From Streptomyces piniterrae (GTDB taxonomy: Bacteria > Actinomycetota > Actinomycetes > Streptomycetales > Streptomycetaceae), in contig NZ_SUMB01000004.1 of assembly GCF_005048155.1 (NCBI RefSeq), forward strand, positions 434,001 to 498,000: a stretch of 64,000 nt of DNA. The letters run 5' to 3'. Positions 1 to 64,000 of this stretch are shown one piece after another. How positions within the stretch are numbered: the first letter of the stretch is position 1; each line of letters starts with the position of its first letter. Made by a program: the position numbers and the translations under genes. Under the pieces are notes generated by a model. That model did no database searches. It was given only the letters and a program-made list of their open reading frames with translations, and was not told the DNA's origin.

Positions 1-3000
1 TCGATGTCGGGGGCCCGGTTCTCCAGGCGGGCCGTGTAGAACTCCAGCAGCTCCTGCTTCTGGATCTGCGGAGCCCAGCCGTCGTTCACCGCATGGTGCA
101 TGCACCAGCAGACGATGTGGTCGTCATCGCCGATCCGCACGACGGTCACCCGTACAAGCGGATCGCGGGCGATGTCGAAGACCCAGCGCATGGCGGAGGT
201 GACGGCCGCACCCGCCGCGGTCTCCGGGGCATCCTCGCCCGAGACATCCAGGTACGTGAAGAAGTCGCCGAGTTCGGGCCGGATCTTCAGCCCGGATCTG
301 CCGTCGGTCTCGACGAGATTGGATCGCAGCACCTCGTGGCGCCGCGCCAGGTCCTCCCAGGCCAGCCTGAACTTCTCGATGTCCAGGGGGCCGCAGTACC
401 TGGCGGCGCCGGGGAGGTTGTAGAGCGTGGTCGTCGGGTCGAGCTGGTGGTGGAACCACATGCGCTCCTGCCCGTACGACAGCACCGGCTCCCCGCCCGG
501 GACGATCGGCGGCAACTCGGCGTCGTCGGGCACCTCGGGGACGACCGGGGCCGTCGGCGCGGCCGGGGCACTGGGCGATTCCGGCGCGGGAGGGTGCGGC
601 ACCCGGTCGTGAATGGCTTCCGCGAGCGCGCTGACGACGGGGTGGTCGTAGATGTCCGCCATCTTGAGCCGGACCCCGTGCTGCTCTCGTACCAGCGCCA
701 GGAGCTGGACGGCGATGACGGAGTTGCCGCCGATGGAGAAGTAGTCCGCGTCGGCCGGGACCTCATCCGCGTGCAGCAGCTCGACGAGGGTCTCCCGCAG
801 CCAGGCCAGTACGGTCCCGGATTCCTCGGTCGGTTGCCGGCCGGGTGCGCTGACCGACTCCTCGGGTGCCGGAGAGGGCGCTGGAGACGGAGCTGGTGCC
901 GGAGCTGGAACTGGAGCCGGTACGGGAGCTGGCGCCGCTACCAGAGCCAGAGCCGGTACCGCAGCCGGCACCGGAGCAGCAGGCCGATGCGGCGCTTCGT
1001 CGAAGGACAGCACCTCGCCCAGTGGCCTGGCCCAGCAGCGCACGCCGGTGAACGGATGGCCCGGCAGCGGAACCCGGCCCGCCGAAGGGTCGGCCCGCAG
1101 CATCGACCAGTCCAGGGCGACGCCCGCCTCGTACAACCTGCCCAGCAGCTCCAGGACGGCGGCGTCGGGGTCGGCGTCGGCGGCACCGGGCCGCAGACGG
1201 AACACGCGGGCGTCCGCGCGGTCGTGGAGATGGGCTGTCAGCCGATCGCTGATCTCGCCACGGGACGCCAGCTCCACGAACACCACGGGTCCGTCGGCGA
1301 GTTGCTCGTCCGCCGCCGCGTGGAGCTGCTCCACCCGCAGCGGGTCGCCCGCCACCGCGGGGTCCTGCCCGCTGCGTGCGCGCCGCAGCGTGGCGGTGTC
1401 CTCGGCGCTGAGATCGCCCCGCAGGTACCGGGCGGTGTAGCGGGAGATCCCCGAACTCATCAGCCCGTCCGGCGAGACGCCGGCCCGGACCAGCCGCTGG
1501 TACGTCGCGAGCTGTCGGCCGACCATCGCGGCACAGTCGGCCGGTGCGGGCAACTCCTCCGGCAACTCGTCCGACACCTCGTCCGGCAGCTCGGCCGGCA
1601 ACTGATCGCGTGGCTCGTCGGGTGTGGCGTCCGCGGAGAGCAGGAAGACCACCCGAGGTGCGGCCATGGAGTCGGTGCCGGCCGCCTCGGTCGCCTCGCC
1701 CGCCTCGGGCCGGCGCCAGGTGACCTCGGCGGCCAGGCGTGCGGCGAGCTCGGACGTGTCCCGGGCGACCACGGACGCACGGTAGGCGTCATGGTCCCGG
1801 CCCTCGTTCAGCGTCCGCGCGACATCGGCCAACGGGTGTGCGGTGTGGCGCAGTTCGAGCGACAGCCGCTCGCACTGGGCGAGCAGATCCGCCCGGCTGC
1901 GGGCGGACACCGCGACCAGCTGCGGTCTGCTGACGGCGGGGCGTACCGGGGCGGTCGCCGGGGGCTGCTCCACCACGCAGTGCGCATTGACGCCGCCGAG
2001 GCTGAACGAGCTCACGCCCGCCCGGCGTGTCTCGTCGTCCCACTGCTCGAGCGAGGTGACGACCTCCAGGCGGGCGCCTTCGAGATCGACCTCGTCGGCG
2101 GGCTCCTCGAAGTGCAGCGAGGGATACAGCTCACCGTGGTGCACGCTGAGTACCGCCTTGACCAGCCCGGCGATTCCCGCGGCGTGGTCCAGGTGCCCGA
2201 TGTTGGTCTTGACCGAGCCCACCTTCACCGTACGGTCGCCGTCGGGACGGGCGAGGGCCAGGCCCTCGGCCTCGACCGCGTCGCCGAGCCGGGTGCCCGA
2301 ACCGTGTGTCTCGATGTATCCGGCGGTCGCCGGGTCCAGCGAGGCACTGCCCCACGCCTTGGTGATGACCTGGGCCTGCGAGCGGGCATTCGGTGTGCTG
2401 ATGGTCGCGGAGTGCCGGCCGTTGTGCACCACGGCGCTGCCGCGGATCACGGCATGGATGAACGCACCCTCCGCCAACGCCCGTTCCAGCGTGGTAAGGA
2501 CCACCACCGCGCCGCCCTCGCCCCAGCCCGCACCGTCCGCGGCACGGTCGAACGCGCGGGACCGGGCGGTGGGCGAGGCGATGGCGGGGAAGTCGGCCAA
2601 TGCGGCCACCGGCGGCACGATGTGGCGCAGGCTCACCCCGCCCACGACGGCGTGGTCCGCGTCGCCGTCGCGGAGTTCACGGCATGCCTGGTGGACGGCG
2701 ACGAGTGAGCCGTTGCAGCCGGTGTCCACGCCGTAGCAGGGGCCGGTAAATCCGAAGAGGTGGGAGATCCTGGACGGCAGGGCGGCGGGGATGTTTCCGT
2801 TCATGCCGAGCGTGCCGTGCTCGCGCACCAGAGGTGCGTAGCCGTTGTTCGGCGAGCTGAAGATCACCGCTGTCCGGCTGTCCCGGAGCCCGGACGGGGC
2901 GTATCCGGCGTTCTCCAGCGCCTCCTGGGTGAGCTGGAGTGCCAGCCGGTGCTGCGGGTCGGTCACCTCCGCCTCCCGCCGGGACAGCCCGAAGCGCTCG

Positions 3001-3224
3001 TGGTCGAAGAGGTCGATCCGCTCCAGGTAGCCCTGCTCCGGATAGTCCTGCCGGGGATCGAGCCCGGTGGTCCGAATCCGTTCCGGAGGGATCGGACGCA
3101 CCGAGTCCCTCCCCGCCCGCAGGTTCGCCCGGAAGGCGGCGAGGGAATCCGCCTGCGGGAATCGCGTGGCGATGCCGATCACCGCGATGGCCGGTCTGCC
3201 GTGTGCCACGCCCGTACCGCTCAT
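1..3224 (-). CDS. Hybrid PKS-NRPS: KS, remnant AT, ACP, condensation domain (3' end outside window)
   Basis: About 1,074 residues are visible and the gene continues beyond the left edge. A ketosynthase (residues about 10-430) has its active Cys170 in DTGCNGS (usually DTACSSS), His307 in ETHGSGT and His344 in NIGH. The following 200 residues align to the acyltransferase linker, but the GHSxGE active site reads SSGISRY (590-596), so the nucleophilic serine is glycine; the middle of the AT is missing and only its last part (DW...RVPLPGHPF) remains. After a Pro-Ala-rich linker (about 746-782) comes a carrier domain with phosphopantetheine Ser832 in IGGNS. A condensation domain then starts near residue 905 and reaches its HHAVNDG motif (1040-1046). 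The start ATG has GAGGTGAGGTGA just upstream. No ketoreductase is seen in the visible part. The module needs a trans-acting acyltransferase or direct transfer from the FkbH-type ACP. Product unknown. Confidence 0.9.
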   Translation of the reverse strand, partial: MSGTGVAHGRPAIAVIGIATRFPQADSLAAFRANLRAGRDSVRPIPPERIRTTGLDPRQDYPEQGYLERIDLFDHERFGLSRREAEVTDPQHRLALQLTQEALENAGYAPSGLRDSRTAVIFSSPNNGYAPLVREHGTLGMNGNIPAALPSRISHLFGFTGPCYGVDTGCNGSLVAVHQACRELRDGDADHAVVGGVSLRHIVPPVAALADFPAIASPTARSRAFDRAADGAGWGEGGAVVVLTTLERALAEGAFIHAVIRGSAVVHNGRHSATISTPNARSQAQVITKAWGSASLDPATAGYIETHGSGTRLGDAVEAEGLALARPDGDRTVKVGSVKTNIGHLDHAAGIAGLVKAVLSVHHGELYPSLHFEEPADEVDLEGARLEVVTSLEQWDDETRRAGVSSFSLGGVNAHCVVEQPPATAPVRPAVSRPQLVAVSARSRADLLAQCERLSLELRHTAHPLADVARTLNEGRDHDAYRASVVARDTSELAARLAAEVTWRRPEAGEATEAAGTDSMAAPRVVFLLSADATPDEPRDQLPAELPDEVSDELPEELPAPADCAAMVGRQLATYQRLVRAGVSPDGLMSSGISRYTARYLRGDLSAEDTATLRRARSGQDPAVAGDPLRVEQLHAAADEQLADGPVVFVELASRGEISDRLTAHLHDRADARVFRLRPGAADADPDAAVLELLGRLYEAGVALDWSMLRADPSAGRVPLPGHPFTGVRCWARPLGEVLSFDEAPHRPAAPVPAAVPALALVAAPAPVPAPVPAPAPAPSPAPSPAPEESVSAPGRQPTEESGTVLAWLRETLVELLHADEVPADADYFSIGGNSVIAVQLLALVREQHGVRLKMADIYDHPVVSALAEAIHDRVPHPPAPESPSAPAAPTAPVVPEVPDDAELPPIVPGGEPVLSYGQERMWFHHQLDPTTTLYNLPGAARYCGPLDIEKFRLAWEDLARRHEVLRSNLVETDGRSGLKIRPELGDFFTYLDVSGEDAPETAAGAAVTSAMRWVFDIARDPLVRVTVVRIGDDDHIVCWCMHHAVNDGWAPQIQKQELLEFYTARLENRAPDI

Positions 3225-3251
3225 GTCACCTCACCTCTCCGTTCACGCGTG

Positions 3252-5147
3252 TCAGAGCTCGTATGTGGCCGGTGGGGCGGGTTCCTGGCCCGGTGCGCGC
3301 TCGCCCAGGCGGTCGGCGATCCGCTGCGCCTGGGCGGCGATGGTGATGTGGTCGAACAGCTCGCCCACCCGCAGCGCCCCGGGCCATCGCTCGTCCAGCC
3401 TGTCGTGCAGGTCGATGACCTTGATCGAACTCCCACCGACGGCGAAGAAGTTGTCGTCCGGGGTCGAGTCGGAGTGCCCGAGGACCTCCGCCCAGATCCG
3501 TCCGACGGCGCGCCGGTGCCCGCTCCAGTCCCCGCCCGCGGTGCCCCCGGAGGCCTGCCGGTCTGTCGGGATCAGCGTGCGGAGCGCGGCCCGGTCCACC
3601 TTGGTGCTGCGGTCGAGCGGCATGTGGTCGACCGGTACGAACAGGGTCGGTGTGGCCTGCTCCATCAGTCGGCCTCGACAGTGTTCCCGCAGCTTCGCGG
3701 CGTCCAGTGGCCCACTGCCGGGTGTCGGCAGTACGAAGGCGATGACCTGCGGCTCGTCCTGCCCGGCAGGTTCGCAGACCACCACGGCCTGCTCCACGCC
3801 CGGATGGCGCTCCAGCACGCTCTCGATCTCGCCGAGTTCGATCCTGGCACCGCGGATCTTGGTCTGGTCGTCCGTTCTGCCGTGGTAGTGCAGCGCGCCC
3901 CGCTCGTCGACGCTGGCGATGTCCCCGGTGCGGTAGAGGCGCCCGCCCGGCCGCCCGTACGGGTCCGCGACGAACCGCTCGGCGGTACGGGCCGGCTGGT
4001 TCGCGTAGCCGAGTGCCACGAGGGAGCCGCCGACGTAGAGCTCGCCCCGCTCCCCGGCCGGGACTTCGCGCAGCCGCTCGTCCAGTACCAGGGTCTGCGT
4101 TCCCGGCCAGGGCCGCCCGATGGGGATACGGTCCCGGGACGGGTCCGGATCGATCTCCACCGTGCAGGCGATGGTCGTCTCGGTGGGCCCGTACTCGTTG
4201 ACGAACCGGATCCCCGGCAGTCGCTCGTTGTGCGCGCCCACCAGCTGGGGGGTGGGCGCCTCACCCCCCACGACCACCACCCGCAGGGTGTCGGGCAGGC
4301 CGCCGGGATCCTGGAGCACCGCCCGGTAGTAGGAGGGAATGTTGAACAGGTGGGTCACACGGTGTTCCCTGGCCAGCCGGGCGAACTCCGCCACCTGCAC
4401 GAGCTGTCGGGGGTCGGGGAGCACCAGCGTGTGACCGTCGGTGAGCGACCAGAACATCCCGCCGAGAATCCCGTCGAAGGACAGCCGCAACGCGATCAGG
4501 AAGACGGAGCGCTCGGTGCCGTACACCGACCCCCGGCAGCTGATGGACTCCGCGAACTGGCCCCGGCTGACCAGCACGCCTTTGGGCACACCGGTGGATC
4601 CCGAGGTGTAGGCGACGTAGGCGGGGCTCTGCTCGGGGACCGGTGGGTACGGGTCGGTGAGCAGCTCCTGGCCCGCCTCGACGAGCCGCGTCAGAGGGAG
4701 GTCCGCCGCGTCCACGACCGTCGGCGGGGCGGGCATCGCCGAGAGCGCGGAGGCCGGCACGGCGTCGCCGCCCTCGCTCAGCACCACCGCGCAGTCGACG
4801 TCCCGGCACAGCGCCTCGAACCTCCCGACGGGCAGGTCCGGTTCCAGGACCGCCCAGGTGGCACCGGTGCGCAGTGCGGCGAGCATGGCGATCACGGACA
4901 GCGCGCTCTGCTGCGTCCGGATGCAGACGACCCGTCCCGGCCGCAGCCCGTGCTGCCACAGCAGTCGCGCAAGACCGGCCGAGGCATGGGCGAGATCGCG
5001 GTACGTCAGCGAGACCCCGCCGATGATGAGCGCGGTCGCCTCGGGCGCCCTGACCACCTGGCTTCGGAAGGCGGCCCACACCGGCCGTACCTCCGCGGGG
5101 GCGTCCGCGGGGGCGAACTCATCGGTGGCACCGGGATGTCGGGTCAT
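3252..5147 (-). CDS. NRPS adenylation-PCP didomain protein
   Basis: A 631-residue stand-alone A-PCP protein that activates an amino or other carboxylic acid as the AMP ester and loads it on its own carrier domain. Adenylation cores are clear: AYVAYTSGSTGVPKG (about 177-190), NEYGPTETT (318-325), GELYVGG, LYRTGD (404-409) and the A10 lysine in STKVDR (Lys516). The carrier domain has DDNFFAVGGSS with phosphopantetheine Ser574. The A4 region reads SFDGILGG, which keeps the Asp that usually binds the amino group of an alpha-amino acid, but I cannot read the substrate. The start chosen is the ATG 35 bp after the upstream gene; an in-frame ATG at 5192 would overlap that gene. With no condensation or thioesterase domain it probably feeds the KS-ACP-C protein encoded directly downstream, or carries an amino acid for the acyl-CoA dehydrogenase. 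Confidence 0.9.
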   Translation of the reverse strand: MTRHPGATDEFAPADAPAEVRPVWAAFRSQVVRAPEATALIIGGVSLTYRDLAHASAGLARLLWQHGLRPGRVVCIRTQQSALSVIAMLAALRTGATWAVLEPDLPVGRFEALCRDVDCAVVLSEGGDAVPASALSAMPAPPTVVDAADLPLTRLVEAGQELLTDPYPPVPEQSPAYVAYTSGSTGVPKGVLVSRGQFAESISCRGSVYGTERSVFLIALRLSFDGILGGMFWSLTDGHTLVLPDPRQLVQVAEFARLAREHRVTHLFNIPSYYRAVLQDPGGLPDTLRVVVVGGEAPTPQLVGAHNERLPGIRFVNEYGPTETTIACTVEIDPDPSRDRIPIGRPWPGTQTLVLDERLREVPAGERGELYVGGSLVALGYANQPARTAERFVADPYGRPGGRLYRTGDIASVDERGALHYHGRTDDQTKIRGARIELGEIESVLERHPGVEQAVVVCEPAGQDEPQVIAFVLPTPGSGPLDAAKLREHCRGRLMEQATPTLFVPVDHMPLDRSTKVDRAALRTLIPTDRQASGGTAGGDWSGHRRAVGRIWAEVLGHSDSTPDDNFFAVGGSSIKVIDLHDRLDERWPGALRVGELFDHITIAAQAQRIADRLGERAPGQEPAPPATYEL

Positions 5148-5181
5148 CGCAGCCTCGCTTCTGTGTCGTTTCCCGTGCCGG

Positions 5182-6231
5182 TCATGCCGCACCGGCGATC
5201 ACGCGCGTGTGGCCTGGGGCCTTGGGCAGCGGGCGCTCCGGGTGCACGGTGAGCACGAGGCGGTCCTCGTCGGTGACCGTCGCCTCGTAGCCGGCGAAGC
5301 GCATCATGACCAGCATGTTCCGGTTGGCCTCGGTCGGGATGAAGTGCGCGACGGGGCGCCGGCCGGCCGTCAGGGCCTGCTGGATCAGATGGTGCAGCAG
5401 TACGCTCCCCGCACCGCGCGAGGCGACTCGGCAGGACATCAGCATCAGCCGCAGGACCGAGTCCCGCCCGACGAGTTCGGTGACGGCCAGGCCGATGGTC
5501 CCGTAGTCGCCGAAGCGGTCGCGGAGCGTGGCCAGCAGCACCTGATGGTCCGGTGCGGAGCTCAACCTGCGCAGTTCGTCGATGCCGTAGGTCAGTCCTG
5601 TGCTGTTGAGCTGGTGCGTACGGACGGTCAACTCGCTGGCCCGGGACAGGTCTTCCTCGGTGGCCGGGCGCACCTCCATGACCAGGTCGAGCGAGTCGAG
5701 GAACGCCTGGCGTCCTTCGGTGAACTCCTCCTCGGCCTCCTGGCGTTGCCACTCGGCCTGGTAGAGTCGGCGTCGCCCGGCGGCCTCCGCGGTGATGTGC
5801 GCGGGCCGGAACTCCCGGTATTCCGGCAGCTGTCCCACCTCCGCCGCCGTATAGCAGCGGACCATGGGGAGTTCGCTGGCGACCTCCGCCCGCTCCACCG
5901 GGTCGTTGTCGACGAACGCGATGGTGTCCAGACCGATGTTGAGGGCCTCCGCGATCCGGCGCACCGCACCGGACTTGGCGCCCCAGCCCACCTGCACCGC
6001 GCAGAACCAGTCGGCCAGCCGGCGTTCCGTCAGGTGACGCCGGGTGACACTGCGTTCCCCACGGCTGGCGGCGGCATGCAGGATGCCGCGACGGTCCAAC
6101 TCGGCCAGGGTGTCCAGCGCCGAGGGGAAGGGGGCGGGATCGTCGCCCTCCAGCACCACCCCGTCCCACAGGGTGTCGTCCAGGTCCCACACCAGGCACT
6201 TGACGGTGGGCGCGCCCGCTGCCGCCGTCAC
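5182..6231 (-). CDS. FkbH-like HAD/GNAT protein (glyceryl-ACP formation)
   Basis: A 349-residue FkbH-family protein. The N-terminal HAD domain begins with KCLVWDLDDTLWDG, carrying the DxDxT nucleophile motif (Asp16, Asp18), followed by IAFVDNDPVER. The C-terminal half is a GNAT-like domain. Known family members dephosphorylate 1,3-bisphosphoglycerate and put the glyceryl unit on a dedicated ACP, the first step to hydroxymalonyl-, methoxymalonyl- or tetronate-type C3 units. The GTG start overlaps the upstream acyl-CoA dehydrogenase stop by 4 bp (GTGA), so translation is probably coupled. The ACP is two genes upstream in the same operon. Substrate assignment is by family; the product class is inference. 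Confidence 0.9.
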   Translation of the reverse strand: MTAAAGAPTVKCLVWDLDDTLWDGVVLEGDDPAPFPSALDTLAELDRRGILHAAASRGERSVTRRHLTERRLADWFCAVQVGWGAKSGAVRRIAEALNIGLDTIAFVDNDPVERAEVASELPMVRCYTAAEVGQLPEYREFRPAHITAEAAGRRRLYQAEWQRQEAEEEFTEGRQAFLDSLDLVMEVRPATEEDLSRASELTVRTHQLNSTGLTYGIDELRRLSSAPDHQVLLATLRDRFGDYGTIGLAVTELVGRDSVLRLMLMSCRVASRGAGSVLLHHLIQQALTAGRRPVAHFIPTEANRNMLVMMRFAGYEATVTDEDRLVLTVHPERPLPKAPGHTRVIAGAA

Positions 6232-7466
6232 GACGACTCTCCGGGAAGTCGGGGCCCGTCGGAGCGGTCCGTGCCGCGCGCCGCACCACCGAAGCGCCGC
6301 AACAACCTCTCGGCTATGTGAAGTTCGGACACTTCCTGTGCTCCTTCGATGATCTCCATGACCTTGGCGTCCCGGAAGTGCCGGCCCGCCCTGCTGTCGG
6401 GCGCGCAGCCGGCCGAGCCGAGCACCTGCACGGCGGCGCGGCTGCCCGCCGCCGCAGCGGAAGCGGCCGCGTACTTGGCCATGAGCGTCTCCGACACCCC
6501 GTGCCCCGGGCCCGAGGCCCGTGCCTCCGCGGCCCTGCGGGCGAGTTCCCGGGCCCCGGCGGCGTCCACCGCGGCCCTGGCCAGCAGCGACCGGACCAAC
6601 TGGTGGTCCCCCAGGGGGATGTCGCCCTGCCGACGGACCGCGGCGTGGGTGGCGGCGTCCTCGACGCACGCCTCCGCCATGCCCACGCATCCCCAAGCCA
6701 CCGTGAACCGGCCATGATCGAGCGCGGTGCCGGCGACATGAGAGAGCCCCAGGCCTGGAGGGGCGACGAGCTGACTCCGGGGCACCCGCACGCCGTCGAG
6801 GGACAGATGGGCGATCCGGGCACCCCGCATACCGAGCTGGCCGTTCACCGGCTCCCGCTCGACACCGGCGCGGTCCGCGTCCACGAGCACGGCGGCCGGC
6901 TTTCCCTCGTACTTCCCGAGGACCAGGAACACTTCGGCGACCGCACCGAAGGTGACCCACCTCTTGTGGCCGCTCACGACCAGTTCCTGGCGGTCCGACC
7001 GGCCCGACGCCTCGATACGGGTTTCCACCGAACCCAGCGCGCTGCCGGCGCCCTGCTCGGTCACCGCGAAGCCGGCGGTCAGCCGGCCGCCGGCCAGCAT
7101 GGGCAGCCAGTCGGCCCGCTGCGCCTCGGTCCCCCAGCGCAGCAGCGCCGCCGCGACCATGCCCTGTACGGTCAGCAGCCCGCGCAGGGCGCTGCACTCA
7201 CCACCGATCCGTGCGGTGATCTCCCCGAGCGTGAGCGGATGGAGGCCGACGCCCCCGTACCGCTCGGGCAGGTCCGCGGCGAGCAGTCCCGACGCGGCGA
7301 ACTCCTTGCGCACTGAATCGGGCAGTCCGCCGTCCTGGTCCCAACCAGAGGCGCAGTCACGGGCGTTGGCCGCCCAATCGGCCGCGACCCGGGACAGACC
7401 CACGGGCTCCACGGGCGGCAGATCCGTCGTCACAGCGTCGGTCCCGCTTTCAGGAACCCTCGGCAT
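6228..7466 (-). CDS. Acyl-CoA dehydrogenase (FkbI-like, probably acting on an ACP- or PCP-bound substrate)
   Basis: A flavin-dependent acyl-CoA dehydrogenase of 412 residues with the usual three domains. Visible landmarks are the AGFAVTEQGAGS flavin-binding segment, SGHKRWVTFG, a central helical part (DHGRFTVAWGCVGMAEACVEDA) and the C-terminal VLGSAGCAPDSRAGRHFRDAKV...IEGAQEV. In FkbG-K type pathways the homolog oxidises glyceryl-ACP; in zwittermicin-type pathways similar enzymes oxidise carrier-bound seryl groups. The ATG used has ACGAGGCACA before it and overlaps the ACP gene by 17 bp. A GTG at 7433, 17 bp after the ACP stop, is a possible alternative. No 3-hydroxyacyl-CoA dehydrogenase or O-methyltransferase partner is seen in the window. 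Confidence 0.85.
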   Translation of the reverse strand: MPRVPESGTDAVTTDLPPVEPVGLSRVAADWAANARDCASGWDQDGGLPDSVRKEFAASGLLAADLPERYGGVGLHPLTLGEITARIGGECSALRGLLTVQGMVAAALLRWGTEAQRADWLPMLAGGRLTAGFAVTEQGAGSALGSVETRIEASGRSDRQELVVSGHKRWVTFGAVAEVFLVLGKYEGKPAAVLVDADRAGVEREPVNGQLGMRGARIAHLSLDGVRVPRSQLVAPPGLGLSHVAGTALDHGRFTVAWGCVGMAEACVEDAATHAAVRRQGDIPLGDHQLVRSLLARAAVDAAGARELARRAAEARASGPGHGVSETLMAKYAAASAAAAGSRAAVQVLGSAGCAPDSRAGRHFRDAKVMEIIEGAQEVSELHIAERLLRRFGGAARGTDRSDGPRLPGESS

Positions 7467-7746
7467 GTGCCTCGTATGCCTCATGTGCCTCATGTGCCTC
7501 TCCCGACTCGGGCGCTCCGGTCTTGCGCCGGACGAACTCCGTGATGCGGTTGGCGGTCCTGAAGCTGTCCAGATCCAGGTCCTCGACCCCGACGGTGAGG
7601 CCGAAGTGGCTCTCGACGAAGGTCACCAGCTCCAGTGCGAACAGTGAGTCGGCGAGGCCCTGGGCGAAGTAGTCGTCGTCCGGCTCCACCTGCCGACGAA
7701 GAGCCGCGCTCAGAAAGCCGGTGATCTGCGAGGTGATGTCGTTCAT
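7450..7746 (-). CDS. Free-standing acyl carrier protein (FkbJ-like)
   Basis: A 98-residue discrete carrier protein. The phosphopantetheine serine is in GLADSLFALELV, and the following VESHFGLTVGVEDLDLDSFRTANRI is typical of carrier proteins that accept glyceryl units from FkbH-type enzymes. The ATG overlaps the stop of the KAS III-like gene (ATGA). The last 17 residues are an unusual Glu-Ala-His run (EAHEAHEAYEAH) encoded by imperfect 9-bp repeats, which also supply ribosome-binding-like GAGG motifs for the next gene. Most likely it carries the C3 unit made by the FkbH protein and oxidised by the dehydrogenase. Confidence 0.9.
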   Translation of the reverse strand: MNDITSQITGFLSAALRRQVEPDDDYFAQGLADSLFALELVTFVESHFGLTVGVEDLDLDSFRTANRITEFVRRKTGAPESGEAHEAHEAYEAHAEGS

Positions 7747-8756
7747 GCCGTGTCCTCCTGTGAACCTGTCCCGACCAGCAGCAGACTCCAGGCGGCCACC
7801 GGGCTCACGTTGATCAGGACCGCAAGGTCGCCGGGGGCCAGCTCCTTGCGGTCGAGTGCGGTGTGGAGATTGAGGAAGACGTCGTTGGGACCGAGGTGTC
7901 CGTACTGCCGGAGGTTCTCCCGGCACGCCGGCAGCAGTTCGATGTCCAGGGAGTCCTCGAGGAAGGTGAAGCTCCCGGCGGACAGGTTCTGGCTGACGAA
8001 GCCGGCGACGTCCCCGCGGCCGATTCCGTTGCGCCGCAGCAGGTCGTCCAACATCGCGGAGAGGTGGTTGCGCGTCTCCATGGCCAGGCGGAAGGAGTAG
8101 GTGCTGGGCTCGGTGCACTGTTCGCGCCACTGAGCGGTGGGGCGGTCCCGGTAGTCGATGTGGAAGAGGTCCCAGTAGCGCCCGTTGGTCAGCTGCGCGA
8201 TGTCGAGTACCCGTATCCTCCCGCTGCGGGAGAGCAGCAGTGCCTGCCCGCCGTCGCCGTTCACCGTGACGGGGTGGCGGTAGCGCAGGGCGGCGGCCGG
8301 CTTGCTGCCGTGCACGACCAGGACATGGTCCAGCGCAGGGTCCGCGGCCAGCAGTCCGCGGGCCGTCAGCAGGGCCGGGGTGATCGAGACACAGCCGAGC
8401 CCGCCCACCGAGAAAGTGGTGGCGTTGTCGGCGCCGAGCAGGTGCTGGAGCCTGGTCACCTCGGAGCTGAGGAACCTCTCCTGGACCCGCGACTCCACCA
8501 TCACCAGTGCGCCCAGGTCCCGGGCGTCGAGCCCCGCCTGTTCGAGCGCCCGACGCGCGGCGCGTTCCGCGAGAGTGACCGAGCTCAGCGCGTCGTCCGC
8601 CCGGACCGTGTCGATGCCCAGACCGTCGCATGTGCGGCGCTCGGTCTCGTCGAGCGTCCGTACGTCGGTGATCGGCAAAGTGTGCTCGGGCAGATACCAG
8701 GCGGCGCTGCGGATGGCGACGGGTGCTGCGCCATGCTGGAGGGCCTGCTGGGACAC
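7743..8756 (-). CDS. KAS III-like acyltransferase/condensing enzyme with altered catalytic residues
   Basis: A 337-residue FabH-fold protein. The nucleophile cysteine is present in SVGGLGCVSITPALL. At the usual HQAN site the sequence is FVSQNLSAGS, so the catalytic His is Gln, and the usual GNTSAAS site reads GHLGPND, so the Asn is His. Decarboxylative Claisen chemistry by the standard Cys-His-Asn triad is therefore doubtful. Relatives with altered triads transfer acyl groups to alcohols or amines, and KAS III-like proteins also pair with FkbH-type ACPs in tetronate pathways. The gene starts with GTG after AGAGGGA, 41 bp downstream of the short peptide ORF, and overlaps the ACP gene by 4 bp. 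Exact reaction unknown. Confidence 0.85.
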   Translation of the reverse strand: MSQQALQHGAAPVAIRSAAWYLPEHTLPITDVRTLDETERRTCDGLGIDTVRADDALSSVTLAERAARRALEQAGLDARDLGALVMVESRVQERFLSSEVTRLQHLLGADNATTFSVGGLGCVSITPALLTARGLLAADPALDHVLVVHGSKPAAALRYRHPVTVNGDGGQALLLSRSGRIRVLDIAQLTNGRYWDLFHIDYRDRPTAQWREQCTEPSTYSFRLAMETRNHLSAMLDDLLRRNGIGRGDVAGFVSQNLSAGSFTFLEDSLDIELLPACRENLRQYGHLGPNDVFLNLHTALDRKELAPGDLAVLINVSPVAAWSLLLVGTGSQEDTA

Positions 8757-8797
8757 GGTCGTCGTTCCCTCTCGTCTAAGGCAGGATGTCCGGGTTG

Positions 8798-8878
8798 TCA
8801 GCCGATCTCTGCGACGTACCAGGCCGAGGTGGGTTCGACACGGCGCGGTGCGCCGGTGAAGGTGACCGCGTTGGCCAT
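8798..8878 (-). CDS. Short peptide ORF heading the biosynthetic operon (26 codons)
   Basis: A 26-residue open frame beginning MANAVTFTGAPRR and ending TSAWYVAEIG. It has an ATG with TCTGGAGGCCCT in front (GGAGG, 6-nt spacing), the best ribosome binding site of the operon, and about 84% G or C at third positions. It is the first frame after the predicted promoter and ends 41 bp before the KAS III-like gene. It could be a leader peptide controlling translation, a scaffold peptide, or a small RiPP-like precursor with an aromatic WYV core. No modifying P450, cyclase or peptidase is seen in the window, so the RiPP idea is weak. I do not recognise the family. Confidence 0.5.
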   Translation of the reverse strand: MANAVTFTGAPRRVEPTSAWYVAEIG

Positions 8879-8916
8879 AGGGCCTCCAGATGAACGCATT
8901 CCTCGGGACGTCCCGA

Positions 8917-8959
8917 ATTCTCCCGAGGTCAACTGACGCCGAACTGACGCAGCGCTGAC
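8917..8959 (-). promoter_or_regulatory. Putative SARP-dependent promoter of the biosynthetic operon
   Basis: Read on the minus strand, three heptamers GTCAGCG, GTCAGTT and GTCAGTT begin exactly 11 bp apart (+ coordinates 8953-8959, 8942-8948, 8931-8937). Eight bases after the last comes GAGAAT (8922-8917), a -10-like hexamer. SARP activators typically bind direct heptamer repeats at 11-bp steps with the last one 8 bp from the -10 box. A perfect 14-bp palindrome (TCGGGACGTCCCGA, 8903-8916) lies just past the -10 and may bind a second regulator. Confidence 0.6.
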
Positions 8960-9041
8960 AGCATTCGATGAGGGTGCGTCATGGATTGGACGGTGAGGGT
9001 GGCCCCGGTCGCACATCACCGGCCCTGCCCGGCCCGGTCAG

Positions 9042-9066
9042 GTCACGTCACGTCACGTCACGTCAC
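9042..9066. repeat. GTCAC pentanucleotide run, five copies
   Basis: Five perfect GTCAC units in tandem at the end of the next gene; the last copy contains its stop codon. Probably a slippage-prone microsatellite. Confidence 0.9.
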
Positions 9067-10046
9067 TGCAGGCTGCCCCTCTGGGCGCCGCGGATGAGGG
9101 CGTGGCCCAGCGAGGTGGTGATGTGCAGGGCCCGGCCGGACTGTCGGACCGTGATCAGCAGCCCGGCGTCACGCAGTTTCGCGGTGTGCTGGCTGACGGA
9201 GGATGTGGAGACGGACAGGCTTCCGGCCAGATCGCCGGTGCTGCGGGCGGTGCAGGCGGCGACGAGGACGGCCGCCCGGACAGGGCCCATCAGCGCGCCC
9301 AGCACCTGCACCGGGTCGTGCCGGGCATCGGGCCGGGCCCAGAGGTCGTGCGGGACGGGATACACCAGCACGGGTGCCAGCGCCTCGTCGAACAGCGAGA
9401 CCGGCGCCGGCCAGCAGAAGTAGGAAGGTTGCAGGGTCAGCCCTCGGCCCCGCAGGTGCAGCGTCTGGCACACCGGGTAGTCGACCTCCAGCACCGGCGG
9501 CACCCAGCGCATCCGCGGCCCCAGTCCGGCGAGCAGAGCCTCCGGACCGCCCTCGCGGATGGCGTGCCGCCGGATCAGGCAGTCCGCCTCGACATGGGCG
9601 CGGATCCGTGGCCAGTACGGTGCGAGTGCCTCCGTGTGGAAGGCGTGGATCGCGCGCCCGAGCGCGTCCGTCGCGGAGTGCCGCCCCTGCGCCAGCCGGC
9701 CGACCCAGCCGGATAATCGGCGCCCGGCGGCCAGCCGGGTGAGGTCGGTGTCCAGGCGGTGCGAGGGGGTGCCGGTCACCGCGCGGACGGCGGTGGTGAG
9801 ACCGCCGGTGCCGGGCGCGGGCGTCAGGAAGTCGGGAGAGTAGCCGTACGGCGGCAGCAGATCGGCCAGGATGCGGCTGTCGGCGGAGAGCCTGGGCCGT
9901 ACGGACTGCCGCCAGGCACCGAACGCGGTGGTGCCGTCCCTGCGTTGCAGGGTCTGCACGCTGTTGGTTATCTCCCACATGTGGTCGGGGCCCGCAGCCA
10001 CCCGGATCCGACTCAGGTCCTCGGCGGTGAAGATGATGCGCAACAC
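9063..10046 (-). CDS. ArsR-like winged-helix transcriptional regulator
   Basis: A 327-residue protein with a C-terminal winged helix-turn-helix (about residues 255-315): STGDLAGSLSVSTSSVSQH is a clear HTH, followed by a wing. The first 240 residues are a domain of unknown function often found before such ArsR-type HTHs in actinomycetes (DUF5937-like, from memory). The GTG start is preceded by GGGGAGGGGACG; an upstream ATG frame exists but lacks such a site. It faces the start of the peptide/KAS operon and diverges from the membrane-protein operon at 10233, so it could control either. No effector can be inferred. Confidence 0.75.
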   Translation of the reverse strand: MLRIIFTAEDLSRIRVAAGPDHMWEITNSVQTLQRRDGTTAFGAWRQSVRPRLSADSRILADLLPPYGYSPDFLTPAPGTGGLTTAVRAVTGTPSHRLDTDLTRLAAGRRLSGWVGRLAQGRHSATDALGRAIHAFHTEALAPYWPRIRAHVEADCLIRRHAIREGGPEALLAGLGPRMRWVPPVLEVDYPVCQTLHLRGRGLTLQPSYFCWPAPVSLFDEALAPVLVYPVPHDLWARPDARHDPVQVLGALMGPVRAAVLVAACTARSTGDLAGSLSVSTSSVSQHTAKLRDAGLLITVRQSGRALHITTSLGHALIRGAQRGSLQ

Positions 10047-10232
10047 GGTTCGTCCCCTCCCCTGTGCATATCCGTCCCCTGCCCTGCGCATTGGGGCCGC
10101 CACCTGCCGGTTTAAGCCCCGGCTTCCCCGCCTTGCCAGGTCGGTGTGACGCTCCCCACTCTTTGGGAACCATGAAAGCAGAGACATCCCGAGCCGTCCG
10201 ATGGCACAGGAATCACATCAGGACGTCATGTG

Positions 10233-11858
10233 ATGACCGTGCCTGAGCAGACCGCCCAGAACAACGGCCCCCGGTACACGCACAGCGAGGCGACCCGGCT
10301 GCTGTGCGCGGGCGTGTACTTCGACGGGACGTTCCGGCGCCGTGTCATCGAGCAGCTGGTCGAGCACGAGGAACGCCCGATCGCGCCCTCGCTGGGCATC
10401 GACGCCCTGCCGGTCCTCGCGCATGCGCTGCACGCCCGCCGCCGGGAGACCGGGACCGGGCTGGTACTGCTGCTGATCTGGGTGCTGTTCATCGGGCTCG
10501 GACTGGCCGGGGTCGGCTGCGACCAGACGGTGTTCCCGATCCCCTGGTTCGTGGCGTACGCGCTGGTCGGATTCGTGACCTATGTCGTGCAGGGTTCGAC
10601 GGGCACCGCCTTCACGCTGGACCGCGCGGTGTTGAAGCAGGCCACGCGGGGCCGTCTGAAGGCGGTACTGCCGGTCCTGCCGTTCGTCCTGATGCTCGTC
10701 TACTGGGGCACGGTCGGCTTCTCGCTCTTCGCCGGCGCGGACGTCTGGGCGGCCGTGGTGTTCCCGTTGCTGATGATGCTGCCCGTATGGGAGTACCAGA
10801 CGCACGTCCGAGACCTCATCCGCAGCGAGCTGAGCCGTGAGGCCTTCCGGGCGGGCCCCCGCAAGAAGCTGCCGGACGGTGAGCAGTTCCAGCGGATCGG
10901 CGCGGCCATCGACCGCGAGCAGCATGCGCGGCTGACGATCTACGACCCGTTCCGGCCGTTCGTCGGGGCCGGGAAGCCGTACAAACCGTGGTCCGTGGTC
11001 ATGGAGTTGAAGGGCGGCGACACCGGAGGACAGCCGCTCACCGGACGCGAGGTCATCGACCTCGTCAAACCGCGGCTTGAGGAGCTGCGCAAATCGTCGG
11101 TCACCAGCGTCGACCGCCTCCGTTCCCTCGAAGTCGACGAATTGGTGTATCTGCCGGTCGGGCTGGCCCGGGACCGGTTCGCGCAGGAACTCGACCGGAC
11201 CGACAGGCATCTGGAGGCGGCGGTCGGCGAGGGCGGCGAAGGACGCCGGCACTTCCTGCGAGTGCGCATCGGGGCGTGGGACGAGCAGATCGGGATCTCC
11301 GTCCTGGTCCGTGTGCACACCCAGGGCGGGATGCTCGTGCTGGAGGTCGTGCCGCATGTGCTCAACCCGCTGCGCCCGGAGTTCCGTTCCGTCGACGTGA
11401 TCGCGCAGCGCACCACGGACGGCGCCCTGCCGCGCGACCTCGTCCGCGTACTGCTCACCGGCCCCGGCTCGGGCATCGCCGCCGGGCTCTGCCTGTTCCG
11501 CACGGTCGTCTCGGACCTCCGCGTCTGGCTGACCATGCCGCGGTACGCACTGCCCGACGGGCCCGCCGCGTCGGTGCGGGAGCTGGGGAGCGTGGAGGAG
11601 GTCTCCCTGTTCCAGGAGATGGACATCAGCCGGTACGTGAAGACGCTCCAGGACCGGATCTCCAGCGGGGTGGCCAAGGCGCTGCATGCGAAGGGCTACG
11701 AGACGGGCGACTTCGAGCAGTACGTGATCAATGTGAGCGAGGGCGGCGTGTTCATCGGGGAGCTGAGCAACAGCGCGGTCGCGGTGGGCGAGAAGTCGTC
11801 GGCGAAGCAGCTGAAGTTGGAGAAGGCAGGAAAAGACGGGGGAGGCAGTACGTCATGA
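10233..11858 (+). CDS. Membrane protein with C-terminal beta-arch-like motif (first gene of three-gene operon)
   Basis: About 541 residues, no family recognised. Four hydrophobic segments lie between about residues 74 and 200 (LVLLLIWVLFIGLGLAGVG; PWFVAYALVGFVTYVV; LPVLPFVLMLVYWGTVGFSL; VVFPLLMMLPVW), followed by a large soluble C-terminal region. The last 45 residues contain EGGVFIGELSNSAVAVGEK, which lines up with the N-terminus of the next protein (GG[VI]xIGx[LM]xxxAVAxG), then a basic Gly/Ser tail. The gene overlaps the next by ATGA. A GTG one codon earlier (10230) is an alternative start; the nearest ribosome binding site is CAGGACG. Inference: membrane receptor or effector that signals to the small partner through the shared motif. 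Confidence 0.7.
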   Translation: MTVPEQTAQNNGPRYTHSEATRLLCAGVYFDGTFRRRVIEQLVEHEERPIAPSLGIDALPVLAHALHARRRETGTGLVLLLIWVLFIGLGLAGVGCDQTVFPIPWFVAYALVGFVTYVVQGSTGTAFTLDRAVLKQATRGRLKAVLPVLPFVLMLVYWGTVGFSLFAGADVWAAVVFPLLMMLPVWEYQTHVRDLIRSELSREAFRAGPRKKLPDGEQFQRIGAAIDREQHARLTIYDPFRPFVGAGKPYKPWSVVMELKGGDTGGQPLTGREVIDLVKPRLEELRKSSVTSVDRLRSLEVDELVYLPVGLARDRFAQELDRTDRHLEAAVGEGGEGRRHFLRVRIGAWDEQIGISVLVRVHTQGGMLVLEVVPHVLNPLRPEFRSVDVIAQRTTDGALPRDLVRVLLTGPGSGIAAGLCLFRTVVSDLRVWLTMPRYALPDGPAASVRELGSVEEVSLFQEMDISRYVKTLQDRISSGVAKALHAKGYETGDFEQYVINVSEGGVFIGELSNSAVAVGEKSSAKQLKLEKAGKDGGGSTS

Positions 11859-12298
11859 CAGTGGGCAAGGGGAATCTGGAGCCGCAGCCGGGCGGCATCA
11901 GCATCGGCACCATGCATGGCGGCGCAGTAGCCCAGGGCTCGCATGCCCAGGCCGTCAACGTCTCGCACGGTACGGCTGACATGAGCGACACGTCCAATGC
12001 ATCCGAACTGCTCGCGGCGGTGACGGCTTTGCGCGAGCAGCTGAGCGCACTGGGTGCACTGAATGAACTGGGCGAGGTCGGGGACCTGACCGAGCTGCGC
12101 GAGCTGGGTGAGCTGGGTGAGCTGGAAGCCCAACTCGCGGCGGCGGAGGGGGAGATCGAGGCAACAGGGCGGATCGGGCCCACCCGTCTGGAGTGGCTGC
12201 GCGACCGGGTCGCGATCGGCGCGACCGCGGCGACCGGACTCGCCGCGGCCGGGCAGGCCGCCGAGCAGCTCGCCCGGCTCATCGGCGGGCAGGGGTAG
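11855..12298 (+). CDS. Small protein with N-terminal amyloid-signalling-like motif
   Basis: 147 residues. Residues 13-33 (GGISIGTMHGGAVAQGSHAQ) resemble the short GTxHGxxVxQG-type motifs known from bacterial amyloid-signalling (BASS/RHIM-like) proteins of actinomycetes, and match the C-terminal motif of the upstream membrane protein. A Leu-Gly-Glu-rich stretch (LGALNELGEVGDLTELREL and on, about 64-92) is probably a helical coiled region. A C-terminal Ala/Gly-rich amphipathic helix (RVAIGATAATGLAAAGQAAE) follows. Translation is coupled to the previous gene (ATGA, with GGGGGAGG inside that gene). No catalytic domain is visible, so it probably acts as an adaptor or signalling partner. The motif assignment is by eye. 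Confidence 0.65.
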   Translation: MTVGKGNLEPQPGGISIGTMHGGAVAQGSHAQAVNVSHGTADMSDTSNASELLAAVTALREQLSALGALNELGEVGDLTELRELGELGELEAQLAAAEGEIEATGRIGPTRLEWLRDRVAIGATAATGLAAAGQAAEQLARLIGGQG

Positions 12299-12303
12299 GC
12301 ACC

Positions 12304-12939
12304 GTGGACCAGTGGGACGAGAGCAGGCAGGACTGGACGGAACCGGACCGCGCGGAGGGACCCCTGCCGGGCACCAGGACCGCACGGGTGGCGGTGGTGA
12401 CGGCGGTCGCGGTTGTGCTGTGCGTGGCGGCGGGGGTCGGGATCTGGGCGTGGGCACGTGACGCCGGTGCCGACACCTCGGGCGCCGGCTCCCCGGACGG
12501 ATCCTGGCCGAGTGCGTCGTACGGCAGCACCCAGAACGCAGCCGGGGAAACGGCCGGTACGGCCGGTTCCGGCGACGTCCCGTCGGACCCCTGCGCGGCG
12601 CTGAGTTCCGAGCTGGAACAGAAGTGGGAGCTGCAACGCGACACCACGATGACCGAACCCGGATGCCGCTGGGTCCCGCAGGGCGACCGGACGCACTTCA
12701 TCGTGCTGCGCTACTCCGATACAGGGCCCGCACAGTGGGACAGCATTTCGCCCATCACGGTCGACGGCGTCCCCTCGGCGACGAGCCACCGAATGGCCTC
12801 GAGGTGCATGATCCAGTGGCCGACATCGTTCGGGAGCGCGTCGGTGGCCGTCAATGCGCTCTACAACGCCGGCGGCAGGGACCTGTGCGACATCGCCGCG
12901 GACTTCACGGCAGCGGTGGCTCCCAACGTGCCGCGCTGA
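12304..12939 (+). CDS. Membrane-anchored exported protein (DUF3558-like)
   Basis: 211 residues, starting at a GTG 5 bp after the previous stop with AGGGG in that gap. A single transmembrane segment (about 30-50, VAVVTAVAVVLCVAAGVGIW) is followed by a Gly/Ser/Ala-rich linker and an outer domain with four cysteines (DPCAALS, EPGCRW, SRCMIQW, RDLCDI), the pattern of DUF3558-type mycobacterial and actinomycete surface proteins. It is the third gene of the operon whose first two products share a signalling-like motif, and could be the extracellular sensor. No enzymatic residues are evident. Confidence 0.65.
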   Translation: MDQWDESRQDWTEPDRAEGPLPGTRTARVAVVTAVAVVLCVAAGVGIWAWARDAGADTSGAGSPDGSWPSASYGSTQNAAGETAGTAGSGDVPSDPCAALSSELEQKWELQRDTTMTEPGCRWVPQGDRTHFIVLRYSDTGPAQWDSISPITVDGVPSATSHRMASRCMIQWPTSFGSASVAVNALYNAGGRDLCDIAADFTAAVAPNVPR

Positions 12940-12958
12940 CGAGTGACTGTCAGCGGTC

Positions 12959-13417
12959 TCAGCCGTTGATGTCGAGTGCCGTCCCGTACAGCCGGGACAC
13001 CTTCAGTCGGATGACCACCCGGCGCTCGGCGACCAACTGCTCCAAGAACGCGTCTTCGTCCTGCGGCTTCGCGGCCTCCGGCACCATCGCGAGCAGCTCT
13101 CGCCCGACCGCATCACCCGGCGTGGTCGTTATCTCGGAGACCTCGGCCTCCCCCTCGGCGACGGCGAACGACCATACGTCGCCGCCCGGAACATGCACGG
13201 CCGCCCGCGGATCACGCCGGAGCTGCTTGACCTTGATGCGGTCGGCAGTCGTGGAGAACCGCACGACGCGCGCTTCGGGATCCCAGTGGTAGAGCATGGT
13301 GGTGAGATGAGGATGGCCACTGCTCTTATTGGTGGCGAGGGTGCCGAACTGCTGGGTGCTCAGCAGTTCGGAGAGCGCGTCGTCGGACAGGGTGCGGGGT
13401 GCGGGGCCTTGAGTCAT
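12959..13417 (-). CDS. PPOX-class F420- or flavin-dependent protein
   Basis: 152 residues of the pyridoxamine-phosphate-oxidase-like split-barrel fold. Typical features are LSTQQFGTLATNKSSGHPHLTTM near the N-terminus, RVVRFSTTADRIKVKQLRRDPRAAV in the middle, and a late R-Y/H region (VSRLYGTALDI). Such actinobacterial proteins usually bind F420 or FMN and reduce small molecules. It stands alone, convergent with the operon before it; nothing indicates its substrate. Confidence 0.8.
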   Translation of the reverse strand: MTQGPAPRTLSDDALSELLSTQQFGTLATNKSSGHPHLTTMLYHWDPEARVVRFSTTADRIKVKQLRRDPRAAVHVPGGDVWSFAVAEGEAEVSEITTTPGDAVGRELLAMVPEAAKPQDEDAFLEQLVAERRVVIRLKVSRLYGTALDING

Positions 13418-13480
13418 ACCCTGATCAACTCCTGTGCGTGCCCGGACATTCCACGGTAACCGGAAGTCGGACCACCAATT

Positions 13481-13519
13481 TCAGCCCACCAAGTCAGGCC
13501 ACCAAGTCAGGCCACCAAG
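13481..13519. repeat. Three 13-bp tandem repeats
   Basis: Units TCAGCCCACCAAG, TCAGGCCACCAAG, TCAGGCCACCAAG sit head to tail between the PPOX gene start and the SARP gene end. They lie upstream of the PPOX gene (minus strand) and could affect its promoter; otherwise slippage debris. Confidence 0.85.
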
Positions 13520-13583
13520 CCTTTCAGGGCACGAACTTCCGTAACCGGCCCTGCGGGTGAACGAGTCGCCCGTGCGTCATCCC

Positions 13584-14408
13584 TCACGCCGCCGGTGCGG
13601 TCACCGGCGCCGCGGTCGCCGGCGCCCCGCGATCCGTGGGCGTACGAGGCAGTAGAGCCGGGTCCTGTCGCAGCATGCGCTGGTGCAGTTCACGTAGTGC
13701 CGGGCCCGGGTCGCAGCCGATCTCCGCCGCGATCCGGCGCCGGGTGTCCTCGTACACCAGCAGGGCGTCCGAGGACCTGCCACCGCGGTACAGCGCCAGC
13801 ATCAGCAGCTCCACCAGCCGCTCGCGGAGCGGGCGCGTCGCCACCTGTCGTACCAGCTCGTGCACACACTCCCGGTAGTTGCCGAGCGCCAACTCGGCCT
13901 CCATCCGGGCCTCCAACACCATCAGCCGCTTCTCCTCCCAGCGGCGACGCTCCGCCTCCAGGGAGGGGCCGCCGAGCCCCTCGGCGAACTCGCCGCGCCA
14001 CATCGCCTCCGCCTGCGCCGCCAGTGCGATCGACCTCCGCAGGTCGCCGGAGTCCCGAGCGACGAGCGCGGCACGCAACAGTGCGCGGCGCTCCAGGAGA
14101 TCGTCGGGCGCGGCGCCGTCCAGCCGGTAGCCGGTGCCCGTCCACACCAGGTCCGGCGCGCCGTCGCCGGACAGCGCCCGTCGGATTCCGGACACGTACT
14201 TCTGCACCAGGTTGCGGACGTGGCTCGGCGGATGGGCGCCCCAAACAGCCTCCACCAGCGCGCCGTAGGACATTGGCCGCCCCTCCTGCAACAGCAGCAC
14301 CGCGAGCACCGTGCACTGCCGCGGCGGGCCCAGCCGGATCTCGACGGTGTCGCGCGAGGCCCGCAGGGGGCCCAGCAACTCGAAACGCACGCCTTGGCCT
14401 TGGGTCAT
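13584..14408 (-). CDS. SARP-family transcriptional activator
   Basis: 274 residues: an OmpR-like winged helix at the N-terminus (FELLGPLRAS...LGPPRQCTVLAVLLL...VEAVWGAHPPSHVRNLVQKYVSGIRRAL) followed by a bacterial transcriptional activation domain of helical repeats (about 100-250). No ATPase or TPR extension, so it is a short SARP as in pathway-specific activators. Members bind 11-bp-spaced heptamer repeats; such repeats occur at the promoter of the PKS-NRPS operon 5 kb away. It is divergent from the MMPL exporter, with five 12-bp repeats in between. The link to the biosynthetic operon is inference; the target could also be the exporter. Confidence 0.9.
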   Translation of the reverse strand: MTQGQGVRFELLGPLRASRDTVEIRLGPPRQCTVLAVLLLQEGRPMSYGALVEAVWGAHPPSHVRNLVQKYVSGIRRALSGDGAPDLVWTGTGYRLDGAAPDDLLERRALLRAALVARDSGDLRRSIALAAQAEAMWRGEFAEGLGGPSLEAERRRWEEKRLMVLEARMEAELALGNYRECVHELVRQVATRPLRERLVELLMLALYRGGRSSDALLVYEDTRRRIAAEIGCDPGPALRELHQRMLRQDPALLPRTPTDRGAPATAAPVTAPAA

Positions 14409-14472
14409 TCCCGCAGCCTAACCCCGGAACGCCGCCCAACCACCGCCCCTTGGAGGGCCGTTCCCGTGGACG

Positions 14473-14528
14473 TTCCAGCGGCTCTTCCAGCGACTCTTCC
14501 AGCGCACGTTCCAGCGGTTCTTCCGGCG
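14473..14528. repeat. Five direct repeats TTCCAGCG at exact 12-bp steps
   Basis: TTCCAGCG begins at 14473, 14485, 14497 and 14509, and TTCCGGCG at 14521, with 4 variable bases between. The array lies between the divergent SARP and MMPL genes. The period of 12 is near one helical turn, so it may be a regulator array, but 11 is usual for SARP sites. Confidence 0.85.
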
Positions 14529-14583
14529 CCGGTGCCAGCGAGAGTGCCAGCCACCGGTCAGCGACGCGCACGAGGGTGCGGTC

Positions 14584-16941
14584 ATGCACAGCAAAGAAGC
14601 AGCGGCCATGCGCGGCAGGCAAACACGGAAAAGGAACAGGAAAGGAGCAAGGGACGAGGAAGAATTGAGGGAAGCGCCGGGCGGCGGGCTGATGCCGTGG
14701 CTGGGGAGGCTGGCCGTGCGCCGCGCCGGCGCGGTGCTGCTGGCCGCGCTCGCCCTGCTCCTCGGCCTCGGGGCGTACGGGGCGGGCGCGCAGGACGACC
14801 TCCAGCTGTCCCGCTGGGAGTCGCCCGGCAGCGAGTCGGTGCGAGTCGGCGAAATCCTGCGGGACACCTACGGAACCGGGAACCCCAACCTCGCGCTCGT
14901 GGTCACCGCCCGCCGGGGCTCGGTCGACAGCCCACACGTCGCCGCCGCCGGACGTGCCCTGGTCCGCGAGGTCGCGGGGCAGCCGCGAGTCACCGACGTG
15001 ACCGCGTACTGGACCGGGCGCAGCGCCGCCCTGCGCAGCACCGACGGCCGCCATGCGCTGATACCGGCCCGTCTGGAGGGCAGCGCCACCGCCACCCGCG
15101 CCGAACTCGCCACACTCTCCCCCACGTTGACGCGCACGACGTCGGACATCACCGTACGGGTCGGCGGCCAGGAGGAGATCTCCCGACAGGCCAGTGAGCA
15201 GGCGCGGCGCGACTTCCTCACCGCCGAGACGCTGGTGCTCCCGGCCGTGGTGCTGCTGCTGATCCTGGTCTACCGGCGCACGGTCGCCGCCCTGCTGACG
15301 GTGGGCGTCGGGCTCCTGTCAGTGCTCGGCACGCTCGCCGGGCTGCGGCTGCTGGCCCAGTTCACCGACGTGTCCACGTTCGCCGCGAACATCGCACTGG
15401 TGCTGGGACTCGGACTGGGCATCGACTACAGCCTCTTCCTGATCAACCGCTACCGCGAGGAGCGCGCCGCGGGGCATGAGCGGGAGACCGCCGTGGTCCA
15501 CTCGGTGGCGACGGCGGGGCGCACCATCGCCTTCAGCGGGATCACGGTCGCGGTGTCCCTGTCGGCGCTGCTGATCTTCCCGTTCTTCTTCCTCAGCTCT
15601 TTCGCCTACGCGGGACTGCTCGTCGTGGCCACCGCGGTATCCGGAGCGGTGCTCGTGCTGCCCGCCGCGCTCGCCCTCTGGGGCCACCGTGTGGAGCGGG
15701 CACAACCACCCGCGCCCGCCGGCGGCTTCTGGCATCGGACCGCGCTGGCCGCCATGCGCCGCCCGCTGCTCAGCGGCTCGGCCGTCCTCGGCGTGCTGCT
15801 GCTGGCCGGCTCCCCGTTGCTGGGCATCAAATTCGGGCTGCCGGACGAGCGCACCCTGCCACCGGGCAGTTCCTCCCGCACCACCTCCGAGATCATCCAC
15901 CGGACCTTCCCGGCCGAACCCACCGACACGATCCATGTGGTGACCCGGGGCCACGCGGCGGACGAGCCGCAGCAGCTCGCCGCCTACGCCGCCGCTCTCT
16001 CGCGCCTGCCCGGGGTGTTCCAGGTGGACTCCCCCGCCGGAACCCACCGCGCCGGCAAACTGGTGAGCCAGCTCAGCCAGGTCAGCGACCGGGACGGGAC
16101 AGCGCCCCGGACACGGACACGTACACACCCTGACGAGACAGAGCCCCGGACACGGACACACCCCGACGGCAGCCGACTTGCGGTGATCCCCACCCAGGAG
16201 GCGATGTCCGGAGACGTCCCCCAACTGGTCGCCAACGTACGAGCCGTCCCCGCACCCTTCGACACGCTCGTAGGCGGCTACCCGGCCGAGACCACCGACT
16301 TCCGCGCCACTCTGCTCGACCGGCTGCCCTGGGTCCTGGGCCTCATCCTCACCGCCACCTTCGTCATCCTCTTCCTGATGACCGGCAGTCTGCTGCTGCC
16401 CGCCAAGGCCACCGTGCTGAACCTGCTGAGCCTGTCGGTGATGTTCGGCTGCCTGGTATGGGTCTTCCAGGAAGGACATCTCTCGGACACGCTCGGATTC
16501 ACCCCCACCGGGTCGATCGAGCCGAGCATTCCCGTGCTCATGTTCTGCGTCGCCTACGGCCTGTCCATGGACTACGAGGTCTTCATGCTCGCCCGGATCA
16601 CCGAGGAATACGCGAGAACCGGCCGCACCGAGGAGGCCGTTGCCACCGGCATCCGCCGCAGCGCCCCACTGATCACCGCGGCGGCGGGCATCCTGGCGCT
16701 CAGCTTCGTCTCGTACGCGACCGGAGGCGTGGTGTTCCTCAAGGAGCTCGGCGTCGGCACGGCGCTGGCCATCCTCGTCGACGCGACACTCATCCGTGTC
16801 GTCCTGCTGCCCGTCGCCATGAAACTGGCCGGCCGGGCGAACTGGTGGGCACCGGCACCGCTGCGCAGACTGCACGCCCGCTGCGGTCTGGACGAGACCT
16901 CATCGATATCCGGATCGACACTCAGATCGACATCCGGCTAG
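14584..16941 (+). CDS. MMPL/RND-family exporter
   Basis: 785 residues with a cytoplasmic basic N-terminus (first about 36 residues), then two repeats of one transmembrane helix, an extracellular domain, and a five-helix bundle. Helical landmarks are VLLAALALLLGLGAYGAG, LVLPAVVLLLILVY, IALVLGLGLGIDYSLFLINRYREE (the RND proton-relay GxDY motif) and its second copy CVAYGLSMDYEVFMLARITEEY. It probably exports lipid-like or polyketide-type molecules using the proton gradient. In the second extracellular loop (about 505-525) a tandem duplication gives two Arg-Thr-His-Pro-Asp-rich runs (PRTRTRTHPDE, PRTRTHPDG). GAGGG stands 8 nt before the ATG; later ATGs at 14608 and 14692 are possible. Divergent from the SARP gene. 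Confidence 0.92.
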   Translation: MHSKEAAAMRGRQTRKRNRKGARDEEELREAPGGGLMPWLGRLAVRRAGAVLLAALALLLGLGAYGAGAQDDLQLSRWESPGSESVRVGEILRDTYGTGNPNLALVVTARRGSVDSPHVAAAGRALVREVAGQPRVTDVTAYWTGRSAALRSTDGRHALIPARLEGSATATRAELATLSPTLTRTTSDITVRVGGQEEISRQASEQARRDFLTAETLVLPAVVLLLILVYRRTVAALLTVGVGLLSVLGTLAGLRLLAQFTDVSTFAANIALVLGLGLGIDYSLFLINRYREERAAGHERETAVVHSVATAGRTIAFSGITVAVSLSALLIFPFFFLSSFAYAGLLVVATAVSGAVLVLPAALALWGHRVERAQPPAPAGGFWHRTALAAMRRPLLSGSAVLGVLLLAGSPLLGIKFGLPDERTLPPGSSSRTTSEIIHRTFPAEPTDTIHVVTRGHAADEPQQLAAYAAALSRLPGVFQVDSPAGTHRAGKLVSQLSQVSDRDGTAPRTRTRTHPDETEPRTRTHPDGSRLAVIPTQEAMSGDVPQLVANVRAVPAPFDTLVGGYPAETTDFRATLLDRLPWVLGLILTATFVILFLMTGSLLLPAKATVLNLLSLSVMFGCLVWVFQEGHLSDTLGFTPTGSIEPSIPVLMFCVAYGLSMDYEVFMLARITEEYARTGRTEEAVATGIRRSAPLITAAAGILALSFVSYATGGVVFLKELGVGTALAILVDATLIRVVLLPVAMKLAGRANWWAPAPLRRLHARCGLDETSSISGSTLRSTSG

Positions 16942-17017
16942 GCGGATCCGTCAGGACGTCTGCCACCGGCCATCGATCTCCCGGGGCTGCGAGATCTCCG
17001 AGATCTCTCCCGACTGA

Positions 17018-17404
17018 TCAGTTCTCGGCCTCGGCGCCTGTCCCGTCGTGAGAGTCGTTCCGGCCAGCACCCTGATTCGCGATCGCCTTATGGTGACGGA
17101 CCACTTCCCCGATGATGAAGTTGAGGAACTTCTCCGCGAACGCCGGGTCCAGCCGGGCGTCCGCGGCCAGCGTGCGCAGTCGCTCGATCTGCGCGGCCTC
17201 GCGGGCCGGGTCGGCGGGTGGCAGGCTGTGCCGGGCCTTGAGCTCGCCGACCTGCTGGGTGCACTTGAAACGCTCGGCGAGCAGATGCACGAGCGCGGCG
17301 TCGAGGTTGTCGATGCTGCTGCGGAGGTAGAGCAGCCGCTCGCGGGCCGCCTCGTCGGAGACGGAAGCCGCGTCGCCGACCGCCGGTGCTGTCCCTTCGC
17401 TCAT
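17018..17404 (-). CDS. Chorismate mutase (AroQ type)
   Basis: 128 residues with the helical AroQ pattern: LRSSIDNLDAALVHLLAERFK, VGELKARH, then DPAREAAQIERLRTLA and a third helix with FLNFIIGEVVRHHKAI. It converts chorismate to prephenate for phenylalanine and tyrosine synthesis. It is an orphan gene convergent with the MMPL exporter, with a disordered-looking Ala-rich N-terminus of about 20 residues. It could be the general enzyme or supply a precursor for a secondary pathway. Confidence 0.85.
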   Translation of the reverse strand: MSEGTAPAVGDAASVSDEAARERLLYLRSSIDNLDAALVHLLAERFKCTQQVGELKARHSLPPADPAREAAQIERLRTLAADARLDPAFAEKFLNFIIGEVVRHHKAIANQGAGRNDSHDGTGAEAEN

Positions 17405-17594
17405 GTACGTCTCGCCATTCTCGGGGGGCTCGGTGATCGGCTGCACATTACCCGGATTGCGGTGGCCTGCCGGGGGTGGTCTCGCAGATCGGACCGGATC
17501 GGGGGGATTCGCAGCGAGCCCGCGCCGACCTGGAGCGGGGGGCGGGCGGGGCCAGGGTGGCACCGCGAGCAGGGCAGCGCTATCCGCCGCAGCA

Positions 17595-18170
17595 CTAAGC
17601 CTGGCCGGGACCGTCGGCGAAGTGTGCCAGAACCATCTCGACCAGTGCGGTGACGTCGGCATCGACCATTGGTCCACCGGTCATGCCCATCCGGTGGAGC
17701 AGGACTCCCACCACGACGTCGATGAAGAACAGGACCCGGTTCTCCGGCTCGCCGAGCGCGTCCTGGAGCGCGAGCCGGTAGGGGTCCTGCAACCGCGTGG
17801 ACAGGATCTCGCGCAGGGCCGGGTCGCTGACGGCGTCACTGAACACACCCGCGAACGCGTCGCCCACCCCGGGCTCGGCGATCTTCGCCGCGATCCAGCG
17901 GATGGTCGAGGACATGAGCTCGGCTCGACTGGTGCCCTCCAGCGGCGCCGGGCCGAACGCGTCCAGGAGGCAGTCCACGATCAGCGCGCCCTTCGACGGC
18001 CAGCGCCGATAGACCGTCGACTTCGCGACGCCGGCCGCGGCTGCGATGCGCTCAACGGTGGCGCGCGCGTAGCCGAGCTCGTGGACCGTGCTCAGCGTCG
18101 CAGCGAAGACCACCGCGTTGACGCCGGTGCGCGGGCGACCGGGAGGTCTGGCGGGTGTGTTCGAAGTCAT
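17595..18170 (-). CDS. TetR-family repressor
   Basis: 191 residues: an N-terminal HTH (ATVERIAAAAGVAKSTVYRRWPSKGALIVD) after a proline-arginine tail (PARPPGRPRTG), and a C-terminal helical ligand domain. It is divergent from the adjacent alpha/beta hydrolase, and the 76 bp between them hold repeats expected of an operator. Most likely it represses that hydrolase and itself until a small-molecule inducer binds. Confidence 0.9.
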   Translation of the reverse strand: MTSNTPARPPGRPRTGVNAVVFAATLSTVHELGYARATVERIAAAAGVAKSTVYRRWPSKGALIVDCLLDAFGPAPLEGTSRAELMSSTIRWIAAKIAEPGVGDAFAGVFSDAVSDPALREILSTRLQDPYRLALQDALGEPENRVLFFIDVVVGVLLHRMGMTGGPMVDADVTALVEMVLAHFADGPGQA

Positions 18171-18178
18171 ACCCACAC

Positions 18179-18221
18179 GATACCTGATTTCGCTACCTTG
18201 AGTATCGATACCTGAAGTCGC
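18179..18221. promoter_or_regulatory. Putative TetR operator in divergent promoter
   Basis: Two direct copies GATACCTGATTTCGC (18179) and GATACCTGAAGTCGC (18207) match at 13 of 15 bases and start 28 bp apart. A perfect palindrome GTATCGATAC (18202-18211) overlaps the second copy, and TTTCGC/GCGAAA form outer arms (18188-18193, 18219-18224). The block is AT-rich for this genome and sits between the TetR and hydrolase genes. Confidence 0.55.
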
Positions 18222-18246
18222 GAAACTCTTGAGGTGAGGAGAAGTC

Positions 18247-19209
18247 ATGAGTGAGGTCACTGCTGCAGGGCGGCCGCCGGAGCCGGACTGGCTGGCGATG
18301 ACGGACGAGGAACTGGTCGCCTACCGCGACGCGGAGAACCGCGTTCGGGCGTCCGCCGCGGCGCGGGCGATCACCGGGGATCCGGATCCCGGCGCCGCGA
18401 TTGAATGGCAGAAGGTGGCGCTGCCCGGCCGCGAACTCCCGGTCCGGGTGTACCGTCCGGCCTCCGGGCGCGATGGCGAAGGCGCCGGACGGACGGACCT
18501 GCCACTCGTACTCCACGTGCACGGAGGCGGGTACGTGGGCACGGCGGTGCAGTGCGACTGGGTCACCAGCCACCTCGCCGCCCAGCTGCCCGCAGTCGTC
18601 GTCTCGGTCGAGCACCGCCTCATCGGTCCGGAATCTCCACTGTCGGCGGCCGTCGACGACGGCTGGGACGTACTCCAGCACGTGGTGCGGCATGCCGCAC
18701 AGTGGGGCATCGAACCGGCCCGGACCGCTGTCTTCGGCGAGAGCTGCGGCGCGTTGATCAGCGCCCTGGCAGCGATCCGGGCCAAAGAGGCCAGCCTGCA
18801 CCTTATGGCGCAGGTGCTGGTCAACCCCGCTGCCGATGTGACCGAGACGATGCTCGACTACGCCTCGATCACCCAGCACGCCCACACCCCGACCCTCACC
18901 GTGCCGCAACTGCACCTGTTCCGGCGGCTCGCCGTACCACCGGGAACCGACCCTCGCGCGCTCTCACCACTGTCGGCCGACAACCTGAACGGGCTGGCCC
19001 CAGCGCTCGTGGTGGTGCCGACTCACGACCCATTGGCCGATCACGGCCGCCGCTACGCGGAACGATTGCAGGCGGCCGGGACACCCGCGCGGCTCACCGA
19101 ATACCCCGAAGCGGGGCACGCGTTCCTCAGCATGCCGGGCGTGGCACAGCAGGCCGAGGCCGCGCGAGCGGAGATCCTCGACTTCCTCCGAACCTCCCTC
19201 ACCGCGTGA
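18247..19209 (+). CDS. Alpha/beta hydrolase of the hormone-sensitive lipase (esterase) family
   Basis: 320 residues. The oxyanion motif HVHGGGYVG, the nucleophile elbow FGESCGAL (Ser in GxSxG), an Asp in PTHDPLAD and the His in EAGHAFLS complete a catalytic triad. Members hydrolyse short- or medium-chain esters. GAGGTGAGGAG lies 8 nt before the ATG. Regulated, by position, by the divergent TetR repressor. Substrate unknown. Confidence 0.9.
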   Translation: MSEVTAAGRPPEPDWLAMTDEELVAYRDAENRVRASAAARAITGDPDPGAAIEWQKVALPGRELPVRVYRPASGRDGEGAGRTDLPLVLHVHGGGYVGTAVQCDWVTSHLAAQLPAVVVSVEHRLIGPESPLSAAVDDGWDVLQHVVRHAAQWGIEPARTAVFGESCGALISALAAIRAKEASLHLMAQVLVNPAADVTETMLDYASITQHAHTPTLTVPQLHLFRRLAVPPGTDPRALSPLSADNLNGLAPALVVVPTHDPLADHGRRYAERLQAAGTPARLTEYPEAGHAFLSMPGVAQQAEAARAEILDFLRTSLTA

Positions 19210-19413
19210 GGCGAAAGGCAAGCACCGACCCGAGCCACAGCCCCGCCCCGGAACACACGGCGGGCCTCGGGGCCGCAGCACCACGGCTCCCTCGACTCGG
19301 ACCCGACTCGGACTCGACTGACACAGGCTCAACGTCACCAACCCACCAACCCCGACCAGCACGCGGCCACGATCAGCACACACCAAGGAGATGAACCTCT
19401 GCTGATCTCCGAT

Positions 19414-19462
19414 CGGTTCGCAGAACCGTTCTCACTCAAGGGCGACGAGGGCGGTTCTGCGA
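19414..19462. terminator. Inverted repeat between convergent genes, possible terminator
   Basis: TCGCAGAACCG (19418-19428) is the reverse complement of CGGTTCTGCGA (19452-19462), 23 bp apart; the left arm also lies in a tight hairpin CGGTTC-GCA-GAACCG (19414-19428). It lies between the 3' ends of the esterase and GntR genes. There is no T run. The rest of 19210-19499 shows nothing else. Confidence 0.4.
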
Positions 19463-19499
19463 GTTGGGTGGCGCGGGGATCCCCCCGGTCCGGAACCCA

Positions 19500-20219
19500 T
19501 CAGCCGCGCTCCCCCTCCTGGTCGCGCTCCCTCTCCCGGTACGTACGGCGGGTGTGCTCGGTGTGCTCCCGCATGACGGCGGTGGCGCGTGCCTCGTCGT
19601 GGTCGGCGATCGCCGCGATCAGCTCACGGTGCTCAGTCCACGACTGCTTGCCTCGCTGGCCGGCCACCGGCGTGTAGCACCAGCGCGCCCGGCGGCCGAC
19701 CTGCGCGGCCAGCTCGGCGAGTACGGCATTGCCGGCCAGCTCCATCACCTTGGCGTGGAACGCGGCGTTGGCCGCCACCGCCGCGTCCACGCCCTCGTCC
19801 ACATCCCCGTCCTCGTCCACGTCCGCTACGGCGCGCTCGCCCTCGGCGCACAGCTTCTCCAGATCCGCCACCCCTGCCGCGCCGGCGTTCGCCGCGGCGA
19901 GCCGGGCCGCCTCCGCCTCCAGCAGGGTGCGGACCGTCAGCAGCTGGTCCGCCTCCTCCTCGGTCGGCTCGTGGACGAAGGCGCCCTGTGCCGGACGAAG
20001 ATCGACCCAGCCATCGGTGTTCAGCCGCTGGAGGGCCTCCCTGACCGGCTGCCGGGAGACGCCCAGATGGCCGGCGAGATCGCTCTCGATCAGATGCTGG
20101 CCGGGGACCAGCGCACGGGTGGTGATCAGTTCGAGCAGCGCCTCGTAGACGCGCTCGCGCAGCGGGCCGGGACGTTCGAGCTTCGGCATGGCTCCCTGCG
20201 ACAGCCCTTCGGAGAGCAT
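19500..20219 (-). CDS. GntR-family regulator (FadR/FCD subfamily)
   Basis: 239 residues. The N-terminal winged helix is clear (LRERVYEALLELITTRALVPG, LIESDLAGHLGVSRQPVREAL, DGWVDLRPAQGAFV). The rest is an all-helical FCD effector domain with metal-binding-type residues (ANAAFHAKVMELAGN, WTEHRELIAAIADHD). An Asp/Glu/Val repeat (VADVDEDGDVDEGVD, about 135-150) interrupts it. The ATG used has GCGAGGGGAC in front; ATGs at 20234 and 20189 are alternatives. Divergent from a flavin monooxygenase that it probably controls. Confidence 0.88.
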   Translation of the reverse strand: MLSEGLSQGAMPKLERPGPLRERVYEALLELITTRALVPGQHLIESDLAGHLGVSRQPVREALQRLNTDGWVDLRPAQGAFVHEPTEEEADQLLTVRTLLEAEAARLAAANAGAAGVADLEKLCAEGERAVADVDEDGDVDEGVDAAVAANAAFHAKVMELAGNAVLAELAAQVGRRARWCYTPVAGQRGKQSWTEHRELIAAIADHDEARATAVMREHTEHTRRTYRERERDQEGERG

Positions 20220-20434
20220 CGGGTCCCCTCGCACGATTGGTTACCGGGTTACAGACTACCGAGCGTCACGGCTCGTAGCGGGCAGCAATGGCCTGATCAT
20301 TTGCGTCACGGCGGGGCCGGATCGCCGTACCCGTCAACTCCTGCGAAGATGCCCCCGTTTGGGCCGGGCCGACCGACCATCGGCACCGGGGCAGAGCATC
20401 TCGGGCACGCCCGAGCGGGCAGGGGGACGGCCAT

Positions 20435-21808
20435 ATGCGCCAGGAAAGCATCCCGATCCAGGGTGGCAGTGTCGCCATCGTCGGGGGCAGTATCGCCGGC
20501 TGCGCCACGGCGCTCGCCGCGCACCGGGCGGGCGCCGCCCGGATCACCGTCTACGAGCGAACCGCCGGCCGGCTCGCGGACCGCGGCGTCGGCCTCGCCG
20601 TACACAACGCGCGGTACGCGGAGCTGGCCGCCGCCGGCTATATGGATGCGGCGATGCCGTGGGTGCAGCTGACCACCCGCCGCTGGTACACGCGCGACGG
20701 CGACGCGCCCTTGGGGCGCCTGGTCGGCGTCCACCCCTTCCCGTTCCGGTCGTACTGCTGGGGACCGCTCTGGCGCGAGCTGCGGGACCGGCTGCCCGCC
20801 ACCACCGACTTCCGTACGGGGGTGACGGTCGACAAGGTCACCGGGGCGGCCGACGGCGCGACGGTACGCGTCGCCGGGGTGGGCGGGGTCGGCGGGGTCG
20901 ACGGAGCGGCCGATGCCGGGTCGGTACGCGTAGACGAGGTCGCCGGGGCGGCGGACGCCGGGTCGTCACGCGTCGGTGACGGCACCAGCCCCACCGGCCC
21001 CACCGGCGGCCACGAACGCTTCGACCTCGTCGTCGGCGCCGACGGCTACCGCTCGATCGTCCGCGACGCGGCGTTCCCCGACGTCCGGCCCAGCTACGCC
21101 GGCTATCTCGCCTGGCGCGGCGCGATCCCCGCCGAGCGGCTGGCCGCGCTCGACCTCCCCGGCCTGCCGCCGACCCCCTGGGCGCAGGAGGACTGCATCT
21201 ATGTCGTCTTCCCCGGCGGCCACGTGATCATCTACCGCATCCCCGACGGCAACGGCGGCCACCGCGCCAACTGGGTCCTCTACACCGCCCCGCCCCCGGG
21301 CCTCGACCTCCACCTGGACACTCCCACCAGCCTGCCGCCCGGCACCCTCACAGGGCCGCTGCACGCCCATCTCGCCCATGTCACCGGCGAGTTGCTGCCC
21401 CCGTACTGGGCCGGGCTGATCCGGCTGACGGCACCACAGGAAGTCTTCATCCAGCCGATGTACGACTTCACGGCGCCGCGCTACACCGCCGGGCGGCTGC
21501 TGCTGGTGGGCGACGCGGCCACCGTGGCCCGTCCACACACCGCCGCCGGCGCGGCCAAGGCGTTGCAGGACGCGGCCGCCCTGGAGGCCGCGCTGCGCGC
21601 CGTACCGAACCGGCCCGACGCGCTCGATGCGTACGGCACGGAGCGCGGCAGATCCGGCCGGACGATCGTCGAGCTGGGGCGGCAGCTGGGCCGCACCCTG
21701 GTCCAGGACACCCCGGACTGGCGGACGTTGGATCAGGCCGGACTGGATTCGGCCTGGTCGGCGGCGGACGGCTCGGGCGCGTTCGGCGGGCGCGAGCTGA
21801 CGGGGTGA
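20435..21808 (+). CDS. FAD-dependent monooxygenase (PHBH fold)
   Basis: 457 residues. The FAD-binding GxGxxG is slightly altered (VAIVGGSIAGCATAL), the DG motif is DLVVGADGYRSIVR and the GD motif LLLVGDAATVARPHTAAGA. This is the aromatic-hydroxylase class, similar to 2,6-dihydroxypyridine or salicylate-type hydroxylases. Between about residues 130 and 190 the protein is expanded by imperfect repeats (GVGGVGGVDGAADAGSVRV and a second AGAADAGS copy), unusual for the family and probably a surface loop. It is divergent from the GntR regulator. Substrate unknown. Confidence 0.85.
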   Translation: MRQESIPIQGGSVAIVGGSIAGCATALAAHRAGAARITVYERTAGRLADRGVGLAVHNARYAELAAAGYMDAAMPWVQLTTRRWYTRDGDAPLGRLVGVHPFPFRSYCWGPLWRELRDRLPATTDFRTGVTVDKVTGAADGATVRVAGVGGVGGVDGAADAGSVRVDEVAGAADAGSSRVGDGTSPTGPTGGHERFDLVVGADGYRSIVRDAAFPDVRPSYAGYLAWRGAIPAERLAALDLPGLPPTPWAQEDCIYVVFPGGHVIIYRIPDGNGGHRANWVLYTAPPPGLDLHLDTPTSLPPGTLTGPLHAHLAHVTGELLPPYWAGLIRLTAPQEVFIQPMYDFTAPRYTAGRLLLVGDAATVARPHTAAGAAKALQDAAALEAALRAVPNRPDALDAYGTERGRSGRTIVELGRQLGRTLVQDTPDWRTLDQAGLDSAWSAADGSGAFGGRELTG

Positions 21809-22011
21809 GGCGGTGACGGGCTGGCAGCACTGGCGAGCCGATGCGGCCAGGTCGGTCGGCGACGACCGGCGGCTTGGAATACCGTAGACAATATTCAGCC
21901 GTCGGGCGCCGACTCGGGCGCCCCGTGCTGTGGAGGCGGCCGCAACCTCACCCCTCCCCGTGCAGGACAATGAAATCGTCAAGTTCACCGAACGACTGGG
22001 ACTGATCAGGC

Positions 22012-22875
22012 ATGGGACGGGTCACCGAGCGACGCCGCGTCATCCGCATCCGCGACGGTGTCGTGAGCACCCGCCCGGACACCCTCGTCGCCGAGGAGCC
22101 GCTGGAGATCCGGCTGGGCGGCAAGCCGCTGGCGATCACGATGCGCACGCCGGGCGATGACTTCGCGCTGGCCGCGGGCTTCCTGGTGAGTGAGGGAGTC
22201 CTCGGCCGTACGGAAGAGCTGGCGAACATCGTCTACTGCGCGGGGGCAACGGAGGACGGGTCCAATACCTACAACGTCGTCGACGTCCGGCTCGCGGACG
22301 GTGTCCCCGTCCCCGACATCACCCTGGAACGCAACGTCTACACGACGTCCTCCTGCGGACTGTGCGGCAAGGCCAGCCTGGACGCGGTGCGCACCAGTGC
22401 CCGCTGGGACCTGGACACCTCGCCCGACACCCCGGTCCGCATCGACCCGGCGACACTGGCAGACCTCCCCGACCGACTGCGAGCCGCCCAGCGCGTCTTC
22501 GAGCGGACCGGGGGCCTGCATGCCGCCGCGCTGTTCACCACGGACGGCGAACTGCTGGACATACGGGAGGACGTGGGGCGCCACAACGCCGTCGACAAGA
22601 TCGTCGGGCGGGCGTTGCAGCAGGGCCTGCTGCCGCTGTCGTCCTGTGTGCTGATGGTGTCCGGCCGGGCCTCGTTCGAGCTGGCGCAGAAGGCCGTGAT
22701 GGCGGGCATCCCGGTCCTCGCCGCGGTCTCCGCCCCCTCCTCGCTCGCCGTCGACCTGGCGGCGGAGACCGGGCTGACCCTGGTCGGATTTCTGCGCGGG
22801 ACCTCCATGAACGTGTACGCGGGCGAGCACCGCCTGGGCGAGTCGGTCCTGCGCGCCGCTGCTGCCACGGGCTGA
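22012..22875 (+). CDS. fdhD: FdhD, formate dehydrogenase sulfurtransferase
   Basis: 287 residues. Shows the FdhD signature: TTSSCGLCGKAS with the CxxC cysteines that accept sulfur, PLEIRLGGKPLAITMRTPGDD near the N-terminus, EDVGRHNAVDKIVG and SGRASFELAQKA. It carries sulfur from a cysteine desulfurase to the molybdenum cofactor so that formate dehydrogenase becomes active. No formate dehydrogenase gene is in the window. The ribosome binding site is weak (CAGG). Confidence 0.95.
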   Translation: MGRVTERRRVIRIRDGVVSTRPDTLVAEEPLEIRLGGKPLAITMRTPGDDFALAAGFLVSEGVLGRTEELANIVYCAGATEDGSNTYNVVDVRLADGVPVPDITLERNVYTTSSCGLCGKASLDAVRTSARWDLDTSPDTPVRIDPATLADLPDRLRAAQRVFERTGGLHAAALFTTDGELLDIREDVGRHNAVDKIVGRALQQGLLPLSSCVLMVSGRASFELAQKAVMAGIPVLAAVSAPSSLAVDLAAETGLTLVGFLRGTSMNVYAGEHRLGESVLRAAAATG

Positions 22876-22995
22876 AGCCGGCACGGGGCAATGCCGGCAC
22901 GGGGCAATGCCGAGACGGGCTGAGAGCGACACGGATACGGGCAGGGGCTGAGGCCGGCGCGGGCCGAAGCCGGGCGCCGCCGTAGCCGCCTCGCC

Positions 22996-23439
22996 TCACT
23001 CCCCCGGCAGTGCGATACGCGTCAGCAGCGCGATCAACTGCTCGCGCTCCTCCGCACTCAGGGCCGCGGTCAGTTCCGCGTTGGCCTCGTCGCCGAGGCG
23101 CTGCGTACGGCGCAGCCGCCGGCGGCCCTCCGCCGAGATCTCGATGGCGTTCTTGCGCCGGTCCTTGGGGTCGGGGGTCCGGGTGACCAGCTCGTCCTTC
23201 TGGAGGTCGTTGACGATGGCGACCATGTCCTTGGGGTCGATGCTCAGCGTCCGGCCGAGCTCCGCCTGGGAGACCGGGCCGAGTTCGGCGACCGCCGAGA
23301 GCACGGCGTGATGCATCATCCGCATGCCCTCGGAGGCGAGTGCGTCGGCGACGAGGCGGTGGCCGCGTGCGGCGGCGCGGCCCAGCAGCCAGCTGGGGAG
23401 GGCACGGATGCGGCTGGGGGCGTAGGGGATGTCGGACAT
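22996..23439 (-). CDS. MarR-family regulator
   Basis: 147 residues with a central winged helix (VSQAELGRTLSIDPKDMVAIVNDLQKDELVTRTPDPKDRRKN, quoted here as the region 55-96 in pieces VSQAELGRTLSIDPKDM and DPKDRRKN) flanked by dimerisation helices. The DPxDRR wing is diagnostic. It diverges from a quinone oxidoreductase, and three palindromic TTGG...CCAA sites lie between them, so it probably senses phenolic or electrophilic compounds and represses that enzyme and itself. Confidence 0.9.
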   Translation of the reverse strand: MSDIPYAPSRIRALPSWLLGRAAARGHRLVADALASEGMRMMHHAVLSAVAELGPVSQAELGRTLSIDPKDMVAIVNDLQKDELVTRTPDPKDRRKNAIEISAEGRRRLRRTQRLGDEANAELTAALSAEEREQLIALLTRIALPGE

Positions 23440-23471
23440 GGGATCACCGTATCGGGATTCCACCGAGTCCA

Positions 23472-23537
23472 TTGGGGTACCCAACGAAAAACGGTTGGTT
23501 CTCCCAATGGTTTTCTGGTTATTGTTGGGGCACCCAA
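23472..23537. promoter_or_regulatory. Three MarR operator-like palindromes
   Basis: TTGGGGTACCCAA (23472-23484) and TTGGGGCACCCAA (23525-23537) are near-identical 13-bp palindromes 53 bp apart, about five helical turns. A weaker copy TTGGTTCTCCCAA lies at 23495-23507. They fill the gap between the divergent MarR and quinone oxidoreductase genes. Confidence 0.65.
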
Positions 23538-23595
23538 TGAAACGGGGCCGGTGCATGTGCTGCACGCCGGTCCGCGATCCCGGAGGTGTCCGCCC

Positions 23596-24537
23596 ATGCG
23601 CCGAGTCCGATTCCATGCCTACGGCGGCCCCGAAGTCCTGCGCGTCGACGAGACCGAGGCCCCCGAGCCCGGCCCCGGCGAGCTGCTGGTGCGTACGGAG
23701 GCGATCGGCGTGACGCTGCCGTGTGTGCGGCGGGTGCGCGGGGACGGCAACGGAGGGGGCGATCCGCTGCCCGGCACGCCCGGTGGCGAGATCGCCGGTG
23801 AGGTCGTTGCGCTCGGCCCGGACGTCACCGGCTTCGCCGTCGGCGACCGCGTCACCTCACTCACCTTCAGCGGCTCGTACTGCGAACTCGCCCTCGCGCC
23901 CGCCTTCCTGGCCAGCCGGATCCCCGACGATGCGAGCGCGGTGCAGGCGGTGGCACTGGTGCGCTCCGGGCATGTCGCGCTCGCCGCGCTGAGCACCGCC
24001 GCGCCGGTCGGCGCCGAGTCCGTGCTGATCACCGGTGCGGCCAGCGGCACCGGGCATCTCGTCGTCCAACTGGCCAAACTCCAGGGCGTGCCACGGGTGG
24101 TGGCCGCCGTCAGCTCAGCGGCGAAGGCGGAGTTCCTGTACGGGCTCGGGGCCGACGAGGTCGTCACGTACGACCAGGAGTCCTGGGGCGAGCCGGTCGA
24201 CATCGTGCTGGACGGCGTCGGCGGCGAGCTGCTGCCGTCCGCCCTCGCCGCACTCGCACCCGGCGGACGGCTGATCTTCTTCAACTCCGGCGGCGGCACG
24301 GTCCCGGCGTGGGAACTGCTGGCGGGGTCCAAGACCATCACCGGGCTGACGATGCGGCGGTTCGCCGAGGTCCACTCGGAGCTGTACGAGCGACACCGGG
24401 CACAGCTGTGGGAGCTCGCCGGTTCCGGGCAGCTGCGGGCCGCCGTGCACGCCGAACTACCGCTGGCCGACGCCGCGAAGGCGCACGAGATCATCGAGGC
24501 GCGGGGCAACCTCGGCAAGGTGGTGCTTCTGCCGTGA
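23596..24537 (+). CDS. Zinc-independent MDR oxidoreductase (quinone oxidoreductase-like)
   Basis: 313 residues. N-terminal GroES-like domain (FHAYGGPEVLRVDETEAP; GTPGGEIAGEVVALGPDVTGF) and a Rossmann domain with VLITGAASGTGHLVVQLAK, the NADP-binding variant of AxxGxxG. No zinc-ligand cysteines are seen at the usual sites. It probably reduces quinones or enones with NADPH. GGAGGTG lies 8 nt before the ATG. Position next to a MarR gene suggests induction by electrophiles. Confidence 0.88.
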   Translation: MRRVRFHAYGGPEVLRVDETEAPEPGPGELLVRTEAIGVTLPCVRRVRGDGNGGGDPLPGTPGGEIAGEVVALGPDVTGFAVGDRVTSLTFSGSYCELALAPAFLASRIPDDASAVQAVALVRSGHVALAALSTAAPVGAESVLITGAASGTGHLVVQLAKLQGVPRVVAAVSSAAKAEFLYGLGADEVVTYDQESWGEPVDIVLDGVGGELLPSALAALAPGGRLIFFNSGGGTVPAWELLAGSKTITGLTMRRFAEVHSELYERHRAQLWELAGSGQLRAAVHAELPLADAAKAHEIIEARGNLGKVVLLP

Positions 24538-24926
24538 CGCAGGGTCAGGCGCTGGGCAGGCGGCGCGTACCGCACACCCGGGGCGGCGACGCACATGGCA
24601 CGCGCGGGGTGGGCGGCGCGTACGGCAGAGCGGGGCTGACACCTTCGGCACGCCCGCCACAGGCGCAGCGTGCGCCGAATCCGACCCTCCCAGCTCAACC
24701 GACCCTCCCCTCCCTCCCGACGCACCAGGCACAACAGGCGCACCACCAGGCGCTCTGACTGCGGGCCTGCTGCGGGCCGGGAGAGTGAATTCCACCCCCC
24801 AGGGGGAGAACCGACGCAGGCTCCTTGTCGCTGTCCGCACGCGGCAGTAGCTTCCGACACAACTGCACATAGGACGTTGGATGTCCTGATGACCCGTCGC
24901 CAATGCCTCGAAGGGCAGGCCGGACC
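24538..24926. other. Intergenic region upstream of the sialidase gene
   Basis: About 390 bp between two same-direction genes. No convincing open frame, RNA or terminator is seen. It is somewhat repetitive (GCGGCGCGTAC occurs twice, 24558 and 24617 region) and presumably contains the sialidase promoter. Confidence 0.5.
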
Positions 24927-26945
24927 ATGACGTCAGTTGTTCTCCGCGCGCACCCCAGCCCCCGCAGCAGACCGCGGCGACACCGCGCCACGGCCACGCT
25001 CGCCGCACTGGCCGCCGCGGCCCTCGCCCTCCTCCCGACCACCCCCGCGCAGGCCGTACAGTCCGCAACTGACGCCACGCCGGGAACGAGCCCCGTATCG
25101 CAGACCGCTCCCCTCGCTACCGCCGCCCCGGCCGCCGCTCCCCCGACCGGCGGCTTCGACCAGCAGGTTCTCTTCAAAGCCGCCCACGAAAAGGGCTATG
25201 CGTGCTTCCGTATACCGGCCATCGTGAAGTCCGTACGCGGCACCCTTCTCGCGTTCGCCGAGGGCCGGGCCCACGACTGCGGCGACGCGGGCGACATCGA
25301 CCTCGTCGTCAAACGCTCCACCGACGGCGGACACACCTGGGGCCCGCTCCAGATCATCAACCACGGCGACGGCGACACACACGGCAATCCGGCCCCCATC
25401 GTGGACCGCCGCACCGGACGGATCGTCATCGCCGAGACCTACAACAAGGGCCGCGACGACGGCAAAAGCTGCGACGTCCCCTGCGACCGCACCCCGCACC
25501 TCCAGTACAGCGACGACGACGGCGCCACCTGGTCCGCACCCCGCGATCTGACCCCCGCCATCCGCCCCCCGCAGTGGAACTCCTGGTACGCCACCGGCCC
25601 CATCCACGGCATCCAGCTCACCCACGGCCGGTACGCCGGCCGGCTGGTCTTCGGCATCAACTCCGAGAGCTACGCAGACGGCCGCGTCACCGCCAACCAC
25701 GCCGCCCTGATCCACAGCGACGACGGCGGCAAGACATGGCGGGTCGGCGCGCTGGACAGCTGGCCGATCGCCGACGACGGCACCTTCCGCCAGAAGCCGT
25801 CGGAAATGACGCTCCTGGAACGCTCCGACGGCTCGATCTACGTCAACGGCCGCGAACAGGACGGCACCGACCTGGGCCACCGGGACTTCGCGGTCAGCCG
25901 CGACGGCGGCAACACCTTCACCGCACCGTTCCGCGCGATCCCCGACCTCTACAGCCCCATGGTGCAGGCTTCGGCGCTGCGCCTGCCGTCCTCCCGCGCC
26001 GCCGGCGGACGCAGCCGCACCCTGTTCGCGGCGCCCGCCGACCCCGACCGCCGCCGCACCATGACCATCCGCTCCTCCTGGGACGAGGGCCGCACCTGGG
26101 AGGGCGTCGACCGGGGCGCCCGGGTCACCGGCGACTGGTCCGGCTACTCGGACATGGCCGCCATCACACCCGACCTCACCGGCCTGCTCTACGAAGGCGG
26201 CAAGGCCGACGCCCACGACGAGATCCGCTTCGCCCGCTTCACCGAGGGCTGGCTCGGCCCGCGCCGCGGCCCCGACCCGACGACCCCCGACGACGCACGG
26301 GGCGCCCGGCCCGCCCTCGTACTGGGCGGCGCCCGCACCGCCGACGGCGTCTTCGGCGACGCGCTGTCCTTCGACGGCAAGGACGACGCCGTACGCCTGC
26401 CCTTCCGCGAGTCCCTGCCCCTGGGCACCGACGACTTCACCTGCACCCTCTGGTTCCGCTACTCCGCCACCAGCGGCGAACAGCCGCTGCTGTGGATGGG
26501 CGGCGTGGGCAGCAGGTCCCCGCAGGTCGCGCTACGCGCCGACCCGGCACACGACCGGATCACCGCACACATCACCACCGTCGACGGCGCCGCGCCGGCC
26601 GCCACCGCCCAGGTAGCGTCCACCGGGGCCTACAACGACGGCGAATGGCACCATCTCGCGCTGCGCCGCACCACCGGCCTGCTCATCCTCACCGTGGACG
26701 GCTTCGCGACCAGCGTCGTCCCGGACGTCCCCGGGTCGGTCAGCCGTAACTCGGTCTTCGGCGTCCACCTCGGCCAGAAGCCGGACAGCCGTGCCCAGTT
26801 CACCGGCGCGCTGGACGAAGTACATGTCTACCGGCGCGGACTGACGAACACCGAACTGGCCGGGACACGCACGGGCGACGCCTGGCCGGAGGGCTCACTG
26901 GTCCTCGGGCTGCCGCTGGACGAGGTGCGTGGGGGTGATGGCTGA
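24927..26945 (+). CDS. Secreted exo-alpha-sialidase (GH33) with C-terminal LamG-like domain
   Basis: 672 residues. A Tat/Sec-type signal peptide (basic RSRPRRHR, hydrophobic core, TTPAQA cleavage near residue 43) leads to a six-bladed sialidase: FRIP motif at 94-97 with the arginine, acid residues in AEGRAHDCGDAGDIDL, and Asp boxes STDGGHTW, SDDDGATW, SDDGGKTW, SRDGGNTF and SWDEGRTW. The catalytic tyrosine is likely in WSGYSDMA. From about 465 a concanavalin-like laminin-G domain (GDALSFDGKDDAVRLPF; WHHLALRRTTG; GALDEVHVYRRGL) probably binds sugars. It releases sialic acid outside the cell. An ATG at 24903 is a longer start option. Confidence 0.93.
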   Translation: MTSVVLRAHPSPRSRPRRHRATATLAALAAAALALLPTTPAQAVQSATDATPGTSPVSQTAPLATAAPAAAPPTGGFDQQVLFKAAHEKGYACFRIPAIVKSVRGTLLAFAEGRAHDCGDAGDIDLVVKRSTDGGHTWGPLQIINHGDGDTHGNPAPIVDRRTGRIVIAETYNKGRDDGKSCDVPCDRTPHLQYSDDDGATWSAPRDLTPAIRPPQWNSWYATGPIHGIQLTHGRYAGRLVFGINSESYADGRVTANHAALIHSDDGGKTWRVGALDSWPIADDGTFRQKPSEMTLLERSDGSIYVNGREQDGTDLGHRDFAVSRDGGNTFTAPFRAIPDLYSPMVQASALRLPSSRAAGGRSRTLFAAPADPDRRRTMTIRSSWDEGRTWEGVDRGARVTGDWSGYSDMAAITPDLTGLLYEGGKADAHDEIRFARFTEGWLGPRRGPDPTTPDDARGARPALVLGGARTADGVFGDALSFDGKDDAVRLPFRESLPLGTDDFTCTLWFRYSATSGEQPLLWMGGVGSRSPQVALRADPAHDRITAHITTVDGAAPAATAQVASTGAYNDGEWHHLALRRTTGLLILTVDGFATSVVPDVPGSVSRNSVFGVHLGQKPDSRAQFTGALDEVHVYRRGLTNTELAGTRTGDAWPEGSLVLGLPLDEVRGGDG

Positions 26946-27097
26946 GGGGCAGTGAGGGCTGAGGGGCGGTGGCGCCCCTGGCCATGATGCCCCTGGTCGT
27001 GATGCCCGATACCGCCCACTGAGATTGCCGGGGACGGCGATGTCAGTGGGCGGTGGCAGCATGACCGTGGGACGGAACAGGCAGTGGCCGAAGAGCG

Positions 27098-27955
27098 TCA
27101 GGTAGTGGCCACCAGTACGTCCTCTCCGCTTGACGGGCGAAGGCCGTCGGTCCGACCGGCGAAGTAACGTTCGGCCAGCGCAGCTCCCGACACATGTCGG
27201 GCGTCTTTGAAGCCGGCGTCGCTGGCCAGTGCCAGCATCTCCTGCGGGCTGTAGAAGCTGATGAACGGCGTTCCGGCTGCTTGCGCCTGTGGCTTGGTCG
27301 CCTCCAGCGCGGGGCGATCGACTTCATCGACGAGTTCGGTCGGCAGCATGAACGTCATGGCGAGCGTCGAGCCGGGGGCGAGCCCGGCGAGCCGGCGCAC
27401 GGTCGCCGCGGTGGCGTCTTTGGTGAGGTACATCGTGACGCCGGTGCAGACGACCACCGCCGGCCGCCCGGGATCGAAGCCGGCGGCGGACAGCTGCCCC
27501 CACCAGTCCCCACCCGCCTCGAAGTCGACCGGCACCAGCCGTAGCCAGTCGGGGATCCCGTGGCCGAGCTCGATCAGACGTTGGCGCTTCCAGGCCTGGG
27601 TGACCGGTTGGTCGATCTCGAAGACCCGCAGGCGGGCGGCGATCTCCGGCCTACGCTGGGCAAAGGTGTCGAGCCCGGCCCCCAGGACGACGTACTGGGT
27701 GACACCGTGGTCGACCTGCTCGACGATCAGGTCCTCGATGAAACGAGCACGGGCCACAATGGCCGCCCGGAAGGTGCTCGTGCCGCGCGGGTCCATGTCC
27801 GGGCGGCGCCGCCAGTCATCGTCGGGAGCCGCTAACTGCAGGCCGATCTCGTCCTCGAGCACGTGGGGCGGCGGGTCGACCTGCACATGCATCGCCCTCC
27901 ACAGGGCGGTCCGCACCGCGCTGCTGTCCGGCGCCTCGGTCTGTCTGCCAGCCAT
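27098..27955 (-). CDS. SAM-dependent methyltransferase (LCMT-like, TIGR00027 type)
   Basis: 285 residues. Motif I is YVVLGAGLDTFAQR, followed by the acidic FEIDQPVTQAWKRQRL, the arrangement of the leucine-carboxyl-methyltransferase-like family common in mycobacteria and Streptomyces. A conserved VVVCTGVTMYLTKDA follows. Substrate unknown; homologs are often linked to polyketide O-methylation. It ends the leftward unit that begins with the RHH and glyoxalase genes, 27 bp after the latter. Confidence 0.88.
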   Translation of the reverse strand: MAGRQTEAPDSSAVRTALWRAMHVQVDPPPHVLEDEIGLQLAAPDDDWRRRPDMDPRGTSTFRAAIVARARFIEDLIVEQVDHGVTQYVVLGAGLDTFAQRRPEIAARLRVFEIDQPVTQAWKRQRLIELGHGIPDWLRLVPVDFEAGGDWWGQLSAAGFDPGRPAVVVCTGVTMYLTKDATAATVRRLAGLAPGSTLAMTFMLPTELVDEVDRPALEATKPQAQAAGTPFISFYSPQEMLALASDAGFKDARHVSGAALAERYFAGRTDGLRPSSGEDVLVATT

Positions 27956-27982
27956 GATGTTCCCCCTGCGATTTCGTTGCGG

Positions 27983-28327
27983 TCAGTTCTTGGCGGGAGC
28001 CTGGAGGCTCCACAGACGCCCGTCGGGGTCGCGGACGGTCATCTCCTGGGTCCCGTAATGGGTGTCCTCGAACGGCGTGACCACCTCGACGGAAGGATCG
28101 GGTCGGAACGTGTCCGCGTCCGGCACCTTCAGCACGATCTGCGTCTGGGGCTCCTGCTCTTCGGGGACCTCGGCGATGAACACGTACGGCCCGTCGCCGT
28201 TGCGGAGCTGGCCGGAGTTGTGGTCGGTGGAGAAGTCCAACTCGTAGCCCAGCGACTGGAAGAACTTCGCCGCCTTGCCCCAGTTATGGGTCGTCAGGAA
28301 CACGGCCTCGATTCCTTCGGTTGCCAT
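27983..28327 (-). CDS. VOC (glyoxalase/bleomycin-resistance) family protein
   Basis: 114 residues with one vicinal-oxygen-chelate module: EAVFLTTHNWGKAAKFFQSLGYE at the N-terminus and GTQEMTVRDPDGRLWSLQAP at the C-terminus. Such proteins bind metal or small molecules and can be lyases, dioxygenases or binding/resistance proteins. The ATG follows the RHH gene stop by one base (TGACATG), with AAGGAG inside that gene, so translation is coupled. Confidence 0.88.
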   Translation of the reverse strand: MATEGIEAVFLTTHNWGKAAKFFQSLGYELDFSTDHNSGQLRNGDGPYVFIAEVPEEQEPQTQIVLKVPDADTFRPDPSVEVVTPFEDTHYGTQEMTVRDPDGRLWSLQAPAKN

Positions 28328-28328
28328 G

Positions 28329-28508
28329 TCAGGACTCCTTGTCAGTCGATTGCTGTGTGTGCCCAGGGCCGTCGTCGAGGTAGGCGCGCAGTGCGTCAGC
28401 GACCAACGCCGACAAGGACATGCCCGACTCGATGGCGCGGAACTTGACCTGCTTGATCAGCCCGATCGGCAGGTACACGTTGAACTGCTTGACTCCCTCA
28501 TCGCTCAC
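28329..28508 (-). CDS. Ribbon-helix-helix (CopG-like) repressor, 59 residues
   Basis: A short GTG-initiated gene. The protein begins [20 protein letters not shown], a typical RHH beta-strand and first helix, then [20 protein letters not shown] with the second helix and YLDDG, and a polar tail. RHH dimers bind short direct repeats through a paired beta ribbon. The upstream region has three CTAGC units at 8-bp steps, fitting autoregulation. It is co-transcribed with the VOC and methyltransferase genes. It could be the repressor of this unit or an antitoxin-like protein, but no toxin is next to it. Confidence 0.8.
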
Positions 28509-28514
28509 ACGCGA

Positions 28515-28538
28515 ATGCTAGCATCCTAGCAATCTAGC
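28515..28538 (-). promoter_or_regulatory. RHH operator: CTAGC repeats with 8-bp period
   Basis: CTAGC occurs at 28518, 28526 and 28534, exactly 8 bp apart; the first is inside a perfect palindrome ATGCTAGCAT (28515-28524). On the minus strand TAGGAT (28527-28522) resembles a -10 box 13 bp before the GTG, so the repeats overlap the core promoter of the RHH gene. Confidence 0.55.
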
Positions 28539-28644
28539 GAGCGGCATGAAGCGAAAGACGAAGTAGCGCAGGACGGTGAACCGGGCCTCGATGAGGTTCG
28601 ATCGGTTGGCGACCTTCAGCAGAGGCCCGCCCTAGAGTGATTTG

Positions 28645-29694
28645 ATGGATAACCAAATGAATCAGGGCTCGGTGCAGGGCTCCGGGGGCGCCGTCGCGTT
28701 ACCCGTCCCGACCAGTGTTGTCGGCCTCACCGCAGAGTTCACCGACCCCCTGTGGCGGATATCCGTCTCCCTGAACCCCGTGGAAGTGGAGCTGCTGCGC
28801 ACCGAACCGCTACGGCGCCTGCACTTCGTCGCGCACGGCGGGGCCTCGACGATCAGCACCTTGCAGTCATACTCCAGGCTTGAGCACACCCTCGGCGTAC
28901 TCGCGCTGGTCGCACACTTCCGTCCGCAGGACGAACTTCTCCGGGTCGCGGCGCTGGTGCATGACATCGGCCACCTGCCGCTGAGCCACACCTTCGAAGG
29001 CGTCGCCGGCCTCGACCATCACGCCATCGGCTTGCAGTCGCTGCGGACCGACCCCATCCATCCCCTGATCGAGCAGCACGGAATCCGTACCGAGGCCGTC
29101 ATCACCGCACTCGACGGACAGCCGCCCTCGCCACTCACCAACCGCACCGGCTTGCTGAATCTCGACCATCTCGATTCTTTCGTGCGCAGTGGCCGTGCCG
29201 CCGGGCGCCTCGACACCGATCCAGCCCTCATCCTGAGCCGGCTCGATCTCAAGGACTCCGCGGTGTCAGCCGACCACGAGACCGCCGCATCCCTTGTCGA
29301 CCTGATCTGTGCGGAGGCACGGCTGCACACCTCATGGGACAGCGTCGGCCCGGCCTCAGTAGTCCGACGCCTGGCCTGCCAACTGCTCGACAACACAACC
29401 CTCACGCCGGCCCGGCTCGCCCGGATGACAGATCCCCAGTTGTGGTCCGCGTTCGACTCCTGCGCCGTCACACGAGCCGAAAGCGCAAAGATCCGCTACG
29501 AGCTGCACCGGTTGAACGTCACGGCCGGACATGCTCCCGCGAACCCTTCCGACTGGGGCTTCGCACTACGCAAGATCTACAACTCCGCACCGATGGTGGA
29601 GGGGCAGCGGTTGGAGGCATCCGCACCCGAACTGGCTGCTCAGTTGGACGCCCTGAGGTCGTTGTCCACCGACTTCCGCGTCTGGTGGAGCTGA
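28645..29694 (+). CDS. HD-domain phosphohydrolase
   Basis: 349 residues. The metal-binding pattern of HD phosphohydrolases is clear: SRLEHTLGVLALV, then AALVHDIGHLPLSHTFEG and LDHHAIGLQSL. It resembles the archaeal/bacterial dGTPase-like HD proteins that hydrolyse nucleotides or nucleic acid ends. The N-terminus is Gln/Gly-rich. A TAGAGT -10 box (28633-28638) is 7 bp before the ATG and there is no ribosome binding site, so the transcript is probably leaderless. Neighbours give no pathway; a nucleotide-depletion or defence role is possible but unproven. Confidence 0.85.
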   Translation: MDNQMNQGSVQGSGGAVALPVPTSVVGLTAEFTDPLWRISVSLNPVEVELLRTEPLRRLHFVAHGGASTISTLQSYSRLEHTLGVLALVAHFRPQDELLRVAALVHDIGHLPLSHTFEGVAGLDHHAIGLQSLRTDPIHPLIEQHGIRTEAVITALDGQPPSPLTNRTGLLNLDHLDSFVRSGRAAGRLDTDPALILSRLDLKDSAVSADHETAASLVDLICAEARLHTSWDSVGPASVVRRLACQLLDNTTLTPARLARMTDPQLWSAFDSCAVTRAESAKIRYELHRLNVTAGHAPANPSDWGFALRKIYNSAPMVEGQRLEASAPELAAQLDALRSLSTDFRVWWS

Positions 29695-29729
29695 GCGCCC
29701 GCCTCAACAGGCCGCCCTGGCGGCTGCGC

Positions 29730-30311
29730 TCATGATTCGCTCTCGCCCCTTCCCCGACGGAGGCTGTGGAACCGGGTGTACTGGTCGTGCATCAGGTCGT
29801 AGAAGGAGTCGAAGCGTTCCGGCCCCATTCCTGACCACGAGGCGAGCCAGTATCCGGCCCATTCGCCGCGCTCGTCGACGTCCTTGGGGTCGAGGAGCAT
29901 GACGGCGGCGTCACCGTCGAGAGAGAGGCGCAGCGAACGGGCGAGGATCTCCCCCTCGGGCTCCATGTCCTCATCGGCGAACTCGGTTTCGCTGTATGCG
30001 TCGATCCAGCCGGAGTCCTCGTCGGTATCGGCCAGCCAGGCGAGCTCGGAGGTGCCGGCGAGCCGGTAGATGAAGTTCCCCGCGTCCCGCCACCCGTTGG
30101 TGGTCAGCAGGAACTCGCGGAGCGAGGGCGGCAACTCCCGGCCCAGGCGGGCCTCGGCTGCCGCGACCTCATCCGCACTTGCCGGGACGAATCCGAGCCA
30201 GCCGTCCCGTACGGCCTCCTCGTCCAAGGGCCCGTCCCGCTCGGGATCGTGCCCGTCGATCCACTCCTCGCTCCAGCGTTTGAGGAACGGCTGCCACTGC
30301 TCGCGGTTCAT
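29730..30311 (-). CDS. SMI1/KNR4 (SUKH) family protein
   Basis: 193 residues. The core reads VPASADEVAAAEARLGRELPPSLREFLLTTNGWRDA, the signature of SUKH proteins, and ends with a Trp-rich segment (GYWLASWSGMGPERFDSFYDLM). SUKH proteins are often immunity proteins for secreted toxins, but no toxin gene is adjacent. The start chosen has GAAGGGA before it; an ATG at 30335 is possible. Confidence 0.8.
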   Translation of the reverse strand: MNREQWQPFLKRWSEEWIDGHDPERDGPLDEEAVRDGWLGFVPASADEVAAAEARLGRELPPSLREFLLTTNGWRDAGNFIYRLAGTSELAWLADTDEDSGWIDAYSETEFADEDMEPEGEILARSLRLSLDGDAAVMLLDPKDVDERGEWAGYWLASWSGMGPERFDSFYDLMHDQYTRFHSLRRGRGESES

Positions 30312-30455
30312 GCGCTTCCCTTCCGCGTCGAACATCGTCGAACGTCACTGCGGCAACGAAAGCACATGGGTCTGACATCGCCCGTCCCGCACGAGGTTCG
30401 GCAGGTGCGGGCGTCAACCGAGCCGAGCCCACTCTGCATCGGGCAGTTCCTAGCA

Positions 30456-30511
30456 GGAGACGCCGTTAGGCCTCCCCGATCACCTCGATGGGAAGGCCTA
30501 ACGGAGTCTCC
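30456..30511. terminator. Long imperfect inverted repeat (18-bp arms)
   Basis: Arms at 30456-30473 and 30494-30511 match at 17 of 18 positions (core CCGTTAGGCCT/AGGCCTAACGG), 20-nt loop. It lies between the end of the UTRA gene and the start of the SUKH gene, both leftward, so it could terminate the first or regulate the second. Confidence 0.5.
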
Positions 30512-30556
30512 CGCCAGGGCGAGGGCGAGCGCATCTCCGAACGTCTTACAGGTCGG

Positions 30557-31240
30557 TCAGCGAGGCGACGCCGAGGAGAACTCGTACTGCAACTCGAAGA
30601 GATGCGCCGCTTCCATCGCGTCGGTGACGATCACGGGCCGGTCCTCAGTGCTGTACCCCACACGGAATGTGCGCAGCAGCGGCACCGCTTCAGGCAGCCG
30701 CAGAACGGCGTTCTGCTCTTGTGTCGGGGCCTGGGCGGTAACCAAGTCCACGCACCGCAGGACGGGGTAGCCGAGGTGGGTGAGTAGGGAGGGAATGCCG
30801 CCGCGAATGAGGCGACGATCGGTGATCGGGGTTCCGGCGAGGATGTCGTGAGGGAAGTACACCTTGATCAGGGCTGCCGGCTCCCCGTCGAAGGTCAGCA
30901 AGAGATGACGTAGGACGGCCCGTTGCCCAACGGTCAGTTGGAGGGCTTTGACGATCCGAGCCGGAGGCTCGGACAGGGCCTCGACCTCCAAGAGGGCGAA
31001 GCGGGCGTCGATCCCACGTCTGCGAACCTCGACTATCCACGGGAAGGTCTCGCCGGGGCCGACAAGCCACATTCCCTGGGCGGGGCGCATGGTCTGTCGG
31101 CGGTGGCCCATGCCGGGAGGGGCGGCGCCGGACAGGATCTCCTCGCGCAGATCGGCGGTGCTGCGTTCGTGCATCGGACGCTGGTCAGGGGTCACGGGTG
31201 GACCTGCTGCCAGGTCCACCGCCTCATCGGCCGTCGTCAT
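30557..31240 (-). CDS. UTRA-domain protein lacking the GntR DNA-binding domain
   Basis: 227 residues. Residues from about 55 onward form a UTRA ligand-binding domain of HutC/FarR-type GntR regulators (AVLRHLLLTFDGEPAALIKVYFP; IPSLLTHLGYPVLRCVDLVTA; LLRTFRVGYSTEDRPVIVTDAMEAAHLFEL). In front, ADLREEILSGAAPPG looks like the first helix of a GntR winged helix, but it then jumps to the linker: the recognition helix and wing are missing. It is thus either a ligand-binding protein without DNA binding or a deletion derivative. GGGAG precedes the ATG. Confidence 0.8.
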   Translation of the reverse strand: MTTADEAVDLAAGPPVTPDQRPMHERSTADLREEILSGAAPPGMGHRRQTMRPAQGMWLVGPGETFPWIVEVRRRGIDARFALLEVEALSEPPARIVKALQLTVGQRAVLRHLLLTFDGEPAALIKVYFPHDILAGTPITDRRLIRGGIPSLLTHLGYPVLRCVDLVTAQAPTQEQNAVLRLPEAVPLLRTFRVGYSTEDRPVIVTDAMEAAHLFELQYEFSSASPR

Positions 31241-31436
31241 GCCGTGTCTCCCGCCTCACTTTGGGGGCAACGGACCTCTGTTATGACTGGACTTGGCGTT
31301 GGACGGCTAGGGTGCCCTTTCGGCCACGGGCCGAGTGGGCACATGTCGCGTGTCACGTGTCTGCCCGACCTCGGGGCCTTCGGGTCGACCGCGGTTCGGC
31401 CGGCTATGCGGTCTCCGTCTGGCCCTCGGCCCACAC

Positions 31437-31495
31437 CTTCTTCGAGCCGTACACCGTGCCGGTCAGCATCACCGTGAGCAGCGTGCCCTCGACGC
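31437..31495 (-). pseudogene. Fragment of an SBF-type transporter gene
   Basis: The 59 bp here match 34746-34804, inside the transporter gene at 34434-35531, with about 5 differences; the weaker similarity extends left to about 31410. Translated on the minus strand it gives TVMLTGTVYGSKK, compared with AVMLTGTAYGSKK in the intact protein. No open frame surrounds it. The rest of 31241-31691 shows no gene. Confidence 0.7.
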
Positions 31496-31691
31496 GCCGT
31501 TCCTACTGACCGCGCGGCCTGGCCATGGGAGAACGCCCCATGACGAGCGACGAACGTGCCCCGATGGCGGTGGCGCCGAGCCGGTCGCAGCATGGTAGGG
31601 AACTGGTTCGTTCTTCTGTGCAATCGCCTTGCAAGGCATCCATCCGCCTACGGCCCGTCCCGGCGTTCGTGGGAGTTTTGTGGGAGTTGCC

Positions 31692-32600
31692 ATGCCAATG
31701 CTGCTGATCAAGGGATCATTCCATCTTTCGGGCCGCACCAGGCCCGACGGGGACACCGTCCCGTTCATTCCGGACTACGTGGGCGAATGGAAGCTCGTCC
31801 CGGGGTGTCACAAGCCGGAGCCCGGAAGGGACGGTCACGTCGATGTGCGCCTGGAAGGCGTCGACGCGCTGGAGACCCACTTCGCGGGAAACTACGGGAC
31901 GGAGGAACGCCAGCCGCGGAAGTTCGGCGATGCCGCTACGGACGCGCTGCTGACGTGGCTCGGCTTCACCGACATCCGGCGCACACTCGACCCCGAAACC
32001 GGCCACGAGAACATCTCCGCCACCCCTGACGCAGTCCCGGGCTTCGTCCTCACCCGCGGCAGCGACGTCTTCGGCCGCTGCGTGGCGCTGGTCGGCAAGG
32101 GCGTCCCGCCGGGGGCCAGTGGCTACGAGATCGACGTCAGGGCGAAGCTCCTGAAGCAGACTGCCAACTACCACCTGCTCACGGAGGGGCTGGCCTACCC
32201 CACCTTCTACTCGGGCCTGCCCACGGATCTGCGCAGTGAGCTGACCACCGCCGCCCAGCAGGCGAAGGCTGACCCCGGCAAGGGCGTGTGGAACACCACG
32301 AGCGGTTCGCTGGGCGATGTGACTCTGACCGGGGCGAAGATCACCGGGATGACCTCGATCACCGATGACGCGGTGATCCTTCCGAAGCTGTTCCGCCGAC
32401 TGAAGGAGTACCTGTCACTCGGCAACACTTCGCTGGCCTGCCTCCCCGCGTACCTGGGCGGCGCCGCGGACAGGTTCCGCATCCTGTCGGCCACCCCGTC
32501 GCGCGAACTGACCGGCCTGCACAACATCGTCGAGATCACCAACAGCGAGACCGTGCGGATGACACATCCCTCCGAGGACCTCCTCTTCGTCGAGAAGTGA
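31692..32600 (+). CDS. Staphylococcal-nuclease-like (SNase fold) protein
   Basis: 302 residues. The first half carries SNase landmarks: RPDGDTVPF (the DGDTV calcium/strand motif), VRLEGVDALE with the equivalents of Arg35 (Arg53) and Glu43 (Glu61; the usual Pro before it is Leu), and VFGRCVAL with the equivalent of Arg87 (Arg129). Later come LLTEGLAYPTFYSG and KGVWNTTSGS as in the family. It is longer than usual, with an extra C-terminal half of about 110 residues of unknown role. No signal peptide, so it is cytoplasmic. GGGAG stands 5 nt before the ATG. A nucleic-acid-cutting function is inferred. Confidence 0.75.
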   Translation: MPMLLIKGSFHLSGRTRPDGDTVPFIPDYVGEWKLVPGCHKPEPGRDGHVDVRLEGVDALETHFAGNYGTEERQPRKFGDAATDALLTWLGFTDIRRTLDPETGHENISATPDAVPGFVLTRGSDVFGRCVALVGKGVPPGASGYEIDVRAKLLKQTANYHLLTEGLAYPTFYSGLPTDLRSELTTAAQQAKADPGKGVWNTTSGSLGDVTLTGAKITGMTSITDDAVILPKLFRRLKEYLSLGNTSLACLPAYLGGAADRFRILSATPSRELTGLHNIVEITNSETVRMTHPSEDLLFVEK

Positions 32601-32630
32601 CGGCGGACGTGACGGCGGACCTGACTCACC

Positions 32631-32666
32631 ATCGGGTCGTACATCGGGTCGTACGTGGGGTCGTAC
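32631..32666. repeat. Three 12-bp tandem repeats
   Basis: ATCGGGTCGTAC, ATCGGGTCGTAC, GTGGGGTCGTAC in tandem, just after the SNase-like gene and 98 bp before the next. Possibly a promoter element of the next gene; otherwise slippage. Confidence 0.85.
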
Positions 32667-32764
32667 GCTCACCGTCGCCACGCCCCGCCCGTGACCGCGC
32701 AAAATCTGTTGGTTCCAGACCATGGAGCCGGGGACAATTCGCACGTCGGGGGCGGGGAGGGTGC

Positions 32765-33814
32765 ATGACGGTGTTCGCGTGTGCGGGATGCGACGCCGTG
32801 TTGAGTGCCCCGGTTTCCCGGGTTGCGCTTCCCGTCCACACCCACCAGAAGTGGGGAAACGGAGTACTGCTCCCGGTGCTCATGGATCCGGGCACGTATG
32901 CCGTGGACCCGGAACCCTCCGGGCCGCCATGGCGGCGATGGAGCGAAGTCGGAGCGGACGAGGCAGCGGCCCGCGGCGTGTTCGCGCCGGTGTACGGCCT
33001 GTCCTACGGCGCCCCGGGAGCGATCGTGATGGCACCCGGCGACACACGCGGCACCGTCCTGATTCCGGAGCGATGCGGCGGCTTCTGCTGTGGCCTGGAC
33101 GGACGCGACGGCCCGAACCTCGCGTGCGAGCAGTGCGGACGGGCAGTGGCGACCCGCATCGACGACTGCTCGCTCTGGCAGACGGTCTGGTTCGCCCCGG
33201 ACGCCGTACGCGGCCTCCACACCGACGAGCCCGCCGGATGGACGACGGCGGCGCTTCCGGAGCGGCAGGGCCCGCCGCCGGCCGATCAGTCCGGGCGATG
33301 GAGTCCGCAGTGGGAGGCGGCTGTTGGCGCGGGACTGGCGTACCTGCTGGCTGCCTCGTCGGGGACACCCGTGGCCGTCCCCGACGGCCTCGTCACGGTC
33401 TTGTTCGGTAACGCGCTCGACGCGCACCTCCCGACCGGGACACCAGCGAAGGGCCTGGCGCTGGCCGGACCTGGACTGCCCGCCCCGGACCCCGCCCCCG
33501 ACATCTTCCTGGTGCCGCGGCATCCGCGAACGGGCGCCCCATGGCGGCCCTCCAGCACCGCGCGGACGGTGCCCCTGCCCGCCTATGCGTGGGCGCATCT
33601 GGCCTTTCCCGGCGACGGACTGCCGGTGCCGGTGACCGGCGGACTGCCTGACGGTGTCCTCCGCGACGATCCCTTGCCGATGCGGCCATTGAGCCGTTTC
33701 CAGCCGGACCGGATGGTCTTCCTCGACACGCTGGCACGGCTGCCCGCCGTACGACAGCCATGGCTGCGCAGCATCTACGACCGGCTGCGGGCCCCTGGCA
33801 CCCACCCGTTCTAA
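32765..33814 (+). CDS. Uncharacterised cysteine-rich protein
   Basis: 349 residues, no family recognised. The N-terminus begins MTVFACAGCDAVLSAPVS, and further CxxC-type pairs appear (CGGFCCG near 105, CEQCG near 121), so the first 130 residues probably bind zinc. The rest is Pro-rich without catalytic motifs, ending in FQPDRMVFLDTLARLP and an LRSIYDRLR helix. GGGGAGGG lies before the ATG. Similar stand-alone proteins are common in Streptomyces, without known function. Confidence 0.6.
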   Translation: MTVFACAGCDAVLSAPVSRVALPVHTHQKWGNGVLLPVLMDPGTYAVDPEPSGPPWRRWSEVGADEAAARGVFAPVYGLSYGAPGAIVMAPGDTRGTVLIPERCGGFCCGLDGRDGPNLACEQCGRAVATRIDDCSLWQTVWFAPDAVRGLHTDEPAGWTTAALPERQGPPPADQSGRWSPQWEAAVGAGLAYLLAASSGTPVAVPDGLVTVLFGNALDAHLPTGTPAKGLALAGPGLPAPDPAPDIFLVPRHPRTGAPWRPSSTARTVPLPAYAWAHLAFPGDGLPVPVTGGLPDGVLRDDPLPMRPLSRFQPDRMVFLDTLARLPAVRQPWLRSIYDRLRAPGTHPF

Positions 33815-33825
33815 AGCTGCGGATC

Positions 33826-33845
33826 AAACGGTCCTAGGACCGTTT
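33826..33845. terminator. Perfect 20-bp palindrome after the cysteine-rich gene
   Basis: AAACGGTCCTAGGACCGTTT, 12 bp after the stop codon. Could act as a terminator hairpin or a protein-binding site; no T run follows. The remaining 33846-34055 shows no gene. Confidence 0.5.
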
Positions 33846-34055
33846 CCGACCCCCTGTGCGTTTCAAGCGCCTGGGCACGTAACGGCGGATGGCTCGCCGC
33901 ACTTCGGGGGCGGTCACCACTCTGAACTGAGTGGCCGGTGCCGGCAGGGCTGGCTACGGGGGCCCGCACCTGCCGGTGCTTCTGCGGAGCAGCGGCGGCG
34001 CAGGTCGGCTGTGCCACGGTGGGTACCGGGGGTGGGAAGGAGAAGCAGCACGCAC

Positions 34056-34313
34056 CTAGCAGTTCTCGGTGATCACGTCCTCCAGCGTGGAAAGTGACAG
34101 ACGGTCCGCCTCGATCTTTTTCTCAAGGACGTCCAGCGTCTGCTTGAGGGCGTTGATCTGCTCCTCATCCGGATCGGGCTGCGCCTCCAGCTCGGCGATC
34201 CTGCGCCTGATCTTTTCCGCACGAGCCTCTTCGGCATTAATGCTCTTCTCGAGCTCCTCCGCGGTGCGCCTCATCATCCGGCAACCGGATTCCCTGGACA
34301 TCGATGAGTTCAT
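34056..34313 (-). CDS. Small coiled-coil protein
   Basis: 85 residues, strongly charged and helical: RRTAEELEKSINAEEARAEK followed by more heptads up to KKIEADRLSLSTLEDVI, with an acidic PDPDEEQ break. Ends in a cysteine. No family recognised. AT-richer third positions than its neighbours suggest later acquisition. Start at the first ATG (AAGGCG upstream); ATGs inside are possible. Confidence 0.55.
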   Translation of the reverse strand: MNSSMSRESGCRMMRRTAEELEKSINAEEARAEKIRRRIAELEAQPDPDEEQINALKQTLDVLEKKIEADRLSLSTLEDVITENC

Positions 34314-34433
34314 GCCAGCACGCCTTCGTCATGGCGCCCCGTCATCGGGCGCCCCGCGCGGCCAGTATCGAAGCCTCCACCTGCCCGCGCATGGCGAAGC
34401 AGCCCATATGGACCATGACCCGCCGGACATCCC

Positions 34434-35531
34434 CTAGCCCGGCACGCCGGACGCGGCGGCCTCGGGAGCAGCCTCGGAGCCGGTGTCGCGACCGGCCACA
34501 CGACCGGCCGCCGCCTCCGCCTCAGCCGCCGCCTCCGTCTCCACCCCGGCATCCGCCCTCGCCGCGTACCGCTTCGCCAGCACCGCGCACACCATCAACT
34601 GCATCTGGTGGAAGAGCATCAGCGGCAGGACCGCGAGCCCGGCCTGTGCGCCGAAGAGGACGCTGGCCATGGGAAGCCCGGCTGCCAGGCTCTTCTTCGA
34701 GCCGGCGAAGGTGATCGCGATCCGGTCCTCGCGCGGGAAGCCGAGCTTCTTCGAGCCGTACGCCGTGCCGGTCAGCATCACCGCGAGCAGCACGGCCTCG
34801 ACGCCCAGCAGACACAGCAGGCGCAGCGGTGAGACCTGGTGCCAGATGCCCTCGACCATGCCGGCGCTGAAGGCGGTGTAGACGACGAGCAGTATCGAGC
34901 CGCGGTCCACGTAGCCGAGGGCCTTCTTGTGGCGGGTGATGAAGCCGCCTGTCCAGCGTCGTAGCAGCTGGCCGGCCAGGAAGGGGAGGAGGAGTTGGTA
35001 GGCGATGGAGAGGAGTGAGCCGGCGGAGAAGCCGGCGCCGGAACCGCCGCCGTTGAGGACGAGTGCCGCCAGCAGGGGCGTGGCGATGATGCCGACGAGG
35101 CTGGAGAAGGAGCCGGCGCAGATCGCGGCGGCGACATTGCCGCGGGCGATGGAGGTGAAGGCTATCGAGGACTGGATGGTGGAGGGCACCAGGCAGAGGA
35201 ACAGCAGGCCTGTGTAGAGGGCGGGCGGCAGGACGTACGGGACCAGTCCGCTGGCGGCCAGGCCGAGCAGTGGGAAGACCACGAAGGTGCAGGCCAGGAC
35301 GGCGAGATGGAGCCGCCAGTGGCGCAGCCCGGCCAGTGCCTCGCGGGTGGAGAGGCGGGCTCCGTAGAGGAAGAAGAGCAGTGCGACGGCTCCGGTGGAG
35401 GCGCCGTCGGCGACCGTCGCCGCCGGTCCGCGCGCGGGCAGGACGGCCGCCAGGGCGACGGTGCCGACCAGGGCCAGGATGTATCCGTCCACGGGGAGCC
35501 AGGAGGGCAGCGGGATCACAGGGCGGCGCAT
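34434..35531 (-). CDS. SBF-type (bile acid:sodium symporter-like) membrane transporter
   Basis: 365 residues with about ten transmembrane helices: LVPSTIQSSIAFTSIARGNVAAA and the second inverted-repeat signature TFAGSKKSLAAGLPMASVLF are typical of the SBF-like (YfeH) family. It carries organic anions, perhaps with sodium. The last 40 residues are Ala/Glu-rich and soluble. Divergent from a LysR regulator that probably controls it. A partial copy sits at 31437-31495. Confidence 0.9.
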   Translation of the reverse strand: MRRPVIPLPSWLPVDGYILALVGTVALAAVLPARGPAATVADGASTGAVALLFFLYGARLSTREALAGLRHWRLHLAVLACTFVVFPLLGLAASGLVPYVLPPALYTGLLFLCLVPSTIQSSIAFTSIARGNVAAAICAGSFSSLVGIIATPLLAALVLNGGGSGAGFSAGSLLSIAYQLLLPFLAGQLLRRWTGGFITRHKKALGYVDRGSILLVVYTAFSAGMVEGIWHQVSPLRLLCLLGVEAVLLAVMLTGTAYGSKKLGFPREDRIAITFAGSKKSLAAGLPMASVLFGAQAGLAVLPLMLFHQMQLMVCAVLAKRYAARADAGVETEAAAEAEAAAGRVAGRDTGSEAAPEAAASGVPG

Positions 35532-35908
35532 GGGCTCTCTTCACGTGGTTCGGCGGCTCGGGGGCGGTGGCGGCGTGCCGGGCCTGGACGGTGGCGTGGA
35601 CGGCGCACCGACGGCGGCGTGCGCGATGACCTCAAGCCTGCCCTTCGTGGCGGCGATCGGGAACCCCTCTTACCGTGGTCACTGTCATTATGAAATGCGA
35701 TGGACGGGCGGTGAGCGCAGCGGCCCGCGGCCCGTCGCGGGATCCGACAGATGCCCGACGCCTACCCCCGGCATCCGAGCCCACCAGCCCACGAACCGAC
35801 GAGCCCACAGGTCACGAGCCGACGGGCCCACGAGCCGCTCCCGACCTGCCGACCTGCCCACCAGCCCACCAACCGCCATAAGACTCCGCTGAGCCCCGAG
35901 GAGCCCCC
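35532..35908. promoter_or_regulatory. Divergent promoter region of SBF transporter and LysR gene
   Basis: 377 bp without a gene. An AT-rich spot at 35686-35697 contains the palindrome CATTATGAAATG, a plausible LysR-type site. From 35757 to 35885 the DNA is a low-complexity run of CCCACCAGCC/CCGACGAGCC-like units. Confidence 0.4.
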
Positions 35909-36772
35909 GTGTTCGACCCCGTACAGCTGCGCACCTTCCTCACCGTCGCGCAGACGCTGAGCTTCACCCAGGCCGCGCATCGCCTCGGGCTGCGGCAGTC
36001 GACCGTGAGCCAGCACGTGCGGAAGCTGGAGGAGGCCGCCGGGCGGCGGTTGTTCGTGCGGGACACGCATGCCGTGGAGCTGACCGAGGGCGGCGAGGCG
36101 ATGCTCGGGTTCGCGGGCACGATCCTGGAGGCGAACGAGCGGGCCGCCGGCTTCTTCGCGGGCACCCGGCTGCGCGGCAGGCTGCGGTTCGGCGCGTCGG
36201 AGGACTTCGTGCTGACCCGGATGCCGGAGGTGCTGGAGGGGTTCCGGCGCGAGCACCCCGAGGTCGATCTGGAGCTGACCGTCGAGCTGTCCGGGACGCT
36301 GCACGAGCTGCTGGCGGCCGGCCGACTGGATCTCGTACTGGCCAAGCGGCGCCCGGAGGAGTCGCGCGGGCGGCTGGTGTGGCGCGACCGGCTGGTGTGG
36401 GTGGGCACCGAACGGCTGCGGCTGGATCCGGAGCGGCCGGTCCCGTTGGTGGTCTATCCGCCGCCCGCGGTGACCCGGGCACGGGCGCTGGAGGCGCTGG
36501 AGCGGCAGGGCAGGGAATGGCGGATCGCCTGCACCAGCGGCAGCCTGAACGGGCTGATCGCGGCGACTCGCGCGGGCCTGGGCGTCATGGCGCACACCCT
36601 CGGCATGATTCCGCCCGGTCTGGTCCGGGTCCCGTCACGCGCCGGGCTGCCGGAGCTGGGCGGGGTGGAATTCGTACTGCTGCACGGACGGCGGGACGCC
36701 GCGGCGCGGGGGCCGGCCGAGGCGCTGGCCGAGGCCATTCTCGCCGGTGGCGACCGTTTGCATATGCCGTAA
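35909..36772 (+). CDS. LysR-family regulator
   Basis: 287 residues: N-terminal HTH (LRTFLTVAQTLSFTQAAHRL, STVSQHVRKLEEAAGRRLFVRD) and a periplasmic-binding-like effector domain starting about residue 90 (LRGRLRFGASEDFVLTRMPEVL). Typical length. Probably controls the divergent SBF-type transporter in response to its substrate. Confidence 0.92.
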   Translation: MFDPVQLRTFLTVAQTLSFTQAAHRLGLRQSTVSQHVRKLEEAAGRRLFVRDTHAVELTEGGEAMLGFAGTILEANERAAGFFAGTRLRGRLRFGASEDFVLTRMPEVLEGFRREHPEVDLELTVELSGTLHELLAAGRLDLVLAKRRPEESRGRLVWRDRLVWVGTERLRLDPERPVPLVVYPPPAVTRARALEALERQGREWRIACTSGSLNGLIAATRAGLGVMAHTLGMIPPGLVRVPSRAGLPELGGVEFVLLHGRRDAAARGPAEALAEAILAGGDRLHMP

Positions 36773-37028
36773 TGATCACCCACTCGGCGCGAAACGGCGA
36801 CACGCTCAACAGCAAGTGCAGAGATTTGGTGCAGATACCGTCCCGGCGTCGTGATTTTTCGGCGTCGAAGTGGCCGGATCATGTCCACGCTTACCCGGAG
36901 TAACCCTATTTCATCCGTTGGCCTGTTCCGGTACCAACGTATTCGGGCCGTGGTAGGGCACTGCCGCTCGCCCGCCACCTTGGGGTACGGTCGCGGCCCT
37001 GTGAGGAGCACCACGAAGGGCCGAGTCA

Positions 37029-38855
37029 TTGCGCGAGTTCACCGTCCCGCCGCTGGCGACCGCGCCCCGGGTCGGCGGGCTGGCGGACGTAGTTTTCGAT
37101 CATGCCGACTCCGAGCCCGACCGGGTCGCCCTCGCACGTAAGGACGAGGCCGGCCACTGGCAGGAGGTCACCTCGGAGCAGTTCCGGGACGAGGTGATGG
37201 CGCTCGCCAAGGGCCTGCTCGCCCAGGGCGTACGGTTCGGCGACCGGGTCGGCATCATGTCGCGCACCCGCTACGAGTGGACCCTGTTCGACTTCGCGCT
37301 GTGGTCCGTCGGCGCCCAGTCCGTGCCGCTGTATCCGACGTCGTCCGCCGAGCAGGTCTTCTGGATGCTGCACAACGCGGACGTCTCGGCGTGCCTGGTC
37401 GAGCACGAGGACCATGCGATGACCGTCGGCTCGGTCATCGACCGGATCCCCGGGCTCCGCAAGCTGTGGCAACTGGACCGTGACCCGGTCGCCGAACTGA
37501 CCGCCGCCGGCGCGCACATCGAGGACGATGTCGTGCACCGGCACCGGATGGCCGTCACCCCCGACGCCATCGCGACCATCATCTACACCTCGGGCACCAC
37601 AGGCCGCCCCAAGGGCTGCGTCATCACCCACGCCAACTTCATGGCCGAGGCGGACAACGTCGTCATGCGCCACGAGACGGTCTTCCACTCGAAGCCGGGC
37701 GACGAGGCCGCCACCCTCCTCTTCCTCCCCCTCGCGCACGTCTTCGGGCGGATGGTCCAGGTCGCCGCCATCCGCGGCCGGGTCAAGCTGGCCCACCAGC
37801 CCGAACTCGCCGCCCGTGCACTGCTGCCCGACCTCCAGACGTTCCGGCCGACCTTCATCCTCGCGGTGCCGTACATCTTCGAGAAGGTCTTCGCCGCGGC
37901 CCGCCGGAAGGCGGAGGCGGACGGCAAGGTCGGACCGTTCGACAAGGCCGTGGAGGTCGCGGTGCGCTACGCCGAGGCGCTGGAGCACAAGGCGTTCGGC
38001 ACCGCGTCGGGCCCCGGCGCGGCCCTGCGGATGCAGCATCAGCTCTTCGACAAGCTCGTCTACAGCAAGGTCCGCGAGGCGATGGGCGGCCGCGTCCGGC
38101 ACGCGATGTCCGGCGGCTCGGCGATGGAGCGCCGGCTCGGGCTGTTCTTCGCCGGCGCGGGCGTGACAATCTACGAGGGCTACGGTCTGACGGAGAGCAC
38201 GGCGGCCGCCACCGCGAACCCGCCCGAGCGGACCCGCTACGGCACCGTCGGCATCCCCATCCCCGGCACCACCGTGCATATCGCGGAGGACGGCGAGATC
38301 TGGCTCCACGGTGGCCAGATCTTCCAGGGCTACCACAACGACCCGAAGGCCACCGACGCCGTGCTGCACGACGGCTGGTTCGCCACCGGAGACCTGGGCG
38401 CGCTGGACGAGGACGGCTACCTGACGATCACCGGGCGGAAGAAGGAAGTCCTGGTCACCTCGGGTGGCAAGACGGTCTCCCCGGTGGCGCTGGAGGAGCG
38501 GGTGCGGGCGCATCCGCTGGTCGCGCAGTGCATCGTCGTCGGCAACGACCGTCCGTTCATCGCCGCGCTGGTGACGCTGGACCCGGAGGCGGTCACCCAC
38601 TGGCTGGCCATGCGCGGCAAGCCGGAGATGCCGCCGTCGGACCTGGTGCGCGACCCGGACCTCGAAACGGAGGTCCGGCGGGCCGTGGTCGCCGCCAACA
38701 CCCTGGTCTCGCAGGCCGAGTCGATCCGTACGTTCCGGATACTGGCCAACCAGTTCAGCGAGGAACACGGTCTGCTGACACCGTCGTTGAAGCTCAAGCG
38801 GAAGGCGATCGAGGCGGCGTATTCGGTCGAGGTGGACGCGCTGTACCACACGTGA
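37029..38855 (+). CDS. Long-chain fatty-acid--CoA ligase (FadD15-like)
   Basis: 608 residues. The AMP-binding motif IIYTSGTTGRPKGCV, YEGYGLTESTAA, the hinge WFATGDLGALDEDGYLTITGRKKE and a late Lys (KLKRKAIEAAY) identify a long-chain acyl-CoA synthetase of the actinobacterial FadD15 group. It activates fatty acids with ATP and CoA at the membrane. Translation appears to start at a TTG (MREFTVPP), as the frame is open only slightly beyond it; GAAGGG lies upstream. It stands alone, with 256 bp in front that probably contain its promoter. Confidence 0.93.
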   Translation: MREFTVPPLATAPRVGGLADVVFDHADSEPDRVALARKDEAGHWQEVTSEQFRDEVMALAKGLLAQGVRFGDRVGIMSRTRYEWTLFDFALWSVGAQSVPLYPTSSAEQVFWMLHNADVSACLVEHEDHAMTVGSVIDRIPGLRKLWQLDRDPVAELTAAGAHIEDDVVHRHRMAVTPDAIATIIYTSGTTGRPKGCVITHANFMAEADNVVMRHETVFHSKPGDEAATLLFLPLAHVFGRMVQVAAIRGRVKLAHQPELAARALLPDLQTFRPTFILAVPYIFEKVFAAARRKAEADGKVGPFDKAVEVAVRYAEALEHKAFGTASGPGAALRMQHQLFDKLVYSKVREAMGGRVRHAMSGGSAMERRLGLFFAGAGVTIYEGYGLTESTAAATANPPERTRYGTVGIPIPGTTVHIAEDGEIWLHGGQIFQGYHNDPKATDAVLHDGWFATGDLGALDEDGYLTITGRKKEVLVTSGGKTVSPVALEERVRAHPLVAQCIVVGNDRPFIAALVTLDPEAVTHWLAMRGKPEMPPSDLVRDPDLETEVRRAVVAANTLVSQAESIRTFRILANQFSEEHGLLTPSLKLKRKAIEAAYSVEVDALYHT

Positions 38856-38955
38856 CGGGTGCGGGGGGCGAGCGTCGGGCGCTCCCCCGTGCGACGGACC
38901 CTGATCGTTCCGTCGCCGGACGTGCGGCCCGCCGGTGCCCGGAAAACTCCTGGTC

Positions 38956-39972
38956 ATGAACCCCCGCCGCCTCACGCTCCTCGGCCGGATCGCCATCGCC
39001 GCTTGTGCCCCGTACCTCGCCCTGAAGCTGCTGTGGGTGCTCGGCTCCGACCTCGGCGTCGTCGACACCCACGGCATCAGCCACCCGACCTGGGTCGCGG
39101 TCAACGCCTTCACCTTCCTGCTCGATGCGATCGCCGCCCTGGTGGCGCACACCCTCACCCACCCGGGCGGCCGCCGGGCGCCGGCCTGGCTGCTGACCTT
39201 CCCCCTGTGGATGGCGTCCGGGCTGCTCATCCCGCTGGTGCTCGGCGTCGTGGGCGGCACCCTCACCGGCCTCATCGTCGGCTATCAGAACCCCATGAAC
39301 GCCGGCGACTTCCTCCAGCCCTGGGTCTTCCTCATCGTCTACGGCGGCTTCCTCGTCGAAGCCATCACCCTGCTGGGCGCCTTCGCGATATACGCACACC
39401 AACGCTGGGGCGGCCTGCTGCGGCGCCGGCTGCACGACCTGCCGGACACCGGCACCCGCGCGATGCAGCGGATCCTCGCGGCACCCGCCGCCGTACTGAT
39501 CGGCGCCAGCGGCGTGCTCCATCTCCTGTGGGGCTCGGGCTCGACGCTGGGCATGGAGGCCGCCGAGGTGCACGCCCGCAACGTCGTCGGCTACGCGAAC
39601 CACTGGGCACAGGGCCTGCTCTCGCTCGCCGGCGCCGTGGGCCTGCTGCTGCTCCTCTTCCCCCGGCTGACGCCCCGTCATACGCCACTGGCCCGGCTCC
39701 GCGTCCGTACGCCACTCGCCCTGGCCTGGGCCGGCAGCGCGGCGGTCTTCGCCTGCGGCGGGCTGCTGTGGCTGACCATGACGGTCTCCGACGCCCTCTC
39801 CCCCGGCCGCTCCCTGGCAGCGGGCGGGCTCCCGGGCCTGGCCGGCGCCCTTGAACTCTTCGCCGGGCTGGTGGTGCTCTGCGCCGGCGCGTTCACACTC
39901 TGCGAGTTGGTCTCGGCGACTGCGAAAGTCCGCCCGGATGCACGGGAATGCGCCACGGCGGGAAATCGGTGA
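38956..39972 (+). CDS. Integral membrane protein of unknown function
   Basis: 338 residues with eight or nine hydrophobic helices (IAIAACAPYLALKLLWVLG; NAFTFLLDAIAALVAHTL; LLTFPLWMASGLLIPLVLG; FLIVYGGFLVEAITLLGAFAIY; and more up to LELFAGLVVLCAGAFTLCEL). No motif recognised. An ATG at 38935 would add seven residues. Follows the acyl-CoA ligase by 100 bp and may share its transcript. Confidence 0.7.
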   Translation: MNPRRLTLLGRIAIAACAPYLALKLLWVLGSDLGVVDTHGISHPTWVAVNAFTFLLDAIAALVAHTLTHPGGRRAPAWLLTFPLWMASGLLIPLVLGVVGGTLTGLIVGYQNPMNAGDFLQPWVFLIVYGGFLVEAITLLGAFAIYAHQRWGGLLRRRLHDLPDTGTRAMQRILAAPAAVLIGASGVLHLLWGSGSTLGMEAAEVHARNVVGYANHWAQGLLSLAGAVGLLLLLFPRLTPRHTPLARLRVRTPLALAWAGSAAVFACGGLLWLTMTVSDALSPGRSLAAGGLPGLAGALELFAGLVVLCAGAFTLCELVSATAKVRPDARECATAGNR

Positions 39973-40004
39973 CGTCAGGGAGCAGCAGAGATCATGCTGC
40001 GACG

Positions 40005-40781
40005 ATGGACCGAGTAACCGACATGCCCGAGACTCTCGCCCAGCCCGCAGATCCGGCCCGGGCAGCGAATGACTACGACAGCTTCGCCGAGGCGTACTCG
40101 GCGGACAACGAGAACAACCTCCTCAACGCGTACTACGAGCGGCCCGCGATGACAGCCCTCGCCGGAGACGTGGCCGGCCGCCGGATCCTGGACGCCGGCT
40201 GCGGCTCGGGCCCCCTGTCCGCTGCACTACGCGACCGAGGCGCCGACGTCACCGGCATCGACGCCAGCGCCGGGATGCTGGCCTTAGCCAGGCGGCGGCT
40301 CGGTCCCGACGCGGCCCTGCACATGGTCGACTTGAAGGGCCCCCTGCCATTCGCCGACGGTGCGTTCGACGACGTGGTCGCCTCGCTGGTGCTGCACTAC
40401 CTGGAGGACTGGGGGCCGACGCTGGCCGAGATGCGACGCGTACTCAAGCCCGGCGGCCGACTGATCGCGTCAGTGCAGCACCCTTTCGTGGACTACGCGA
40501 TCCAGGATCCTCGACCCGACTACTTCGCGACCACCAGCTATACCTGCGAAATGACGTTCAACGGCCAGTCCGTTGCGATGAGCTTCTGGCGCAGGCCGTT
40601 GCACGCGATGACCGATGCCTTCACCAGAGCAGGCTTCCGCCTTGCCGTCATCAGCGAGCCGCAGCCCGACCCGGCCGCCCGCGAACTGTTCCCCGACGAC
40701 TTCCACGCCCTTTCGACCAAAATCGGCTTCCTCTTCTTCGTCCTTGAGGTACCGCCGTCGACTGCGAGCTCGGACGTGTAG
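40005..40781 (+). CDS. Class I SAM-dependent methyltransferase
   Basis: 258 residues. Motif I ILDAGCGSGPLS, acidic VTGIDASAGML, motif IV FDDVVASLVLHYLEDW and post-motif MRRVLKPGGRLIAS are all present. Substrate unknown; the fold resembles small-molecule methylases (UbiE/COQ5 type). An ATG at 40023 (MPETL) is an alternative start; neither has a good ribosome binding site. Confidence 0.9.
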   Translation: MDRVTDMPETLAQPADPARAANDYDSFAEAYSADNENNLLNAYYERPAMTALAGDVAGRRILDAGCGSGPLSAALRDRGADVTGIDASAGMLALARRRLGPDAALHMVDLKGPLPFADGAFDDVVASLVLHYLEDWGPTLAEMRRVLKPGGRLIASVQHPFVDYAIQDPRPDYFATTSYTCEMTFNGQSVAMSFWRRPLHAMTDAFTRAGFRLAVISEPQPDPAARELFPDDFHALSTKIGFLFFVLEVPPSTASSDV

Positions 40782-40966
40782 CGAAGCCGACGGGTCGACC
40801 GCCCTTTGTGGCGCGGGCTTGCCAGTTGGCGCGCTCGTTCTTCGGCTCGGGGTGGTGTGCTTGGGGGGCCTCCGCCTGGCCGGCCGACGCGGATGCGTTC
40901 CATGATCGGGAAGAGCGGCACGCTCCTGCGGGCCCGGCGGCGTGCTGGTGGGGCCCTCCCGCTGGA

Positions 40967-41266
40967 TCACCTCACCGACCTCCTGTGGGCGTCGAGGCCG
41001 GCTTGGAGGTCTTCGGCCAGCCTGTCCGCCACGTCGGTGAGCTCGGGGTGCTCTTCGGCTGTCAACGCGAGGAGCCTGATGGCGACCTCTGCCTGACCCG
41101 CGGTCGTCAGGGCAAGGAGAGGGCCTTGCTCGTCCAACTTCTCGGCGAGGTTCGCGGCCATCTTCGTCTTGTCCGCCCGGGGTACGTGGGCGTTGCCTAC
41201 GATGGCGCCCTGGGTGACGTTTCCGTAGACGAGAGCGGCAGACTCAATGTTGTTCGAGACGTTCAT
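40967..41266 (-). CDS. Small protein with N-terminal amyloid-signalling-like motif
   Basis: 99 residues. Near the N-terminus LVYGNVTQGAIVGNAH shares spacing Gx[MV]xxGA[VI][AV] with the motif in the 11855 protein. The rest is helical and charged (ANLAEKLDEQ...LALTTAGQAEVAIRLLAL...VADRLAEDLQAGLDAH). Similar small proteins with a short glycine-spaced motif and a helical tail accompany conflict systems in actinomycetes. No partner gene lies next to it, though the proteins at 10233-12298 could share the motif. Confidence 0.55.
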   Translation of the reverse strand: MNVSNNIESAALVYGNVTQGAIVGNAHVPRADKTKMAANLAEKLDEQGPLLALTTAGQAEVAIRLLALTAEEHPELTDVADRLAEDLQAGLDAHRRSVR

Positions 41267-41503
41267 GGTGGGACCCTAGGTCCACGTGATCATGCCGGGG
41301 AAGGCATCCGCCACGCCGAGGCCCCCGGCCGGCGTGCAAACGCATCCAGTACGGCCTTGGGCTTGAATCGGCTCGTCATTGGTCACTGCGGACGATGCGA
41401 TCGCCCTCAGCGAACGCGCGACCGGCATGCGCGGGAATGTCATGCGGCGGATGATCGTTGAACTACCTGGAACAAGAACGTCGACGTAAGGATCGATCCC
41501 CCC

Positions 41504-42331
41504 GTGAGCAAGGTTCCGTCCATCACGCTCAACAACGGCATCTCGATGCCCCAGCTCGGCTTCGGCGTCTGGCAGGTCCCCGACGACGAAGCGACCACCG
41601 CGGTGGGCCACGCCCTGAACGCCGGGTACCGCAGCATCGACACCGCGGCGATCTACGGCAACGAAGAGGGCACCGGCAAGGCGATCGCCGCCTCCGGCAT
41701 CCCCCGCGAGGAACTCTTCGTCACGACCAAGGTGTGGAACACCGATCAGGGCCACGACGCCGCCCTGCGCGCCTTCGACGAGTCCCTGGCCAAGCTCGGC
41801 CTGGACTACGTGGATCTGTACCTGATCCACTGGCCGGTCCCTGCCAAGGACACGTTCGTCGACACCTACAAGGCGCTGGAGAAGATCTACGCGGACGGCC
41901 GCGCCAAGGCCATCGGCGTCTCCAACTTCCTCCCCGCCCACCTGGAGCGGCTGCTCGGCGAGACGTCGATCGTCCCGGCCGTCAACCAGATCGAGCTGCA
42001 CCCGCAGTTCCAGCAGGCCGAGTCCCGGGCGTTCCACACCGCGCACAACATCGTGACCGAGGCCTGGTCGCCGCTCGGCCAGGGCACGCTCCTCGGCGAC
42101 CCCACGGTCGCCGGGCTCGCCGCCAAGCACGGCAGGACCCCCGCCCAGGTGGTGCTGCGCTGGCACCTCCAGCTCGGCAATGTCGTCATCCCCAAGTCCG
42201 TGACCCCGTCCCGGATCCGGGAGAACATCGACGTCTTCGGCTTCGAGCTGGACGACGCGGACCTCGCGGACCTCGCCCGCCTGGACGCCGGGAACCGCAT
42301 CGGCCCGGACCCGGCCACCTTCGACATGTGA
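41504..42331 (+). CDS. Aldo/keto reductase
   Basis: 275 residues. The catalytic tetrad is visible: Asp in SIDTAAIYGNE, Tyr in that same motif, Lys in FVTTKVW and His in YLIHWPV. The NADPH signature IPKSVTPSRIRENIDVF is present near the C-terminus. Similar to actinobacterial 2,5-diketo-gluconate reductase-type enzymes. GTG start with AAGGA upstream. A damaged copy of its last 50 bp is at 43620-43671. Confidence 0.93.
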   Translation: MSKVPSITLNNGISMPQLGFGVWQVPDDEATTAVGHALNAGYRSIDTAAIYGNEEGTGKAIAASGIPREELFVTTKVWNTDQGHDAALRAFDESLAKLGLDYVDLYLIHWPVPAKDTFVDTYKALEKIYADGRAKAIGVSNFLPAHLERLLGETSIVPAVNQIELHPQFQQAESRAFHTAHNIVTEAWSPLGQGTLLGDPTVAGLAAKHGRTPAQVVLRWHLQLGNVVIPKSVTPSRIRENIDVFGFELDDADLADLARLDAGNRIGPDPATFDM

Positions 42332-42889
42332 CCGGTCCTGGCGACTCCGCCGCTGCCCGCCGCTCGGTGGCAGCGGCGGAGTTTCCAGTTTCCTGTAGGC
42401 GGCACCGTCGACTTGGCGGCACCGTCAACGGTGGTCGAGGTGTGCGGGGCGCTGCCGCGAACAGCCCCCGCTGGGTTCGCCTCGTGGCAACAATGACGCT
42501 CACTGCGGGCGAGTTGGTGCGCAGCCCCGGAAAGCACCAGCGCAGCCGCGTGAACACAAGTGGCCCGCGCTGGCACGGGGGGACCAGCGCGGACCACGAG
42601 CACTCTCTCAAACGGTTGACCGCTTCCGCAGCCGGCCCAGCGATTCCAGCCATTTAGCTATCAACACCCCAGCAGCTACAAGCCCCGCCAAAGCCCCGAA
42701 CAACAAGCAGGCGGACACGATGGTCCGCGGGCGTGTGGACTGTGGAGAGCAAGACGGGCCCCTGCCCCCCTTTTGAATGGACAGGGGGTATGTGAAACAC
42801 GTAAGTTCCGCATGCGCTTGTGCCGTTTCGGGGAGAAACGCCCACTGCGCACTCAAACACCGTGAACCAGAACCTGTGGGGGGTTCCGC
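42332..42889. other. Intergenic region with a possible small membrane ORF
   Basis: A minus-strand frame at 42608-42718 (36 codons, GTG start) encodes VSACLLFGALAGLVAAGVL then IAKWLESLGRLRKR, a plausible single membrane helix with a basic tail, but without a ribosome binding site. Otherwise no gene is seen in this region; the stretch before 42890 holds that gene's promoter. Confidence 0.35.
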
Positions 42890-43594
42890 ATGTCCAACAT
42901 TCCCGTCGCGCCACCACCGCCGTCGCCCGGCTGGTCCGTTACGCCCGGCCCGCCGGCCGTTCTCCGCTCGCCTGTCGGGCTCTCGAAGGCTGTCATGCTC
43001 CTGCTCGGCCTCGTCATCGTCGCCGATCTGTTCGCGCTGTGGCAGGGCGGTCAGTCGTACGAACTGGTCGGCAGAATCGTCGGCGACCTCGGCTCCGTGA
43101 GCTCGGAGGAGATCGACCGGGCGGACACGCTGTACGGGGCGTCCGGGTACGTGCAGCTCGTGGCCATACTCGCCACCGCCGTGGTTTTCATCGTCTGGTT
43201 CCACCGAGCCCGCGTCAACGCCGAGGTCTTCGCCCCCGAGTACCACACGAAGAAGCGCGGCTGGGCTATATGGGGCTGGATCGTCCCGGTGGTCAACCTG
43301 TGGTTTCCCCGCCGGATAGCCACCGACATCTGGAACGCCAGTGCCGACGAAAGCTCCCGTTCCAGGGCGCTGCTCAACTGGTGGTGGGCGCTGTGGGTCG
43401 TGGACCTGCTCTTCGGACGCCTTGCCAGCCAGCGGTACATCAAGGCCGAGACACCGGAAGAGATCAAGGGGGCGCTCAGCGGGCTCATGGCGAGCGATGT
43501 CTTCAACATCGCTGCCGCCGTCCTCGCCATTCTCTTCGTACGTCGCCTCACGCACATGCAGCACGAGAAGGCGCTGCGGGGGCCGACGGTCTGA
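42890..43594 (+). CDS. DUF4328 membrane protein
   Basis: 234 residues. Pro-rich N-terminus (PVAPPPPSPGWSV), then four transmembrane helices with the DUF4328 signature VWFHRARVNAEVF followed by GWAIWGWIVPVVNLWFPRR and the last LLNWWWALWV. Function unknown; common in actinomycetes. Probably a plasma-membrane protein. Confidence 0.85.
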   Translation: MSNIPVAPPPPSPGWSVTPGPPAVLRSPVGLSKAVMLLLGLVIVADLFALWQGGQSYELVGRIVGDLGSVSSEEIDRADTLYGASGYVQLVAILATAVVFIVWFHRARVNAEVFAPEYHTKKRGWAIWGWIVPVVNLWFPRRIATDIWNASADESSRSRALLNWWWALWVVDLLFGRLASQRYIKAETPEEIKGALSGLMASDVFNIAAAVLAILFVRRLTHMQHEKALRGPTV

Positions 43595-43619
43595 TGGCAG
43601 CGGGGCCATCGGCGCCGCC

Positions 43620-43671
43620 CTCGCCGGTCCGGATTCCGGGAACCGCATAGGCCCGACCCGGCCACCTCCGT
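43620..43671 (+). pseudogene. Remnant of an aldo/keto reductase 3' end
   Basis: CTCGCC...GGAACCGCATAGGCCC...CCACCTCCG at this site matches the last 50 bp of the aldo/keto reductase gene (42274-42324) with about 9 differences and a 1-bp deletion. It follows directly after the DUF4328 gene. Then comes a low-complexity stretch of CCTGACC-type repeats (43671-43730). Nothing else is seen before 43864. Confidence 0.6.
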
Positions 43672-43863
43672 AAGACCTGACCTGACCGGACCTGACCTGG
43701 TCGGACCGGCCTGGCCCGGTCGAACCAGCTTCCGCTCCGACCAGCACCCGGGCCCGCCGAGTGGCGGGCCCGGCGGGCGGCGGTAAGTGTGGAGAGAGGG
43801 GCCCTTCGGCGTGCCGTACGTGATGGCCGCCGTAGGGGATCGACCGCTCCCTAGGAGGCAACG

Positions 43864-44664
43864 ATGCCCGACGTCACCGCTCCCTACTCGCCCGGGACGC
43901 CCTGCTGGGTCGATCTCGCGGCCCCCGACCAGCAAGCCGCCCTCGACTTCTACTCCGCAGTTTTCGGCTGGACCGGCGAGATCGGACCGGCGGATACCGG
44001 CGGTTACTCCGTGTGCCATCTGAACGACAAGCCGGTGGCCGGCATCATGGCCGCGGTCCCGATGGAAGACCAGCCCGCGCCGCCGACCGTATGGACCACC
44101 TACCTGGCATCGACCAACGTGGACGCCACCAGCGAGGCCATCGGCTCCGCCGGCGGCACCGTCGTCATGCCGGTCATGGATGTGATGAAGTTCGGCCGGA
44201 TGTGCATCGCCGCCGACCCGACCGGCGCTGTGTTCGGCGTCTGGGAGGCGCTCGAATTCCCCGGTGCCGGCATCGTCAACGAGCATGGCGCCGTGGTCTG
44301 GAACCAGCTCAACACGACCGACCGGGACGCCGCGGCGGCCTTCTACGAGACCGCATTCGGAATCAAGGCCGAGGCGATGGAAGTGGAAGGCGCCGAGGGC
44401 TACTTCGCGCTCAAGGTCGACGACCGCCCGGTCGGCGGAATGACGTCCATGCCGCCGGAGCTGCCGGCCGGCACGCCCTCGCACTGGCTGACGTACTTCG
44501 CGGTCGCGGACGCCGATGGCACGGTCGCCAAGGTGACGGCGGCCGGCGGCTCGGTACTCAAGGAGCCCTTCGACATGGTGGCGGGCCGAATGGCCATCGT
44601 GACGGACCAGCAGGGCGCGACGTTCGCGGTGATCACCCCGAAACCGATGGGTGAGGGAGAGTGA
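43864..44664 (+). CDS. Two-domain VOC (glyoxalase-like) protein
   Basis: 266 residues with two tandem vicinal-oxygen-chelate modules (about 8-120 and 135-255): WVDLAAPDQQAALDFYSAVFGW with DPTGAVFGVWEA, then WNQLNTTDRDAAAAFYETAFGI with DQQGATFAVITP. Resembles actinomycete hydroxylases/binding proteins of the CFP32 kind. AGGAGG lies 5 nt before the ATG. Function unknown, perhaps resistance or small-molecule binding. Confidence 0.9.
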   Translation: MPDVTAPYSPGTPCWVDLAAPDQQAALDFYSAVFGWTGEIGPADTGGYSVCHLNDKPVAGIMAAVPMEDQPAPPTVWTTYLASTNVDATSEAIGSAGGTVVMPVMDVMKFGRMCIAADPTGAVFGVWEALEFPGAGIVNEHGAVVWNQLNTTDRDAAAAFYETAFGIKAEAMEVEGAEGYFALKVDDRPVGGMTSMPPELPAGTPSHWLTYFAVADADGTVAKVTAAGGSVLKEPFDMVAGRMAIVTDQQGATFAVITPKPMGEGE

Positions 44665-44711
44665 TGGGGTGGGATGAGCGAGGGTGAGTGAGGGGTGAGG
44701 GGCGACCTCCA

Positions 44712-44777
44712 CGGTGCTGTGACCGGTGGGCCGTAGGCCGTGAGCCGTAGCCCGTAGGCCGACCGGTCACAGCACCG
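44712..44777. terminator. Perfect 16-bp inverted repeat between convergent genes
   Basis: CGGTGCTGTGACCGGT (44712-44727) and ACCGGTCACAGCACCG (44762-44777) with a 34-nt loop made of CCGTAGGCC-type repeats. It lies between the convergent VOC and methyltransferase genes and probably terminates both. Confidence 0.75.
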
Positions 44778-44793
44778 ACGCGTGGCGCTACTG

Positions 44794-45876
44794 CTACGAC
44801 CGCGCCCGTGCCGTATGAACCGTCTGGGCTGACAGCAGGAAGGCGTCCGGGCGGCGGGTGATGCCCGCGGCGTCTTCCGGGTCGGTGAGGCGGGTGAGGG
44901 TCATGAGGTCCTCCTCGTCGAGACGGTCGCGGAACATCTCGATGCCGCGGAGCAGCGTGGCACGCACGTATTCACGCCCATCGGCGGACAGCGGGGCGGG
45001 CAGGTCCAGCAGGAAGCTGCGGGTGCGCGGGGTGCGCAGGTCCGCGTCGGCGAGGAAGGCCGGCCAGTCCTCGACCGCTGCCACGGCATCGGGCACCGCC
45101 GCACGCATCTCGGTGAACCCCTCCTCCCACAGGGCGTCGAGGCGGGACTGGAGCCCCGGACGGCCGATGCCGATGTCGCGTGGCAGGAAGCGGGCGGTGA
45201 GGCCGCCTTCGGAGACGGCCAGCAGGCCGCCGGGCCGCAGATGGCCGGCCAGCGCGGCCACCGCTCCGCGCTGGTCGCCGACGTGGTGCAGGGCCTTGCT
45301 GGACCAGATGAGGTCGGCCCCGCCCAGCGCGTCGAGCCCGCCCGGGAGTTCGGCGAGGTGGGTGCGGACGCGGTCGCCGAGCCCGAGGCGGTCGGCGCGG
45401 TCGCGGGCACGCTCGAGGAGGGCTTCGGTGGCGTCGACGGCGACCACCTCGGCGTCGGGGAAGGCGCGGGCGAGGAGGCAGGCGGTGACGCCCGGTCCGC
45501 TGCCCACGTCGAGTACCCGGCTTACGGCGGGGGCGGCATCACGGGAGGGAGAAGCGGGGCCGGGGGCCGGGCCGGGACCAAAGCTCGCGTCGACGCCCGC
45601 GGCCACGCCCGTATCGGTGACGACAGCGGCGTCCGTGAGGAGTTCGCGCAGCCACCCGGACGCCGCTTCGAAGAACGGGGTCTGGATCTCGGCGCCCCGT
45701 TCGAGGAGCGGACCCATCTCCGCCCAGTCGAGGTCCGTGACGTCGTGCCGGTGGACGTGGTTGCCCAGGTGTCCGTGGTTGCCCAGACGTTCGTGGTTGC
45801 CCAGGCGTTCGTGGTTGGCGAGTTGCCCGTGGCTGCCCAGGCGTTCGTCGTTGCTCGGGAGTTCGTGATTGCTCAT
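44794..45876 (-). CDS. SAM-dependent methyltransferase with a His-rich repeat N-terminus
   Basis: 360 residues. The catalytic part has motif I RVLDVGSGPGVTACLLA, acidic VVAVDATEALLERA and motif IV DLIWSSKALHHVGD, so a class I methyltransferase. The first 45 residues are six imperfect repeats NHERLG/NHGHLG (Ser-Asn-His-Glu type) encoded by 18-bp units (45765-45868), unusual and possibly metal-binding. The start MSNHEL is preferred; an upstream ATG at 45903 is open. Substrate unknown. Confidence 0.85.
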   Translation of the reverse strand: MSNHELPSNDERLGSHGQLANHERLGNHERLGNHGHLGNHVHRHDVTDLDWAEMGPLLERGAEIQTPFFEAASGWLRELLTDAAVVTDTGVAAGVDASFGPGPAPGPASPSRDAAPAVSRVLDVGSGPGVTACLLARAFPDAEVVAVDATEALLERARDRADRLGLGDRVRTHLAELPGGLDALGGADLIWSSKALHHVGDQRGAVAALAGHLRPGGLLAVSEGGLTARFLPRDIGIGRPGLQSRLDALWEEGFTEMRAAVPDAVAAVEDWPAFLADADLRTPRTRSFLLDLPAPLSADGREYVRATLLRGIEMFRDRLDEEDLMTLTRLTDPEDAAGITRRPDAFLLSAQTVHTARARS

Positions 45877-45979
45877 GGGGCGGAGCCTCCGATACGGGGT
45901 CATGAGCGGGCAATCTTTCTTGCCGGTTCGGCAACCCCCGATTCCCGGCGGACCGCCCGCTCACCGTAGGGTCTGGCCT

Positions 45980-47191
45980 GTGGGTACTCCGGGATGGATG
46001 CCGCCGACCGAGACGGAGCGGCGGCTGTGCGAAGCGACGGCGCGTGGTGACTGGGATGGACAGGTCACGGCGATCGCCGGCGAGGATCTGTATTTGGCGG
46101 CGCCGCAGCAGGGCCAGGACCCGCTGCCCGTCTACACCGACCCCTCGACGGGCGCCACCTGCATTCCCGTCCTGACGCGCGGCATGCTGCCGCCGTGGCA
46201 CCCGCAGCAGTTCTTCGACCGGGTCTCGGTCGAGGAGCTGGCTCAGGACTGGCCGAACGACAAATGGCAGCTCGCGGTCAATCCGGGGACGCCGTGTGCG
46301 GTGACCCTGCTGGCCACGCACGCGCACCGCGCCGCCTGGATGCGGGTCCGCGCGCAGGTCGGCGTACGGCCCGGCGGGCTGCTCGCCACGCACTTCGGCG
46401 GCCCGCTGCACGGCCCGCTGGCCCATGGGCTGGCCTGCGGCGCGCCGATCGCGGTGCACCACAGCGTGCCGTGGAACGAGCTCGGCACGGCCTTCCTCGA
46501 CCACGCCACGGACGCGCAGACGCTGCGCGAACAGTGGTCGGTGGTCGATCCGGCGTCCTGGCAGCAGCGTCTGGACCAGCTGCTCGGCGGACAGTTCGTA
46601 CCGGCCGACACGGAGGCGGCACTGCGCGCCCGCGCGTCCGCGAAGGCAGGGCAGTCGGGGCAGTCGGGCCAACCGGGGCAGCCGGAACAGCCCGGGAAGG
46701 CCAAGGCAGCGGCCGCGACATTCGAGAAGTCCGAGGGGCCGGCGGGGGACGCCGATGCCACTCCCAAGGCCACCGACGCGTCCGATGCCTCCGGTGCACC
46801 AGCTGCCACCAGGCCCCCCGGGATCCCCGCGCCCCCCGAGCTCGTCGGCCGCTACGAGGAGCGGTTCCGTACCGACGGGCTGCTCCCCGCGAACGGCCAG
46901 GTCGTCTCCCTCGTCGCCCTCGACTACGCGCACGCCGTCAATCTCGTCCGCTGGGGCCTCGGTGCCCGGCTGTGCGGGCCGCAGCAGGCCGAACTGGCCG
47001 TCCAGCGGGTCGGCGCGCAGGCCAAGGAGGCGTACGGCTCGTGGGAGGAATTCGCCGCGGGTTATGCACTGGGCCGCCTGCTGGCGTTCGACAATGGCTG
47101 GTTCGGCCCGCAGTACGCGGAGACCGTGCATATCCACCGTGTTCTCACGCAGGACCCGGGCTCCCCGTGGCGGGCCCTGGACTTCGCCTGA
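45980..47191 (+). CDS. SseB-like plus DUF1266 two-domain protein
   Basis: 403 residues. The N-terminal part (about 1-190) resembles SseB/enhanced-serine-sensitivity proteins (LPVYTDPSTGATCIPVLTRG; LAVNPGTPCAV), then an Ala/Gln/Pro linker with GQSGQSGQPGQPEQPGK, and a DUF1266-like part (DYAHAVNLVRWGLGARL...SWEEFAAGYALGRLLAFDNGW). A TAGGGT -10 box (45967-45972) lies 8 bp before the GTG and no ribosome binding site is seen, so it is probably leaderless. Function unknown; DUF1266 proteins are linked to type-VI or ESX-like secretion in other bacteria. Confidence 0.75.
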   Translation: MGTPGWMPPTETERRLCEATARGDWDGQVTAIAGEDLYLAAPQQGQDPLPVYTDPSTGATCIPVLTRGMLPPWHPQQFFDRVSVEELAQDWPNDKWQLAVNPGTPCAVTLLATHAHRAAWMRVRAQVGVRPGGLLATHFGGPLHGPLAHGLACGAPIAVHHSVPWNELGTAFLDHATDAQTLREQWSVVDPASWQQRLDQLLGGQFVPADTEAALRARASAKAGQSGQSGQPGQPEQPGKAKAAAATFEKSEGPAGDADATPKATDASDASGAPAATRPPGIPAPPELVGRYEERFRTDGLLPANGQVVSLVALDYAHAVNLVRWGLGARLCGPQQAELAVQRVGAQAKEAYGSWEEFAAGYALGRLLAFDNGWFGPQYAETVHIHRVLTQDPGSPWRALDFA

Positions 47192-47224
47192 GCCAACGGA
47201 CAGGACGGAGAGGACGAAGGGGAC

Positions 47225-48139
47225 ATGGGCGGGAGAGGTGCACGGGCGAAGGCGACAGCCAATGGCAAGCGCAGCACGGCCTGGCCAACCTGGGCCCAGT
47301 GCCGCACCGCGCTGCGCCGTACCCCGGTATCCGTCTGGAACGACGATGTGACGGACTGGGCGGCGAGCCTGACCTACTACTCGGTGCTGGCGCTGCTGCC
47401 GTCGCTGATCGTCACGGTGTCGCTGATCGGTGTCGCCGATCCCGCGGCCACCGAGCAACTCATCAACCACATCAGTGCCCTCGCGCCGGCGGAGTCGGGG
47501 CCGACCGTGCGCCGTGCGCTGGTGAGCATGGCCCATCAGCACACCGCCGCCTGGGTGGTCGTGGGCGGCGCGCTGGTCAGTGCCCTGTGGTCGTCGTGCA
47601 GCTATCTCGCGGTCTTCCGTCGCGCTCTGCACGCCATGCACCGCACGAAGGACGACCGGCCGCCGTGGCGCAAGGCCCCGCGCATCATCGCGACGGCGCT
47701 GCTGCTGATGGCGTTGTTGATCAGCAGTGCGGTGGTGCTGATCACCAGCGGGCCCATCGCGCGTGCTCTCGGCCGGGCGCTCGGACTCGGGGAGGCGGGC
47801 GAGGCCACCTGGAACGTGCTGAAGTGGCCGCTGCTGCTGCTTCTGGCCACGGTGCTGGCCATGGTGCTCTTCCGTTCCGGTCCGCCCGTGTCGCGCGGGG
47901 TGCGGCGGGCGGCGCCGGGCGGGGTGGTCGCGGTGCTGCTGTGGCTGGTTTCCTCGGCCGGGTTCGCGATCTACGCCTCGTACGTCGGCACCTTCAACCG
48001 GCTCTACGGCTCGCTGGCCGGCCCGGTGGTGTTCCTGATCTGGCTCTGGTTCTCTCATTTGTCGCTGCTGTCCGGCGCCCAGTTCAATGTGGAACTTGCA
48101 CGCGCGGGCCGCGTCGTGAGAACCCGCGCCCGCTACTGA
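47225..48139 (+). CDS. YihY/BrkB-family membrane protein
   Basis: 304 residues with six transmembrane helices and the YihY landmarks DDVTDWAASLTYYSVLALLPSLIV and GSLAGPVVFLIWLWFSHLSLLSGAQFNVEL. Formerly annotated as ribonuclease BN; actual role unclear, possibly a transporter. Transcribed 33 bp after the SseB-like gene, so may be an operon. Confidence 0.9.
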   Translation: MGGRGARAKATANGKRSTAWPTWAQCRTALRRTPVSVWNDDVTDWAASLTYYSVLALLPSLIVTVSLIGVADPAATEQLINHISALAPAESGPTVRRALVSMAHQHTAAWVVVGGALVSALWSSCSYLAVFRRALHAMHRTKDDRPPWRKAPRIIATALLLMALLISSAVVLITSGPIARALGRALGLGEAGEATWNVLKWPLLLLLATVLAMVLFRSGPPVSRGVRRAAPGGVVAVLLWLVSSAGFAIYASYVGTFNRLYGSLAGPVVFLIWLWFSHLSLLSGAQFNVELARAGRVVRTRARY

Positions 48140-48259
48140 GGGCAGCGGGCGCCACCGCCTCTCCCCGCAGCTCCGCCCGCCCCGTGTGCTCAACGGCGCC
48201 GCTCAGCACGTGTCATGGCGCCGCTCCACACGTTCCATGGCACCGCTCCATGACACCGC

Positions 48260-48571
48260 TCAGTGCGCTCCATGACAGGGGGCGATGTCCTCGATGCGGC
48301 GGGCGAGGCCGAAGTCGAGTTCGGTGATCCGGCCGCCGATGCTGTGGGTGTTCACCGATACGGCGAGCCGGTTGTAGCCCAGGGTCAGATCGGCGTGATG
48401 ACCCAACTCCTCCTGGATCTGAGCGATATGGATCACCATCGCGGCGGCCGGAAAGTGCCGCTTGAAGGCAAAACTGCGACACAGCAGCTCGCCCTCGACG
48501 GACCAGCCCGGCAGCTCCGCTAGACGGTCCTCGATCTCCTTGTCGCTGAGCGGTTCCACCTGAGCGTTCAT
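48260..48571 (-). CDS. 4a-hydroxytetrahydrobiopterin dehydratase (pterin-carbinolamine dehydratase)
   Basis: 103 residues. The family motif is EELGHHADLTLGYNRLAVSVNTH with the catalytic histidines (GHH and the later NTH), preceded by LPGWSVEGELLCRSFAF. It dehydrates 4a-hydroxypterin to recycle the cofactor of aromatic hydroxylases, and in actinomycetes may bind transcription factors. No aromatic amino acid hydroxylase is nearby. Confidence 0.93.
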   Translation of the reverse strand: MNAQVEPLSDKEIEDRLAELPGWSVEGELLCRSFAFKRHFPAAAMVIHIAQIQEELGHHADLTLGYNRLAVSVNTHSIGGRITELDFGLARRIEDIAPCHGAH

Positions 48572-48782
48572 GCGCTCGCCTCTCCCGCGGTGAGTCGGTC
48601 ACGGCCCGCGCGGTCAGTCGCGGGTCCGCCGTCCGTTGCTTCGGCCATTCCAGCGTGTCACAGGCCGAGGGCGCTTTCGCGCCAATGTACGGAGGGTGCG
48701 CCGGTGGCCTTCCGTGCTGCGTGTGGCCCTTCTAGGCTCCTGCGCCTGATGTGAAGTGTTACCGACGGTAGTGGGGGCTGAC

Positions 48783-50606
48783 ATGGACCGTAGCGGTGGA
48801 AACCCGAGCAGCACACGGCGCCGCTTCCTCGGCGGAGCGGTGGGCGGCGCGCTCGCCCTCAGCGGTGGCCTCGCCGCCGGCACCGAAGCCTCGGCCGCCC
48901 CGCTCCCTACGACCGGGAAAGCCGGAAAGTCACGACGGGCGGCCCGCCGGGTCGCCGTACTCGGCGGCGGCGTGGCCGGCCTGACCGCCGCGCACGAGCT
49001 GGCCGAGCGCGGCTTCCAGGTCACCGTCTACGAGCGCAAACCGCACGGGCTCGGCGGCAAGGCCCGCAGCATGGACGTCCCGGACAGCGCCCACGGCGGC
49101 CGGAAACCACTGCCCGGCGAACACGGCTTCCGCTTCATCCCCGGCATCTACCACAACCTCCCCGACACCCTGCGTCGTATCCCCTTCCCCGGCAACGCCA
49201 ACGGCTGCCACGACAACCTCGTCGCCTCCACCGAGGTGATGCTGGCCCGCACCGGTGGTCGCGAGAACATCCGCCTCCCCTTCTCCTCCATCGGCACTCC
49301 CCCACCCGTATTAACACCGGACGCCTTCATTCGGATGCTGACCGGCATGCTGGAGACGTTCAGCGGTCTCCCCGCCCACGAGATCGCCTACTTCGCAAAC
49401 CGTCTGCTGGTCTTCTTCACCAGCTGCGAGCAGCGCCGCCTCGACGTCTGGGAGCACACGCCGTGGTGGCAATATCTGCGCGCCGACGCCATGTCCGCCG
49501 ACTACCAGCGGCTGCTGGCCATCGGCATGACCCGCAACATCGTCGCGACCAAAGCCGAGATCGCCTCCACCAAGACCGTCGCCACCTGCGGCGAGGCATT
49601 CATCTTCAATCTGCTGGGACGGGGCGCGGACGGTGAACCCGACCGGGTGCTCAACCTCCCGACCAACGAGGCATGGATCGACCCCTGGGTGACGTATCTC
49701 CGCTCCCTGGGCGTGGAGTTCAGGGTCGGCTGGTCCGTACGCGACCTGACCCTCGCCGGCGGCCGGATCACCGAAGCCGTACTGACCGACCCATCGGGCG
49801 CCCGGCAGACCATCACCGCCGACCACTTCGTCCAGGCGATGCCGGTCGAGCACGCCCGTACGACCTGGAACGCTTCCGTACGAGCCGCCGATCCCCAACT
49901 CGCCCGCTGCGACGCACTGGAGACGGACTGGATGACCGGCATCCAGTTCTACCTCACCGAGCCGACACCCATCCTCCACGGACACATCAACCACATCGAC
50001 ACACCCTGGGCGCTGACCGCCGTCGCCCAGGCCCAGTACTGGAAGGACCGGAACTTCCCCGCCGACTACGGGGACGGCACGGCCGCCGACTGCCTCTCCG
50101 TCGACATCTCCGAATGGAACAAACCCGGGATCCTCTACGGCAGGACCGCCAAGCAGTGCACCCGCGAGGAGGTGGCACGGGAGGTGTGGGCCCAGCTGAA
50201 GGCAGGCCTCAACGACACCGGCGCCAACGTACTCCGCGACGCGACCCTCCACTCATGGTTCCTCGACCCGGCCGTGGACGGCCTCGGCACCCCCCACCCC
50301 ACCAACGACGAACAGCTGCTGATCCACCCGACCGGAACCTGGTTCAACCGCCCCACGTCCAGGACCACGATCCCCAACCTCTTCCTCGCCGGCGACTACG
50401 TGGCCGTCGACATCGACCTGGCCACGATGGAAGGCGCCAACGCGGCCGCACGGCAAGCGGTGAACGCACTACTCGACGAGGACGGATCGAACGCCGAACG
50501 CTGCACACTCCAACGCCTCTACTCCGCCCCGGAGTTCGCGCCCTTCAAAGCAGACGACGCCAGACGCCACCGGCTGGGCCTGCGCAACGTCTTCGACCTG
50601 GGCTGA
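48783..50606 (+). CDS. Tat-exported FAD-dependent oxidoreductase (phytoene desaturase/hydroxysqualene-dehydroxylase-like)
   Basis: 607 residues. The Tat signal RRRFLGGAVGGALALSGG is followed by an Ala-rich cleavage region (residues about 16-50). An FAD-binding GGGVAGLTAAHELAERGFQV segment, VYERKPHGLGGKARS and the C-terminal LFLAGDYVAVDIDLATMEGANAAARQA show the amine-oxidase/desaturase fold. It is exported folded, so probably acts on a secreted or membrane-bound hydrophobic compound. An upstream ATG at 48756 would add nine residues and lacks support. Confidence 0.85.
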   Translation: MDRSGGNPSSTRRRFLGGAVGGALALSGGLAAGTEASAAPLPTTGKAGKSRRAARRVAVLGGGVAGLTAAHELAERGFQVTVYERKPHGLGGKARSMDVPDSAHGGRKPLPGEHGFRFIPGIYHNLPDTLRRIPFPGNANGCHDNLVASTEVMLARTGGRENIRLPFSSIGTPPPVLTPDAFIRMLTGMLETFSGLPAHEIAYFANRLLVFFTSCEQRRLDVWEHTPWWQYLRADAMSADYQRLLAIGMTRNIVATKAEIASTKTVATCGEAFIFNLLGRGADGEPDRVLNLPTNEAWIDPWVTYLRSLGVEFRVGWSVRDLTLAGGRITEAVLTDPSGARQTITADHFVQAMPVEHARTTWNASVRAADPQLARCDALETDWMTGIQFYLTEPTPILHGHINHIDTPWALTAVAQAQYWKDRNFPADYGDGTAADCLSVDISEWNKPGILYGRTAKQCTREEVAREVWAQLKAGLNDTGANVLRDATLHSWFLDPAVDGLGTPHPTNDEQLLIHPTGTWFNRPTSRTTIPNLFLAGDYVAVDIDLATMEGANAAARQAVNALLDEDGSNAERCTLQRLYSAPEFAPFKADDARRHRLGLRNVFDLG

Positions 50607-50665
50607 GCTGAGCTGAGATGCGATGAGCTGGGCATGAACTGAGCTGAGCTGAGCTGAGCTGAGCC
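50602..50665. repeat. GAGCT pentanucleotide runs
   Basis: Three-unit and four-unit runs of GCTGA/GAGCT (50602-50617 and 50641-50660), interrupted by a decayed stretch. Lies directly after the stop codon of the flavin oxidase and before the XRE gene, in a spot that could hold the XRE promoter. Confidence 0.85.
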
Positions 50666-50709
50666 AGCATCGAGGTACGAGACGCCCCACCTCGGCTACC
50701 GTCGCCCCC

Positions 50710-51546
50710 ATGACCACCGCCTCCGCGCCTCCCCCCACCTCCCCATCCCCGGAGAGCACACCTGCACCTGTGGGGACACTGTTGCGCGAATGGCGCGGCC
50801 GACGCCGACTCAGCCAACTGGAACTGGCGCTGCGCGCCGACTCCTCCGCCCGCCACATCAGCTTCATCGAAACCGGCCGCTCCCGCCCGAGCCAGGAGAT
50901 GGTGCTGCGCCTCGCCGAACACCTCGACATCCCCGTACGAGAACGCAACGCCCTGCTGATAGCGGCGGGTTACGCCCCCACCTTCCCGGAAACCCCACTC
51001 AACGACCCGTCCATGGCAGCCCTGCGCTCCAGCATGGACCACCTCCTGACCTGCTACGAACCGTTCCCCGCCCTGGTCGTCGACGGCACCTACAACGTGC
51101 ACGCAGCCAATCAGGCCATCACCACGCTCCTGACCGGCATCGACGAGTCCCTACTCCAACAGCAGCCCCTCAACGCCATGCGGCTCACCATGCACCCGCG
51201 CGGCCTGGCACCCCGCATCCGCAACTACCTGGAGTGGCGCGGCCACCTTCTCCACCAAATGGAGCGCCAGCTCGCACTACTGCGTTCAGCACCGCTCCGA
51301 GCCCTCTACGAAGAGGTGAGCGGCTACCCACTGCCCGAGGGCGGCCGGGAGTCGGCGGCGGCCGGTGACCACGCCCCTTTCGCCCTCCCCATGATGATCG
51401 AGCACGACGGCACAGTTCTGTCCTTCATCTCAACCATCACCACCTTCAACACCCCCATGGACGTAACCGTCTCCGAGCTGGCGGTAGAGACCTTCCTCCC
51501 CGCCAACCCGGAAACAGCCGCCCGTCTACACACGCTGACGCCGTAG
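50710..51546 (+). CDS. XRE-family regulator with MmyB-like ligand-binding domain
   Basis: 278 residues. The HTH (about 22-75) reads GTLLREWRGRRRLSQLELALR with ISFIETGRSRPSQEMVLRLAEHL; then comes the PAS-like MmyB ligand-binding domain (LLTCYEPFPALVVDGTYNVHAANQA). Such Streptomyces regulators control small-metabolite genes; the target is not visible but is often the divergent or next gene. Confidence 0.9.
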   Translation: MTTASAPPPTSPSPESTPAPVGTLLREWRGRRRLSQLELALRADSSARHISFIETGRSRPSQEMVLRLAEHLDIPVRERNALLIAAGYAPTFPETPLNDPSMAALRSSMDHLLTCYEPFPALVVDGTYNVHAANQAITTLLTGIDESLLQQQPLNAMRLTMHPRGLAPRIRNYLEWRGHLLHQMERQLALLRSAPLRALYEEVSGYPLPEGGRESAAAGDHAPFALPMMIEHDGTVLSFISTITTFNTPMDVTVSELAVETFLPANPETAARLHTLTP

Positions 51547-51557
51547 CAGCGCGAGCC

Positions 51558-51944
51558 TCACACCTCCGGCACCCGATCCAGGAACCCCAGCACGGAACGG
51601 ATCCGGCCATCCTCGGCCAGCCGCACCACATCGAACCCCGCCACCGGCGCCGCCCCATCCACCACACTGACCAACTCCCAGCCGAACCGCGCGATGTCGT
51701 GATGCCCGTCCACGTCCCCCAACGGCCGAAACACGAACCCGGGGAACTGCTCATGCGCCCCGGCAATCACCGCCGCAAGCCCCTCATGCCCCGCAACATC
51801 GGCCAACGGATCGGTATACGTAACCTCCTCCGCAAACGCCCCCGCGACGGCCTTGGCAACAGCCCCCGGCTCGCCGGCGTTCCACGCCTCGAAGTAGCGC
51901 TCCACGGCCGCCTGGGCACGCGGCTGCTGCTCATGCTCGGTCAT
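51558..51944 (-). CDS. SnoaL-like (NTF2-fold) protein
   Basis: 128 residues of the nuclear-transport-factor-2-like fold: AVERYFEAWNAGEPGAVAKAVA, TYTDPLADVAGHEGLAAVI and VAGFDVVRLAEDGRIRSVLGFLDRVP. Family members are cyclases, isomerases or binding proteins; this one has no assigned substrate. Starts after GAGGAGG. Convergent with the XRE regulator. Confidence 0.88.
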   Translation of the reverse strand: MTEHEQQPRAQAAVERYFEAWNAGEPGAVAKAVAGAFAEEVTYTDPLADVAGHEGLAAVIAGAHEQFPGFVFRPLGDVDGHHDIARFGWELVSVVDGAAPVAGFDVVRLAEDGRIRSVLGFLDRVPEV

Positions 51945-52034
51945 GACTCTGCCTCCTCGGTATCGCACAACAACACAACTCTCCAGAACGAACCAGTCCA
52001 CGAGCCGGAGTGCGCCGGCCCGTGAACCGATGCC

Positions 52035-52200
52035 TTCACCTTGCCGGGCGAGAGGTGCGGGGTCGATTACCCGGGAGGTAATGGCGGATGGCCCTCTCGG
52101 CCAGCAGGATCCTGCGGACCTGGGACCGTCCCACCTTGATCCCGCCCTGGCAGGCGACAGCAGCCACTCCGGCTTCGTTCTGCTGCGGAAACGGGCGCCG
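52035..52200 (-). pseudogene. Possible transposase remnant (IS630-like HTH fragment)
   Basis: A minus-strand reading without a start codon gives GIKVGRSQVRRILLAERAIR and NRPRTSRPAR up to a stop at about 52035, resembling the N-terminal HTH of IS630-type transposases (SRSxLRQILLAEG). Weak evidence, based on a short stretch. Confidence 0.3.
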
Positions 52201-52240
52201 CTCGGTTAAAGATTGATCTATCTCGCCCTAGGAGCCGCGA

Positions 52241-52675
52241 ATGTCGAGGACCGCAGACATCGATTTCGTGTTTGCACGTGCGGTGACAGTGGACGCCGTA
52301 GTACGGGCCATGTCGGGAGAGGGATGGTCACTCCAGGAACCGCTTGGCGTGTCATACATGATCAACAACAACGGCCTGTTCGAGTGGCACTCGACCTCCA
52401 CCGACCGGGCTGATCAGATCCTGTCTCTGGTGGACGCACCGAGCAACTTCGACTACCACGTCGGGGTTTGCGTCTATCACTCAACTGCGGGAACCGGCGG
52501 TCAGCTCCTCTTTCACGGGGGCCGTGCGAACTGTGCTTTCACCCCGACGATCGATCGACGAAGCCTCCCCGGAGCACCAGCACTGACTGACCTGCCCTGG
52601 TACTTGAACGCACTGGTGCCACCGCTGGTTGCCCTGGGCTTGCTCAGCTACGAAGCGAGGGACATTGCCGACTAG
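52241..52675 (+). CDS. Uncharacterised protein
   Basis: 144 residues, no family recognised. N-terminus MSRTADIDFVFARAVTVDAV, a middle with GVCVYHSTAGTGGQLLFHGG and a C-terminal helix (LNALVPPLVALGLLSYEARDI). Compact, no signal peptide or membrane helix. AGGAG lies 7 nt before the ATG. Size and composition fit an immunity-type protein, but nothing specific supports that. Confidence 0.6.
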   Translation: MSRTADIDFVFARAVTVDAVVRAMSGEGWSLQEPLGVSYMINNNGLFEWHSTSTDRADQILSLVDAPSNFDYHVGVCVYHSTAGTGGQLLFHGGRANCAFTPTIDRRSLPGAPALTDLPWYLNALVPPLVALGLLSYEARDIAD

Positions 52676-52913
52676 GACTCGATCGTCAGCGATCCACGGC
52701 GCCTTCGGGTAACGCTCCCTCTCCCAGCGGGCGGCACTTACGGCCACGCGATCACGGAAGTTGCGCCAGAACCCAACTCGCGGCGGTCACCGCATCCGGT
52801 AACCGAACCTCGGCGCGACCCGTGAGCCTGCGCAGGGGCGCTGTGCACGCACGCTCCGATGCGACCTAATTGCGCCCTATCGTCCCCTGAAGTCTGCGCT
52901 CACTCTCCAGCAC

Positions 52914-53426
52914 ATGGGGGCGATTGAGGAGACAAGTCAGATATGCCAGAGCTGCCAGACTGGCGGCCCTACCGTGAGGGTACGCGGCCGCGTCAGGCTC
53001 ATGGTCGCGCTCTGCGATCCCTGTTGGAACGCCCACGCCAACCAACTTGCCCTTGAGGAGGGCGCCACGGCCCCTCCCAAGGTCGAACCCGATCCGGACG
53101 ACGTCGCCTGGTACGAGCCGCCGACCTGCGGCGATTGCGGGGCCGTGGTCAGGCACTACCCCACCAACTACGACCGGTGGGTCTACCTGGCCGTCGAAGA
53201 CCTCCCGGCGAAGGATGTGGCTCCTCGGTACCGGTGGCGCCTGGAGACGATACGGGCCCCGTATTCCCCCGTCGCCGTCGACGTCGTGGCCATGCGTATC
53301 CGCGGCATCGAACCGCTCCCCAGCGACCCCGTGCGCCCCGCACACCGGGCAGTGTGTCTCAGCCCGGACGCGTTGCAGGAAGCAGAGCAGGAAGCAGAAC
53401 AGGAACGCGCGGCGGACCCCGAGTGA
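52914..53426 (+). CDS. Zinc-ribbon protein (DUF6083-like)
   Basis: 170 residues with CxxC pairs CQSCQTGG (11-14), CDPC (35-38) and CGDCG (72-75), probably binding zinc, followed by RWVYLAVEDLPAKDVAPRYRW. Similar proteins in Streptomyces are annotated DUF6083 (from memory). Ends in a Glu/Gln-rich tail. Role unknown. Confidence 0.6.
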   Translation: MGAIEETSQICQSCQTGGPTVRVRGRVRLMVALCDPCWNAHANQLALEEGATAPPKVEPDPDDVAWYEPPTCGDCGAVVRHYPTNYDRWVYLAVEDLPAKDVAPRYRWRLETIRAPYSPVAVDVVAMRIRGIEPLPSDPVRPAHRAVCLSPDALQEAEQEAEQERAADPE

Positions 53427-53543
53427 GTGAGAGCTAGTGGAGCCGCCTCAAGGAAGTGGGCCTGGAGTGGCGATGGCGCGGTTCGACGCCCCAGTCAGCA
53501 CGGCCGTAGAGCAACCGTGCATCCTGCGGCCGGCCGCGGCGCA

Positions 53544-54956
53544 CTACCCCTGCTGCTCCTGGCGCTTGTCCCACTTGCCGCCGCCGAGTGGGTAGTCGTA
53601 GCCGGGTCGGTCGGCGTTCGCACTGGTGCGGAACGGGGTGCCGTGGTCGTCGATGCGTACGGTGCCGTGGCGGGAGCCGCTGGACCACTCCAGGGTCAGG
53701 TCCCAGCGCACATCGCGCGCCGAGGTGTGTGCCGAGACGTAGAAGACCTCCGGGTCGGACTCGCTCACCTTGTACGGGAAGTCGCGCTGGCCGTGCGTCG
53801 GCTCGGTGGTCGGGCTGCCCGCATCGAGGTTCACGTCGAAGCTCTTGGTGGTGACGTTGCCTCCGCATCCGACGCCCATGGAGTAGTCCTTCCAGGCGAG
53901 CGGTTCGGCCTTGCTCATGATGCGTACGTGCAGCGCCTCGAGGACGACCGTGTCCTTGCCGGTGCCCTGGACGGTGAGTGCGACTGTCTGCTCGTCGGAC
54001 GAGACCGCGCCGTAGGCCGCCGCCCAGCGAGAGGCGTCTTGTTCAGCGGCGGGCGGACCCACGAACTCCGGTTCACGGTCGACCAGGAAGTGCTGGCTGC
54101 ATGGGCTGGTGTAGGCGTATGGGCGAGCGATGACGGTGAGCGGAGTGCCACGGCCCTTGTCGGCGTGGCCGTCGGTCGTGCCTGGTGACTGGGCTGCGGT
54201 GGAGGGCGAAGCATGATCGGGCGGCGCGGTGTCCGACGGCGACGGGGAGGCCTGACGGGACGGTGGCGCAGCTGCGGGGTCCTTGCTCGGCGGGGGCGAG
54301 GTACTGGAGTTGCTGGTGGTCTGCTGCTGTCCGGCCTCGGCGTCCTGCCCATACGGCCAGCCCACCGCGAGGGCGACGGCACCCATGACGGCCGCGGAAG
54401 CGACCACGGCTAAGGCTGCCCTGCGGTGTGTACGCCGACGTGACGAGTCCGGCAACGGCAGCTGGGGTATCTCCTGTGGTGTCTCCGGCGATTCCTGGAC
54501 TGGTTGCTCACGAGGTGCTGGTTGCTCACGAGGCACGGGTTGCTCATGAGGCTCGTCCTGGTTCCGAACGGCTTGCGTTCCCGGGATTTGGCGCGTCGCC
54601 TCGGGCTCCCGTGGCGATTTCCGGCTCGTTTCCGGGGCGGATGGTTCCGGCGGGGACGGGAGCACTGCCGGCTTCGGTGTGGAGGAGCGCCCGCGTCCGC
54701 GGGCCGCGTCCGCCAGGATCCAGTGACGGTGCAGATCCACCATCTCCTCCGGACTCGCCTTGCACAGCCGCGCGAGACGCTGCACCGGAGCGTAATCGCT
54801 GGGTATGACGCTGCCATTGCAGTAGCGGTGCAGTGTGGAGGTACTCATGTGCATCCGCTTCGCCAGCGTTCCGTAACTCAGCCCGGAGCGGTCCTTCAAC
54901 TGCCGCAGCAGCGCTGCGAAGTCGTCGACGCTCTGGCTTTCCCTGGCCCCTGACAC
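53544..54956 (-). CDS. Membrane-spanning XRE-domain protein with extracellular domain
   Basis: 470 residues. Cytoplasmic HTH at the N-terminus (FAALLRQLKDRSGLSYGTLAKRMHMS, region 12-40), a long Pro-rich linker with repeats EQPVPREQPAPREQPVQE, one transmembrane segment (AALAVVASAAVMGAVALAVGW, about 215-235), a Ser/Pro/Thr outer linker, and an outer domain of about 170 residues with two cysteines (SPCSQHF, GVGCGGN). It has the layout of transmembrane regulators such as RodZ-like or signal-sensing proteins. The GTG start has TTGGAGA before it; the frame is open far upstream without support. Confidence 0.8.
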   Translation of the reverse strand: MSGARESQSVDDFAALLRQLKDRSGLSYGTLAKRMHMSTSTLHRYCNGSVIPSDYAPVQRLARLCKASPEEMVDLHRHWILADAARGRGRSSTPKPAVLPSPPEPSAPETSRKSPREPEATRQIPGTQAVRNQDEPHEQPVPREQPAPREQPVQESPETPQEIPQLPLPDSSRRRTHRRAALAVVASAAVMGAVALAVGWPYGQDAEAGQQQTTSNSSTSPPPSKDPAAAPPSRQASPSPSDTAPPDHASPSTAAQSPGTTDGHADKGRGTPLTVIARPYAYTSPCSQHFLVDREPEFVGPPAAEQDASRWAAAYGAVSSDEQTVALTVQGTGKDTVVLEALHVRIMSKAEPLAWKDYSMGVGCGGNVTTKSFDVNLDAGSPTTEPTHGQRDFPYKVSESDPEVFYVSAHTSARDVRWDLTLEWSSGSRHGTVRIDDHGTPFRTSANADRPGYDYPLGGGKWDKRQEQQG

Positions 54957-55824
54957 CCGTTTTCTCCAATCCTCGTGTCCCGATCCCGCATTCCGGGGCA
55001 CGCCGTTCCCCCTGGTCAGCGCCGGTGCGAACGTTCCAGCGTTCCTGGGAGGCCGCTGAAACGTGGCTGCCGGGCGAATGACCGCCCAAGCTCTGGTCGT
55101 CAACGTCATCCAAGCACTGCAGGCACCACCACTCCCAAGAGGACTCTCAGCATGTCGAGCGTTTGTTCCTCTGATGCGCGTCTGTTGGCCGCTGCCGCGG
55201 CGTTCGCGGTCGCCGCGTTCTGGCTGACGCGTGCAATGGCGTTCTTCGGCCGCTCGATGTCGGCAGCACGAGCCCCGTCCCGACCACCCGGTCCTGCCCG
55301 CCAACGGCGTACGCGTCGACGGCTCGCTCAAGGTCACCTACTGGCAGCAGTCCCTGCATGGGTGGCGCCCTGGACCGGTGATCTACGGTCTCGGCACGGA
55401 CAGAGGTCAGGCACACGCTCCTCTCGCCACACACCGCGGGCCACCGTCGCAGCTCCGCCAGCAGGCCCAGCATGAACGCCCGCGCCCACCCGCCGTGGCT
55501 CCACCCCGCCGGAACCGGCCGCCGATCCGGGTCACCAGCTCATCAAATGTCCCCAGCCAGCGAGCCTGGGTCTACGCTGTGGCCAGGGTCTACGCTGCGG
55601 CCAGCCACCGCCAGTAGATCATCACCAGTCGCCACAAACCGGGTGATCAAACGGTCACCTTGCCAAGATCAACACCGTGGGCGACCCATGGAAAACCCGC
55701 CAGGGCAACGGTGGCACGGGGGCGGGTTCCGCCCACACGACCGATGAGTTCCGCCTCGCCGTGTCGTCTGCCTATTGGGAGCATCAACATCCCCCTTCCG
55801 CGCCTGCGGGAGGCCCGAGACGAG
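54957..55824. other. Intergenic region without a confident gene, probably containing decayed coding DNA
   Basis: A + frame at 55152-55475 (107 codons, AAGAGGA before the ATG, hydrophobic N-terminus) and overlapping minus frames compete; none has consistent codon bias. On the minus strand around 55385-55560 a frameshifted reading (TRIGGRFRR then WARAFMLGLLAEL) vaguely resembles IS701-type transposases. At 55568-55603 an 18-bp unit GGGTCTACGCTGYGGCCA occurs twice. Confidence 0.4.
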
Positions 55825-56331
55825 ATGACAAGGAGCGTGCACACCGTGACCGAGGAGAACGTGAGCGCCACCCTGACTGTGGCCGCGCCCGCCGCGAAGG
55901 TGTTCGCGGTGCTGGCGGACCCGACGAGCCATGCTGCGATCGACGGCACCGGCTGGGTTCAGGAAGCCGTCGACCGGGCGCCGCTGACCGAGGCGGGGCA
56001 GATTTTCCGGATGGACATGTATCACCCCAACCATCCAGACGGTGACTACCAGATGGCCAACAGGGTCCAGGTGCTCGACCCGCCGCGCGCCATCGGCTGG
56101 CTGCCGGGGCAGGAGAAGGGCGACGGTCACCTGGAGTACGGCGGCTGGACCTGGCGTTACGACCTTGCGCCGCTCGGTCCGTCCGAGACTGAGGTCACGC
56201 TCACCTACGACTGGTCGGCGGTGCCGCAGTTCATCCGGGAGTACATCCAGTTCCCGCCGTTCAGCCCTGAGCATCTCAGCAACTCGCTGCATCACCTGGC
56301 CAAGCTTGCCGCACCGACGTCTGAGGCCTGA
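55825..56331 (+). CDS. SRPBCC-family protein
   Basis: 168 residues with the START/Bet v1-like fold: VSATLTVAAPAAKVFAVLADP at the N-terminus, AIGWLPGQEKGDGHLEYGG in the middle and a closing helix LSNSLHHLAKLA. Such proteins bind hydrophobic ligands or act as cyclases or immunity-type proteins. A GTG at 55846 (VTEEN, preceded by AGGAG) is an equally good start. The next 278 bp carry no clear gene. Confidence 0.85.
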   Translation: MTRSVHTVTEENVSATLTVAAPAAKVFAVLADPTSHAAIDGTGWVQEAVDRAPLTEAGQIFRMDMYHPNHPDGDYQMANRVQVLDPPRAIGWLPGQEKGDGHLEYGGWTWRYDLAPLGPSETEVTLTYDWSAVPQFIREYIQFPPFSPEHLSNSLHHLAKLAAPTSEA

Positions 56332-56609
56332 GCGTCCGGCCGCTGGACACCTGGCGGGCGGCCTCAGCGGTCCACCGAACCAAGATGTCGGCGACGTGAG
56401 GATCGGCAAGCGACCGATGCGCGGCTGGGCGGCGGAAGACGTTGCCCGTGATCACGGCGCGGGGGTGGCCACGCAGGGCGCCGAGGTCGAAGGAGGTGAG
56501 GCGCGGATGCCGCCGCCTTCATCGGCCTCGACGACCAGCATGTGGGGAGGGTGGGCCGGGTGCGGAAAGGCGTAGGTCCGGCGGACTCCCGGCGGGCGAG
56601 CCGTGGCGG

Positions 56610-57209
56610 TCAGCAGCGCAGGCCGAGGATGCCCCAGCCGCGGCACTCTGCCTCCGTGACCACCTGTCCCCAATCGGAGAGAAAGCCGGCAAAGGATTCG
56701 ACGGTGGTGATCCATCCACCGTGCCCGGCGTCGGAGCGGGCGAACGGGTCGCGTAGAAGTTCCAGCTGGGGTGCCGCCTGCCGCCACCATTCGGCGATCA
56801 GCGGTATGTGATCGGGCGGACACGACAGCAACAGGTCCGCGTCCCAGGTGCACGGCCGCTCGGGCAGCCCTGAGCCGACCCCGGTGGTGTCCTCCAGAGC
56901 GTGCCAGAACAGCGCGTCGTTGAACGGGTCGAGTACTTCGCGCAGCTTCGGCGCGACGAACTCGCGCATGTGGTCCCAGCGGTGACCGGCCCAAAAGTGC
57001 GGCTTGTACGAGCCCATTGTGTTCTGGAAGGCATACCTGCCGTACCAGTCCTCACCCGGCTGCGCGGGCCACGACCAGCCATGCTCGAAGAGGTCGTCGC
57101 TGTACGCCTCGCCGAAGGCTGCATCGAACAGCAGCTCTTCCCGGTCGTCGGGCGCGGCCGCCTCCACCCGCGGCCAGTCCACGATCAGCACCTCTATCCC
57201 CACACCCAT
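56610..57209 (-). CDS. Uncharacterised protein
   Basis: 199 residues, no family recognised. Trp- and Asp-rich: GEDWYGRYAFQNTMGSYKPH, WAGHRWDHMREFVAPKLREV, and LLLSCPPDHIPLIAEWWRQA. Compact globular protein, no signal peptide. GTG at 57212 is one codon longer. Probably a Streptomyces-specific unknown. Confidence 0.65.
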   Translation of the reverse strand: MGVGIEVLIVDWPRVEAAAPDDREELLFDAAFGEAYSDDLFEHGWSWPAQPGEDWYGRYAFQNTMGSYKPHFWAGHRWDHMREFVAPKLREVLDPFNDALFWHALEDTTGVGSGLPERPCTWDADLLLSCPPDHIPLIAEWWRQAAPQLELLRDPFARSDAGHGGWITTVESFAGFLSDWGQVVTEAECRGWGILGLRC

Positions 57210-57390
57210 CACGCCAGCGTAGGGCTTCGTCGCCGAGCCGGTCGGAGAGGTCGGAGAGGTCGGAGACGGGGGGGGAGATCAAGGCACTGTCACCGTCGCG
57301 GCGATGCAAGCGGTACAAGCGATACACCTGTGGCTATGCAGCTGCGGCTACGGCTACGGCTACGCACGTGACCTACCGGAAAATCAATCC

Positions 57391-58131
57391 CTAGCTCGTC
57401 CACATCCACATCTCCTCCATCATCGACGTGTAGTCCTCGGTGTGGCGGACGCGGAAGACGGACATCTCAAGCCCTTTTCGGAGCCTGCGACCACAGTGGT
57501 CAAGGACCAGTCCTCCCAGCATCCCCCAGTTGGTGACATGCGGTTTTCCGTCCAAGTAGAGGTATTCGCGGTCCTCATCAGTCAGATCGGCCAGGTCGAT
57601 GCCGAGAGCGTTCAGGACGGTGTGGGGGTCGCCGTCGACGTACCACGGGGATTCGTAAGCGGGGAACCCGGAAGCAGAGAGCATCAGACCGTCGGGGAGG
57701 CAGATCACGTCCTCCGTGTGGGTCTCCCCGAAGTCGGGCGCAGCGGACCCCACGATCAGGGCACTGGGGTGGCGCTCGCGGAGGGCTGTGACCTCATGCA
57801 GAACCGGAGTCATGCCGGCGTCGTAAGTGGCAAGGGCCGGATCGGATATGCAGGTCACGGCACCCCAGCAGCCAACCGTGATCAGATCCAGGTCTGAGAG
57901 CTCCTCCGCAAACAGAACCTCGGACGCGGGCATGGGAGGAAGTTCTTCCAGCACCGCGTCGACCGTGGGGAAGGCTTCGACGAAGGTGCGTGCCCGCACG
58001 TGGTCGTGAGGCGGCAACTCGGCGGTGCTACCGGGCAGCGGCGGGTCCACGAGGGTGATGATGTATTCCTCGGAGTTCGAACTGCGGACGGTCGTCTCGG
58101 GCGGGCAGGTCCAGAAAGAGATGTCGGTCAT
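57391..58131 (-). CDS. Uncharacterised protein
   Basis: 246 residues, no family recognised. The start is placed at MTDISFWTCPPE; the frame is open further upstream. Contains LIVGSAAPDFGETHTEDVI, YLYLDGKPHVTNWGMLGG and a Met/Trp-rich C-terminus (SMMEEMWMWTS). Acidic and cytosolic. Follows the previous unknown by 180 bp in the same direction. Confidence 0.6.
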   Translation of the reverse strand: MTDISFWTCPPETTVRSSNSEEYIITLVDPPLPGSTAELPPHDHVRARTFVEAFPTVDAVLEELPPMPASEVLFAEELSDLDLITVGCWGAVTCISDPALATYDAGMTPVLHEVTALRERHPSALIVGSAAPDFGETHTEDVICLPDGLMLSASGFPAYESPWYVDGDPHTVLNALGIDLADLTDEDREYLYLDGKPHVTNWGMLGGLVLDHCGRRLRKGLEMSVFRVRHTEDYTSMMEEMWMWTS

Positions 58132-58293
58132 GACAGGCACCGTAGCGACGACCACTGACAACGGTGCGAGCCCTGTGCATTGACGTCGCGTCATATGCAT
58201 GCCGACCGGGGGTAGGGAGCGGCGCCGCACTGGTCGATCGCGGCGGCAGACTGGGGAGCTGGGCCGAAAGCCCGCCGCCGCCCTCGTCGGCTC

Positions 58294-59007
58294 TCAGAAG
58301 CCGAGCGCGTCCTGCATGTCGCTCTGCCAGTAGGTGACTGCCGCATTGTCGTCCTTGAAGGTGCCCTCCGGGAGCCTCAGGACGACGGGACTGCCGACCG
58401 AACCGGAACCGCTGCGCGGGGTGAACAGCACGCCCAGCTTCTGCGCCGTACGGCCGTGGGTCTCCCCGCCGGGCTCACCCGTGAGGCTTATCGCGGCGTA
58501 GGCGGACTCGCCGGGGGCGAGGGACACGACGGCCTGCGGGCGGCTGTCCTCGACGAGTTGGGTGGCGGACTGTTCGTCGTCGAAGCGGAGCGCGGGCGCA
58601 CCGTAGGCGTCGCACTTGCCGGAACCGGTGTTGGTGACGGTGAGCAGGAGGTGGTTGATCGGGCGGGTGACCTTGCTGACGACGACCTTGGTGTTGGCGT
58701 CGGTGCAGGCGCCGGATGCGGAACTGCCGCCACCACCACCGTTGCTACCACCATTACCGCCGTCGGTGCTCTGGCTGCCGCCGCCGGACGAGGACGTGGA
58801 GCCGCTGCTGCCGCCGGTGGCCGCGGATGAGGCGGACCCGGAGGCCGTCGGGGCGGGGGTACCGGCGCTCGTCTGGTCGCCGGCGGGGTCGGAAGCGCTG
58901 GGCCTGGCGTCGTTTTGACAGGCGGTCAGGGACAGTCCGGCAACGAGCGCGGCGGTGGCGATGGCGGTGCGGCTGCGGGTTCGGCCGCGGCTGCGGAAGC
59001 TCTTCAT
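58294..59007 (-). CDS. DUF4232 lipoprotein
   Basis: 237 residues. Lipoprotein signal (AALVAGLSLTAC, lipobox LTAC near residue 30), then a long Ser/Gly linker (GGSSGSTSSSGGGSQSTDGG) and a DUF4232 domain with four conserved features (ACTDANTKVV; NTGSGKCDAYGAPALRF; LAPGESAYAAISL). Surface-anchored, function unknown. GGGGAG lies 10 nt before the ATG; four 21-bp repeats stand in its 5' region. Confidence 0.88.
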   Translation of the reverse strand: MKSFRSRGRTRSRTAIATAALVAGLSLTACQNDARPSASDPAGDQTSAGTPAPTASGSASSAATGGSSGSTSSSGGGSQSTDGGNGGSNGGGGGSSASGACTDANTKVVVSKVTRPINHLLLTVTNTGSGKCDAYGAPALRFDDEQSATQLVEDSRPQAVVSLAPGESAYAAISLTGEPGGETHGRTAQKLGVLFTPRSGSGSVGSPVVLRLPEGTFKDDNAAVTYWQSDMQDALGF

Positions 59008-59023
59008 GGTGGATCGACTCCCC

Positions 59024-59107
59024 GTGGTGTTGGTGGATTTCAGCATGGTGTTGGTGGACTTCGGCGTGGTGTTGGTGGACTTCGGCGTGGTGTTGGTGGA
59101 CTTCGGC
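59024..59107. repeat. Four 21-bp tandem repeats upstream of the DUF4232 lipoprotein
   Basis: Units beginning GTGGTGTTGGTGGA at 59024, 59045, 59066 and 59087; the last two are identical and the first two differ at up to three bases. 21 bp is two helical turns. On the + strand the frame reads as seven-residue VVLVDFG repeats, but this has no start or ribosome site. Confidence 0.9.
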
Positions 59108-59122
59108 GTGACTTCGGTCGAT

Positions 59123-59215
59123 TCAGCGGTGGTTGGTCAGTCCGATCACGACTGCGATGCAGCAGATCAGTACACAGGTCGCGACGACATCGCAGATGGC
59201 TACTCGGGTTCGCAT
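59123..59215 (-). CDS. Small cysteine-rich membrane peptide (30 residues)
   Basis: ATG with CCGGGAGCAGCC upstream (GGGAG at 6 nt). The product begins MRTRVAICDVVATCVLICCI and ends AVVIGLTNHR: a basic start, four cysteines and a hydrophobic helix. Upstream of the repeats and lipoprotein on the same strand. Resembles small membrane peptides in actinomycetes, but is not a known family. Confidence 0.45.
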   Translation of the reverse strand: MRTRVAICDVVATCVLICCIAVVIGLTNHR

Positions 59216-59415
59216 GGCTGCTCCCGGTGCGGCGGTGGCGGTGGCGGTGCTGCCCAAACTCTTCTGGACGGACGGCCCGTGGGGCAACGGACCGCGGACA
59301 ATGAGGGACGGTGGAATGCTGGAACGGGGGTTGACCAGGCGAAACACCCAACGCCTGGAATGCGTTCCAGGGACGGCGGACCGGCTGGTCACCCGCTCCC
59401 AGTGGCTGGGACCGG

Positions 59416-60003
59416 CTACCGTCTCGGTCCCGCGACCGCGTACGCCGCGGTGCCGACGAACGTGATGGCCAGGGCCGTCCAAGTGCCCGCCGCCGTGCCG
59501 GGCGGCAGCAGCATCCAACTCGCCACTTGCGTCAGCACACCCGTCGGCACACCCATCGGAAGCGGGGCGAAGAGCGCGTACGAGAGCCAGACGACTGGCA
59601 GTGCCCACGCGTACTGCGCCCCCCAGACCGTCGCCCCGACGGCGGCGAGCCCCATCATCCCCGCGCTGTTGCGGATGATGAACGCGGTGGTAGCCAGGTC
59701 CTCGCCCATGGTCTGCACCGCCAGGAGCACCGCGCCGATGACCGCGCCGCCGAGCAGCACATGCGCCGCCCTACGGGGTACCCAGCGGATCGCCGCCGTC
59801 CGGTCCAGCGCGTGGTCCTGCCCGCCGAGCCCGACCGATACCGCCGTCGCCCCCAGGGCGAGGACGAGCGCGGGCAGCTGCGGATCAACGGGCCCCGGGC
59901 CGCCGTCCCGGGCGAGGGCCCACACCGCCACCGTGCTGGCGACCACCACGGCGAGCGACGCGGGCATCTGCCGTGAGCGCGCGTACAGCGTCAGCCATCT
60001 CAC
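59416..60003 (-). CDS. Membrane protein, last gene of the sigma/ABC operon
   Basis: 195 residues with six hydrophobic segments (SLAVVVASTVAVWAL; ALVLALGATAVSVGL; VLLGGAVIGAVLLAVQTM; and more). It starts with GTG overlapping the stop of the upstream permease gene (GTGA). Probably a companion membrane subunit of the ABC system. Function unknown. Confidence 0.75.
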   Translation of the reverse strand: MRWLTLYARSRQMPASLAVVVASTVAVWALARDGGPGPVDPQLPALVLALGATAVSVGLGGQDHALDRTAAIRWVPRRAAHVLLGGAVIGAVLLAVQTMGEDLATTAFIIRNSAGMMGLAAVGATVWGAQYAWALPVVWLSYALFAPLPMGVPTGVLTQVASWMLLPPGTAAGTWTALAITFVGTAAYAVAGPRR

Positions 60004-61382
60004 GGGGACTCACCGCCGGACAGCACCGAGAGCGGGTCGCTGCTGCAGGAGAGTGCCGCGGTGTGTGCGGCAGTGATCCGCGAGCGCTGCTCGGCCCGCG
60101 GCAGTGCCTTGAGTTCCTTCCACACCGGTGCGGCCAGAGCGGTCAGGCTGCTCGCAGAGTGCTGGGTGCCGCGGAGTGGTACGAGGTCCCCGAGGACCCA
60201 GCTCGCCGCGATGCTCTGCGCGGCGGTTTCGCTGGGCAGGCCGCTGCTGCTGATGGTGGTGCGCGGGTTGCAGTGCGGCGCCATGCCCTGGGCGAGCAGA
60301 GCCCGGGTCAGATCCTTGCCCCGCACGGTGGAGATCGCCCCGTCGTCGAAGTCGACGAGCACGGCTGTGCGGGACCGCTCGAGCGTGGCGCTCGATGCCC
60401 GTGGGGCGGTGACCTCCCGGATCGACACCGGAGCATGGCTGCCCAGGGTCTCCCGCAGGAGGCGCAGCGCCTCCTTGCCGGGACCCGCGAGGTCGGCGAG
60501 GCGTGCCTGGTGCAGCCTCGTCACACACACCGGGCCGTCACAGACCTGCGCGGCGGCGGCCTCGTCGACGACGTACGCCCGGCGCGGATCGGAGGGAAGG
60601 ACGAGCAGGGCGATCGCCGCGCCGGCCAGCACCGGAGCCAGGGCGAGGAGCCGGGCGCGCGGGGTCGCCACCACCAGCAGGGCGAAGCCCGTCGCGGCCA
60701 TGCCGAGCAGCCAGACCGTCTGCCCGGCGTGCACGGAAGCGGAGAGCGTGAGAAGCACCTCGCGCACTGGTGCCACCGCCGGTGAGAGCAGCGAGAACCG
60801 GATCGGGACCGCACCCGTCGGCACCGCCGAGTCCGACGACTGCCGCAGGAGGGTGGTGAAGGCCAGGGCGGCCACGGCCAGCGCGGGCGGGGTGAGGGGA
60901 GACGGCACGGCGCGCCCGACTCCCATGCCCAGCACCGCCCCCGCGACGAGGGAGAGTGCCCCCACCAGCGTGATCGGCAGCCAGCCGAGGTGTGCGTACG
61001 CGCTCTTGGCGAATACCTGCACGGTGCCCAGGTACACGAGGAGCACAAAGGCCGAGACCAGGGTGATCGCGGTCGCGCCGGCCAGCGTGGCCGCCCGGTG
61101 CCGGGCGGGTCGCGGTGTGCTCATCAGCAGCTCGGACATCGCCGAGCGGTGGTCGCGCAGCCCCTGGAGTGCCCCGAACCCGACGGCCAGCGGCCACAGA
61201 AAGGCCAGGAGCATCCGGGTCCACAGGGCCATGGAGGTCCACTGGGCCGTCCACAGCGCGGTGCCGTCCCACCACGGTCCAGGAATCAGATAGAGGAACC
61301 CCAGCGCGGTCGCCAGAGCCACGACGCCGGCCCATGGGGCGACGGAACGCTTCAGTTCGATGCGCAGGACGCGGATGTTCAC
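60000..61382 (-). CDS. ABC-2-like membrane permease with exported-type C-terminal domain
   Basis: 460 residues. Six or seven transmembrane helices in the first 250 (WAGVVALATALGFLYLIPG; LLAFLWPLAVGFGAL; ITLVSAFVLLVYLG; LVGALSLVAGAVLGMGVG; and more), a basic/acidic block and a soluble C-terminal domain with cysteine pairs (QVCDGPVCVTRLHQ, ALSCSSDP). Likely the membrane part of an ABC transporter whose ATPase is the preceding gene. GTG start overlapping the ATPase stop. Confidence 0.8.
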   Translation of the reverse strand: MNIRVLRIELKRSVAPWAGVVALATALGFLYLIPGPWWDGTALWTAQWTSMALWTRMLLAFLWPLAVGFGALQGLRDHRSAMSELLMSTPRPARHRAATLAGATAITLVSAFVLLVYLGTVQVFAKSAYAHLGWLPITLVGALSLVAGAVLGMGVGRAVPSPLTPPALAVAALAFTTLLRQSSDSAVPTGAVPIRFSLLSPAVAPVREVLLTLSASVHAGQTVWLLGMAATGFALLVVATPRARLLALAPVLAGAAIALLVLPSDPRRAYVVDEAAAAQVCDGPVCVTRLHQARLADLAGPGKEALRLLRETLGSHAPVSIREVTAPRASSATLERSRTAVLVDFDDGAISTVRGKDLTRALLAQGMAPHCNPRTTISSSGLPSETAAQSIAASWVLGDLVPLRGTQHSASSLTALAAPVWKELKALPRAEQRSRITAAHTAALSCSSDPLSVLSGGESP

Positions 61383-62248
61383 CAGGTTCCCCGTCCATGC
61401 TCGGTGCGCCGTCCATGCTCGGTGCGCCGTCCCCGCTCAGGGCCCAACAGCAGCGCCGAGTAGCCGCGCTCCAGCGGGCTGTCACCCACGTGCTCCGGGC
61501 CGCCCACCGAGGCCAGTTCGTCCGGAGGGCCCTGGAAGACCAGTCGGCCCTCGGCGAAGAGCACCACGTTGGTGCAGGCGGCGGCGACGTCCTCCACCAG
61601 ATGGGTCGAGACCACCACGCAGGTGTCCGTACCCAGCTCCTGCAGTAGTTCGCGGAAGCGCAGCCGCTGCGCCGGGTCCAGGCCGGCCGTCGGTTCGTCC
61701 AGCAGCAGGATCGACGGGTCGTTGACGATGGCCTGGGCGATGCCGACCCGCCGCACCATGCCGCCCGACAGAGCCTTCATCTTGTCGTCGGCGCGGTCCG
61801 CCAGGCCGACCCGCTCCACGGCGCGCTGCACCGCAGCGGGGATGTCCGCCTTGGGCACCTCCTTCAGCCACGCCATGTACTCGACGAACTCGCGCACTGT
61901 GAACCGCTTGTAGTAGCCGAACTCCTGCGGCAGGTAGCCGATTCGGCGGCGCAGCGCTCGGTACTCGCCCATGCGGCCGACGGGCTCGCCGAGCAGCTCC
62001 AGCGTGCCCCCGGCGGGGCGCAGCACGGTGGCCAGCGCCCGGATGAGGGTGGTCTTGCCCGCCCCGTTGGGGCCGAGCAGACCGTGTACCCCGGTGCCGA
62101 GCGACAGGTCGAGCCCGTCGACGGCCAGGTGTTTCCTGCCGACTCCGACCTTCAGCCCAGTGGCCCGGATCTCCCAGGCGTAGGCCGTCGGTGCGATGTC
62201 GGCCGCGTTGACCGCGGGCATGGGGTGATGGTCCTTTCCGATGGTCAT
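61379..62248 (-). CDS. ABC transporter ATP-binding protein
   Basis: 289 residues. Walker A LLGPNGAGKTTLIRAL, signature ALSGGMVRRVGIAQA, Walker B SILLLDEPTAGLDP and the H-loop STHLVED are intact. It resembles the CcmA-type ATPases of ABC-2 exporters. The C-terminus ends in a short repeat (GRRTEHGRRTEHGRGTW) from 18-bp DNA repeats. The ATG overlaps the upstream anti-sigma/membrane gene by ATGA. Powers the membrane partner encoded next. Confidence 0.93.
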   Translation of the reverse strand: MTIGKDHHPMPAVNAADIAPTAYAWEIRATGLKVGVGRKHLAVDGLDLSLGTGVHGLLGPNGAGKTTLIRALATVLRPAGGTLELLGEPVGRMGEYRALRRRIGYLPQEFGYYKRFTVREFVEYMAWLKEVPKADIPAAVQRAVERVGLADRADDKMKALSGGMVRRVGIAQAIVNDPSILLLDEPTAGLDPAQRLRFRELLQELGTDTCVVVSTHLVEDVAAACTNVVLFAEGRLVFQGPPDELASVGGPEHVGDSPLERGYSALLLGPERGRRTEHGRRTEHGRGTW

Positions 62249-63063
62249 CGATGGGCTCCCAGCACGGAGTACGTGCCCCTGCGGGTGATCACGACGCCGA
62301 TGCCGAGCGCGAAGATCAGTCCCCACATGGGCAGCCCACCGGTGTGCAGGACGAAGGTCGTACGGTTGGTGACCAGGGTCGGTGCCACGACGAGGGCGGC
62401 CCACCCGGCCACCAGCACAACGGCGGCGCGGGTCACGCCGATGACACCGCCGAGCGCCAGGGTCGTCGAGGCGAAGGCCAGGCAGGGCAGCAGCCACTGA
62501 GCCACCATCACCCCCGTCGCCCAGCCGCCCACCAGCAGCGCGGGGAGCACCACGGCGAGCACGGACGCGGTGCGCCGCAGCACCAGATACAGTCCGGCCC
62601 TTGGCGCCGCTGCCGTCAGCTCGTACGCCGGGTCGAGACCACGCGACCAGGACGCCGCGACTCCCAGCACCGGCAGAACAGGGGCGAGCAGCAACACGAG
62701 TGACACCTCGTCGGAGCCGTTGCCCACCAGGTCGAGCAGGAGCGCGAGCAAGGTCACGCTCATGACCATGGCCAGCCACGGCACCATCGTGGGCGTCAGC
62801 CACCCGGACAGCCACGCGGACCAGTGCCGTCGGCGCGGCACCGGCGCGACGGCCGCCAGCTGGGGTTCGAGGCCGGACCACACCGTGTCGACCAGTGCCG
62901 TCACGGCCGGCGCCCCGGCCGTGACGGCGGCCGACAGCCGGTCACGGCACACCCCGCACATCTCCATGTGGGCCTCCAGAGCCCACACCTCGTCGGCGGC
63001 GATATCCGTGTCGCCGCGCGCGTAACCGTCGATGATCCGCATCGACACGTGTTCCACGCTCAT
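62245..63063 (-). CDS. Zinc-finger anti-sigma factor fused to a membrane domain
   Basis: 272 residues. N-terminal zf-HC2 motif HMEMCGVCRDRL (His-x3-Cys-x2-Cys) of ZAS anti-sigma factors, then at least six transmembrane segments (PWLAMVMSVTLLALLLDLVG; LVLLLAPVLPVLGVAASW; and more). Immediately downstream of the ECF sigma gene with ATGA overlap, so probably its membrane-bound regulator. A multi-span membrane part is unusual, as most have one helix. Confidence 0.85.
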   Translation of the reverse strand: MSVEHVSMRIIDGYARGDTDIAADEVWALEAHMEMCGVCRDRLSAAVTAGAPAVTALVDTVWSGLEPQLAAVAPVPRRRHWSAWLSGWLTPTMVPWLAMVMSVTLLALLLDLVGNGSDEVSLVLLLAPVLPVLGVAASWSRGLDPAYELTAAAPRAGLYLVLRRTASVLAVVLPALLVGGWATGVMVAQWLLPCLAFASTTLALGGVIGVTRAAVVLVAGWAALVVAPTLVTNRTTFVLHTGGLPMWGLIFALGIGVVITRRGTYSVLGAHR

Positions 63064-63620
63064 GACAGCGCCTCCCGCATCGCGGTCCTGGCCCGGCGGG
63101 CACGGGTCTTGACCGTGCCCTCGGGCAGCCCCAGCAGGGCCGCGGTCTCCCGGACGGTCAGCCCGTCGAGGACCATGGCCTGCAATACCTGGCTGAGTTC
63201 CGGTGCCAGGCGCCGCAGCGCGTCGCCGACGTCCCCGCCGACGGTCGCCGCGAGCGCCTCCTCCTCGGCGGCGGGCGCCACGTCGGCGAGCGCTGCCGCG
63301 GTCGGCGGCTCGGCGTGGTGGGCCCTGCGCCGGAAGGCGTCGACGAGGCGGCGTGCCGCGATCGTCCACAGCCATCCGACGGCCGTCCCGCCGACCGAGG
63401 CCCCCGCGAACGCGCCCGCCGCGCGCCACACCGCCAGATACGTCTCCTGCATGACCTCGGCGACGATCTGCTCGTCCGCGCAGCGTCGGCGCAGCCGCAC
63501 CGCCATCCACGGCGACGTACGTCGGTACAGCTCCTCGAACGCGGCACGGTCGCCTCTGCCCACCAGCCGGACGAGATGCTCCTCGTCCGGCTCGCCCGGT
63601 GCCTTCCTGACTGATCTCAC
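63060..63620 (-). CDS. ECF RNA polymerase sigma factor
   Basis: 186 residues: region 2 (LVRLVGRGDRAAFEELYRRT, YLAVWRAAGAFAG, WLWTIAARRLVDAFRRRA) and region 4 (LSQVLQAMVLDGLTVRETAALLGLPEGTVKTRARRAR, read as VLDGLTVRETAALLG and PEGTVKTRARR) typical of sigma-70 group IV. GTG start chosen; an ATG at 63677 is also possible. Paired with the adjacent anti-sigma gene; it should direct expression of this operon and probably others. Confidence 0.92.
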   Translation of the reverse strand: MRSVRKAPGEPDEEHLVRLVGRGDRAAFEELYRRTSPWMAVRLRRRCADEQIVAEVMQETYLAVWRAAGAFAGASVGGTAVGWLWTIAARRLVDAFRRRAHHAEPPTAAALADVAPAAEEEALAATVGGDVGDALRRLAPELSQVLQAMVLDGLTVRETAALLGLPEGTVKTRARRARTAMREALS

Positions 63621-63742
63621 ACCCTCTAGACGCCCGGCCCGGACGCCGGGTTTTCGCCTCGGTGTGATCCCCGTCATACACAGGGTTCCCGGGAGCCCCA
63701 GTCCGACGGAGTTGCCCCGCCTCGGGCGGTCGGCAGCGGGAC

Positions 63743-63862
63743 TCAGCCCGAGCTGCGCTGATGGGGCACAGACAGCGGCTCGTGGTGATGCCAGATCAGG
63801 AACCGGTCTTCGCGACGGAGTTCCGCGATGCCCCACTCAAGCCGGATCACGCCTCTGTCCAT
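63743..63862 (-). pseudogene. Possible frameshifted small gene
   Basis: A minus frame MDRGVIRLEWGIAELRREDR... of 39 codons with coding-like composition ends at 63743. Upstream, in another frame, a second coding-like start (MQGELDLGLEDVTEAEVHRD) appears and stops nearby, suggesting one gene broken by a frameshift. The remainder up to 64000 shows nothing else. Low confidence. Confidence 0.3.
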
Positions 63863-64000
63863 GGAGCAGGCGTAGGCGACGAGAACGAGACCGCGTCAGG
63901 GGCAGTTGCCCTAGATCGCGATGCACCTCGGCCTCTGTGACGTCTTCGAGGCCCAGATCGAGTTCGCCTTGCATGGGCTCCGGCCCGTGCCGACGTATCA

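Follow-up and report, generated by a model that had tools for sequence, protein, structure and literature searches.

One of the questions raised by this window, a stretch of 64,000 nucleotides of Streptomyces piniterrae DNA analysed as a whole, is which regulator governs the biosynthetic operon that lies at its start. A triple GTCAG repeat stands before that operon, and a SARP gene is found further upstream within the same window. Is the repeat a genuine SARP-type promoter, and is the nearest SARP the one that would read it? The reading favoured here, at a probability of about 0.82, is that positions 8917-8959 form a SARP-activated promoter driving a PKS/NRPS operon and that the cognate activator is most likely a second SARP, P0003, encoded outside the window at C22:359303-360112 (hereafter the C22:359 SARP), and not the SARP within it (Table 1).

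The first step concerns the architecture of the element itself. Direct reading of the minus strand from 8959 to 8917 gives GTCAGCG CTGC GTCAGTT CGGC GTCAGTT GACCTCGG GAGAAT, so that the coordinates, the 11-bp steps and the 8-bp gap to GAGAAT described in the sequence-only reading are all exact. SARP promoters are characterised by direct repeats placed 11 or 22 bp apart and by an 8-bp interval between the 3' repeat and the -10 (PMC10936776; PMC7040171). The three GTCAG units share a register of exactly 11 bp, the 3' repeat sits 8 bp from GAGAAT, and the element precedes the first gene of a PKS/NRPS operon which, in two related genomes (G001 and G002), adjoins a SARP cluster. The earlier proposal of SARP-type spacing ahead of a biosynthetic operon is thus borne out, and the assignment of 8917-8959 as a SARP-type promoter, at which a SARP would be expected to bind and activate, is well supported.

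With such an arrangement a small SARP would bind neighbouring GTCAG repeats along a single helical face, replacing a good -35 element. By analogy with AfsR (PMC10936776), SARP protomers would occupy successive major grooves at adjacent repeats, overlapping the -35 region, and would bring RNA polymerase to the weak putative -10, GAGAAT, thereby driving transcription of the ~21-kb minus-strand operon; the third GTCAG unit could add affinity or accommodate a further protomer.

The operon that would be activated in this way consists of genes separated by short gaps or overlapping, in the order KASIII-like protein, acyl carrier protein (ACP), acyl-CoA dehydrogenase, FkbH, A-PCP and KS-carrier-C, followed by NRPS modules that include a thioesterase. 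A product name was sought in the literature, where no matching system was found. The short leader ORF that separates the promoter from the KASIII gene has a good ribosome-binding site in this genome; it is not conserved, being truncated in G001 and in another relative, G005, and lacking its start codon in G002, and is probably a gene remnant. The lack of conservation speaks against either a precursor of a RiPP or a conserved leader peptide, and both readings were rejected.

Table 1. Features of the window (window numbering) and the sister promoters of the C22:359 SARP cluster.
Feature	Position	Strand	Remarks
SARP repeat unit 1, distal	8953..8959	-	GTCAGCG; direct read
SARP repeat unit 2	8942..8948	-	GTCAGTT; direct read
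SARP repeat unit 3, proximal	8931..8937	-	GTCAGTT; direct read
8-bp spacer, proximal heptamer to -10	8923..8930	-	GACCTCGG; direct read
Putative -10 hexamer	8917..8922	-	GAGAAT; TCGGGAGAAT invariant across four genomes
26-aa leader ORF	8801..8878	-	MANAVTFTGAPRRVEPTSAWYVAEIG; first ORF past promoter, before KASIII gene
KASIII-like beta-ketoacyl-ACP synthase	7743..8756	-	First operon gene; weak FabH/PRK06840-like match
Acyl carrier protein	7450..7746	-	PF00550
Acyl-CoA dehydrogenase family protein	6228..7493	-	PF00441/PF02771/PF02770
FkbH-domain protein	5182..6210	-	HAD-IIIC type; TIGR01686, 238 bits
Adenylation-carrier (A-PCP) NRPS protein	3252..5192	-	PF00501/PF13193/PF00550; TIGR01733 over cut-off
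KS-carrier-condensation PKS/NRPS protein, start part	1..3224	-	Operon runs past window to ~C22:421.8k
Window SARP P0002	13584..14408	-	BTAD + Trans_reg_C; rejected as cognate regulator
CTGGAA array, 12-bp steps	14473..14514	-	Upstream of window SARP; separate from GTCAG regulon
Sister GTCAG promoter			Heads NRPS gene; C22:359 SARP cluster
Sister GTCAG promoter			Heads ACP/ketosynthase/ketoreductase operon; ORF after -10 ACP-like, read by eye
Sister GTCAG promoter			Heads ornithine-cyclodeaminase-like/PLP-enzyme/MMPL genes; C22:359 SARP cluster
Sister GTCAG promoter			Heads MbtH-like/ABC operon; MbtH assignment by eye

Could such a repeat have arisen by chance? A scan of the window allowing up to two mismatches returned 8917-8959 as the sole match, itself with 0 mismatches, against an expectation of 0.15. 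Across the 8.49-Mb genome pattern searches, on which all of the genome-wide counts rest, found three exact GTCAG triples and only six instances in which two exact units are followed at 8-bp spacing by NANNNT (the pair-plus--10 pattern); all six lie on C22 between 312 and 443 kb, within one 130-kb stretch, and the control pattern read backwards has no match genome-wide. Another exact triple, at C22:348473-348499, precedes an NRPS gene and is placed 8 bp from a -10-like AATGAT. The genome scan that the sequence-only reading had recommended therefore gave a pattern confined to one region and not one scattered widely by chance. The repeat at 8917-8959 is not a chance occurrence.

The element has also been kept in other genomes. 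Five relatives, G001-G005, were found through KASIII-like proteins of 91-95% identity, and the promoter is present in G001 (L012), G002 (L013) and G005 (L025). All three GTCAG units are retained in G002 and G005 and two in G001, which has lost unit 1 and keeps the GTCAG of unit 2; the segment around unit 3, GTCAGTTG, is invariant in these genomes and in S. piniterrae, as is TCGGGAGAAT, amid spacers and upstream flanks that vary. It might still be argued that the repeat is an accident or a decayed relic devoid of function in this strain, given that the operon is displaced here from its SARP cluster and that the leader ORF downstream has decayed in relatives. Such a reading is extremely unlikely, as this strain retains all of the repeats, the spacer length and the -10 in intact form, other genomes conserve them against diverged flanks, and the probability of an exact match by chance is very low. 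The link between site and operon is not universal: G003 (L014) and G004 (L015) carry the same operon lacking the GTCAG promoter, with unrelated DNA upstream of KASIII and the leader replaced. These two promoter-less operons offer a natural comparison for regulation.

Two smaller features neighbour the element. A 14-bp palindrome, TCGGGACGTCCCGA, occupies 8903-8916, immediately downstream of the -10 and at or close to where transcription is expected to start, and is not conserved in G002 or G005. Upstream of the promoter, on the plus strand at 9042-9066, there is a short GTCAC tandem just past the end of an ArsR-like gene.

Which protein, then, would read the repeat? The SARP encoded within the window had been proposed as binding it and activating the operon, and the gene does specify a genuine small SARP lying ~4.6 kb upstream of the promoter on the same strand. 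This model is nonetheless very unlikely, and the proposed link fails on three counts: the gene is not conserved with the operon, its recognition helix is divergent, and it has an unrelated repeat of its own. With respect to conservation, the window SARP and the intervening ArsR-like and F420-type oxidoreductase genes are absent within 10 kb upstream of the operon in all five relatives. No ortholog was found in G001, G002 or G003, where the best matches reach 44-46% and fall in AfsR-sized ORFs, and yet G001 and G002 retain the GTCAG site. Orthologs do occur in G004, G005 and G011 (67-69%), located elsewhere; in G004 and G005 the ortholog stands beside a divergent MMPL gene on a contig other than that of the operon, and GTCAG sites were not found there. 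As for recognition, Arg92 of AfsR reads the T of the repeat through a base contact. The recognition helix of the window SARP, QKYVSG, has Gly at this position and Lys at that of Thr88 in all four orthologs. Finally, the CTGGAA array in its own promoter region recurs ahead of the orthologous SARP gene in G004 (C50:19492-19521) and in G005 (C21:307088-307117). Its 12-bp period is unusual for a SARP, and a SARP whose recognition helix is divergent may be the protein that reads this candidate site. An imperfect GTCAG pair (9/10) at 14546-14577, ahead of the MMPL gene, was taken as chance, as shuffles gave 0-2 such matches and the pair overlaps the end of the 12-bp array. The nearest-regulator guess is corrected accordingly, and the nearby SARP would be a mistaken target for manipulation.

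The C22:359 SARP fits the site better. This protein of 270 amino acids has a BTAD match of 131.8 bits, over cut-off, and aligns to EmbR over residues 5-251 and to AfsR over 16-249, giving the OmpR-type DNA-binding plus BTA composition of a small SARP; it keeps the Arg92 equivalent, as do all of the homologs examined. Its gene is surrounded by four other GTCAG promoters, each heading a biosynthetic operon, and exactly one ortholog is found in every one of the five relatives (60-68%), always beside GTCAG promoters. The motif is thus present at the promoters of the SARP's own cluster and the association is conserved. From this pattern the C22:359 SARP appears to control its own-cluster NRPS, ACP/ketosynthase/ketoreductase, PLP-enzyme and MbtH operons, all of which it would switch on in addition to the operon in the window. 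A site just upstream of the SARP gene itself in G003, G004, G027 and G211 suggests that this type of SARP is also autoregulated. The commonest form of the motif in the regulon is GTCAGCG with NANCAT, from which the GAGAAT and the proximal GTCAGTT of the operon deviate.

The association extends across the genus. Within a sample of 394 genomes, 16 have the C22:359 SARP at E<=1e-60. Twenty genomes that carry it or a homolog together contain 91 pair-plus--10 sites, of which 61 are no more than 60 kb from the SARP, where 1.2 would be expected assuming even placement; three genomes with SARP homologs (G225, G405 and G343) have no nearby sites. The spacing is strict: of 34 GTCAG pairs in six related cluster regions, 31 have NANNNT exactly 8 bp away, against 0-6 at other spacings. 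Sixteen genomes lacking the C22:359 SARP have 0-3 pair-plus--10 matches each (median <=1), apart from one, G015, with 16 scattered GTCAG pair sites, several of them sharing a tail like CCCCTGGCACTGT; these probably belong to a different regulon. In seven genomes where the sole KASIII is a more distant one, the count is 1-5 each.

Other SARPs, PapR2 among them, also recognise repeats of the GTCAG type (PMC7040171), and hence the motif cannot by itself name the regulator. The site might be used by another winged-helix regulator with 11-bp repeats, whether PhoP, AfsR or a further SARP, given that the boxes of all three share a TCA core (PMC7040171) and that this genome encodes ~15 BTAD-domain proteins. 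This is nevertheless quite unlikely: the Pho box is GTTCACC (PMC7040171), as against the GTCAG repeats found here, and PhoP and AfsR should be widespread regulators, whereas the GTCAG pair-plus--10 is rare and confined to one region of this genome.

The preferred assignment to the C22:359 SARP has to account for the distance of 83 kb that separates it from the operon in this genome. The operon and the cluster of the C22:359-type SARP are immediate neighbours in G001 and G002; in G003 and G004 the operon shares a contig with the SARP, at ~40 kb or less, and in G005 the two are on different contigs. Here they are separated by ~45 kb of DNA (C22:377-421 kb) that is without counterparts in G001 or G002. 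The best reading of this synteny is that a composite cluster under SARP control has the operon as one of its limbs, and that this limb has been displaced by ~45 kb here; operon and SARP cluster would form one composite unit in relatives that has since been separated in S. piniterrae. Operon proteins are 82-95% identical between genomes as against mostly 50-90% for those of the SARP cluster, which indicates unequal rates of evolution in the two limbs. A more tentative proposal, to which we give somewhat less than an even chance, is that one SARP governs two biosynthetic lines, the conserved operon and the NRPS/ketosynthase cluster that changes faster; their output would be either two co-produced compounds or a single composite molecule, and the regulatory connection would have survived the relocation of the operon in this genome and in G005. 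In practical terms, one regulator would be expected to switch on both the PKS/NRPS operon and the NRPS/ketosynthase cluster, and the rule of a GTCAG pair, 8 bp and NANNNT predicts much of the regulon of the C22:359-type SARP in ~20 Streptomyces genomes.

How does this promoter compare with known systems? The sites of PapR2/RedD-type SARPs, with the consensus GTCAGSS (PMC7040171), likewise present a GTCAG core in heptameric direct repeats with 4-bp spacers between the -35 and -10 of biosynthetic promoters; unit 1 (GTCAGCG) fits this consensus but units 2 and 3 (GTCAGTT) do not, and the candidate regulator here is a different SARP. In the cryo-EM structure of AfsR at the afsS promoter, direct repeats with the same 11-bp period likewise stand in for a poor -35, and 8 bp separate the 3' repeat from the -10 (PMC10936776), although the afs box comprises two TTCA-type repeats as opposed to three GTCAG units. 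The proteins are related through their OmpR-type and BTA domains, but AfsR is a large NOD/TPR protein whereas the candidate here is a small SARP in which the Thr88 equivalent is Ala. At the level of the cluster, pristinamycin is reportedly the product of a composite antibiotic cluster governed by the SARP PapR2. Here too a single pathway SARP appears to control several operons that belong to one composite cluster, with the difference that in S. piniterrae one limb is separated by ~45 kb of unrelated DNA.
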